Origin: Nitrospirota bacterium
GTDB lineage: Bacteria; Nitrospirota; Nitrospiria; JACQBZ01
Assembly (NCBI GenBank): GCA_016201865.1
Contig: JACQCA010000034.1
Span: 1 to 34,604, forward strand
Reading direction: 5' to 3'
DNA: 34,604 bases
Shown: positions 1-34,604 of the stretch, in pieces
Layout of the letters: each line of letters opens with the position of its first letter
Numbering within the stretch: position 1 is the first letter of the stretch
The notes under the pieces: generated by a model
The model's database searches: none
Seen by the model: the letters and a program-made list of their open reading frames with translations, nothing else
What the model was told of the DNA's origin: nothing
Made by a program: the position numbers and the translations under genes

Positions 1-1217
1 CCGGCCTGAAGGCCGTAGGTTGAATCGTTCAGAGCAGATAACGCTTCGTCAAATTCACGATACGGGATCACGACCACGAGCGGCGCGAAGACCTCCTCGG
101 AGCAGACCTTCATAACGCGCGTCACGTCCGTCAGTACTGTCGGCTCAAACATCCGGCCATGGCGCTTTCCGCCGATCAGGACCTTCGCACCCTGCTTAAC
201 CGCCTCGTCCACCCAAAGCTCCGTCCGCTCGGCCGCGTCGGAATCGATCATCGGCCCGACATTCGTCGCCTCTTCCATCGGGTCGCCGGTCTTGAGTCCC
301 TTGACCCGGCCGAGGAAGCGGTCCAGAAATGGTTTGATCACAAGCTCCTGCACAAAAATCCTCTGGACCGAGATGCAGGACTGGCCCGCGTACGAAAACC
401 CTCCGGCCGCGCTTCGTCGGGCCGCAAGATCCAGATCGGCATCCTGATGGATGATCACGCCGGCGTTTCCGCCCAGCTCGAGAAGCACCTTTTTCTTCCC
501 GGCAATGCTCTTCAAATACCATCCCACCTTGGCCGAGCCGGTAAACGAGAGCAGTTTGAACCGTTCGTCCAGCACCATCTGCTCGGCCAGATCGTTTGAG
601 CATGGAAGAATACTCACCGCGCCGGCCGGCAGCCCCGATTGTGCGATGATCTCGCCCAGCATCAAGGCCGTCATGGGCGTCTTGGGCGCCGGTTTCAGTA
701 TAATCGGATTACCCGAGGCGATCGCCGGCGCGATCTTATGGCCGACAAGGTTCAACGGAAAATTAAAGGGGGAAATTCCAAGAACCGGCCCGACCGGGAA
801 CCGGCGGATGATCCCGAAACGTGATTCCGAACCCGGCGCAAGATCCAACGGAATCAGATCACCGCCGAGGCGTTTGGTTTCCTCGACCGCGGTCTGGAAG
901 TTTAAGATCGCACGACCGACCTCGGCCCGTGCGTCCGTGATCGGCTTTCCGGCCTCAAGGCAGATCATCCGGGCCAGATCCTCCCGCCGCGTTTTGACCC
1001 CGTCCGTGATTTTCTGTAGCGCCTCGGCCCGTCGATAGAGCGGCATCCGCCGCAGTTCCGGAAAAACGCTTTGTGCCGCGCGGATCGCCGCTTCGATCTC
1101 CTCCGGCCCGGCCTGATGAACCTTCCCGATCTTTTCCCCGAGATAAGGATTCGTAATCTCGACCGTACTTTGAGTTCCTTTCCAACTTCCCGCGAGAAAA
1201 ACTTTATATTCGATCAT
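1..1217 (-). CDS. NAD(P)-dependent aldehyde dehydrogenase, C-terminus cut by window edge
   Basis: This enzyme oxidises an aldehyde to the acid with NAD(P)+ in the cytoplasm. About 405 codons are visible from the ATG at 1217, and the reading frame stays open to the left edge, so the last 70 or so residues are missing. ALDH landmarks occur in order: SPFNFPLN (oxyanion Asn region), FTGSAKVG (cofactor fold), LELGGNAG (general-base Glu) and GQSCISVQ (catalytic Cys). The GGNAG and GQSCISVQ wording is typical of lactaldehyde, phosphonoacetaldehyde or GAPN-like ALDHs rather than betaine-aldehyde enzymes, but the substrate cannot be read from sequence. It lies 99 bp downstream of the acetolactate-synthase-like gene on the same strand, with a palindromic element between them, so the two may be co-transcribed and might act in sequence on a 2-oxoacid and its decarboxylation product (inference). 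Confidence 0.9.
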   Translation of the reverse strand, partial: MIEYKVFLAGSWKGTQSTVEITNPYLGEKIGKVHQAGPEEIEAAIRAAQSVFPELRRMPLYRRAEALQKITDGVKTRREDLARMICLEAGKPITDARAEVGRAILNFQTAVEETKRLGGDLIPLDLAPGSESRFGIIRRFPVGPVLGISPFNFPLNLVGHKIAPAIASGNPIILKPAPKTPMTALMLGEIIAQSGLPAGAVSILPCSNDLAEQMVLDERFKLLSFTGSAKVGWYLKSIAGKKKVLLELGGNAGVIIHQDADLDLAARRSAAGGFSYAGQSCISVQRIFVQELVIKPFLDRFLGRVKGLKTGDPMEEATNVGPMIDSDAAERTELWVDEAVKQGAKVLIGGKRHGRMFEPTVLTDVTRVMKVCSEEVFAPLVVVIPYREFDEALSALNDSTYGLQA

Positions 1218-1243
1218 GAGGGCCTCGTATAGACGCCATTAAT

Positions 1244-1300
1244 TTGTAGGGGCAGGCCTACGTGCCTGCCCTGGGCGGCCACACAGGGCCGCCCCTACAA
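1244..1300. repeat. Palindromic GTAGGGGC-type intergenic element
   Basis: This 57 bp element is bounded by a 10 bp perfect terminal inverted repeat, TTGTAGGGGC and GCCCCTACAA. Inside are two further hairpins: GGGCAGGC pairs with GCCTGCCC, and GGGCGGCC pairs with GGCCGCCC. It fills most of the gap between the acetolactate-synthase-like gene and the aldehyde dehydrogenase. The same GTAGGGGC/GCCCCTAC ends occur in the shorter palindrome at 2987-3014, which suggests one family of dispersed non-coding repeats (REP or MITE-like). In RNA it would fold strongly and could modulate read-through or mRNA decay. Confidence 0.75.
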
Positions 1301-1316
1301 CAATTCATATCCACGG

Positions 1317-2954
1317 TTACAATGGACAGATGAATTGGTCGAGTTGTTCCATGAAACGAAAATTCTCACGATAATCGACCGGCACCTCGATCACAGCCGG
1401 GACCGTCTGGGCAAAAGCCTCCCGAAGCGTCGGCACCAATTCCTTGGCCGCGCCGATCCGGTATCCCTTCGCCCCGTAGGACTCGGCCAGTTGCTTGAAG
1501 TCCGGATTTCCAAGAGCCGTGGCGAACTCCCGGCCGAACTTTTTCTGCTGTTTCCATTTGATCAGGCCGTAGCCGTTGTCATTGAAGATCAAAACGACGA
1601 AGGCCAGGCCGAGACGCCGGGCCGTCTCGAGCTCCGAACAGGTCATGAGGAAGCCGCCGTCGCCGCAGACCGCCAGGACCTTTCGGTCCGGATTCGCCAG
1701 TTTGGACGCGATCGCGCCGGGAAGCGCGATTCCCATCGCGGCAAAACCGTTCGAGATGATCACCGTATTCGGAACCGAGGCGCGGAACATCCGCGCAATC
1801 CAGATCTTGTGGGCGCCCACATCGCTGATCAGGATATCCTCGGCGCCCAACACTCCCCGGACGTCGTGCATAATCCTCTGGGGCTTCAACGGGAAACCTT
1901 CGTCCGTCGCGCCGTCTCCAAGCTCTTTCAGGATTGAAGCACGCAATGTTTTCGGGTAGCTCACATCCTTCTTTCCATGAACCTCCAAGGTCAGAAGCTC
2001 CAATGTCTCACGGACATCCGCAACGATCTCGACCGAGGGCTGATAATAAGCATCCACCTCGCTCGGCGTGAAATCGATATGGATGACCGGCTTCTTGCCA
2101 TCGGGATTCCAGTGCCGCGGCGAATATTCGACCAGGTCATAGCCCACCGCGATCACCAGGTCGGCCCGTTCAAAACCGCACGTGACATAGTCGCGGGACT
2201 GAAGACCGATCGAAAGCAGCGCCAGATCGTAATCCCACGGAACGATCCCTTTGCCCATGAAGGTATTCGCCACCGGGATCCCGGTTTTCCGCGAAAAAGC
2301 CAGTAGTTCCTTGGCTGCCTTCCCGCGCACTGCGCCGTTTCCGGCCAGGATCAGCGGCTGCCGGGACTTCTCGATTAGATCGGCGGCCGTCTTCAGGGAC
2401 TGATGATCGGGTGAAGGGCGACGGGCGCGTACGGTCGAAAGCGGCTCCTGGCTGATCTCGATCGTCATCACGTCTTCCGGAAGCTCGATGTGGCTTGCGC
2501 CGGGTTTCTCAGCCTGGGCCGTCTTAAAAGCCTTTCGCACGACTTCGGGAATGATCGAGGCCCGTTCGACGCGCGAGTTCCATTTTGTGATCGGTTCAAA
2601 GCAGTGCAGGATGTCGACGTACTGGTGAGACTCTTTGTGAAGCCGTTCCAGTCCGACCTGGGCCGTGATCGCTACCAGCGGCGCATGGTCCAGGTTGGCA
2701 TCCGCGATCCCCGTCGCCAAGTTCGTCGCGCCGGGTCCGAGTGTGGAAAGGCAGACGCCGGCCCGGCCCGTCAGCCGGCCGTAGACGTCCGCCATGAAGG
2801 CCGCGCACTGCTCATGTCGCGTCGAGATGAAGGTGATCGAAGAGGATTGAAGGGAATTGAGAAGGTCGAGATTCTCCTCGCCGGGAAGGCCGAAGATATA
2901 TTTCACCCCTTCATGTTCGAGGCATTTCACAAAAAGGTCGGAGGCTTTCATCAT
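1317..2954 (-). CDS. Thiamine-pyrophosphate enzyme, acetolactate synthase large-subunit type
   Basis: The predicted reaction is ThDP-dependent condensation of two pyruvates to 2-acetolactate, or a related 2-oxoacid decarboxylation or ligation. The protein has about 545 residues, which is full length. The N-terminal PYR domain begins with EGVKYIFGLPGEENLD, carrying the ThDP-activating Glu. The central domain follows, and the C-terminal PP domain has the GDGGFLMT...NDNGYG motif that binds Mg and diphosphate. Two adjacent ATG codons (2954 and 2951) are possible starts, with no strong Shine-Dalgarno sequence before either. No regulatory small subunit (ilvH/ilvN) is nearby and the genes of branched-chain synthesis are absent, so a catabolic or stand-alone role is as likely as valine/isoleucine synthesis. 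It lies downstream of fumarase on the same strand and upstream of an aldehyde dehydrogenase. Confidence 0.88.
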   Translation of the reverse strand: MMKASDLFVKCLEHEGVKYIFGLPGEENLDLLNSLQSSSITFISTRHEQCAAFMADVYGRLTGRAGVCLSTLGPGATNLATGIADANLDHAPLVAITAQVGLERLHKESHQYVDILHCFEPITKWNSRVERASIIPEVVRKAFKTAQAEKPGASHIELPEDVMTIEISQEPLSTVRARRPSPDHQSLKTAADLIEKSRQPLILAGNGAVRGKAAKELLAFSRKTGIPVANTFMGKGIVPWDYDLALLSIGLQSRDYVTCGFERADLVIAVGYDLVEYSPRHWNPDGKKPVIHIDFTPSEVDAYYQPSVEIVADVRETLELLTLEVHGKKDVSYPKTLRASILKELGDGATDEGFPLKPQRIMHDVRGVLGAEDILISDVGAHKIWIARMFRASVPNTVIISNGFAAMGIALPGAIASKLANPDRKVLAVCGDGGFLMTCSELETARRLGLAFVVLIFNDNGYGLIKWKQQKKFGREFATALGNPDFKQLAESYGAKGYRIGAAKELVPTLREAFAQTVPAVIEVPVDYRENFRFMEQLDQFICPL

Positions 2955-2986
2955 GCCGCCGGTTTGCAAGGGTTTGATGCAACGAT

Positions 2987-3014
2987 GTAGGGGCGTAGCA
3001 TGCTACGCCCCTAC
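2987..3014. repeat. 28 bp perfect palindrome overlapping the fumarase stop codon
   Basis: The half-site GTAGGGGCGTAGCA is followed directly by its exact reverse complement, giving a 28 bp perfect palindrome. Its ends match those of the element at 1244-1300. The stop codon of fumarase (minus-strand TAG at 3011-3013) is supplied by the end of the palindrome. Transcribed, it would form a GC-rich hairpin between fumC and the downstream TPP enzyme, but no T-run follows, so it is not a canonical intrinsic terminator. Confidence 0.85.
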
Positions 3015-4429
3015 TTTGCCTTCTTCTTTTTTATCTCAGCGCGTGGCTCGGTCATACTCCAGGGGTCCAGCAGCTCGGACAGCCGTTGCTCCGGTAAAAC
3101 TTTCTGTGCCCGCGCGACTTCGCGCACGGTTTTTCCGGTCTTGAAGGCCTCCTTGGCGATTTTGGCCGCGGCGTCGTACCCGATCTCGGGCGCAAGCGAG
3201 GTGCACATTGCGAGGCTCTGTTCGATCATGGCCTGATTCCGGGCCTCGTCGGCCTGGATTCCATTAACGCATCGGGTCGTGAAGTTCTCGGCCGACCGCG
3301 AGAGTAGTTCGATCGACTGGAGAAGATTGTAGGCCATCACCGGCATCATGACATTCAGCTCGAAATTTCCGGCCTGGCCGCCGATCGTCACGGCAAGATC
3401 GTTTCCGATCACCTGGGCCGCGACCATCAGAACCGACTCGGCGATCACCGGGTTGACTTTTCCCGGCATGATGGACGAACCGGGTTGCGTATCCGGCAGA
3501 AGGATCTCGGCGATGCCGCATCGGGGACCTGAGCCGAGCCAGCGTATGTCATTTGCGATCTTCGTCAAACTGACCGCGATCGTCTTGAGCGCGCCGCTCG
3601 CCTCGACCACGGCATCCTTTGCAGCCTGAGCCTCGAAATGGTTTTCGGCCTCGCGAAACGTACAGCCCGTCTCGCGGCTCAAGATCGCGATGACGCGTTT
3701 CGCAAACTCAGGATGGGTGTTGATCCCCGTCCCGACCGCCGTACCGCCCAACGCCAGTTCCGATAAATTCTCACGCACGGACTGTACACGGCGCACCGCA
3801 AGCGCGATCTGCCGAGCGTAGCCCGAGAATTCCTGGCCCAGACGGATCGGCGTGGCATCGGCCAGATGCGTGCGGCCGATCTTGACGATGGGATCGAATT
3901 CTTTCGTCTTGGCCGCAAGCGCCTTCTGTAATTTAGTCAGGGCCGGAATGAGATCCTTTTCGATCAGCTCCAGAGCCGCGACATGGATCGCGGTCGGGAT
4001 CGCATCGTTGGAGGACTGGCCGAGATTGACATGGTCGTTGGGATGGATCGCCTTGCCGCCCAGCGGCTCCCCGATCAGCTCGGCCGCACGGTTGGCGATC
4101 ACTTCGTTTGCATTCATGTTCGTCGAGGTGCCGGAGCCGGTCTGGAAAATATCCACGACGAATTCGCGGTCGAATTTTCCATCGACCACCTCGCGCGCGG
4201 CCTGGACGATCGCCTTTGCCTTCTTTTTATCCAGCAGGCCCAGCTCTTCGTTTACCTGTGCCGCGGCCCATTTGATCAGGGCGAGGGCCCGGATGAAGGA
4301 CCGGGAAAATCGAAGATCGCTGATCGGAAAGTTTTCGACCGCACGGAGCGTCTGGATGCCGTAATAGGCCTCGGCCGGAACTTCCTTCTCGCCCATCGTG
4401 TCGCGTTCAAGACGTGTCTTCGGTTTCAC
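3011..4429 (-). CDS. fumC: Class II fumarate hydratase
   Basis: The enzyme hydrates fumarate reversibly to L-malate in the TCA cycle (cytoplasmic homotetramer). Family signatures occur in order: QTGSGTSTNMNANEV, HPNDHVNLGQSSND, KIGRTHLADATP, LGGTAVGTG, and the catalytic-loop signature GSSIMPGKVNP. The PGKVNP form and the match across RTHLxDATP favour fumarase over aspartase, which has PAKVNP; the YYGIQTLRAVENF start is, however, aspartase-like. I chose the GTG at 4429, preceded by AAGGAG about 8 bases upstream; it gives 472 residues, close to the 467 of E. coli FumC. Reading further upstream would pass through a terminator hairpin. A promoter-like pair lies at 4469-4498. The 3' end is merged with a palindromic repeat. 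Confidence 0.93.
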   Translation of the reverse strand: MKPKTRLERDTMGEKEVPAEAYYGIQTLRAVENFPISDLRFSRSFIRALALIKWAAAQVNEELGLLDKKKAKAIVQAAREVVDGKFDREFVVDIFQTGSGTSTNMNANEVIANRAAELIGEPLGGKAIHPNDHVNLGQSSNDAIPTAIHVAALELIEKDLIPALTKLQKALAAKTKEFDPIVKIGRTHLADATPIRLGQEFSGYARQIALAVRRVQSVRENLSELALGGTAVGTGINTHPEFAKRVIAILSRETGCTFREAENHFEAQAAKDAVVEASGALKTIAVSLTKIANDIRWLGSGPRCGIAEILLPDTQPGSSIMPGKVNPVIAESVLMVAAQVIGNDLAVTIGGQAGNFELNVMMPVMAYNLLQSIELLSRSAENFTTRCVNGIQADEARNQAMIEQSLAMCTSLAPEIGYDAAAKIAKEAFKTGKTVREVARAQKVLPEQRLSELLDPWSMTEPRAEIKKKKAK

Positions 4430-4468
4430 GAGGCTCTCCTTGATCGGGTTGATATTACAGGTGGGATG

Positions 4469-4498
4469 ATTGTACTGCAAAGGATAGTTGAAACTCAA
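4469..4498 (-). promoter_or_regulatory. Putative sigma-70 promoter for fumC
   Basis: On the minus strand TTGAGT (4498-4493), an 18 bp spacer and TACAAT (4474-4469) precede the fumC GTG, with a predicted leader of about 35 bases. It follows directly after the terminator of the upstream gene. Confidence 0.5.
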
Positions 4499-4507
4499 CA
4501 CGGAAAC

Positions 4508-4547
4508 GAAACCCCCCGGCACAGGGCCTACCTGCACCGGGGGTTTC
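4508..4547 (-). terminator. Hairpin terminator after the DUF1059 gene
   Basis: GAAACCCCC (4508-4516) and GGGGGTTTC (4539-4547) form the base of a long stem that continues through an imperfect CGGCACAGG/CCTGCACCG arm, with a short loop around 4526-4530. Read on the minus strand it lies 20 bases after the DUF1059 stop codon and is followed by a T-rich tail (GTTTCCGTG). It separates that gene from the fumC promoter. Confidence 0.65.
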
Positions 4548-4566
4548 TGTTACAGATAACCGACCG

Positions 4567-4773
4567 TTAAACGTTGACCGATACGGTCTTGATCGCCGAC
4601 TTGACCTTGGCCGCCATGTCCGGAGGCATGGACGTCATTTTGTGAATCGTCTTGCTGTGATCGGCTGCCAGCCGCATCACTTCGTCTTCGGTCTCAGCTC
4701 TTACTTCAAAAGCGCAGCCCATTTTCGGCTCAACATCCATACAGCCTAACTTCTTGTACTGTTTACTTGGCAT
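4567..4773 (-). CDS. DUF1059 family small protein
   Basis: This is a 68-residue protein with no signal peptide. It matches the DUF1059 pattern: a short Cys-containing N-terminus (KKLGCMDVEPKMGCAFEV), a beta strand, then an E-x-E-x-x-V-x-x-x-A-A-x-H helix ending in the IHKM segment that typifies the family. The biochemical function of DUF1059 is not known to me. The ATG is preceded by a strong AAAGGAGG. It has a hairpin terminator downstream. The exported protein gene upstream on the same strand (start 5439) may share its transcript, since only 66 bases separate them. Confidence 0.8.
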   Translation of the reverse strand: MPSKQYKKLGCMDVEPKMGCAFEVRAETEDEVMRLAADHSKTIHKMTSMPPDMAAKVKSAIKTVSVNV

Positions 4774-4839
4774 GGCTTCCTCCTTTGAGTTGTGAGAAAG
4801 ACCCGGGGGTCCTTCCCGGTTACTATTTAAGGTTGCCGC

Positions 4840-5439
4840 TTATTTCATGTTGTTCGGATTCTGACGAATCATCAAATGGGCGTACGGCGTGCCCTCGAAC
4901 ATGATATAGGTGCCCATTTTGCTCGGCATGGACGAAATCCCGGTCGCCTTCGATTCAAACGGCCAGACAATCATCCAGTGAGGCGGTTCTTTCATCGTCT
5001 TGGCACCCGGCTCATTCTTCATCAATATCTTGCCGTCCTTCTCAAAATACCATCCGCCCTGGGCCATATAGGAAACTCCGGGGGCGGTATTCGTCGGCTT
5101 CGGCGCGCCGCTCATCAGATCATTGACCCATTGACCGGTCGGTTGATCAAAGCAGATCGGATCGGGCTTTGCCATGCCGTCCACATCCGGAATGCAGGTG
5201 AAACCGTTCGTCCCTTTTCTCGCTTCGGCCAGCTTGCCGTCCTCGCCCGGGAGCATGATCGTTGCGTCCTTCGAAATCTCGGCCGGCGCGGCACTTTCGG
5301 CCAGCTTGATCAAGTCGTCCTTTGACATGCTTTTGATCGGGCTTCCGCCCTTCATCTTATGTTTCTCTGCGGCCATCGCCAGAGATGTGATCGTTATCGT
5401 CAGCACAACGGCAAAAAGAAAATGTAGAATCTGTTTCAT
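4840..5439 (-). CDS. Exported protein of unknown function
   Basis: The product has 199 residues from the ATG at 5439, which has AGGAGG about 7 bases upstream. It begins with a clear Sec signal peptide (MKQILHF, hydrophobic core, predicted cleavage after SLAMA). The mature part has a charged start (EKHKMKGG), an IMLPGEDGKL segment, single Cys residues in FTCIPDVDG and PICFDQPTG that could form one disulfide, and a C-terminal half rich in Trp, Met and Pro (PHWMIVWPF). I do not recognise the family. A near-consensus promoter lies at 5544-5573. A role in the periplasm is inferred from the signal peptide only. Confidence 0.75.
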   Translation of the reverse strand: MKQILHFLFAVVLTITITSLAMAAEKHKMKGGSPIKSMSKDDLIKLAESAAPAEISKDATIMLPGEDGKLAEARKGTNGFTCIPDVDGMAKPDPICFDQPTGQWVNDLMSGAPKPTNTAPGVSYMAQGGWYFEKDGKILMKNEPGAKTMKEPPHWMIVWPFESKATGISSMPSKMGTYIMFEGTPYAHLMIRQNPNNMK

Positions 5440-5543
5440 CGGCGCCCTCCTGAGTGATCGTACCCCGTTTTCGAAGCGAAACACGGTGCGGTACTGTGGT
5501 GTGCAATAAAACGGCCTGGACCGGTCTTACGAAAAAACGATTT

Positions 5544-5573
5544 AGAATATCCTTCTTCCAATCCAGTTGTCAA
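5544..5573 (-). promoter_or_regulatory. Putative sigma-70 promoter for the exported-protein gene
   Basis: On the minus strand TTGACA (5573-5568), an 18 bp spacer and TATTCT (5549-5544) precede the ATG at 5439, leaving a leader of about 100 bases. Confidence 0.6.
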
Positions 5574-5604
5574 GAGATAATTGACGGGAAGGTTCTCGAA
5601 ACCC

Positions 5605-6024
5605 ATGCCGGTTAAAGTTATTGCAAATGCCGTTAAAAAGCGGCATAATTTTCCGATGGAAACCTTTGATGCTCATTCCTCAGGACGGCTGCGGATCGGA
5701 TCGGTCCTTTTCCTGGCCTTCATCGGCACAGGCATCTATCTCGGTTTCCAGTTGGCTCCCTATTGGATCAATAATTTCGAGCTGCAGGAATTAATGACCG
5801 AGAAAGCCAGGGGCGGACAAGTAACGACGGATGCGGAGATGCGCAAGACGCTTACTAAGAAGGCTGAAGAATTGGGCATCACGCTCGCGGATGAAGACAT
5901 TGAGATCGAACGGAATCCGACTCAGATATCCATTTCAACCCGCTGGCAGTTCGACTACAACTTCTTCGGCCTATACACCCACACCTTTGTTTTTTCTCCG
6001 CAGATCACGGCTCAATACCAGTAA
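5605..6024 (+). CDS. Single-pass membrane protein, DUF4845-like
   Basis: This is a protein of about 139 residues with a short cytoplasmic N-terminus, one transmembrane segment (residues about 34-56, IGSVLFLAFIGTGIYLGFQL), then an extracytoplasmic alpha/beta domain. The layout is TM helix, a PYWINNFELQELM segment, a helix with charged residues, a short strand (EIERNPTQISISTRW) and a final strand carrying an aromatic pattern (FDYNFFGLYTHTFVF). This resembles the DUF4845/pilus-assembly-like family, but the match is by pattern only. The ATG at 5605 has GGAAGG about 11 bases upstream; an alternative ATG lies at 5656. It is convergent with tsaD and their 3' ends overlap by 20 bases. Confidence 0.65.
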   Translation: MPVKVIANAVKKRHNFPMETFDAHSSGRLRIGSVLFLAFIGTGIYLGFQLAPYWINNFELQELMTEKARGGQVTTDAEMRKTLTKKAEELGITLADEDIEIERNPTQISISTRWQFDYNFFGLYTHTFVFSPQITAQYQ

Positions 6025-7060
6025 ACCACGACTCATTCATCACGGGGGCGACCTGGGGACTCATCGTCAATGCCGCGCCTGCCGGCAGGCGGGGCGAACG
6101 TTCCCGCCGAATCATCCGATAATAACCGGCCGCCGCGATCATCGCCCCGTTGTCCGTGCAATAGGTCGGACTCGGAATGCGGAGGGAAAGTCCGCGCGTC
6201 CTGCAGACCTCTCCCAATCGTTCCCGGAGCGCGGTGTTGGCGGCGACCCCCCCCGTCACGAACACCGTCTTGACACGGCACTGTTCGGCCGCCGACAGCG
6301 TTTTCTCAACCAGGACGTCCACAATGGCCTGCTGAAACGCCGCGGCCACGTCCGGAACATGAACCGTGCGCGTGTCCGGAAATCCGGACCGTTCCAGATA
6401 ATAACGCAAAGCAGTTTTTAAACCGCTGAAGCTCATGTCCAGCGAATCTTTCTTAAGATGCGGCCGCGGGAAGGCGATTCGGGTCGGATCACCCGTTTCG
6501 GCCATCCGATCGATTGCCGGCCCGCCGGGATAGGGCAACCCCAACATCTTGGCTCCTTTGTCGAAGGCCTCGCCCGCCGCGTCATCGACGGTTTGGCCCA
6601 GCAATTTCAACGGGCCGTCGACCGGAATCGAGTAGAGATTGGTGTGTCCTCCGGAAACCACCAGGGCCGCGGCCGGCAGATCCACGGTCCGGTTTTCCAG
6701 ATGGACGGCGGCGATATGACCTTCGAGATGATTCACACCGATCAGGGGAAGGCCGTGACGATAGGCCAAGGCCTTCGCATAGGAGACGCCCACCAACAAG
6801 GCGCCCATTAATCCCGGCCCCTGCGTTACCGCAACGCCGGACAGATCCCGAAAATCGAGGCCGGCCTTCTCCAGAGCGGTCGCGACCACCTCCGAAATGA
6901 CGGCCGCATGTTGGCGGCAGGCCAGCTCCGGAACCACCCCTCCGTATTTCCGATGGATCCGCTCCTGCGAGTATAAAACATGGGACAGCACCTCCCGTCC
7001 GTCTTTGACGACGGCGGCCGCCGTTTCATCGCACGATGTTTCAATCCCTAAAAGGAGCAC
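6005..7060 (-). CDS. tsaD: tRNA N6-adenosine threonylcarbamoyltransferase
   Basis: TsaD transfers the threonylcarbamoyl group from TC-AMP to A37 of ANN-decoding tRNAs, working with TsaB and TsaE in the cytoplasm. Its 351 residues start LLLGIETSCDETAAAVV, the ASKHA nucleotide-fold phosphate loop of the Kae1/TsaD family. The metal-binding motif HLEGH follows (NHLEGHI, near residue 110), then VVSGGHTNL and the C-terminal FVTGGVAANTALR. Length is normal for the bacterial enzyme. The start is a GTG at 7060 with a GGA-containing ribosome site upstream. It is the last gene of the clpC - TPR - tsaD run, 42 bases after the TPR gene, and it overlaps the convergent membrane-protein gene. Confidence 0.96.
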   Translation of the reverse strand: MLLLGIETSCDETAAAVVKDGREVLSHVLYSQERIHRKYGGVVPELACRQHAAVISEVVATALEKAGLDFRDLSGVAVTQGPGLMGALLVGVSYAKALAYRHGLPLIGVNHLEGHIAAVHLENRTVDLPAAALVVSGGHTNLYSIPVDGPLKLLGQTVDDAAGEAFDKGAKMLGLPYPGGPAIDRMAETGDPTRIAFPRPHLKKDSLDMSFSGLKTALRYYLERSGFPDTRTVHVPDVAAAFQQAIVDVLVEKTLSAAEQCRVKTVFVTGGVAANTALRERLGEVCRTRGLSLRIPSPTYCTDNGAMIAAAGYYRMIRRERSPRLPAGAALTMSPQVAPVMNESWFTGIEP

Positions 7061-7102
7061 TTTTCCGTCCCTGTTCGTTTGAATGCATCTTGAAGGACAA
7101 TG

Positions 7103-7891
7103 CTACGGCAAGTGATCGAGATGTTTTTTCACCAACGAAACGGCCTGGTCGTGTTGACGGGCGGCTGTCGAGAGGAAGGCTTGATAGTGCCGTTTGGATT
7201 CTTCAAAATATCCGGCCCGCTCGAGAAGAACCGCATAGTTCAAGTGGGCATCGGGAAAACTCGGTTGGGTTGCGACCGCTTTCTCGTAAAGGCGCCGGGC
7301 TTCTTCCAAGCGATTCTGCTGTTCATAAAGAAGTCCGAGATTATTCATGGCCTGAACATTGGCGGGGTCGATCTGTAACGCCGACCGAAATCGCGACTCG
7401 GCCTCACTGTCGCGACCCTGTCTTTTCAGAACCAATCCGAGATTATTTTGAATCCGCGGCGACTTCGGATCAAGCGACGTCGCCGTCAGGAACTCGCGTT
7501 CCGCCTCCGCCCATCGCCCCTGTTCGTAATAGCTCACCCCCGATTTTTCATGGTCGGCGGCACGCTCCGGCCAACGGACAGGATCAACCCGCGCGGGATT
7601 TTCAGGAAGAGCCGTCGAGGCGGCCGCCGGCATCGATCGGATGCTCGACGCGGAAGGTTCGGCGGTTGACGGAACCGTCTTGGATGAAAAAACGCGGCTT
7701 AATCCTTCCCGCTCCAGGTAGGCCAGATACAGTCCCCCGATCACGCAGAGAAGAAGACCGGTCCGGATAAGGATATTTCTGAGAGGGAGAGCGGCCGCGG
7801 CCGAAAATTTGACTTGTTGCGGTCCTTCAACCGCCGGCTTGGAGGTTTCATCTTCAGCGGCTTTTTTAAGCGCTTCATGGATGATGCTCAT
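7103..7891 (-). CDS. Membrane-anchored TPR protein with GspB-like N-terminus
   Basis: The protein has 262 residues. The N-terminus SIIHEALKKAAED matches the cytoplasmic start common to GspB/ExeB-type secretion accessory proteins and related TPR proteins. A single transmembrane helix (about residues 38-58) follows, then a Ser/Ala/Pro-rich linker and at least four tetratricopeptide repeats from about residue 110 to 245, recognisable by NNLGLVLKRQGR, NNLGLLYEQQNRLEEA and LNYAVLLERAGYFEES. This places a protein-binding TPR array outside the membrane. The partner is not identifiable here: no secretion or pilus genes are in the window. It lies 51 bases after clpC and 42 before tsaD. Confidence 0.8.
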   Translation of the reverse strand: MSIIHEALKKAAEDETSKPAVEGPQQVKFSAAAALPLRNILIRTGLLLCVIGGLYLAYLEREGLSRVFSSKTVPSTAEPSASSIRSMPAAASTALPENPARVDPVRWPERAADHEKSGVSYYEQGRWAEAEREFLTATSLDPKSPRIQNNLGLVLKRQGRDSEAESRFRSALQIDPANVQAMNNLGLLYEQQNRLEEARRLYEKAVATQPSFPDAHLNYAVLLERAGYFEESKRHYQAFLSTAARQHDQAVSLVKKHLDHLP

Positions 7892-7942
7892 AACCCGTCT
7901 TCACCGTATGAGCATGGACCTTGTGCATACCGATGAGCGCGA

Positions 7943-10372
7943 TCAGACCCCCGCCATGACCTCATCTTCCACAAACATGACGGCATTCTCTTTGAGGATC
8001 ACCTTGATCCGTTTGGCGTCTTTAAAACGTCCCTTGAGTAGCTCCTCGGATAGGGAATCCCCGATGGTCCTCTGGATGACGCGCCGCATCGGCCGCGCTC
8101 CATAGGCCGGCTCATACCCTTCCCCGGTCAACCACGCCTTCACTTCCGGTGTCACCTCAAGCTGAATCCCCCGATCCGTCAGCCGTTGATTGACCTCGTG
8201 GATCAGAATATCCACGATCTTGATCAGGTGCTGTTTTTCCAACGGATGGAAGACGACCACCTCATCGATCCGGTTGAGAAATTCCGGATTGAAACCCTTC
8301 TTCAATTCGGCGAGGATATCATCCTTCATGCGGCTTCGTTTTTCTTCCTCGCCCTCCTTCTGAAAACCGAGCGCGCCTCCCTTGTGGATCAGCTTGGTTC
8401 CGAGGTTGGAGGTCATGATCAAGACGCAGTTTTTGAAGTCCACCTTGCGTCCGAGGCTGTCGGTCAGACAACCGTCTTCCAAGACCTGGAGCAGCATATG
8501 GAATATTTCGGGATGGGCCTTTTCGATCTCGTCGAACAACACGACGGAATACGGCCGGCGCCGAACCATCTCGGTCAGCTGGCCCCCTTCTTCATAGCCC
8601 ACATATCCCGGCGGCGCTCCCACCAGCCGCGAGCCCGTAAATTTTTCCATATACTCCGACATATCGATACGAATCAACGCGGCCTCATCGTCGAACAAAA
8701 ACCCGGCCAGCGCCTTGGCCAACTCGGTCTTGCCCACCCCGGTCGGCCCCAAGAAGATAAACGAACCGATCGGTCGCTTGACCTCTTTGAGACCGGCCCG
8801 AGAGCGTCGGATGGCCCGACAGACAGCCGCGATCGCTTCCTCTTGACCCACGATCCGTTTGTGAAGCTCTTCCTCCATATGGAGGAGCTTCTGCGATTCG
8901 GCCTCCTCCAATTTATACAACGGGATCCCCGTCATCTTCGAGACGACGTACCCGACGTCCTCCTTTGAAATCACCGGCCGGTTTTTCTCCTGATTCTTTT
9001 TCCATTCGCGTTTTGCCTCTTCAAGCAACCGTTTGTGCCGTTCCTCTTCCTCGCGAAGCTTGACTGCCTCTTCAAAATTTTGGAGCGTTACGGCCAATTC
9101 CTTATCCCGGGTCACCCGCTTCTGCTCCTGCTCCAGCGCTTTAAGCTCCTCCGGCAAAGCATAGCTTTTCATCTTGGCCCGTGAACCGGTCTCGTCGATC
9201 ACATCAATGGCCTTGTCGGGCATGAACCGATCCGTGATATAACGGTCCGCCAAACGCACGGCCTCCACAATAGCCTCTTCCGTGATCTCGACCCCGTGGT
9301 GCTCTTCATACCGGTCCCGAAGCCCCTTAATGATCTTAACCGTCTCCTCGACATTCGGCGGTTGGACAAAGATCGGCTGGAATCGGCGTTTGAGGGCGCC
9401 GTCCTTTTCAATATGTTTACGGTATTCGTCCAGGGTGGTCGCCCCGATGCATTGAATTTCACCCCGCGCGAGCGCCGGCTTGAGCATGTTGGAAGCGTCA
9501 ATGGAGCCTTCCGCCGCGCCGGCCCCCACCAAGGTATGGAGCTCGTCGATGAAAATAATGATGTTGCCCGCCTGCACGATCTCCTTCATGACCACCTTCA
9601 ACCGCTCTTCAAACTGACCGCGGTATTTGGTTCCGGCCACCAAGGAACCCAGATCCAATGCGATGACGCGTCGGTTCAGGAGATTATCCGGCACATCCGT
9701 CGATACGATGCGCTGGGCCAGTCCCTCAACGATGGCCGTTTTCCCGACGCCGGACTCCCCGATCAGGGCCGGATTATTCTTGGTCCGTCGGCACAAGATC
9801 TGCAAAACCCGTTCGATTTCGTCGGCGCGGCCGATGACCGGGTCCAACGAGCCTTCCATGGCCAATTGGGTCAGATCCCGGCCGAATTCATCCAAGGCCG
9901 GAGTGTTGCTCTTCTTCTCGCGCTCGCGGGGCACGGATTTACGAAGAAAATTAACCGTGAGTTGACGCGCGGTCAGCAGATTGGCTCCCAGGCTTCGAAG
10001 AATTTTTCCGCCGATTCCTTCTTCTTCACGAAGAAGGCCCAAAAGGAGATGCTCGCTTCCAATATGGTTGTGGCCCAGCAATCGGGCCTCCTCAACCGCA
10101 AACTCAATCACCTTTTTTACACGGGGCGTAAACGGAATTTCACCGAAGGTCATGGTGCTGCCCCCGCCGGGCAGATTCCGTTCGATCTCCAAGCGAACCT
10201 GCTCCGGCGAAAGCCCCATCTTTTTTAAGATCGCCAATGCGATCCCATCCGTCTCCCGCAAGATCGCCAGCGCAAGATGCTCCGTGCCCAGATAATCATT
10301 CTGATGGCGCTCCGCTTCTTCCCGCGCCAGGATGATGATCTTTCGCCCTTTATCGGTAAATCGCTCGAACAT
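7943..10372 (-). CDS. clpC: ATP-dependent Clp protease ATP-binding subunit ClpC
   Basis: ClpC is an AAA+ unfoldase that feeds substrates to ClpP and handles heat-damaged proteins. The 809 residues are arranged as: two ClpN repeats (about 1-145), AAA-1 with Walker A GESGVGKT (usual form GEPGVGKT) and Walker [15 protein letters not shown], a middle coiled coil with a UVR-like segment ([13 protein letters not shown]), AAA-2 with [15 protein letters not shown] and [14 protein letters not shown], and a ClpB-D2-type C-terminus. The start at 10372 is set by AAGGAGG five bases upstream. No ctsR, mcsA or mcsB neighbours are present, so it lacks the Firmicute operon setting. A near-consensus promoter lies at 10521-10549. 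A separate ClpP-like gene sits at 28254-28793, but the housekeeping clpP is not in the window. Confidence 0.95.
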
Positions 10373-10498
10373 CGGACCTCCTTGAGCCCTGGTCAACCCT
10401 CTTAAAAAAATAAAACCGCACGGATATCCACCTCGCTGATTTTATTATAAAACAACGGGCTATTTTTAGACGCTACCCGCTTCTTGCCGGATCCGTGT

Positions 10499-10512
10499 GC
10501 AAGCGAACTTGC
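10499..10512. promoter_or_regulatory. Inverted repeat near the clpC transcription start
   Basis: GCAAG-CGAA-CTTGC is a small perfect inverted repeat just downstream of the clpC -10 box, at about the predicted start point. Its position is suitable for an operator or for a 5' hairpin in the leader. It does not match the HAIR sequence (CTTGAGT-N7-ACTCAAG) or CIRCE, so any regulator is unknown. Confidence 0.3.
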
Positions 10513-10520
10513 TTGATTTT

Positions 10521-10549
10521 ATTGTAACCACCGCCCTATCTAATGTCAA
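10521..10549 (-). promoter_or_regulatory. Sigma-70-type promoter of clpC
   Basis: On the minus strand TTGACA (10549-10544), a 17 bp spacer and TACAAT (10526-10521) form a near-consensus promoter. The predicted leader is about 140 bases to the clpC ATG. Confidence 0.7.
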
Positions 10550-10577
10550 GCTATTTTTCCCCTGCGCCGGCCCTCCT

Positions 10578-10606
10578 TTGACAAGGTCTGCAACTAAGAT
10601 TATACT
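10578..10606 (+). promoter_or_regulatory. Sigma-70-type promoter of the histidine kinase gene
   Basis: TTGACA (10578-10583), a 17 bp spacer and TATACT (10601-10606) face right, about 55 bases before the kinase ATG. It is back to back with the clpC promoter; the two -35 boxes are 28 bp apart. Confidence 0.7.
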
Positions 10607-10667
10607 GAGAACCATCGAATCCAGATAAAGGACATAGGCCTTGCCTCTTACCAAAAGGCATGATGCT

Positions 10668-12869
10668 ATGGATCCAAGAAATCTTGTCCTGCTGATCGTC
10701 GCCCTCCTTAATTTTGTCCTGGCCGTTTTCATTTATCAGCGGGGCCGACTTAAAATTACCCACGTCACATTCTGCCTGACCGTTCTCTGCGTGGCCCTAT
10801 GGTCGTTGGGTCTGGCGTTTTTCCGCATCACCCCTTCGCTTCCCTGGGCTAAATTTTGGAGCCAGATCTACTATATCGCCGCCGCCTTGATCGCGAGCAA
10901 CTTCTGTTATTTCTCGCTGGTGTTTCCTTGCCAGATTACGACACTGACGCTGTTCCGAAAGATTCTCATCTATCTGTTCCCGGCCGTCTCGACCCTGCTC
11001 TTTCCGATATCCGATTTTCTGATCCAATCGGTCGTCGAGCATCCCTGGGGCAAGGAAGTGGTTTTGAGCAGATCCGATCATGTTCTCTATTCAATCTGGT
11101 TCGTCTTCATCATGGGATGGGCCTTCGTGCACCTGTATCAGAAATACCGATTATCCGAAGGCACGCAACGGATGCAGATCCGGTATATCCTGTCCGGGAC
11201 GCTGATCTCGACTCTGTTCGGCGCCGCCTTCAACCTGATTTTGCCTTTGTTCGGAAACTACCGCCTCATCTGGCTGGGTCCTCCGTTCACGATCATCATG
11301 ATCAGCTTTATCACCTATGCCATCACCAAATACCGCCTCTTGGACATCAAGATCGTTGCCGTACGCACCATCGTCTACTCCGTTCTGCTTCTGACGACGC
11401 TGACCTTTTACGCTACCCTGGTTCTTCTCTCTCAACGATTCTTTCAGGACACCGTGGGATTCACCCTGAGCGTCATCATCGGGGCCTTGCTGACAGCCCT
11501 GGGCTTTGAACCCCTCCGCCGTTTTTTTCAGAAAGTCACCGAGCGGGTCTTTTTTAAAAATCAGCGGCACCCGCAGGAATTTCTTTCCGATCTGACGGAA
11601 AACCTGAGCTCGATTACGGACCTCCAGAAGATGCTGATCTCGGTCACGGATCTGATGACCGACTTTTTCAATCTCCAACGGATGGCCATCGCGCTGGAAA
11701 ACGAGGAGGCGGATCGGTATACCGCATCCGTTTACAAGGGGTTTTGGATCGAGCCGCACGCGTCCTTCTCGTTGGATCGTGAACATCTCTTCATCCGCCA
11801 CTTCAGCCAGCCCCAAACCGCCCCCTTGATCTATGATGAATTGGACATGATCCAACCGGCCCCCGACTCCCGGCTCCGGGGGGAAATGGAAAATCTGGGA
11901 TTGGCCGTGATCGTTCCCGTTTCCTGGAAGGCTCATCTCCTCGGCCTGCTGCTCCTGGGACCGAAACAATCGGGCGACCCATACACCCCGGAGGACTTAA
12001 AACTCCTGGATATTGTCGCCCGCCAGGCCGCCACATCGATTGAGAATTCGTTGCTCTACAACAAGGTCCAGCAGCAAATGAATGAGCTCCGAATCGTACA
12101 GACCCAGCAGTTGATCCAGTCCGCCAAGCTGGCCTCCCTCGGAGAGCTGGCCACCAACGTGGCGCACGAGATCAACAATCCGCTCACCAGCATTCTGGGG
12201 TTCACCACGCTCATTCTGGAGGACATGGGCGACCACGATCCTCGTAAACAGGATTTGAAAATCATTCAGAGCGAGGCGATGCGTTCACGCGACATCGTCC
12301 GGAATCTTTTGGATTTCGCCCGAAAGCGGGGCATCAAAAAGGAAGCGACCGACATCAATCCGCTCATCCAAAAGACATTGAATCTGCTCCGACATCAGGC
12401 CGAGATCTCCAACATCCGCCTCAACGAGGACTACGCGCCCGACCTGCCCACGATTATCGTCGATGCGGATCAAATGAAACAGGTCTTCATCAACCTCCTG
12501 AAGAACGCCTTCGACGCCATGCCGAAGGGCGGAACGCTGACCATCACCACCCGGGCCCACGGTCTGAACGGGCCGCGGACCGAGGCCGGCTTTCACGAGA
12601 AGCCTTTGGTTTTTGCCGACCGAGTGATCGAAATTCGGTTCAAGGACACGGGTGAAGGCATCGCGAAGGAGCATCTTCCAAAGATCTTTGATCCTTTTTT
12701 CACGACCAAAGAAGGACTCGGAACCGGTTTGGGACTGGCGGTAAGTTACGGGATCATTGAGCGCCACAGCGGACGGATCGAGGTCGAAAGCGTCATAGGA
12801 GAAGGGACCACGTTCGTCATCAAGCTTCCCGTCAAACAAGAGGCCCCGATGTCCCAAGAAACGGGGTAA
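10668..12869 (+). CDS. Membrane sensor histidine kinase (7TM - GAF - HisKA - HATPase)
   Basis: This is a 733-residue sensor kinase. The N-terminal 230 residues hold about seven hydrophobic helices of the HisKA_7TM type. A GAF domain spans about 320-470, and the dimerisation/phosphoacceptor motif LGELATNVAHEINNPL places the phosphorylated His at residue 500. The ATPase domain follows with an N-box (INLLKNAFDAM), G1 (DTGEGI), F-box (FDPFFTTK) and G2 (GTGLGLAVSYGI). It belongs to the NtrB/PrsK-like group, which phosphorylates a separate response regulator. The ATG at 10668 has AAAAGG upstream. The adjacent response regulator gene starts 30 bases after the stop and is the likely partner. The signal sensed is unknown. 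Confidence 0.92.
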   Translation: MDPRNLVLLIVALLNFVLAVFIYQRGRLKITHVTFCLTVLCVALWSLGLAFFRITPSLPWAKFWSQIYYIAAALIASNFCYFSLVFPCQITTLTLFRKILIYLFPAVSTLLFPISDFLIQSVVEHPWGKEVVLSRSDHVLYSIWFVFIMGWAFVHLYQKYRLSEGTQRMQIRYILSGTLISTLFGAAFNLILPLFGNYRLIWLGPPFTIIMISFITYAITKYRLLDIKIVAVRTIVYSVLLLTTLTFYATLVLLSQRFFQDTVGFTLSVIIGALLTALGFEPLRRFFQKVTERVFFKNQRHPQEFLSDLTENLSSITDLQKMLISVTDLMTDFFNLQRMAIALENEEADRYTASVYKGFWIEPHASFSLDREHLFIRHFSQPQTAPLIYDELDMIQPAPDSRLRGEMENLGLAVIVPVSWKAHLLGLLLLGPKQSGDPYTPEDLKLLDIVARQAATSIENSLLYNKVQQQMNELRIVQTQQLIQSAKLASLGELATNVAHEINNPLTSILGFTTLILEDMGDHDPRKQDLKIIQSEAMRSRDIVRNLLDFARKRGIKKEATDINPLIQKTLNLLRHQAEISNIRLNEDYAPDLPTIIVDADQMKQVFINLLKNAFDAMPKGGTLTITTRAHGLNGPRTEAGFHEKPLVFADRVIEIRFKDTGEGIAKEHLPKIFDPFFTTKEGLGTGLGLAVSYGIIERHSGRIEVESVIGEGTTFVIKLPVKQEAPMSQETG

Positions 12870-12899
12870 GCAGCGGCCCCGCATATCAAAGGTGAATCC

Positions 12900-13784
12900 A
12901 TGCCGCACGAAAAGACTCTGGTGGTGGACGATGAGCCGGCCATCGTCGAACTCTGTACCCGCTTTCTAACCAAAGAAGGTCACACCGTTAAAACAGCCGC
13001 GAACGGGCTGGACGCGTTGCGAATTTTCCGACAGGAACCGTTCGACCTGCTTCTGACCGACATCCGCATGCAGGGGATGAGCGGTCTGGAGCTGATCGAC
13101 GCGGCCAAGAAGCTCGACCCTGGCATCGCCATCGTCGTGATCACCGGTCACGGCACCGTGAACATGGCGATCGAATCGCTCAAGCTGGGCACCCTGGGGT
13201 TCGTCATCAAGCCGTTTACAATGGACGAATTGCTCGCCGCCGTCCGTCACGCCATGGAAAGGAATCGACTCATCAAAGAGAACATCCGCCTCCGATCCCT
13301 CATGCCGCTGTTCGAGATCAACCGTCGGCTGATCACTACAGATACGGATCATCTCTTCAGCCTGATCGTGGAGAGCGCCCGCCTTGAAACCCAGGCCGAT
13401 CGGTCCTCGCTCATGCTGCTCGACGAGATCCGTCAAGAACTCCGCGTCAAGGCCCATTCCGGATTTCCCATCGTCATTCCGTCCAAGATGACGAAAAAAG
13501 TCGGCGAGGGCATCGCGGGGGTCGTCGCCCGGACGAGAAAGCCGCTCATCATCCAGGGCGGCGTCGAACAAAATCCGACCTTGGCGGACGTCCTTGAAGA
13601 CGGCAAGGTCCTCTCGTCGGTTTCCGTCCCGTTGATCGGAAAGGGCCGGATCAAGATTTCATCCCTCACCCGCCCGCCCTGGCCGGTCAGGCCTCGGCCG
13701 CCATCGAGAACGCGTCCCTCTACCAGGAGCTTCATCAGAGCTACGTCAAGACGATCCGATCGCTCGTCGCAACCATGGAACTGA
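12900..13784 (+). CDS. Response regulator with GAF domain, 5' part of a frameshifted RR-GAF-HD-GYP gene
   Basis: Residues 1-120 are a receiver domain with the acidic pair D10/D11, phosphoacceptor D54 in LLLTDIRMQGMSG, Thr in VVITGHGT and Lys in FVIKPF. A linker helix and a GAF domain (about 145-250) follow. After VPLIGKG the frame runs into low-complexity Arg/Pro/Ser residues and stops at 13784. In the +2 frame the same DNA continues the normal GAF end (ALAGQASAAIENASLY) into the HD-GYP domain of the next entry, so the last 45 or so residues here are probably not native. An AAAGGTGA site precedes the ATG. It lies 30 bases after the kinase gene and is probably co-transcribed with it. Confidence 0.8.
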   Translation: MPHEKTLVVDDEPAIVELCTRFLTKEGHTVKTAANGLDALRIFRQEPFDLLLTDIRMQGMSGLELIDAAKKLDPGIAIVVITGHGTVNMAIESLKLGTLGFVIKPFTMDELLAAVRHAMERNRLIKENIRLRSLMPLFEINRRLITTDTDHLFSLIVESARLETQADRSSLMLLDEIRQELRVKAHSGFPIVIPSKMTKKVGEGIAGVVARTRKPLIIQGGVEQNPTLADVLEDGKVLSSVSVPLIGKGRIKISSLTRPPWPVRPRPPSRTRPSTRSFIRATSRRSDRSSQPWN

Positions 13785-14317
13785 AAGACAGTTACACGTC
13801 GGGTCACTCCGAGAACGTCGCACGGTATGCCGCGGCCCTGGCCCGGGAAATGGGGTTGTCGACGAACGAGAGCGATGAGGTCGAGATCGGAGGAATCCTT
13901 CACGACATCGGCAAGATCGGCAGCAGCGAAGACATTCTTCTCAAAGAAGGCCGCCTGACCGAAAAGGAATTTGAGACGATGAAGGCCCACCCTAAAAACG
14001 CCGTGAAGATCTTAAGTCCGGTGGGGCTTTCGGAAAACATCCTCAAGATCGTTCTCCATCATCACGAACACTGCGATGGAAAGGGTTACCCGGATGGGCT
14101 GTCCCGTGAGCAGATCCCGCTGGGATCAAGGATCCTCATGGTCGCGGACACCATTGATGCGATGACGTCCGATCGGCCTTACCGACAGGCCCAACCGGTC
14201 ACGAAGCTGGCGGGCGAACTGAAAAAATACTCCGGTCCTCAGTTTGATCCGGACGTGGTCAGCGCCTTCGAGCGCCTGTTGGAAAAAATCGGTCCGGACT
14301 TCTTCCGACATCAATAG
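13775..14317 (+). CDS. HD-GYP domain (c-di-GMP phosphodiesterase type), 3' part of the frameshifted gene
   Basis: HD-GYP proteins hydrolyse cyclic-di-GMP. The visible domain is nearly complete: TSGHSENVARYA, the metal-binding HDIGK, KAHP, HHHEHCDGKGYPDGL (the GYP motif region), ADTIDAMTSDRPYR and a C-terminal helix. The ATG at 13775 has no ribosome site and lies inside the conserved sequence that should begin further upstream (IRSLVATMELKD). The true coding frame extends back without a stop to about 13645, where it joins the response-regulator gene in another frame. Without the break the product would be one RR-GAF-HD-GYP protein of about 470 residues. The 3' end overlaps the convergent HspR-like gene by 7 bases. 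Confidence 0.8.
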   Translation: MELKDSYTSGHSENVARYAAALAREMGLSTNESDEVEIGGILHDIGKIGSSEDILLKEGRLTEKEFETMKAHPKNAVKILSPVGLSENILKIVLHHHEHCDGKGYPDGLSREQIPLGSRILMVADTIDAMTSDRPYRQAQPVTKLAGELKKYSGPQFDPDVVSAFERLLEKIGPDFFRHQ

Positions 14318-14598
14318 TCTTCGAAACGATCCAGCAAATGCAGGATCACCTCGGCGCCGGCCAAATTCACCCCCAGGTCCCTCGTCAGCGAACGGATCAT
14401 CCGGAGCCGCCGAAGATCACGCTCACCATATAAGATCGCTTTGCGACCATCCTCCAGGATCACGATCTCTCGACCGATCAATCCGCGCCGTTCATACGTC
14501 AGCAGCGTTTGCGGGCGCAATTGATATACTTTGCAAACGGTCGAGATCGTCATGTATCTTCGGATCGTCCGGCGTCTTTTGATTCGCGTCTTAGGCAT
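14311..14598 (-). CDS. MerR-family regulator, HspR/CbpM-like
   Basis: This is a 95-residue protein with a basic N-terminus and a MerR-type winged helix: YMTISTVCKVYQLRPQTLLTYERRGL, then a wing and the RDLRRLRMIRSLTRDLGVNLAGAEVIL helix typical of HspR. HspR represses dnaK/dnaJ-type heat-shock operons, while the related CbpM binds and inhibits the J-protein CbpA. The gene lies three bases after a J-protein gene, as hspR or cbpM usually do, which supports either role. The ATG is at 14598. Confidence 0.8.
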   Translation of the reverse strand: MPKTRIKRRRTIRRYMTISTVCKVYQLRPQTLLTYERRGLIGREIVILEDGRKAILYGERDLRRLRMIRSLTRDLGVNLAGAEVILHLLDRFEDY

Positions 14599-14601
14599 GC
14601 C

Positions 14602-15654
14602 TTACTCCAGGTCTTTTCGGATCTTTTTGTCGTCCCCGCGCTCGATTCTCAATTGGCGAAGTTCATTGAAGAGCTCCCGCTCCTTGGCGCCCATTGGGGC
14701 TGGAACCATGATCCGTATTTTGTAATACAGATCACCCCTTCCCTCTCCCCGGGGTCGGTGAAGCCCTTTTCCATGCAGCCGGAGGCGCTGGCTGGACTGA
14801 CTGCCGGGCGGGACTTTCAAAAGAACTTTTTGATCCAGGGTCGGAACCGCAATCTGAGCCCCCAGTGCGGCTTCGTCCGCCCAGACGGGGAGATCCGCCT
14901 CGATGTCATACTCGTTGAGATGAAAGAACCGATGGGGAAGAAGCTTGACCATGAGGTACAGATCGCCGGACGGCCCGCCCTGAATTCCTTTGTCGCCCAT
15001 TCCGGCCAGCCGAATCTTCGAGCCTTCCTTCACGCCCTTGGGGATCTTGACCTCGACCTCGCGTTGAGTCCGGATCCGGCCGGTTCCCCGGCAGGTCCCG
15101 CAGGGCTGAGCCGAGTTGATCACCTGTCTTCGCCCCTGGGTAAAAGAGGACGTCATGATCATCCCGCGGCCTTGGCAGGTCGGACAGGCCTCCCCGACAG
15201 AGAGTTTCAACAACTTCGTGGGCCCGTGAAACAGGTCTTCGAGGGTGAGCAGGATTTCGTATTGCAGATCGCCGCCGGGACGAGGACCGGTCGCGAACGA
15301 TTCGGCGCCGAACCCGCCCATCCGCTCTCCGAAAAAGGTCGTGAAGAAATCTCCGAGATCGAAACTCTCTTGCGACCACTCAAAACCGGGACGCGCATAT
15401 TGCCGCGCGTATTCCCGATCTCTCCGGATCTCCTCCCAATTGGAGCCGAGTTCATCATATTTCCGGCGCTTTTCCGGATCGCTTAAGACTTCATGGGCCT
15501 CATTGATCTCTTTAAAACGCGCCTCGGCCGATTTATTCCCGGGATTCAGATCGGGATGGAACTGTCGCGCCAATCGGCGATAGGCCTTCTTGATTTCCGA
15601 GTCCGAAGCGGTCGTTGAGACTCCGAGGATCTTGTAGTAATCTTTGTACTCCAT
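14602..15654 (-). CDS. J-domain co-chaperone (DnaJ/CbpA-like) with a half zinc finger
   Basis: The protein has 350 residues. The J-domain (1-70) contains the essential HPD in ARQFHPDLN and the KRRKYDELG end. A Gly/Phe-poor linker follows, then the two C-terminal peptide-binding domains. Between them are only two CxxCxGxG elements, CPTCQGRG and CGTCRGTG, instead of the four of classical DnaJ, so at most one zinc site is expected. The protein stimulates DnaK ATPase and delivers clients (family knowledge). The ATG at 15654 lies two bases after the stop of the cytochrome b gene and has no evident Shine-Dalgarno sequence, so translation is probably coupled. The open frame extends upstream through cytochrome b DNA, but that part is not J-protein. 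Confidence 0.9.
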
Positions 15655-15656
15655 AT

Positions 15657-17015
15657 TTATTTGAGGCTCAGCATATAATTCGTCAGATCGTTCATTTCGG
15701 TCGGGTTCAACGGAAACGCCGGCATGAACGACCCCGGCGCCACGGCCCGGGGATTGTTGAAATGACGGATCAGCCAATCCCGGTCTCGGACCCTGCCCAC
15801 ATAGGAGAGGTCCGGCCCCACCGCCGCGCCGGATCCATGAATGCGGTGACAGCCGTTGCATTGAAGCTTGGAATACAGTTCGCGGCCTCGCACCATCGAT
15901 GGGTCCGTGGTCGGCACGGAGTAGATTTCCTGCAACGAAATCGCCATCAGGCCGAACACGCCGACCAAAAAAGCCGCCCCGATCAGGATCGCCTTCGGCC
16001 GCCGGGCCGGATGGCGCACCGGGTTTCGATCGATGAACGGCAGGAACATGAGGACCGTATAAAAAACCATCGGGAGGATCCAGGTCGCCAGGGGTTCGAA
16101 GGAACCGTGAACGTATTTGAGACCCTGATAATAGAACAAAAAATACCATTCCGGAACCGGTTTAAAGCTCGTATCCGAAGGATCTGCCTTGTCGGCCATA
16201 GGAAAAGGCAACAGCAGCGCCAGGGCCGCCACGACCAAGAACACCCCGCCCGCGACGACGGCATCCATGAAGACCTGTCTTGGATAGAACGGCTCGCTGA
16301 GGGTCTCCCGCCTTCGCTCCTCCGGAACGGTCGCCCCCGTCACAACGGCTCTCCGTTCTTCGAACGAGCCGGCCGGTCCGATCCGTCTCAAAATAAAAAG
16401 ATGGAGCAGGACGAGACCAAGCGTCATGAGCGGAAGAAAAAGGACATGGAGCGCGAAGAAACGGGTCAGGGTAAGCGCGCCCAAATTTTCGCCGCCTCGA
16501 ATGATCCGGACCAGGTCGCCTCCGATCCAGGGGATCGTGCCGACCATATTCACCCCGATCTGCGTCGCCCAGTAGGCCTTCTGGTCCCACGGCAGCAGAT
16601 AACCGCTGAAGGCAAAACCGAGGGTCAAGAGAAACAACGCCACCCCGACCATCCACATCACTTCCCGCGGCGGTTTGTAGGCGCCGTACAGATAGACCTG
16701 AAGCATGTGAAGACCGATCGCCACGACCATCGCGCTGGCGCCCCAGTGATGCAGTCCTCTCACAAAGGCGCCAAAGGCAACCGAGGACATGATGAACCGG
16801 ATGCTGTCGTAGGCGTGATCCGGCGTCGGCGCATAATAGACGGCCAGGAACATCCCGGTCAGGAGTTGAAGGCAGAAGAGGAACAACGTGGCGCTTCCGA
16901 AGACATAGACCCAGCTGGCGCCGCCGGGAATCGGCTCGTTTAAGAGCATCTCCTCGATCGGCTTCAGCCTCAACCGCCGGTCCAGCCAGCCGTAAATCGC
17001 TCGGATGATCGTCAT
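15657..17015 (-). CDS. Cytochrome b6/subunit IV fusion with C-terminal haem c domain
   Basis: This is the quinol-oxidising membrane subunit of a Rieske/cytochrome b complex, 452 residues. The b-haem ligands are H89/H103 and a second pair in [19 protein letters not shown]. The second pair is 15 apart, as in cytochrome b6, not 14 as in mitochondrial-type cytochrome b. GYLLPWDQ and PPREVMW also match b6. The PEWYF motif of the Qo site lies in the subunit-IV part. After the last helix comes a mono-haem c domain with CNGCH (C386, C389, H390) and a later Met in SFMPAF as likely sixth ligand. So b6, subunit IV and a cytochrome c are fused. The Rieske gene is 7 bases upstream; no separate c1 or f gene is seen. 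Confidence 0.93.
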
Positions 17016-17022
17016 CGCTCGG

Positions 17023-17517
17023 TCACAACTCGATCTGCTTGGAGGTTCCGGACTTGAACTGTTTGTAGATCACGAACAGCCGTTCCTTTTCCACCTTGAA
17101 GGGCAAACGGTCCAAGGGACGCGGGGCCGGACCGCTTAAGACTCGGCCGGTGATATCGAAGATGCTGTTGTGGCAGGGACACTTAAATTCGCGGTCGTCG
17201 GAATCCCAGTGGTAACCGCATCCGAGATGAGTGCAGAGGGGGGAAAAGACCGTTACACTTTCGTCCGGCTGACGGACCGCCCAGACCGACTTCACGGCCG
17301 TCGTCTTCATCCAGCCGTCCTGGAGGGTCACGAGATAGGACAGCTCCTTGGGATCCCCGACGCTTAATTCATGGACGCCGCCGGCCTCGGCCCAGTCTTG
17401 GGCCTGCCGACGGAAGGCCGGGGAGACCACATAACCGACCAGCGGAATCGAAAGGGCGAGGCCGATAAGGCCCAGGATGAACCCGGTGATCCGTGTGAGG
17501 AAAGTCCGACGCTCCAT
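17023..17517 (-). CDS. Rieske [2Fe-2S] protein of the cytochrome b complex
   Basis: The subunit takes electrons from quinol at the Qo site and passes them to cytochrome c. The 164 residues comprise a short basic start (MERRTFLTR), one membrane anchor (about 9-33) and a soluble Rieske fold. The cluster ligands are in CTHLGC and CPCHNS, which also carry the disulfide Cys pair. The ATG at 17517 is chosen because the upstream alternative is a TTG at 17547. It heads an apparent four-gene operon with the b6/c fusion, a J-protein and an HspR-like regulator. Confidence 0.93.
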   Translation of the reverse strand: MERRTFLTRITGFILGLIGLALSIPLVGYVVSPAFRRQAQDWAEAGGVHELSVGDPKELSYLVTLQDGWMKTTAVKSVWAVRQPDESVTVFSPLCTHLGCGYHWDSDDREFKCPCHNSIFDITGRVLSGPAPRPLDRLPFKVEKERLFVIYKQFKSGTSKQIEL

Positions 17518-17551
17518 CGATGCGATCTCACAATGATAAGGATACAAAAAT

Positions 17552-17581
17552 AGCGTAGCGTCTCGTCCGACAAAAAATCAA
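17552..17581 (-). promoter_or_regulatory. Possible promoter of the Rieske-cytochrome b operon
   Basis: On the minus strand TTGATT (17581-17576), an 18 bp spacer and TACGCT (17557-17552) lie about 40 bases before the Rieske ATG. The match is partial. Confidence 0.35.
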
Positions 17582-17611
17582 GAAGGATCGACGCAGATTT
17601 CCCGAAAGAGT

Positions 17612-18763
17612 TTAGGACAACGCGATGATTTCTTCCGCGATCCGGTCCCAGAGACGGAGTCCCCTGGGCGAAAGCCGGATACGCGGAGGCTCCAGGATCA
17701 TCAATTCATCCCATCTCCATTGTTCAAACATTTTTTGAAGGCGGTCCGGATCGGACAAGGGATACCGTTTTAGGATCCCGTCCAGGCAGACCCCATCCGT
17801 CTTTCTTAAACCGAAGATCAAGGCCTCCCGGGCGGCCAAGTCCGAGCCGATGGGCTCGGATTCTTCAATCGCCTCCCCGCGGGCCTCGACCTCCCGGATA
17901 TAGGCTTCGATGTCTTCCATCTTCGAAAAACGCCGGTCCGCCAAATACGAATGGGCGCCGGGACCGAGGCCGAGATACTCGCGTTGACTCCAATAACCGA
18001 GGTTATGACGACAGGCATAACCCGGGCGTGCATAGTTCGACACTTCATAGCGCATGTATCCCGCCCGGGACAATTTGGCCTGAGTCAGGTCGTCGAACCG
18101 GATCTGCCAATCCTCATCCGGCAATACAAAAAGGCCGTTTTCATAATCCTCCCCGAACCGCGTCCCCTCCTCAATCGTTAAGGCATAGGCCGACAGATGT
18201 TCCGGGCCGAGACAGATCGCCTCGTCCAACGTCTTTTCCCAGCCTTCCAGACGTTGCTCCGGAAGGGCATAAATAAAATCGAGATTCATATTTTTGAATC
18301 CGGCCTCCCTCGCCGTTCGGAAGGCCTCTCGCGCAACCTGCGCGCTGTGCGCGCGTCCGAGCCGCTCCAGATCATCGTCCTGAAAGGACTGCACGCCCAT
18401 GCTCAATCGGTTGATCCCTCCGCGCCTCAAGGCCGTCAGCTTTTTCAGATCAACCGTTCCCGGATTGGCCTCCATCGTGATCTCGATGCCATCGGCCCAC
18501 GCAAAACTCGCGCGGCAAAGATCCAAGACATCGAGGATCTGGTCGGCGGTAAAAATCGACGGCGTCCCTCCTCCCATGAAGATCGTCGAGAGGCGACGGC
18601 CCTGAACCAGGGGAGAACGGCCGTAACGGGCGATCTCCGTTTTCAAGGCCGAAAGGAGGCGGAGGCTCTGAGGCTTGTCATACCGGATGGAGTTGAAAGC
18701 GCAGTAGTGGCATTTGCTCCAGCAGTACGGAAAATGGAGATAGAGTGAAAGAGGTCTGTTCAT
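17612..18763 (-). CDS. hemW: Radical SAM haem chaperone HemW
   Basis: HemW is related to oxygen-independent coproporphyrinogen oxidase HemN but binds haem and delivers it to respiratory proteins. The 383 residues open with SLYLHFPYCWSKCHYC, whose CxxxCxxC binds the radical-SAM [4Fe-4S] cluster. FMGGGTPS, ITMEANPGTVD, LSMGVQSFQ, LDFIYALPEQ and the C-terminal HemN_C domain follow. HemW proteins lack the extra Cys of true HemN (the CxxxCxxC-x-C form); here Phe follows at that place. The ATG at 18763 coincides with the predicted transcription start. Its position beside cytochrome genes fits haem supply for the b6/c complex and the di-haem peroxidase. Confidence 0.92.
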   Translation of the reverse strand: MNRPLSLYLHFPYCWSKCHYCAFNSIRYDKPQSLRLLSALKTEIARYGRSPLVQGRRLSTIFMGGGTPSIFTADQILDVLDLCRASFAWADGIEITMEANPGTVDLKKLTALRRGGINRLSMGVQSFQDDDLERLGRAHSAQVAREAFRTAREAGFKNMNLDFIYALPEQRLEGWEKTLDEAICLGPEHLSAYALTIEEGTRFGEDYENGLFVLPDEDWQIRFDDLTQAKLSRAGYMRYEVSNYARPGYACRHNLGYWSQREYLGLGPGAHSYLADRRFSKMEDIEAYIREVEARGEAIEESEPIGSDLAAREALIFGLRKTDGVCLDGILKRYPLSDPDRLQKMFEQWRWDELMILEPPRIRLSPRGLRLWDRIAEEIIALS

Positions 18764-18769
18764 AACGTC

Positions 18770-18798
18770 AGTATACAACAATGAGACCGGTCAATCAA
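18770..18798 (-). promoter_or_regulatory. Putative hemW promoter
   Basis: On the minus strand TTGATT (18798-18793), a 17 bp spacer and TATACT (18775-18770) place +1 at about 18763, the first base of the hemW ATG, implying a leaderless message. Confidence 0.5.
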
Positions 18799-18823
18799 AA
18801 TCAAGCCCGGATCGTTTAATGAC

Positions 18824-18851
18824 TTGACACGGTTCCCCCTCATGCTACAAT
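18824..18851 (+). promoter_or_regulatory. Sigma-70-type promoter of the di-haem peroxidase gene
   Basis: TTGACA (18824-18829), a 16 bp spacer and TACAAT (18846-18851) lie about 33 bases before the ATG at 18884. Confidence 0.65.
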
Positions 18852-18883
18852 GGATGCCGCATCGGGCAGAAAAGGGGATCGGC

Positions 18884-19846
18884 ATGAGACAACCGAGCGC
18901 CGGGTGGTTGCTGCTTTCCCTTGCCTTGGCCATTCCGGCCTGTCCGGAATGGAGTGAGGCTCAAGATTTTCAGTACAATGCCAAGATCGCCTTAGGTCTC
19001 CGCCTCTTTTTCGATCCCCGTCTTTCCGGAGACAACCGCATGAGCTGCGCCGGTTGTCACATCCCCGCACTGGCCTTCACGGACGGAAGATCGGTCGCGA
19101 TCGGCAGCAACGACCAAAAGCTTACACGGAACACCCCCACGCTGCTCCAAGCGGCCGACAGCACAAGCCAATTCTGGGATGGACGGGTCCGCACGTTGGA
19201 AGATCAGGTCCTGGAACCCGTCCGCCGACCGGATGAAATGAACCAGGATCTCGATCAACTCGTCGTTAAGTTGGGAAAGGATCCCGAATATGCAAGGCTC
19301 TTTGAAGAAGCCTTTGGCTCTCCGGTCACACTCAAAGGAATCTCGGAGGCCGTTGCGGCCTTTGAACGGACAATCCTTTCCCACAACTCACCGTTCGACC
19401 GTTATCTGGCCGGAGACCGCGCCGCGATCAGTCCGGAAGCCCAACGCGGCATGGAGATTTTTCAGACCAAAGGGCGATGCGCCTTTTGTCACAAGGGACT
19501 GGATTTTACGGACCGTGAATTTCACAACCTGGGCGTACCCGAACCGAATCCGAAGCAGCCGGACCTCGGCCGATACCTCGTCACAAAAAACGAAAACGAC
19601 CGCGGGGCATTCAAAACGCCGACGCTCCGGAACATCGCCCAGACCGCGCCCTACATGCACAATGGAACATTGAAGACGTTGGAAGAGGTGGCGGCGTTCT
19701 ACAACAAAGGGGGCGGTAAAAATTCCCACCTTGACAAGGCCATGACGCCCTTAGGATTGACGCGACAGGAACAACAGGACCTGGTCTCTTTTTTGAAGAC
19801 CTTGACGGGCAGACTCCCCGTTATGACCCCTCCCGAATTTAAATAA
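18884..19846 (+). CDS. Di-haem cytochrome c peroxidase (CcpA/MauG family)
   Basis: This periplasmic enzyme reduces hydrogen peroxide to water with electrons from cytochrome c or the b6/c complex. The 320 residues from the ATG at 18884 (AGGGG upstream) begin with a signal peptide, then the N-terminal domain with haem motif CAGCH (C55, C58, H59) and a second domain with CAFCH. Other family marks are LFFDPRLSGD, SCAGCH...FTDGR, TLLQAA...FWDGR, LEDQVLEPV and the C-terminal FKTPTLRNIAQTAPYMHNG with the conserved Met/His region. It is divergent from hemW and has its own near-consensus promoter. Assignment to peroxidase rather than MauG-type oxygenase rests on general similarity. Confidence 0.9.
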   Translation: MRQPSAGWLLLSLALAIPACPEWSEAQDFQYNAKIALGLRLFFDPRLSGDNRMSCAGCHIPALAFTDGRSVAIGSNDQKLTRNTPTLLQAADSTSQFWDGRVRTLEDQVLEPVRRPDEMNQDLDQLVVKLGKDPEYARLFEEAFGSPVTLKGISEAVAAFERTILSHNSPFDRYLAGDRAAISPEAQRGMEIFQTKGRCAFCHKGLDFTDREFHNLGVPEPNPKQPDLGRYLVTKNENDRGAFKTPTLRNIAQTAPYMHNGTLKTLEEVAAFYNKGGGKNSHLDKAMTPLGLTRQEQQDLVSFLKTLTGRLPVMTPPEFK

Positions 19847-19856
19847 TACGACGGCC

Positions 19857-20399
19857 CTACGGACCGAGGACGGCGCGGGCCTTGCCGTGGCGATCGGCCA
19901 GAAACAGACCCGGGCTTCCATCATTCGACAGCTGAAGCGCCGCGTGGGTAACGCCGTTCTTGTCCGAAAGAAAGAGCCCCGGCCCGCCATCGGCCTCCAG
20001 CCCCACCTCCACTCGGGTCTTACTGTCCCTGTCGAGAATGCCCATCCACGTCTTACCGCCCGCCGAGACATACAGACCGGCCCGGAGTTGGCCGTCCTTA
20101 TCCGCGAGTGCCAAACCGGGGCTTCCGTCGGCCGACAACTGAAGCCCGGCCCGGAGGTGGCCGCCCTTATCCAGAAGGCTCAAACCCGGGCCGCCGTTCG
20201 GGGATAAATTCAGTCGGGCCCGGATATGACCGTCCCGGTCCACGAGCTGAATCTCTTCGGCTTGAATCACCTTCGCAGGCGGAGCGGTCTTACCGGCAAA
20301 CGCGGGCTCGCCGTTCCAGAATCGACCGGACACCGTCCCGCCCACCAGCCCCGCGACGGCCGCGACGATCAGCATGAATCCATACTGTTTCGTATTCAT
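19857..20399 (-). CDS. Membrane-anchored protein of about 23-residue repeats (paralogue A)
   Basis: The product has 180 residues and I do not recognise a named family. Residues 1-28 form a signal anchor (MNTKQYGFMLIVAAVAGLVGG). A short KTAPPAKVIQAEE linker is followed by about five tandem repeats with the pattern L-R-A-x-L-x-L-S-x-D-G-x-P-G-L-x-L-x-D-K-D-G, typical of a short beta-strand repeat. The array is expected outside the cytoplasmic membrane. The ATG has AAAGGAG upstream, and a near-consensus promoter lies at 20453-20482. A diverged paralogue with the same anchor, linker and repeat is encoded at 22426-22896, so the KimA-like transporter gene is flanked by the two copies. Confidence 0.8.
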   Translation of the reverse strand: MNTKQYGFMLIVAAVAGLVGGTVSGRFWNGEPAFAGKTAPPAKVIQAEEIQLVDRDGHIRARLNLSPNGGPGLSLLDKGGHLRAGLQLSADGSPGLALADKDGQLRAGLYVSAGGKTWMGILDRDSKTRVEVGLEADGGPGLFLSDKNGVTHAALQLSNDGSPGLFLADRHGKARAVLGP

Positions 20400-20452
20400 C
20401 TCCGGCTCCTTTCATGTTGGATGGCTTCTCAAAAGGCTTTGTCACCGGCGCT

Positions 20453-20482
20453 ATTCTATCCTACAAAAACCGATCTTGTCAA
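20453..20482 (-). promoter_or_regulatory. Sigma-70-type promoter for repeat protein A
   Basis: On the minus strand TTGACA (20482-20477), an 18 bp spacer and TAGAAT (20458-20453) lie about 55 bases before the ATG at 20399. It gives this gene transcription independent of the transporter gene upstream. Confidence 0.65.
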
Positions 20483-20536
20483 AGCGCCGGACGCATGCCG
20501 CGCTCATTAAAAGACCCCGCCGCGGCGCGCCATCGG

Positions 20537-22423
20537 TCACCGGTTCAGATGATACGGCACGCTCGTGACAACCACATCCCTACGGAAGAGTAACGCCCCC
20601 TTGAGCAGCAGCGCGGTCTGGTTGTGGAGCAGGTGATGCCACCATCGCCGCGGGACGAACTCGGGCAGAACGACGATGACGAGGCCGTTTTCGCGTTCTT
20701 TCTGCACCTGGTCGATATAATCCAGCAACGGGCCGATGATGGAACGGTAGGGGGATTCGAGAATAATGAGATCAATGCCGGGCTTCCATCGTTCCCAGCC
20801 TGATTGGATCTGCTCCGCTGCGGCGGCGTCGGTGTTGATGTACACGGCCCGGACGGCAGGCGAGAGGGATCGGGCAAATTCCAGCGCCGTCAGAACCGGT
20901 CGCGTGATTCCAGAGATCGGCACCAGCACGGTGTGGGAAACGGCCCGAGGCGGTTCGGTCGGGTGCACGGCCAGTTGCCGCCCAACCTGCTTATAGTGAA
21001 GATGAATCCGCAGAAACATCGAGACCAGAGCCGGGATGATGACCAGGACGACCCAGGCGCCGTGGATGAACTTGGTCATTGCGATCACGACCAGCACGGT
21101 GCCGGTCAAGAGCGCCCCGATCCCGTTGATCGCGGCCCGCCAGCGCCAGCCGGGATCGCGACGCCGAAACCATCTTACAAGCATCCCGGCCTGTGATATC
21201 GTGAAGGCGAGGAACACACCCACCGCATACAAGGGGATCAGGGCATCGGTATCGGCACGAAAGATCACGAGCAGCACCGTTGCCATTGCGCTCAGAAGCA
21301 GGATTCCGTTGGAAAAGACGAGACGATCGCCCAGGTGGGCCAATTGCTGAGGCAGGAATCGATCCCGTCCGAGGAGGGACGCCACGCGGGGGAAATCGGT
21401 GTAGCTGGTGTTGGCCGCGAGCAGGAGGATGAGCGCGGTCGCGGCCTGGACCACGTGATACTGAGCGGGGGAATCGAGAACCGCACGGCTGAGCTGTGAG
21501 AGAACCGTCTCATCCGGACGCGGCTGGATACCGTAGTCGAGCGCCAGAAACGTGACGCCCAGGAACAACGTCGCGAGGGTCACCCCCAACCAGATCATGG
21601 CTGTTCCCGCATGCCGGGAAGGCGGATCGCGAAATACCGGCACGGCGTTCGCGATTGCCTCCACCCCGGTCATCGCGACGCTCCCGGAGGAAAACGCTCG
21701 TAGGATCACCCACCAACCCACGGCCGAGACGGGCTCGGTGGGGATCACAGGAGAAAGGAAATCGGTCGCGGTCCGCCCCTGCATCACCAATCCGGCGATG
21801 CCATTCCCGATGACCCATAAGACACTCAGGATAAAAAAGTAGGTCGGCAACGAAAAGTAGTATCCCGCCTCCCGGATTCCTCTCAGGTTTCCGAGGGTGA
21901 GCAACAACACGAAGGCCAGGGCCAGCGCGACGCGATGCTCGTGCAAGGCCGGGAAGGCCGAGGTGATCGCCGCCACCCCGGCCGCGACGCTCACCGCCAC
22001 GGTCAAGACGTAATCCACCACCAGCGACGCGGCCGCGATCAGGGCCGGATAAAGCCCTAGGTTTTCCCGCGCGACGTTATAGGCCCCACCGCCGGCGGGA
22101 TAGGCATGAACGGTCTGATAGTACGAGGTCAAGACAACCATCATAAGGGCCGTGATCACAACCGTAATGGGGGCCCCGAAAGACAGGGCGGCCGCTTCCA
22201 CCCCAAAGAGAACCAGCAACATTTCTTCGGTCGCGTAGGCCACCGAGGAAATGGCATCCGAGGCAAAAGCGCCCAGTCCCACCAGAATGGATACCCGCTC
22301 CTGTTTAGCCCGGACGCTTTGGAACGGGTGGCCCAACAATAACCGCTTGATGCGGGCCAGCGGGCTTTCGCGAGAAGGCGGAAGCGGGTCCCACCGTATC
22401 CAACGGATAAAAAATCGGCTCAT
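20537..22423 (-). CDS. kimA: KimA-like potassium transporter (APC/KUP superfamily)
   Basis: This is probably a proton-coupled K+ importer of the inner membrane. The 628 residues comprise about 12 hydrophobic helices followed by a soluble domain of about 130 residues. Segments resemble Bacillus subtilis KimA (YdaO) as I recall it: FASDAISSVAYATEEML, YPAGGGAYNVARENLG, VDYVLTVAVSVAAG, ITSAFPALHEH, FSSGSVAMTGVEAIANAVP, IPLYAVGVF, and the C-terminal HHLLHNQTALLLKG...VPYHLNR. The last part is a USP-like cytoplasmic domain with the pattern VLVPISGITRPVLTALEFARSL. The alternative is a generic amino-acid permease, but the C-terminal match favours K+. The ATG follows the stop of repeat protein B by two bases, so the two are co-transcribed. 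Confidence 0.85.
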   Translation of the reverse strand: MSRFFIRWIRWDPLPPSRESPLARIKRLLLGHPFQSVRAKQERVSILVGLGAFASDAISSVAYATEEMLLVLFGVEAAALSFGAPITVVITALMMVVLTSYYQTVHAYPAGGGAYNVARENLGLYPALIAAASLVVDYVLTVAVSVAAGVAAITSAFPALHEHRVALALAFVLLLTLGNLRGIREAGYYFSLPTYFFILSVLWVIGNGIAGLVMQGRTATDFLSPVIPTEPVSAVGWWVILRAFSSGSVAMTGVEAIANAVPVFRDPPSRHAGTAMIWLGVTLATLFLGVTFLALDYGIQPRPDETVLSQLSRAVLDSPAQYHVVQAATALILLLAANTSYTDFPRVASLLGRDRFLPQQLAHLGDRLVFSNGILLLSAMATVLLVIFRADTDALIPLYAVGVFLAFTISQAGMLVRWFRRRDPGWRWRAAINGIGALLTGTVLVVIAMTKFIHGAWVVLVIIPALVSMFLRIHLHYKQVGRQLAVHPTEPPRAVSHTVLVPISGITRPVLTALEFARSLSPAVRAVYINTDAAAAEQIQSGWERWKPGIDLIILESPYRSIIGPLLDYIDQVQKERENGLVIVVLPEFVPRRWWHHLLHNQTALLLKGALLFRRDVVVTSVPYHLNR

Positions 22424-22425
22424 GG

Positions 22426-22896
22426 CTACGGCGCGGACCAGAGGATCTGCCCGTCCTTGTCGCCCAGAACCAGTTTTGAATTTCCATCGGGCGTAAGAAC
22501 AAAACTGGCCTGGGGCTTGCCGTCTTTGTCGAAAAGAATCAGGCCCGGCTCGCCGTCCGGCAGCAGTGCCAGAAGTGCGCGGTGCATGCCTTGCCCATTA
22601 AAAAGAGCCAGCCGCGGCGATCCGTCGGGCAACAGGTAAAGACCGGCGCGGGGTTTGCCGTCCGAATCGTGAAGGTCCAGTCGCGGCCTTCCGTCCGCAA
22701 GCGTGGCAAGCGTAGCCCGAGTCCGGCCTTCCTTGTTCACCAGGAGGAATTTCTCGGCCGCGACGACCTTCGCCGGCGGGGCCGTCTTCTCGGCAAAGAC
22801 AAATCCGCTTGTGAAAAACCAACTCCCGACCACTCCGCCGACCCATCCGGAGACAATCATCGCTGCCACCAACAAACCATACGGCTTTCGATCCAT
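22426..22896 (-). CDS. Membrane-anchored protein of about 23-residue repeats (paralogue B)
   Basis: The product has 156 residues from the ATG at 22896, chosen because AAAGGAG lies six bases upstream. It has the same plan as the protein at 19857-20399: signal anchor (about 5-27), linker KTAPPAKVVAAEK, then about four repeats such as PRAGLYLLPDGSPRLALF, with Asp-Gly turns. Only the anchor, linker and repeat pattern are conserved; the repeats themselves have diverged. The stop is two bases from the transporter start, implying translational coupling. A role as accessory or sensor subunit of the transporter is inference from gene order. Confidence 0.8.
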   Translation of the reverse strand: MDRKPYGLLVAAMIVSGWVGGVVGSWFFTSGFVFAEKTAPPAKVVAAEKFLLVNKEGRTRATLATLADGRPRLDLHDSDGKPRAGLYLLPDGSPRLALFNGQGMHRALLALLPDGEPGLILFDKDGKPQASFVLTPDGNSKLVLGDKDGQILWSAP

Positions 22897-23058
22897 CTTC
22901 AGCTCCTTTCTTGTCAACCCATCAGGAGACGGAATCGGCTCTTCCAGGCCCAGAGCCGTTCGGCCCGTCGTTTATAGCCGGGAGACTGCCGGAATATTGA
23001 AAGCGCCGTCCGATACGACGGTCAAAATTAAAAACAGGAAGAGGTTCCGCATGAAAGA

Positions 23059-24249
23059 TCAAGGCCTGAGGTGATTCAGGCCGTTCGGATGCCAGCCGAC
23101 CAAGGCCAGCATGACGAAAAAGCCGAGCACATAGGCCACCGCAATATGCCAACCTTCTCTAAGCCAGCGGCCGGTGTCTTTGGCCTCCGGAAAACTATTC
23201 GTGATCGCCACGCCGGCCGATGAGCCGAACCAGATCATCGACCCGCCGTAACCGACCGCATAGGCCACAAACCCCCAGTCGTAGCCTCCTTGAAAGATTG
23301 CGAGCGCCGTGAGCGGAATGTTGTCGAAGACCGCGCTGATAAATCCGAGGGAAAAGGCGGTCTGCCACGACGGGGCCGGCAGTGTCTCGACCGGCATCAA
23401 ACTGGCGCTGAAGACCAGCGATAAGAGGAAAAAGCTTCCCTTCATCGCCTTGGACATCTCCCCCCACGGCGTCGGTCGGATCAAGCCCCCCAGGAGGATC
23501 GCGGCCCAGACGCCGGCCGCAGGGAAATTCAACAGGAGGTTGGCCGCGATGGCGCCCGCAATAATCAGACCGACAATCAACAGCCGGCCGCGGTCGATCT
23601 TGAGATCCTTGGGCGGATCCTTCCGGATCGGCTGGATTCGGTGCTGCGCTCGACCGGCGACGATGCCGGAGAAAATAACCGCAACGACCACGGCCACCAC
23701 GGCTTTGGCGACCTCCAGGGCCGGAACGCCCGCGATCCACATCATGGTCGTCGTCGTGTCCCCGATCACCGAGCCGGCCCCGCCCGCGTTGCTGGCCGCG
23801 ACAATCGCCGCAAGGTATCCCACGCTGACGCGGTTTTTGTAAACCTTCTTCGCGACGACGCCGCCGATGATGGCGGCCGCGATATTGTCCAGAAACGTGG
23901 ACAGCACGGCCACCAGGACCAGCAGGATGAACCCACCCGTCCAGGTATCCGGCAGCCATTTCGGGAGCCACTCCGGAAACCGGGACTCCTCAAAATGCTT
24001 CGCCAGGATCGCAAAGCCCAACAGCAGCCCCAACAGGTTCAGGAGGAGATGCCATTCACGCAATAGATGAGAAGGAAGATCCAGATGCGCCAACAGCAGC
24101 TTGTAGGTCAGAATCACTCCCAGGCCGCCGATCGCCACCTCAAAATTTCGATGGTGGAAGATCGCGACCCCCAGCAGTGTCAAACCGAACAAGACAAACT
24201 CCAGTGGTATTCCTCCCGGCAACTCGATTCCATTTGAAAAACCGCTCAC
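23059..24249 (-). CDS. Ion transporter superfamily protein (NhaD/ArsB-type, probable Na+/H+ antiporter)
   Basis: This integral membrane protein has 396 residues and about 11 hydrophobic segments. The first half carries FLDNIAAAIIGGVVAKK followed by AASNAGGAGSVIGDTTTTMMW. The second half carries the corresponding FISAVFDNIPLTALAI and YGGSMIWFGSSAGVA. Two internally related halves with an Asp-Asn in the re-entrant region are typical of the IT superfamily (NhaD, ArsB, CitT). The exact ion is not certain; Na+/H+ exchange is the best guess. The start is a GTG at 24249 with TTAAGGAG upstream. It lies 19 bases after the lipoprotein gene, so the two probably share an mRNA. Confidence 0.8.
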   Translation of the reverse strand: MSGFSNGIELPGGIPLEFVLFGLTLLGVAIFHHRNFEVAIGGLGVILTYKLLLAHLDLPSHLLREWHLLLNLLGLLLGFAILAKHFEESRFPEWLPKWLPDTWTGGFILLVLVAVLSTFLDNIAAAIIGGVVAKKVYKNRVSVGYLAAIVAASNAGGAGSVIGDTTTTMMWIAGVPALEVAKAVVAVVVAVIFSGIVAGRAQHRIQPIRKDPPKDLKIDRGRLLIVGLIIAGAIAANLLLNFPAAGVWAAILLGGLIRPTPWGEMSKAMKGSFFLLSLVFSASLMPVETLPAPSWQTAFSLGFISAVFDNIPLTALAIFQGGYDWGFVAYAVGYGGSMIWFGSSAGVAITNSFPEAKDTGRWLREGWHIAVAYVLGFFVMLALVGWHPNGLNHLRP

Positions 24250-24268
24250 GCTTTCTCCTTAAGACAGG

Positions 24269-24670
24269 TTACTTCCAACCGCCGATGATCTTGCCGTCGG
24301 CCGAATCCTTGACCCACGGAACCCAGGACAGTCCCCGTTGAATATCATAATCGACGTCGAAGCGATACGCATGTCCGGGCTCGGCGGAAAAGGTGTAGGT
24401 AATGATTTTTTCCTCAAAACCCGTCCTGTTATGCGTGGCCCTTAAAACATGTTCGCCGGGAAGAATCTGCAATCGCCGCTTCTGATCCGTCAGCTCGACC
24501 GGCGCGCCGTCAAGAGTGAACAGCTTCACGTTTCCAATTTCCAAAACCGCGACTTTTTCCGGCGGCAATTCCGGACCCGGGTACATCTTGATGGCGGCGC
24601 AGCCTAAAACGAGAAGACCCAGGCCGACGACAAGCGGTAGAACGCGATGCCTTACATGAGCAGACAACAT
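24269..24670 (-). CDS. Lipoprotein of unknown function
   Basis: The product has 133 residues. A basic start and hydrophobic core end in the lipobox LVLGC, so the mature protein would begin with lipidated Cys24. The mature domain (about 110 residues) is beta-rich, with strands such as VAVLEIGNVKLFTLDG, RRLQILPGEHVLRATH and AYRFDVDYD. This resembles the PEGA-like small carbohydrate/peptidoglycan-facing domains, but I see no diagnostic motif. The ATG has AAAGGAGG nine bases upstream. It lies directly before the antiporter gene on the same strand. Confidence 0.75.
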   Translation of the reverse strand: MLSAHVRHRVLPLVVGLGLLVLGCAAIKMYPGPELPPEKVAVLEIGNVKLFTLDGAPVELTDQKRRLQILPGEHVLRATHNRTGFEEKIITYTFSAEPGHAYRFDVDYDIQRGLSWVPWVKDSADGKIIGGWK

Positions 24671-24715
24671 TAGCGTAAGCCTCCTTTAGGATATGAGCCG
24701 CCCGGATGACCGTTT

Positions 24716-24903
24716 TCAGCGGCGATGCGGATCATCAGGCGTTCTTTCTGCTCCAAAGAAACAAATCGCCGATACCAACAAGGCGCCCACGAAATCCAGA
24801 GACTGGGAGGAAAGATAGAAAATCAACCCTGCGTAGAGCAGAACCGGCGCGCAGAGAACCAGGATGGCGTTGCGGACGGATTGATTAATAGATCACCCCT
24901 CAT
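24716..24903 (-). pseudogene. Decayed VanZ-like fragment
   Basis: A reading frame of about 55 codons gives APVLLYAGLIFYLSSQS, the characteristic N-terminal helix of VanZ-family proteins, and ends at 24716. It has no usable start codon in frame; an ATG at 24901-24903 is in another frame and would join it by one frameshift near 24885. It is also shorter than a VanZ domain. An intact VanZ-type gene lies at 25676-26134. Read as a remnant; chance similarity of one hydrophobic helix cannot be excluded. Confidence 0.3.
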
Positions 24904-24967
24904 TGACCATCACACTGTCGGGCACGATGATCTGCGTCCCTTCGGACCTCAAGTGCTGTCGCTTCTG

Positions 24968-25516
24968 TCAACGGCCGTAAAGAGCCGTGAGCTTGGCTTT
25001 GCCCAATGCATTCTGATTCAAATAGTAACCCACCAGCGCCCCGCTCGCATCTTCTTTGAGCGGCAACTGATCTACTTTCAGCGCGAACACGGTAAAGATA
25101 TAGCGATGCGGCTTATCCCCGACCGGTGGACAGGGGCCGCCGTAACCCGGCTGACCAAAATCGGTCCTGCTTTGAACGCTGCCTTGGGGAGCCAGCCCGC
25201 TGTCGGGCTTACCGGCGTTGGCGGGAAGTTTGTTGACCGAAGGAGGAATATTGAAGACGACCCAGTGCCACCAGCCGCTTCCCGTCGGCGCATCGGGATC
25301 ATAAACGGTGACCGCGAAGCTTTTGGTATCCTTGGGCGCATTCCGCCAATCGAGTTCCGGAGACACATTGCCTCCGGTGCAACCAAAACCGGAGAAAACC
25401 TATTCGTTCCCGACCGTCCCTTTATCTTTCAGAACCGGGCTGGATAAACGAAAATTTGCGGCGAAGCATGGAACCGCAACGAGGATCAAAACCAATGATA
25501 ACCAGATTCGTGACAT
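24968..25516 (-). pseudogene. YbhB/YbcL (PEBP/Raf-kinase-inhibitor-like) gene with in-frame amber stop
   Basis: From the ATG at 25516 (AAAGGAG upstream) the frame encodes a signal peptide ending PCFAA, then LSSPVLKDKGTVGNE, a TAG at codon 39 (25400-25402), and continues without further stops as [18 protein letters not shown] to 24968. The rest is a complete PEBP fold: [50 protein letters not shown]. Uninterrupted it would have 182 residues. An internal start could give only a truncated, unsecreted protein. Related proteins often carry Gln before VFNGFGC, so CAG to TAG would explain the stop; a sequencing error is possible. The family binds phospholipid-like ligands; the bacterial role is unclear. 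Confidence 0.8.
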
Positions 25517-25626
25517 CTTCTTCTCCTTTCGTTGAAAGAAATTGATTTTCGGGATTCAACACCCGGCCGACCGGATCTCATTCCTTCGCCCCGGCTTTCT
25601 TCAGTGCCGCGGGCGTGATTCGGGCC

Positions 25627-25656
25627 ATTCTATCTAAATACAAACACCTCTGTCAA
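25627..25656 (-). promoter_or_regulatory. Sigma-70-type promoter for the YbhB-family gene
   Basis: On the minus strand TTGACA (25656-25651), an 18 bp spacer and TAGAAT (25632-25627) lie about 110 bases before the ATG at 25516. An intact promoter in front of a gene with a stop mutation suggests that the mutation is recent or an artefact. Confidence 0.6.
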
Positions 25657-25675
25657 AGAATTGCGCCGCTCCCCT

Positions 25676-26134
25676 TTATTCCGATCGACCCGTCTTCTTG
25701 CCGCTCTCGGGCTCCGGCAGGGGCTGCCGTAAAACTATAAAAAGATAGACCTGCGTCATCAGCACCCCCAGGGAGTCGATTCCGACATCGGCAAGGCTGG
25801 ACGTTCGTGCCGTCACGAACCTCTGATGGTATTCATCCAGCATCGCATAAGAAACCGAGATCGCCAGCGCCCAGAGCGCCCATCGGGGAGACCAGTCTTG
25901 TTTTCCCTGTCTGAAGGCCCTCAACCAGAGATAACTGAGAATCGCGTATTCCATCACGTGGGCCAATTTTCGCAGGATCGAGTTCATGAGGAGCATGGTG
26001 TGTTGCGTCATTTGCGGAAACAATACGCGAAGGGTAGGCTCAAGAAGATTAAACGTGTTTGAAGAAGAACCCGCGTCCGTCGATAAAAAGAAGATCAATC
26101 CCATCCACAAGACGGGCCAGAGATAGTGGATCAT
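25676..26134 (-). CDS. VanZ family membrane protein
   Basis: The product has 152 residues with four hydrophobic helices. Family marks are WPVLWMGLIFFLS at the start, the RKLAHVMEYAILSYLWLRA segment with conserved His and Glu, and DEYHQRFVTARTSSLADVGIDSLGV, the conserved Asp-Glu-x-x-Gln/His...Asp-x-x-x-Asp region. VanZ-type proteins are known from teicoplanin resistance, but most chromosomal members have no proven role, and no van genes are present. The ATG at 26134 is chosen because upstream residues in frame are Pro/Gly/Arg-rich and unlike the family; the ribosome site is weak. Confidence 0.8.
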   Translation of the reverse strand: MIHYLWPVLWMGLIFFLSTDAGSSSNTFNLLEPTLRVLFPQMTQHTMLLMNSILRKLAHVMEYAILSYLWLRAFRQGKQDWSPRWALWALAISVSYAMLDEYHQRFVTARTSSLADVGIDSLGVLMTQVYLFIVLRQPLPEPESGKKTGRSE

Positions 26135-26312
26135 CGGAATCCAGACCCCCGGCTCTCTTGGCGGCTTGCGTAAGAGATTTCCCGAACTTCTCCATGGCGG
26201 CCCTGGGCGCGATCCAGGCCCCCATGGCCATGGCACCGATCAAGCAGACGCCTTAGATTTTTGCCGGTGAGCGGTTTTGGTTTTCTATTCATCTATCCCA
26301 ACTTTATACTTG

Positions 26313-26336
26313 GTGCCCCCGGGGTGATTTGAACAC
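26313..26336. repeat. 24 bp direct repeat, copy 1 (tRNA 3'-end-like, candidate att site)
   Basis: It is identical to 26432-26455. On the minus strand it reads as a T-loop (TTCAAAT) followed by CACCCCGGGGGCAC, and with the adjoining bases ends GGGGGCACCA, including an encoded CCA. The T-stem has one mismatch. Upstream on the minus strand no D-arm or proper anticodon arm can be folded, so it is a tRNA 3' fragment rather than a gene. Confidence 0.6.
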
Positions 26337-26431
26337 GCACCGCGCCGAAGGCGCAGAATCAAAATGCCGCGCGCCAGCGCCTTCCTTGCGGGAACAAATC
26401 ACTCCCGATGAGTTCAATGCGTATATAAAGC

Positions 26432-26455
26432 GTGCCCCCGGGGTGATTTGAACAC
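26432..26455. repeat. 24 bp direct repeat, copy 2 (tRNA 3'-end-like, candidate att site)
   Basis: It is identical to copy 1, 119 bp away, and lies 50 bp beyond the 3' end of the recombinase gene. Here the T-arm is perfect (GGGTG-TTCAAAT-CACCC) and a TGCCCC about 60 bases upstream could pair with GGGGCA, but the whole unit is only 67 bases and lacks a D-arm. Integration into tRNA 3' ends is usual for tyrosine recombinases, so it is probably an attachment site or its scar. Confidence 0.6.
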
Positions 26456-26504
26456 CCGGCCAACGGTTTAGGAAAAATCAAATTTCCGACGACGGGGCAT
26501 CAAC

Positions 26505-27647
26505 CTACGCGGGATCTATGTTATGGGCTATGTCAGATCCACCCTGCTTGTCCCGGTTTTGATGGGCCTGGGCTGCCATCGCCTCGTGATACTTCGTGAG
26601 CTTCTCCCCGGCCTGCACGATGTCGGTGTGGCTCACGATATCGTATCTTCGAAACACGCTGTCGGTCTTGTGACCGGAGATCGCCATCGCCACGGACTGA
26701 GGCACTCCGGCCCGGATGAGGTTTCTCACGCCGGTCCTTCTGAAATCGTGCATCATCTTTCCCGTCAGCCCGGCATTCTTCGTAGCCGTGTTCCAGGCCC
26801 GCTTGTAGCTCTGGTACTTTTGGCCCTTGTAGTGGCAGATCCACTGACACCAGGGATAAGCGGCCCTGGTCTCCAGTTCCCACCATTCCAAGGTGTCTTT
26901 CAGGTCTTTGATGAGTGGGATCTCTCGGCCTTCCCCGCTCTTTGTCGTCCCTGTTTCAAGCCTCAAGGTCCCGTTCTTCAGATCCACCTGGTCCCATCTT
27001 AGGCCGAGTATCTCCCCGGCTCTCATGCCCGAGTAAAAGGCGAAGGTCGCCACGACCTTAAGGTGATTGGGCAACTTTTCCTTAAGCCTGATAAAATCCT
27101 CCAGTTCAAAAAACCCGATCCTGACGTTATCCTCCTTGAGGATGGGGAATTTCGGGATTCTCACCACCAGGGGTGGGTCCTCCTGCATGCCCAGCTTGAG
27201 CATCCTGCGTAGCGCGGCCAGTTCCCGGTTGATCGTGCTGTCCATCACCTTCTGTGCTTTTCTAACCTCTCTGTATCGCCACATCTCCGCCGTGGTAAGG
27301 TCAACCGCCCTGAGATGTCCGAAATGCTTTCGGATCAATTCAGCTAACTGCTCGGCTCGGCCAATGGATTTGAGGTGATTCACCTCATAGCTCTTAAGGT
27401 ATAGCTCCACCAAATATTCAATCCGTGTCTTGGTGGCAATAATATCAACTGCTCTTCCTTCTGCCAGCCGTCCTTCCTTGACCTTTAAGAGCCTCTTGGC
27501 ATAATTAAAATCGGTGGACTTTGAACTCTCCCGGTAGACCTTCCCGTCCTTGCAGTACTGTATCCACCAGTACTTGTTTTCCTTCCCGGTTCTGATATAT
27601 TTCCCATTTTCCTTTTTCCATTGTTGTGGCTTGTAAACGGTCCCCAT
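26505..27647 (-). CDS. Tyrosine recombinase / phage-type integrase
   Basis: The 380 residues comprise an N-terminal Arm-type DNA-binding region (about 1-75, WWIQYCKDGKVYRESSKS), a core-binding SAM-like domain (about 80-175) and the catalytic domain. Active-site residues are visible: Arg in YSGMRAGEILGLRW, Lys in TGTTKSGEGREIPL, HDFRRTG (His-x-x-Arg), GHKTDSVFRRYD with His and the nucleophilic Tyr. All are present, so it could be active. The ATG at 27647 has AAAGGAGG upstream. Its 3' end faces the tRNA-like direct repeats, the usual arrangement for an integrated island. No phage structural genes are seen. Confidence 0.93.
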   Translation of the reverse strand: MGTVYKPQQWKKENGKYIRTGKENKYWWIQYCKDGKVYRESSKSTDFNYAKRLLKVKEGRLAEGRAVDIIATKTRIEYLVELYLKSYEVNHLKSIGRAEQLAELIRKHFGHLRAVDLTTAEMWRYREVRKAQKVMDSTINRELAALRRMLKLGMQEDPPLVVRIPKFPILKEDNVRIGFFELEDFIRLKEKLPNHLKVVATFAFYSGMRAGEILGLRWDQVDLKNGTLRLETGTTKSGEGREIPLIKDLKDTLEWWELETRAAYPWCQWICHYKGQKYQSYKRAWNTATKNAGLTGKMMHDFRRTGVRNLIRAGVPQSVAMAISGHKTDSVFRRYDIVSHTDIVQAGEKLTKYHEAMAAQAHQNRDKQGGSDIAHNIDPA

Positions 27648-27837
27648 TGTTCATCACCTCCTTTCCATCGGACTGTTTTTGAAAGATTGAGAGACATTGA
27701 CCTCCTGCCCCGACAGGTCCCAATATAGCACAATGTGGTGTCGATTTCATTCGTTAAAACGGGCCGGCTCTTGGGCAGCGGAAAGAGGCATGGGAGGGAT
27801 ATGGTATTTCACAGGCGCTGCCTCATATACCATTATA

Positions 27838-27957
27838 TTATAGTAATCGTTCCTTGCGTTTCTCGATCCAGGCATCGAGATCCTGAATGTCCAAGCGAAC
27901 GTGGAAATTATTTGCTGCATTATGGGCCTCAGGAAAGCGGTCGATTGGATCGTCTTT
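27838..27957 (-). pseudogene. Excisionase/AlpA-like C-terminal remnant
   Basis: A stop-to-stop frame of 39 codons encodes FHVRLDIQDLDAWIEKRKERLL before TAA at 27838, given here from residue Phe; this matches the end of helix-turn-helix excisionase-type proteins (a VRF-x-x-x-D-L-x-A-W-x-E-x-R-K pattern). Two stops (TAA TAG) lie just upstream and there is no start codon, so the DNA-binding N-terminus is lost. Its place upstream of the integrase fits a former int-xis pair. Confidence 0.4.
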
Positions 27958-28253
27958 CTATTATCAATGTCATGAACGGATTAGGAGTTTTCGATGGATT
28001 ATTTCGCATAGACAATAGTAACACCTTTGGTTTCATACTAACGAATGAAAATCGGCCACACAATTCAATTTTGTGGCATCTTTTCTCGAGAGGAATAAGC
28101 AGCTTGGCAGATGATCCTCCGGTGGGAACAGCAAAACCTTCGCCGAGCGCTTGTCGAACGATGGTTTTTTAGTCGTTTATTAGTAGTCAGGGAAGGAAGT
28201 CAGGAGAATTACCAAGGTTGGGTTGGCTCTAAATCTAAATCCTTAAGACAACT
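27958..28253. other. Non-coding, AT-rich island DNA
   Basis: I see no supported gene in these 296 bases on either strand. Frames that stay open lack ribosome sites and resemble nothing known. With the excisionase remnant it makes a gap of about 600 bases between the integrase start and the end of the ClpP-like gene, consistent with decayed mobile DNA. Confidence 0.5.
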
Positions 28254-28793
28254 TCATTCAATTTCATCGATTAAGCCGAATTTTTTGGCATCTTCAGCCG
28301 TCATCGCTTTATCTTCTTTGAACTTCTGTTTAATTTCCTCAATTGTCCTCCCTGTTGATGAGGTTAGTATGTTATAGATTTCCTCTTGCTTTTTTCTGGT
28401 CTCTGCCATCGCCACTTCGATATTTTCTTCAAGCTCGGAGAGGTTCTTTCGAACACTAACGCTGTGAATCAAAATCTCGGTGTTTCTGAATGCAATCCTG
28501 GGACGGCAAGCTTGTAGAATCACGGCCGCCATCGAGCTTGCCATTCGGTACACCATTCCTACAATAGGAGCTTTTGAATGTTTGATCATATCATATATGT
28601 CGAGGCCTGCATCGGTGCAACCCCCGGGGCTGCTGATGTAAAGAGTGATTGGATCTACTTCATTCTGTGCATTCAGCCATATAATTGATCTGCCAATCTT
28701 ATTTGCTTCGTTAGTCGTAATATCGCCATATAAGTAGATCCTTCTCCTTTTCAAGAGATCCTCATCAAACTGTTTAATTATTGTCTCCCCCAT
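28254..28793 (-). CDS. Short divergent ClpP-type serine peptidase
   Basis: The product has 179 residues, against about 195-207 for housekeeping ClpP. The catalytic triad can be placed at S87 (RMASSMAA), H110 (EILIHSVS) and D161 (KEDKAMTAEDA), followed by the usual KFGLIDEI ending. The oxyanion-loop SSPGG is present. The N-terminus (MGETIIKQFDEDLLKRRRIYLYGDI) lacks the typical ClpP start and axial-loop sequence, so docking to ClpC or ClpX may differ; this is inference. A strong AAGGAGG lies 9 bases before the ATG. It sits alone between the integrase region and the envelope operon in locally AT-richer DNA, which suggests transfer. Confidence 0.88.
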   Translation of the reverse strand: MGETIIKQFDEDLLKRRRIYLYGDITTNEANKIGRSIIWLNAQNEVDPITLYISSPGGCTDAGLDIYDMIKHSKAPIVGMVYRMASSMAAVILQACRPRIAFRNTEILIHSVSVRKNLSELEENIEVAMAETRKKQEEIYNILTSSTGRTIEEIKQKFKEDKAMTAEDAKKFGLIDEIE

Positions 28794-28834
28794 TTTCCAT
28801 GACCTCCTTTTTCACATTTGGGGCATTTCGTCAT
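28778..28834 (-). CDS. Possible 18-residue leader peptide overlapping the ClpP-like gene start
   Basis: An ATG at 28834 opens a frame reading MTKCPKCEKGGHGKWGRQ and stops at 28778, overlapping the ribosome site and first codons of the ClpP-like gene in another frame. The Cys-x-x-Cys pair is reminiscent of a metal-binding knuckle. No clear ribosome site precedes it. It may be a translational-control leader or chance. Confidence 0.25.
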   Translation of the reverse strand: MTKCPKCEKGGHGKWGRQ

Positions 28835-28949
28835 AAAAATCCACCGGTCCTATCAGCATTACAATAACCAACTTATATTCATTTCACAAAACCACAAAGT
28901 AGACGGTGGAACAAAGGATAATGTTGGAAGGTTTTTTGAGGATTTGTAC

Positions 28950-29198
28950 TTATTTCATTAATCGCCTCAGGAGTCTTTGCATCGTATTCAGTCTCCAGAC
29001 ACACAAATTGCAACTCTCAATGTGACGTTCCAAAACGTGATACTCCCTTGGGAGGTTTCGGTAGGAAACCTGCACGATCTTCGGAAAATGCACAAGCCAG
29101 TCTGCATACCCCAGGAGCTTCTCAAAGGAGATATGAAGAGAAGGGTTTTGGGACGAATGAAGATTGCGATGCCGTGTTTCTTTGACAGGATGTGCCAC
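28950..29198 (-). CDS. Small protein with zf-HC2-like motif
   Basis: The product has about 82 residues from a GTG at 29198 preceded by GGAGG; an ATG at 29225 is an alternative. The C-terminal half carries ERHIESCNLCVWRLNTMQRLLRRL, where His-x3-Cys-x2-Cys is the metal-binding pattern of anti-sigma zinc-finger (zf-HC2) domains. No sigma factor gene or transmembrane helix is found here, so the anti-sigma role is only suggested. It lies 60 bases after the last FlgO-domain gene on the same strand and may be the end of that operon. Confidence 0.45.
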   Translation of the reverse strand: MAHPVKETRHRNLHSSQNPSLHISFEKLLGYADWLVHFPKIVQVSYRNLPREYHVLERHIESCNLCVWRLNTMQRLLRRLMK

Positions 29199-29257
29199 TA
29201 TTCCCTCCAGAAAACCAGATCCCATTTATCCGACTGGTTTCCCGCGGCATATTGTAT

Positions 29258-30385
29258 TTACCATTCCCAACGGTACATCAGCCGGACTCCATCCTTGTCC
29301 GGCATCAGGATCACGCCATCCCCTTTCGAACCCTCGGCTTGAAAATATCGGAGCGTTTTTGCGGAACGAACCACGTGCTGAATATCATAGATCCATATGA
29401 TCCCCGCCAGAGCTGCGAATCCATAAACAGGGTCTTTTCCCCTCCGCTCCAGGTGGCTTTTCCCTGTGTCATCGGTGACAGATATTAATTCATCTGTCTT
29501 CTTAGAATAATAGATCGCCCCGTAGATGGATCCTCCAACACCTGCGGCGAACAACCACCAGTCGTCATGCCCCAGGTATAAATCTCCCGCTCCGGGCAAA
29601 AAGAAAGAAAGAGTCCCTGCCAGCGCGGGGCTTGGATAGGGTGAGAGAGAAAATTCCATCCTGAGTTCCTGCCCCTCACTGAGATCAATCGACTTGCTTT
29701 GCGATTGATACCCGTCTTTTTTGACCATTATGGTATAACTCCCCGGTTTTACCGGTTCGATGGTCAAATTTCCCCAGAAATCGGTCTGGCTTACCAGAAC
29801 TTCATTGAGATAAACATCCGAATTACCCCGCGTCCGGATAATAAATTTTCCCGGGTAGGGTTCTCCCAGGAGCTTTTTCATATCCCGGTCCTTCTGGATC
29901 AGGACTTCCCCGGTAGCCATCACGGCCAGGGTCTCAAGGTCCACCAGTTTGGTATTAATCTTCAGAGATTCCGGAAACTCGGTGATAACACTCATAACCA
30001 GGATTTCTGTGCCGGTGAAGCGCCCGAACCGTTTCAAGCGCATGGGATCGACCAAGTCGGTCATATTGTTCAGTTGGAGTTCCCGGACCGCCTCCATGAG
30101 CAACCTCCGCTCGACCAGTCGGGCTCCCCGGAGAGACATCGATGAGGCCAGTGCATCGGCCAAAAAGGCGCCGAGGTCGGTCGTCTCTCCCTTCAACGTG
30201 GTAAAATCGACAACGGCAATCATTTTCTGTCCAATGTCAGACTGTTTATTCCATAACTGCGTACCGAGCGCCGAAATTCCCTCATCGTGTCTCAGGGGAC
30301 GGGACTCTCCGGCAAACCCATCCCCCGGGTTCAAGGCAAGGAGAAGGATCCACACAAATAGGATTCTGCCAGGCCGACTGCGCAT
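29258..30385 (-). CDS. FlgO-domain protein with PEGA and C-terminal DUF5683-like membrane region
   Basis: The protein has 375 residues and is exported. Signal sequence: about 1-25 (RILFVWILLLALNPGDGFA). A FlgO/CsgG-like domain (about 50-165) is marked by KMIAVVDFTTLKGETTDLGAFLADAL, LVERRLL and GRFTGTEILVMSVI. A PEGA-type beta domain (about 185-250) carries SDVYLNEVLVSQTDFWGNLTI and KPGSYTIMVKKDGY, and a hydrophobic C-terminal region starts with LSFFLPGAGDLYLGHD, as in DUF5683/TM2-like proteins. The ATG at 30385 follows AAGGGG; an ATG at 30412 overlaps the upstream gene and would lengthen the start. The domain mix suggests an outer-membrane or peptidoglycan-facing assembly factor. It pairs with the FlgO-domain gene upstream. 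Confidence 0.75.
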   Translation of the reverse strand: MRSRPGRILFVWILLLALNPGDGFAGESRPLRHDEGISALGTQLWNKQSDIGQKMIAVVDFTTLKGETTDLGAFLADALASSMSLRGARLVERRLLMEAVRELQLNNMTDLVDPMRLKRFGRFTGTEILVMSVITEFPESLKINTKLVDLETLAVMATGEVLIQKDRDMKKLLGEPYPGKFIIRTRGNSDVYLNEVLVSQTDFWGNLTIEPVKPGSYTIMVKKDGYQSQSKSIDLSEGQELRMEFSLSPYPSPALAGTLSFFLPGAGDLYLGHDDWWLFAAGVGGSIYGAIYYSKKTDELISVTDDTGKSHLERRGKDPVYGFAALAGIIWIYDIQHVVRSAKTLRYFQAEGSKGDGVILMPDKDGVRLMYRWEW

Positions 30386-30399
30386 CTTCCAAGGTCCCC

Positions 30400-31494
30400 T
30401 TATCGCTTCCATCTTGACCGGAGATTTTCATTCTCCTTCTCTCCGCTATCCGGGAAACCCGGACGAATATTCGGGATGATCACCTCCACCTCTTCATGGC
30501 GGTAAGGTTCCCGGGGATTATTCTTCCAGCGGACACCGTATTTCCCTACATACGAGAATTCGACGCCCGTCTCTTTTTCTTCCGGCATAAAAGTGATCCG
30601 GTTCAATAATCCCCGGTGGGGAATCAGATCGATCCCGCCATAATGATTTCCGACCTGTGTGTCGTCTTTGAACAACCATTTTTCTCCGGTATCGCCCAAC
30701 AGGTAGGTTTCCTTGTGATCGGCAGCATAAGCCCTTCCCCATCCGGAGGAGGCCAGGCGCAGGGTCTGATCCGTCCGGTTCTCATACAAGAGTTCCAGAA
30801 CAAGATTTCCCCGGATATTTGCCAGCGACTTTACCTCGATCCTCAAAAGATCGTTTTCAAAATAGAGACCGCCGCGTTGAACTTGTTGTGATGGTTTTGA
30901 GCCGGGGGCTTCAATTCCATCTACGGAAAGACTTTTACCGATGAATGGCTTCTCGGGGATCATCTCTTTCCAGAGCTGATTCACCCGATCATCCCGGAGG
31001 ATCGTCACCACGCTTGTCGCCAAGACCTCCCCCCGCTCGGTGCTGAACAAACGGGCATGGATTTCCACCGTGGATTCAAAAAGGGTCAAATTGCCTGACA
31101 ATATGGCATCGGCGCCAATATACCGTCCCAGTTTTTTTGTCGTGGCCGGATCAAAAAGATCCGACTGATTTACCTGAAGTTCCTTTAATGCCCTCTCCAA
31201 TTGCACCCGTTCAATGATACGGAGATGGCCGTGTTTAAAAAGCTTGCCGATCAGCGCCTCCGTCACATACCGCCCGAGCGCCGGGACCTCCCCCCGAAGT
31301 GTGCGGAAATCCACCACCGCCACGGTGAGACGGGAGTTCCGGGGTACCTGTTCGGCAATCCTGCCGGAGATTTCATCCAGGCCCCGGTCCAGACTCCATT
31401 CCTGCGAGGCTCTCACTTCCCCATCCATTGGGGAAAGGCCTGCCAGGAGCAAAGAGCATAGCAGGATGAAGAACCCTTTATCATTCCGGCTCAT
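30400..31494 (-). CDS. FlgO-domain exported protein
   Basis: The protein has 364 residues with an N-terminal signal sequence (KGFFILLCSLLLAGLS). A FlgO/TolB-like domain (about 45-165) is marked by RLTVAVVDFRTLRGEVPALGRYVTEAL, RIIERVQLERALKELQVNQSDLFDPATTKKLGRYIGADAIL, and SGNLTLFESTVEIHARLFSTERGEVLAT. The rest (about 220-350) is a beta-rich domain of unknown type with an NRTDQTLRLASSGWGRAY segment. The ATG at 31494 has GGAGG nine bases upstream and overlaps the end of the preceding gene by 14 bases, so the genes are translationally coupled. FlgO in Vibrio is an outer-membrane protein needed for flagellar stability; here there is no flagellar context. Confidence 0.75.
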   Translation of the reverse strand: MSRNDKGFFILLCSLLLAGLSPMDGEVRASQEWSLDRGLDEISGRIAEQVPRNSRLTVAVVDFRTLRGEVPALGRYVTEALIGKLFKHGHLRIIERVQLERALKELQVNQSDLFDPATTKKLGRYIGADAILSGNLTLFESTVEIHARLFSTERGEVLATSVVTILRDDRVNQLWKEMIPEKPFIGKSLSVDGIEAPGSKPSQQVQRGGLYFENDLLRIEVKSLANIRGNLVLELLYENRTDQTLRLASSGWGRAYAADHKETYLLGDTGEKWLFKDDTQVGNHYGGIDLIPHRGLLNRITFMPEEKETGVEFSYVGKYGVRWKNNPREPYRHEEVEVIIPNIRPGFPDSGEKENENLRSRWKR

Positions 31495-32992
31495 GATTTC
31501 GTCCCTCCTCCCATAGAAGCAACTGTTCCCCAATCGCATCGGACACCTGCCGGGCCGCATCTTTTAACCCCTGAATCGCCGCCTGTTCATAAGAACCTCC
31601 AAATCCTGCCAACGCCACACTGTTTTTCTGAGCGACCACTTCCCCGGTTTCCAGATCCACGACCCGGATATAGACATCGACCTGACTGGACAGAACCATG
31701 CCCAGGTTGTTACCGCTCTTACGGCCTGATGCCGTCCCGGTGACCACAAGCCGGGTTCCATGTCGCAACTCCGGCCGAACCGGCCACAGATTTTCTTTCT
31801 GAAGGGCCACCCGTAACCGTTCCACGGCATTTCTCCCGATTTCATGCTCCGAGATCACCCGAAACCCCAGGCCCATCAATTTCTCCGAAAGCGTCTGTCC
31901 CACAATGGATTCCTCCGAAGCCTTTCCCAAAAGGGATTCTTCCACAAGGATCAGGAGGGGGGAATGCGTGAACGAAGGAGGTTTTTTGATACTAAACACC
32001 GCCCGGAGGGAATTCCGGCCATTTCTATCAAGCATATTAATTTCAGGAAAATAAGCGGCCATTTTTTCCACATTCAGTTCCGCCAGAATATGATGGACAC
32101 CGGCCGGGAGGCTTTTTTTGAAATGGCCCAGATCCAAGCGGGCCTTACCGGAAAAATCCGTGTCGATTTCAGCCAAGACAGGTTCCGGTTGACCTTCCCG
32201 ATAAAAACGGACCGGGACACCTTCCATGGGAATACCCTCCCCCTCTACGGCCTCCATAACCTGAACGAAAAAATCCACAGGGGAATCCCCTTCAGTGGAT
32301 GCTTCATCCCCGGACAATCGAATCACTCTCAGGTTATCAAGAAGAGAGGTCATCCGGTCCATAACTTCCTTTTCCAAATAAAGACCGCTCAACTCTCCGG
32401 CTGACCGATAGGCATTGGCATAATGCCTCATGGCGTCAACAAACTTCCCGTCGCTTATCGAGCGGTCACCTTCCCGCATTTCCATCCCGAATTGCGCCGC
32501 CCCCGCCCTCTTTTGTGCGTCCATCCGGTCCTTGGCCTCTTCCACCATCGCCAGAGGGTAATGGACCAAGACGAACACCTCATATCCCTTCGGGCCGGAT
32601 CGAAAACACCATTTTTGAAGGAGTCCCCCTTGGAGGAAGGCCCGGTCCGAGAAAAAAGTCATCTCTTCGAGGAGACGGGTTTCCACCTCGGAACGGATCT
32701 TTTTCCCTTCCTCCCGGAGTGTGATCCCCAAATATTCCAGCACCTGACCTGCGGCATTGAGCAACGCCTTTTTCTGTCCCTCCTCCAACGTGGATGCCGT
32801 GGCGACACCCACCACGGCGACTGTATCGCCCGGTTGCGGAGGCCTTGGGACCCATGCCGGATCCGGGCACAAGGTCGAACCGTAGACCTGCCCGAAAGGG
32901 GACAAGAGGGCCAGGATTAAAACAAATGCGAAAAAGACCCGCCGATAGTTACATTCTGTGGTTAAATCCATTCTCATCGGATACCCTGACAT
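31481..32992 (-). CDS. Exported LPP20/FlgT-like protein
   Basis: The protein has 503 residues with a signal sequence (about 18-38, VFFAFVLILALLSPFGQVYG). The first mature domain matches LPP20 (VAVVGVATASTLEEGQKKALLNAAGQVLEYLGI, then a KGYEVFVLVHYPLAMVEEAKDRM end). A helical segment with ISDGKFVDAMRHYANAYRSAGELSGLYLE follows, then a beta-sandwich-like middle (GVPVRFYREGQ...). The C-terminus is a TolB/FlgT-type domain (LVVTGTASGRK...DVYIRVVDLETGEVVAQKNS...GLKDAARQVSDAIGEQLL). The sequence of LPP20-like, middle and C-terminal domains recalls FlgT. The start at 32992 has AGGGG close by, while an ATG at 32977 is also possible. It is 4 bases after the upstream gene. Confidence 0.75.
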   Translation of the reverse strand: MSGYPMRMDLTTECNYRRVFFAFVLILALLSPFGQVYGSTLCPDPAWVPRPPQPGDTVAVVGVATASTLEEGQKKALLNAAGQVLEYLGITLREEGKKIRSEVETRLLEEMTFFSDRAFLQGGLLQKWCFRSGPKGYEVFVLVHYPLAMVEEAKDRMDAQKRAGAAQFGMEMREGDRSISDGKFVDAMRHYANAYRSAGELSGLYLEKEVMDRMTSLLDNLRVIRLSGDEASTEGDSPVDFFVQVMEAVEGEGIPMEGVPVRFYREGQPEPVLAEIDTDFSGKARLDLGHFKKSLPAGVHHILAELNVEKMAAYFPEINMLDRNGRNSLRAVFSIKKPPSFTHSPLLILVEESLLGKASEESIVGQTLSEKLMGLGFRVISEHEIGRNAVERLRVALQKENLWPVRPELRHGTRLVVTGTASGRKSGNNLGMVLSSQVDVYIRVVDLETGEVVAQKNSVALAGFGGSYEQAAIQGLKDAARQVSDAIGEQLLLWEEGRNHEPE

Positions 32993-32996
32993 GCCC

Positions 32997-33821
32997 CTAA
33001 GGTGAAGTTACTTGAACCATTACATCGGATCCGGTGGGTGAACCCTGATCCACGACCCCGATGTAATACGCGCCGGTCTCCGTTGCCCGGAACCGGATAT
33101 CGTCGTTGGAATAAACATCCTGCATCTCATAGACATCCTGATCCACGGAGGGAATTCGCGAAAGATACGTATCCGTCCTCCCCTGGAGGAGCTGGACCCG
33201 GACGGTATAATCCTGGCCCCGTGTCCCGGAAAACATAAACCGGATCGTCTCTCCCGGAACCAACTTAAAGAGGACCGGATCATCATTCTCAAGCAACGGC
33301 ACGGTTTCCGTGAGAGACTCAAGGTTCTCATCGTAGGAATAGATGCGGACCGAATAAGCGCATCCGCTTCCCGTATCTTGAACGGCGATATAATATTCTT
33401 CCTTTCCGGATTCGGCGGCGAAGGTCAGCGAGTCATTGGAATAGTAATCCACCAGGGCCGTATGGCTCGGATCGATCAGGTACACCGGAGAGACATAGGT
33501 GTGGCAGGTCCCCGTCGTCGTCTTGACTTTAACCGTATACGAGTGCCCCGCCGTGACCGGGAAACGCCAACCATCGACTTCATCCGGCGGCAGGTAAATC
33601 GCGGAGGGAGGATCGTTGACCCGTAGAACGGTCGTCCTGGAGGCATCCCAGCAGGTTCCCGACTCGCATATTACCTCTTCAGGCTTCACCGCCGGGCCGC
33701 AACCGGATAGGACCGGAAGCAAAAGAACGCCCAGAAGGATGAGAGAAGCCCCTCGCCGCCGGATCTTTAAATTCCGGTTCTTGTCTGCCGTCAATGGATT
33801 ATGGAAAACCATCTCGTTCAT
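32997..33821 (-). CDS. Lipoprotein with two PPC-like beta domains
   Basis: The protein has 274 residues. After a basic stretch the hydrophobic segment LILLGVLLLPVLSGC provides a lipobox (LSGC). The mature part holds two related beta domains of about 110 residues. Each has the pattern of bacterial pre-peptidase C-terminal (PPC) domains: GHSYTVKVKTTTGTC...YYSNDSLTFAAESGKEEYYIAVQDTGSG in the first, and GQDYTVRVQLLQGR...VYSNDDIRFRATETGAYYIGVVDQGSP in the second. No protease domain is attached, so it is probably a surface or periplasmic binding module. The start may be 33821 or the next ATG at 33812, whose spacing to AGAGG is better. Confidence 0.72.
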   Translation of the reverse strand: MNEMVFHNPLTADKNRNLKIRRRGASLILLGVLLLPVLSGCGPAVKPEEVICESGTCWDASRTTVLRVNDPPSAIYLPPDEVDGWRFPVTAGHSYTVKVKTTTGTCHTYVSPVYLIDPSHTALVDYYSNDSLTFAAESGKEEYYIAVQDTGSGCAYSVRIYSYDENLESLTETVPLLENDDPVLFKLVPGETIRFMFSGTRGQDYTVRVQLLQGRTDTYLSRIPSVDQDVYEMQDVYSNDDIRFRATETGAYYIGVVDQGSPTGSDVMVQVTSP

Positions 33822-33837
33822 CCTCTCTCCAAAAATG

Positions 33838-34458
33838 TCACTGCTCCTTCTCAATAATGCCCAGAAGACGCTCTTTCGCTCCACGCGCCGCCTGCTCCGC
33901 CCGGCGGTCTTTTTCCTGAATCGCCTTCTGAATCATGATATCCGCGGCCATCTGGGCGGCGCCGGCGTAGTCTTCATTGCTGATCTTGACCACCGCATAG
34001 GACCGGTAATAATAAGACAGGCGGTTTCCTTCATTCCGTTGGTATTTTTCCCAGTACGGTCTTTCCAAAAAAGCGCCGCTGACCCGGACCCGGCTGGTAA
34101 CTAATGCCACGGAATCCTCGATAAATCTCCCGACCGCATCCCGATCAGTCCCGCTCAGCCCCTTCAAGGCCTCCGACCGGATATCGGCGGCAATCGCCTC
34201 GACAATATGCTGCTTACCCGTCAATTCGGCGCTCCGGATCCCCACATCCATATCGTGGGACTGATCCCCCGTGCCGACGAAATATTTGTATCCATTGCTC
34301 TCCGCAAAACCCAGGTTCTTTTTCACCAGGTCGGGCTTATCCCCGCTCGTCTCCACCAGGGATTCCGCGCCGACCATCGGCTTGTTTGAAGCACATCCCG
34401 CCAAGGCTCCTCCAAGAACCAGAACGACTAAACCGGAATAAACCCACAATCGATTCAT
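33838..34458 (-). CDS. LPP20 family lipoprotein (FlgP-like), first gene of the operon
   Basis: The product has 206 residues. The signal peptide ends in a clear lipobox (GGALAGCAS), so Cys22 is lipidated. The mature domain is LPP20-like: GYKYFVGTGDQSHDMDVGIRSAELTGKQHIVEAI, then a helical RDAVGRFIEDS segment, VRVSGAFLERPYWEKYQ and RSYAVVKISNEDYAGAAQ, ending in a charged coiled-coil tail. FlgP of Vibrio has this fold. The ATG at 34458 is next to an inserted IS element, and no Shine-Dalgarno sequence remains in the usual window. The signal peptide and mature protein are intact, so the insertion lies in the leader, not the gene. Confidence 0.78.
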   Translation of the reverse strand: MNRLWVYSGLVVLVLGGALAGCASNKPMVGAESLVETSGDKPDLVKKNLGFAESNGYKYFVGTGDQSHDMDVGIRSAELTGKQHIVEAIAADIRSEALKGLSGTDRDAVGRFIEDSVALVTSRVRVSGAFLERPYWEKYQRNEGNRLSYYYRSYAVVKISNEDYAGAAQMAADIMIQKAIQEKDRRAEQAARGAKERLLGIIEKEQ

Positions 34459-34465
34459 TGTGAAC

Positions 34466-34604
34466 TGGACTGCACCCCTGAAACTGGACGAACTATGTTA
34501 GAGTACCCGACAGGATCACCGGCCCCCGATAAGGGGCAGAAAGGATCTTGTCATGAGAAGTCAGCGAACCTTCAGTTCCGAGTTCAAACGCCAAGTGGTC
34601 GAGG
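34466..34604 (+). mobile_element. IS3-family (IS150-like) insertion sequence, left end only
   Basis: The element starts at about 34466 with TGGACTGCACCCC, followed by CTGAAACTGGACGAAC, which resembles the IS150-group terminal inverted repeat (TGtACTGCACCC...TGGACGA). A short GCCCC/GGGGC hairpin lies at about 34523-34538, before the transposase start. The rest of the element is beyond the right edge, so its length, right end and target duplication are not visible. Confidence 0.7.
34553..34604 (+). CDS. IS3-family transposase OrfA, N-terminal fragment at window edge
   Basis: The ATG at 34553 has AAGGA upstream and the frame is open to the edge: MRSQRTFSSEFKRQVVE. The FSSEFKRQVVE start is characteristic of the helix-turn-helix OrfA of IS3-family elements, which is fused to OrfB by -1 frameshifting to make the DDE transposase. 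Only 17 codons are visible. Confidence 0.75.
   Translation, partial: MRSQRTFSSEFKRQVVE

Follow-up and report, generated by a model that had tools for sequence, protein, structure and literature searches.

A candidate flagellum-independent envelope complex built of flagellar-ring-type modules on a tRNA-Arg(CCU) island of a Nitrospirota genome

The window analysed here, by which we mean the whole 34,604-nucleotide stretch of contig JACQCA010000034.1 (assembly GCA_016201865.1) from a Nitrospirota bacterium, carries a compact run of five minus-strand genes, P1 to P5, at 29258-34458, whose products are predicted, from the ORF list and a reading of signal sequences and lipoboxes, to be exported. 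The spacings within P1-P5 range from -14 to about +16 bp, with P4 and P3 overlapping by 14 bp; the small gene P6 starts 32 bp past P5, and intergenic distances across P1-P6 thus span -14 to +32 bp. A Shine-Dalgarno-like stretch, GAGAGAGG, precedes the start of P2. A preliminary description of this DNA, made from the letters alone, had reported five tightly packed genes with a small gene after them, and their positions and order are as it claimed. We take the operon genes to be genuine on comparative sequence grounds: chance ORFs are untenable because homologous genes keep the same order in other genomes. The features are collected in Table 1.

Table 1. Coordinates of the operon, its neighbouring genes and the tRNA-derived repeats in the window.
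Feature	Position	Strand	Description	Evidence
P1	33838..34458	-	206-aa lipoprotein, divergent LPP20-like domain	ORF, lipobox, profile-profile
P2	32997..33821	-	274-aa lipoprotein, two PPC domains	Pfam, lipobox
P3	31481..32992	-	503 aa, exported; LPP20/FlgT_N-like N-domain, CsgG/FlgT-middle-type C-domain	hhalign, AlphaFold2, Foldseek
P4	30400..31494	-	364 aa, exported; FlgO/CsgG/LpoB-type N-domain, Ig-like C-domain	Pfam, Foldseek
P5	29258..30385 (alternative start 30412)	-	FlgO-type domain, PEGA, conserved hydrophobic Gly/Trp-rich tail	Pfam, homologues
P6	28950..29225	-	91 aa, HX3CX2C motif; place in the system uncertain	
ClpP-type protease gene	28254..28793	-		Pfam CLP_protease 7.3e-40; PHROG head maturation protease 6e-31
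Tyrosine integrase	26505..27647	-		Pfam Phage_integrase 9.9e-21; PHROG 1 integrase 2e-49
att site	26432..26475	-	44-bp exact copy of the tRNA-Arg(CCU) 3' half	Match to intact tRNA on contig C50
Second tRNA-Arg 3'-end copy	26311..26336	-	26 bp; start-to-start spacing 119 bp from the 44-bp copy	

The two lipoproteins differ in how readily they are classified. P1, described earlier as an LPP20 lipoprotein, carries the lipobox LAGC with Ala at +2 and has a homologue in the same place of the operon in the genome G254 (49% identity). It has no Pfam match at all, LPP20 included, and the domain assignment survives only through profile-profile comparison with the LPP20-type N-domain of a group of LPP20+CsgG-like proteins (97.4%, E 9e-12), an alignment that partly covers the signal peptide and whose reference group is itself weakly LPP20 by Pfam (1/6 members, E 0.0056). 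Compared directly, the profiles of P1 and P3 match weakly (37%). P2 is the PPC-domain lipoprotein it was said to be, with the lipobox LSGC and PPC recognised by Pfam in two stretches (E=6.3e-8). It is seen in the window only: no second copy was found in its own genome, and reading of the other carrier loci by eye places P1 directly before P3 in G254.

P3 begins with a hydrophobic signal segment that has no lipobox and continues with the N-domain, a helical and Ig-like middle and the C-domain at about residues 345-500. Its earlier reading as an LPP20/FlgT-like protein finds no help in Pfam, where LPP20 (0.22) and CsgG (0.056) both fall below cut-off, and is recovered in weaker form by hhalign, as LPP20-like and CsgG/FlgT-type domains: P3 matches a same-phylum group with LPP20-type and CsgG-like domains (98.9%, E 3e-17), and its C-domain matches the middle part of proteins in a family whose members contain FlgT_N by Pfam in 10/10 cases (96%, E 5e-9). 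Other profile-profile pairs served as controls, among them P1 with the FlgT_N family and P3 with P4, and all stayed below 1%. The G254 homologue of P3 reaches FlgT_N at E 0.087 only, and no FlgT_C domain was matched in P3. The AlphaFold2 models, built from few sequences, are of middling confidence (mean pLDDT 63-65), with the P3 C-domain mostly at 75-90; by Foldseek against the PDB, this modelled domain resembles CsgG (1.1e-5), the LPHT ring 8z5n (1.1e-5), FlgT 3w1e (3.7e-5) and PelC. In the Campylobacter FlgP family, ring formation correlates with a beta-hairpin insert running from the SHS2 helix to the second strand (PMC12222027); the P3 model has a 35-residue segment, of low confidence, where such an insert would sit. 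A sequence search for relatives of solved structure gave none that were convincing.

P4 and P5 have paralogous N-domains (E 1.4e-27), and both begin with hydrophobic signal segments without a lipobox. The FlgO domain proposed for P4 is borne out by Pfam (PF17680, 1.3e-5), which also places CsgG (2.7e-9) and LpoB (PF13036, 1.7e-6) over cut-off, the CsgG match spanning positions 9-105 of 210 only. Among structural matches of the modelled P4 N-domain, LpoB is best (6.4e-7, TM 0.76 of target), with GNA1162 and TolB also found; the C-domain appears Ig-like by AlphaFold2 and Foldseek. For P5, conserved in G015, G254 and G306, the proposed FlgO-PEGA-DUF5683 architecture is retained in its first two parts, with PEGA over cut-off (1.7e-6) and FlgO (PF17680) at it (1.1e-4), and loses the third: DUF5683 has no match in the window's protein and reaches only E=0.063 in the G254 homologue. 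Across the five proteins, Pfam thus recovers PPC, FlgO and PEGA, and fails to recover LPP20 and DUF5683; with LPP20-like domains admitted by profile-profile comparison, the combination of H-ring-type modules with PPC and PEGA is as first described.

Two observations go beyond that description. The P4 N-domain is equally LpoB-like, and P4 of G254 ends in a CXXCH cytochrome c domain (Cytochrome_CBB3, 2.3e-12), with the same CVVCH tail in G306 P4; the domain is absent from P4 of the window and of G015. Heme c attachment happens outside the cytoplasm, and P4 should therefore be exported at least in G254 and G306, as far as the C-terminal cytochrome motif is a guide.

P6 was earlier likened to zf-HC2 proteins. 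It has no Pfam match, and a zf-HC2 anti-sigma identity was set aside; what holds is the HX3CX2C motif, which recurs in only about 0.2% of shuffled sequences (0.16% and 0.26%). In G254, a 97-aa protein downstream of P5 shares this motif and nothing else with P6 (11% identity), and homology between the two is not demonstrable from their sequences.

Four genomes from two Nitrospirota classes carry the operon or part of it. Besides the window's own genome, G015 keeps the order P3-P4-P5 at the end of a contig, G254, of the other class, holds P1-P3-P4-P5, and G306, of the same class as G254, holds P4-P5 on a 3.4-kb contig with nothing more of the operon visible. Both P4 and P5 are present in 4/4 carriers. 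The full-length P4 family occurs in 2/270 genomes of the window's class (the window genome and G015) and is absent from the remaining six genomes of the window's family; among 396 genomes sampled across the phylum, no strong P3 turned up beyond the window genome and G254. FlgO relatives in G318, G251 and one large family of the window's class are single genes without the operon. In the papers searched, this gene set is not described.

The preliminary description had seen no flagellar gene, and none was seen in the window, nor beside the operon in the neighbouring DNA of the other carriers (15 kb in G254, 9 kb in G015 and only 3.4 kb in G306). The absence extends to the genome, where FlhA and FlgH are both missing, as they are in G254. 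Because the two genomes are about 95% complete, the two missing markers in each argue against a flagellum. G015 and G306 carry one flagellar marker each: FlhA is present in G015, which lacks FlgH, and FlgH is present in G306. Conservation apart from flagellar loci, offered earlier as support for a separate system, is what we see, the core or its visible part recurring in three other genomes; an operon regularly lodged within flagellar clusters, which would have spoken against it, was not encountered in the DNA seen.

The operon's island also includes the integrase gene and, adjoining it, the 44-bp copy of the tRNA-Arg(CCU) 3' half. We regard window positions 26.4-34.6 kb as part of an element inserted at tRNA-Arg(CCU), because the sequence has the expected features of such an island: an integrase by a tRNA 3'-end repeat, an intact tRNA-Arg(CCU) elsewhere in the genome (near the end of contig C50, the stretch from there to the window being unassembled) and, in G005 and G023, a single tRNA-Arg(CCU) between C50-like DNA and DNA like the window's left part. 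Each of these two relatives has other insertions near the site. The operon genes are also lower in GC3: it is 0.46-0.66 in P1-P6 and the ClpP-type gene and 0.70 in the integrase, against 0.70-0.77 in most sampled chromosomal genes, of which the pair beside the att site stands at 0.64-0.65. At their operon loci the other carriers show no such ClpP-type gene, and it is probably not part of the operon's system. Phylogeny does not prove transfer, since the trees built for P4 and P5, with 6-8 rows, fail to place the window decisively relative to G015 and G254/G306; the island is the better evidence. P5 has no match in PLSDB, so plasmid carriage is unsupported, and an Rfam scan of 25500-34604 found nothing. 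At the contig end, the first codons of an IS3-type-transposase-like gene can be read by eye on the plus strand. The integrase and ClpP-type gene lie outside the stretch that the preliminary description covered, and the island itself had gone unnoticed there.

Compared with known systems, the operon comes close to the Vibrio H-ring/LPHT ring of FlgO, FlgP and FlgT, sharing with it FlgO-family proteins (PF17680 on both P4 and P5) and, as far as profile-profile comparison tells, a putative LPP20-like lipoprotein and a putative LPP20/FlgT_N-like plus CsgG-like protein whose model matches 8z5n and 3w1e. It differs in its pair of paralogous FlgO proteins, which are extended by Ig or PEGA domains, and its PPC lipoprotein, in lacking a detected FlgT_C and in being island-borne in the window, and two carriers lack FlhA and FlgH and so offer no sign of a flagellum or L-ring to surround. 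Disk proteins of the LPP20/SHS2 type, associated with the outer membrane, also make up the FlgP basal disk and the FapH ring of Campylobacter/Helicobacter (PMC12222027, PMC11756786); both structures work for the flagellar motor, whereas here motor genes were not found in two carriers. By these standards the system is not a flagellar H-ring, and plausibly it works like one.

We favour, at a probability of about 0.5, a stand-alone, flagellum-independent complex of H-ring/basal-disk modules in the periplasm and associated with the outer membrane, carried as cargo of the tRNA-Arg(CCU) island. CsgG, the LPHT ring, FlgT and PelC are ring-forming and associated with the outer membrane. The complex is probably oligomeric, and its fold relatives suggest a ring; signal sequences and the cytochrome suggest an envelope location. 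The lipoproteins P1 (and P2) would be anchored in the outer membrane's inner leaflet, P1 would pack against P3 by way of their LPP20-like domains, and the CsgG/FlgT-type C-domain would mediate oligomerisation of P3. P4 and P5, with their paralogous FlgO-type domains, would form a second layer, tied to peptidoglycan or membrane through the PEGA domain and hydrophobic tail of P5, while the Ig-like domain of P4 would expose a surface for binding, with cytochrome c added to it in some lineages. Outer-membrane reinforcement or scaffolding may be its role. FlgP and FlgT are described as outer-membrane-associated ring formers (PMC12222027), and in Helicobacter a lipoprotein ring encoded beside FlgP protects the barrier function of the outer membrane (PMC11756786), which suggests that reinforcement is a possible role here. 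Several points weigh against this reading: P4 and P5 have no lipobox, the LPP20 domain of P1 lies below Pfam detection, the AlphaFold2 models are modest, four carriers only are known, of which G306 shows just P4 and P5, and domains of the CsgG/FlgO/LpoB type are also found in regulators such as LpoB that do not assemble into rings.

The last point leads to the main rival, in which P4 and P5 would regulate peptidoglycan synthases from the periplasm in the manner of LpoB, with P1-P3 as outer-membrane anchors or partners, the operon tuning cell-wall synthesis with no ring involved. The fold of the P4 N-domain model and its PF13036 match agree with this, and a PEGA domain is in keeping with a cell-wall connection. 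LpoB, the activator of PBP1B, is however a lipoprotein, and P4 and P5 lack the lipobox; P4 scores 30 bits against the NCBIfam LpoB equivalog, far under its cut-off of 110, and has the extra Ig-like domain; Lpo systems are without LPP20 and CsgG/FlgT modules; and the cytochrome c fusion is left unexplained. We consider cell-wall regulation unlikely. Fainter still is the case for an outer-membrane secretion or assembly apparatus like CsgG or PelC, exporting a fibre or polysaccharide, or for example the PPC protein. The modelled P3 C-domain shares the fold class of CsgG and PelC, and CsgG is over cut-off on P4, but a CsgG channel has the full domain and a lipid anchor, whereas P4 covers less than half of the domain, P3 a short part, and P3-P5 have no lipobox. 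Nor does the genome hold another CsgG match, or the operon a substrate or polymerase gene. Curli and Pel export were accordingly rejected, the CsgG match being partial and the Csg or Pel partner genes absent from the operon.

The cytochrome c on P4 of G254 and G306 raises a further, doubtful alternative, an envelope sensing or redox scaffold in which Ig, PPC and PEGA faces would bind ligands, cytochrome-bearing P4 would move electrons and HX3CX2C proteins would signal. Small proteins with that motif lie downstream in both the window and G254, and a cluster in G048 combines LPP20-like proteins with a sigma-like gene and a zf-HC2 protein. Against it, P4 has no cytochrome in the window or G015, the small proteins cannot be shown to be homologous, and the operon contains neither sigma factor nor sensor kinase. 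Anti-phage defence was also tried and dropped, PADLOC giving no match for P1-P6.

FlgO, FlgP and FlgT have so far been studied as add-ons of the flagellar motor. A conserved operon of their modules in genomes without detectable flagellar genes, joined there by PEGA, Ig and cytochrome modules and island-borne in the window, says that such modules build envelope systems of their own, and it suggests that flagellar-ring-type assemblies may also serve as a separate, transferable envelope machine. Such small natural gene sets make LPP20/CsgG-type assembly testable without a motor and bear on the origin of the motor's outer-membrane rings. A bolder version of the favoured stand-alone complex, which we put forward tentatively and think somewhat improbable, is a mobile, flagellum-independent ring or disk of the outer membrane or periplasm, derived from or ancestral to the H-ring, that moved between Nitrospirota classes as a unit and became a redox-active scaffold where its FlgO-type subunit acquired cytochrome c in some lineages.

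Related modules recur elsewhere in the phylum. A cluster in G008 (L083), of the window's class, encodes an FlgO-FlgT_N fusion, CsgG, LPP20 and an LPP20 plus C-domain protein, and the 16 kb seen there showed no flagellar gene; unlike the operon, it has a fused FlgO-FlgT lipoprotein, a full CsgG and putative beta-barrel and vWA-like proteins, and no PEGA or PPC was seen. In the G048 cluster, again with no flagellar gene seen nearby, a caspase protein resembles the P3 C-domain over a C-terminal stretch. These likenesses point to a broader repertoire of LPP20/FlgO/CsgG envelope systems in the Nitrospirota, one that is poorly described.

The FlgO plus Ig-like protein of the envelope operon (P4) is matched by similar FlgO-type proteins in most genomes of one family in the window's class, and in two genomes of another class it is fused to a cytochrome c. 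In one of the latter (G254), the operon is followed by a pair of ~505-aa proteins that carry P-loop-like motifs, and neither had a match in Pfam.

Related modules also occur in other clusters: the caspase-domain protein at L014 has a C-terminal stretch similar to the C-domain of P3, the LPP20/FlgT_N-like protein of the operon, and a vWA-like gene precedes the FlgO-FlgT_N/CsgG/LPP20 cluster at L083. A gene that looks like thiD lies directly downstream of the single FlgO-type gene at both L085 and L086. The neighbours of the FlgT_N-family proteins resemble acpS, pdxJ and nnr and are not flagellar genes.

Coordinates of the features (L-numbers, loci examined)
Feature	Location	Remark
FlgO + Ig-like protein with C-terminal cytochrome c (CVVCH)	L034 7291-8667; L051 1814-3214	
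Two ~505-aa proteins, small HX3CX2C protein between them	L034 2626-6094	directly downstream of operon, G254
Caspase-domain protein, sigma-like gene, zf-HC2 protein, two LPP20-like lipoproteins	L014 4009-10479	cluster
FlgO-FlgT_N fusion lipoprotein, CsgG, putative beta-barrel, LPP20, LPP20 + C-domain proteins	L083 4474-13042	stand-alone cluster
Single FlgO-type protein, P4-like C-terminal region	L085 6937-7914; L086 7126-8091	
Ser/Thr kinase-like gene, thioredoxin/TPR-like gene, FlgO-type/TPR proteins	L087 6312-11389; L089 4085-9474; L090 4706-12430	clusters
FlgT_N-family proteins	L037 8357-9565; L040 8045-9232	
tRNA-Arg(CCU) integration site	window 26311-26475; L096 10260-10336	
Island ClpP-type protease gene	window 28254-28793	GC only 42%
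Gene start at contig end	window 34493-34604	+ strand

At the integration site of the island that carries the operon, the tRNA 3' end is copied twice (44 bp and 26 bp) adjoining the tyrosine integrase, and the intact tRNA-Arg(CCU) is found on a contig other than the window's. The island's ClpP-type protease is near phage head maturation protease families. The gene start at the contig end resembles an IS3-type transposase (MRSQRTFSSEFKRQVVE).
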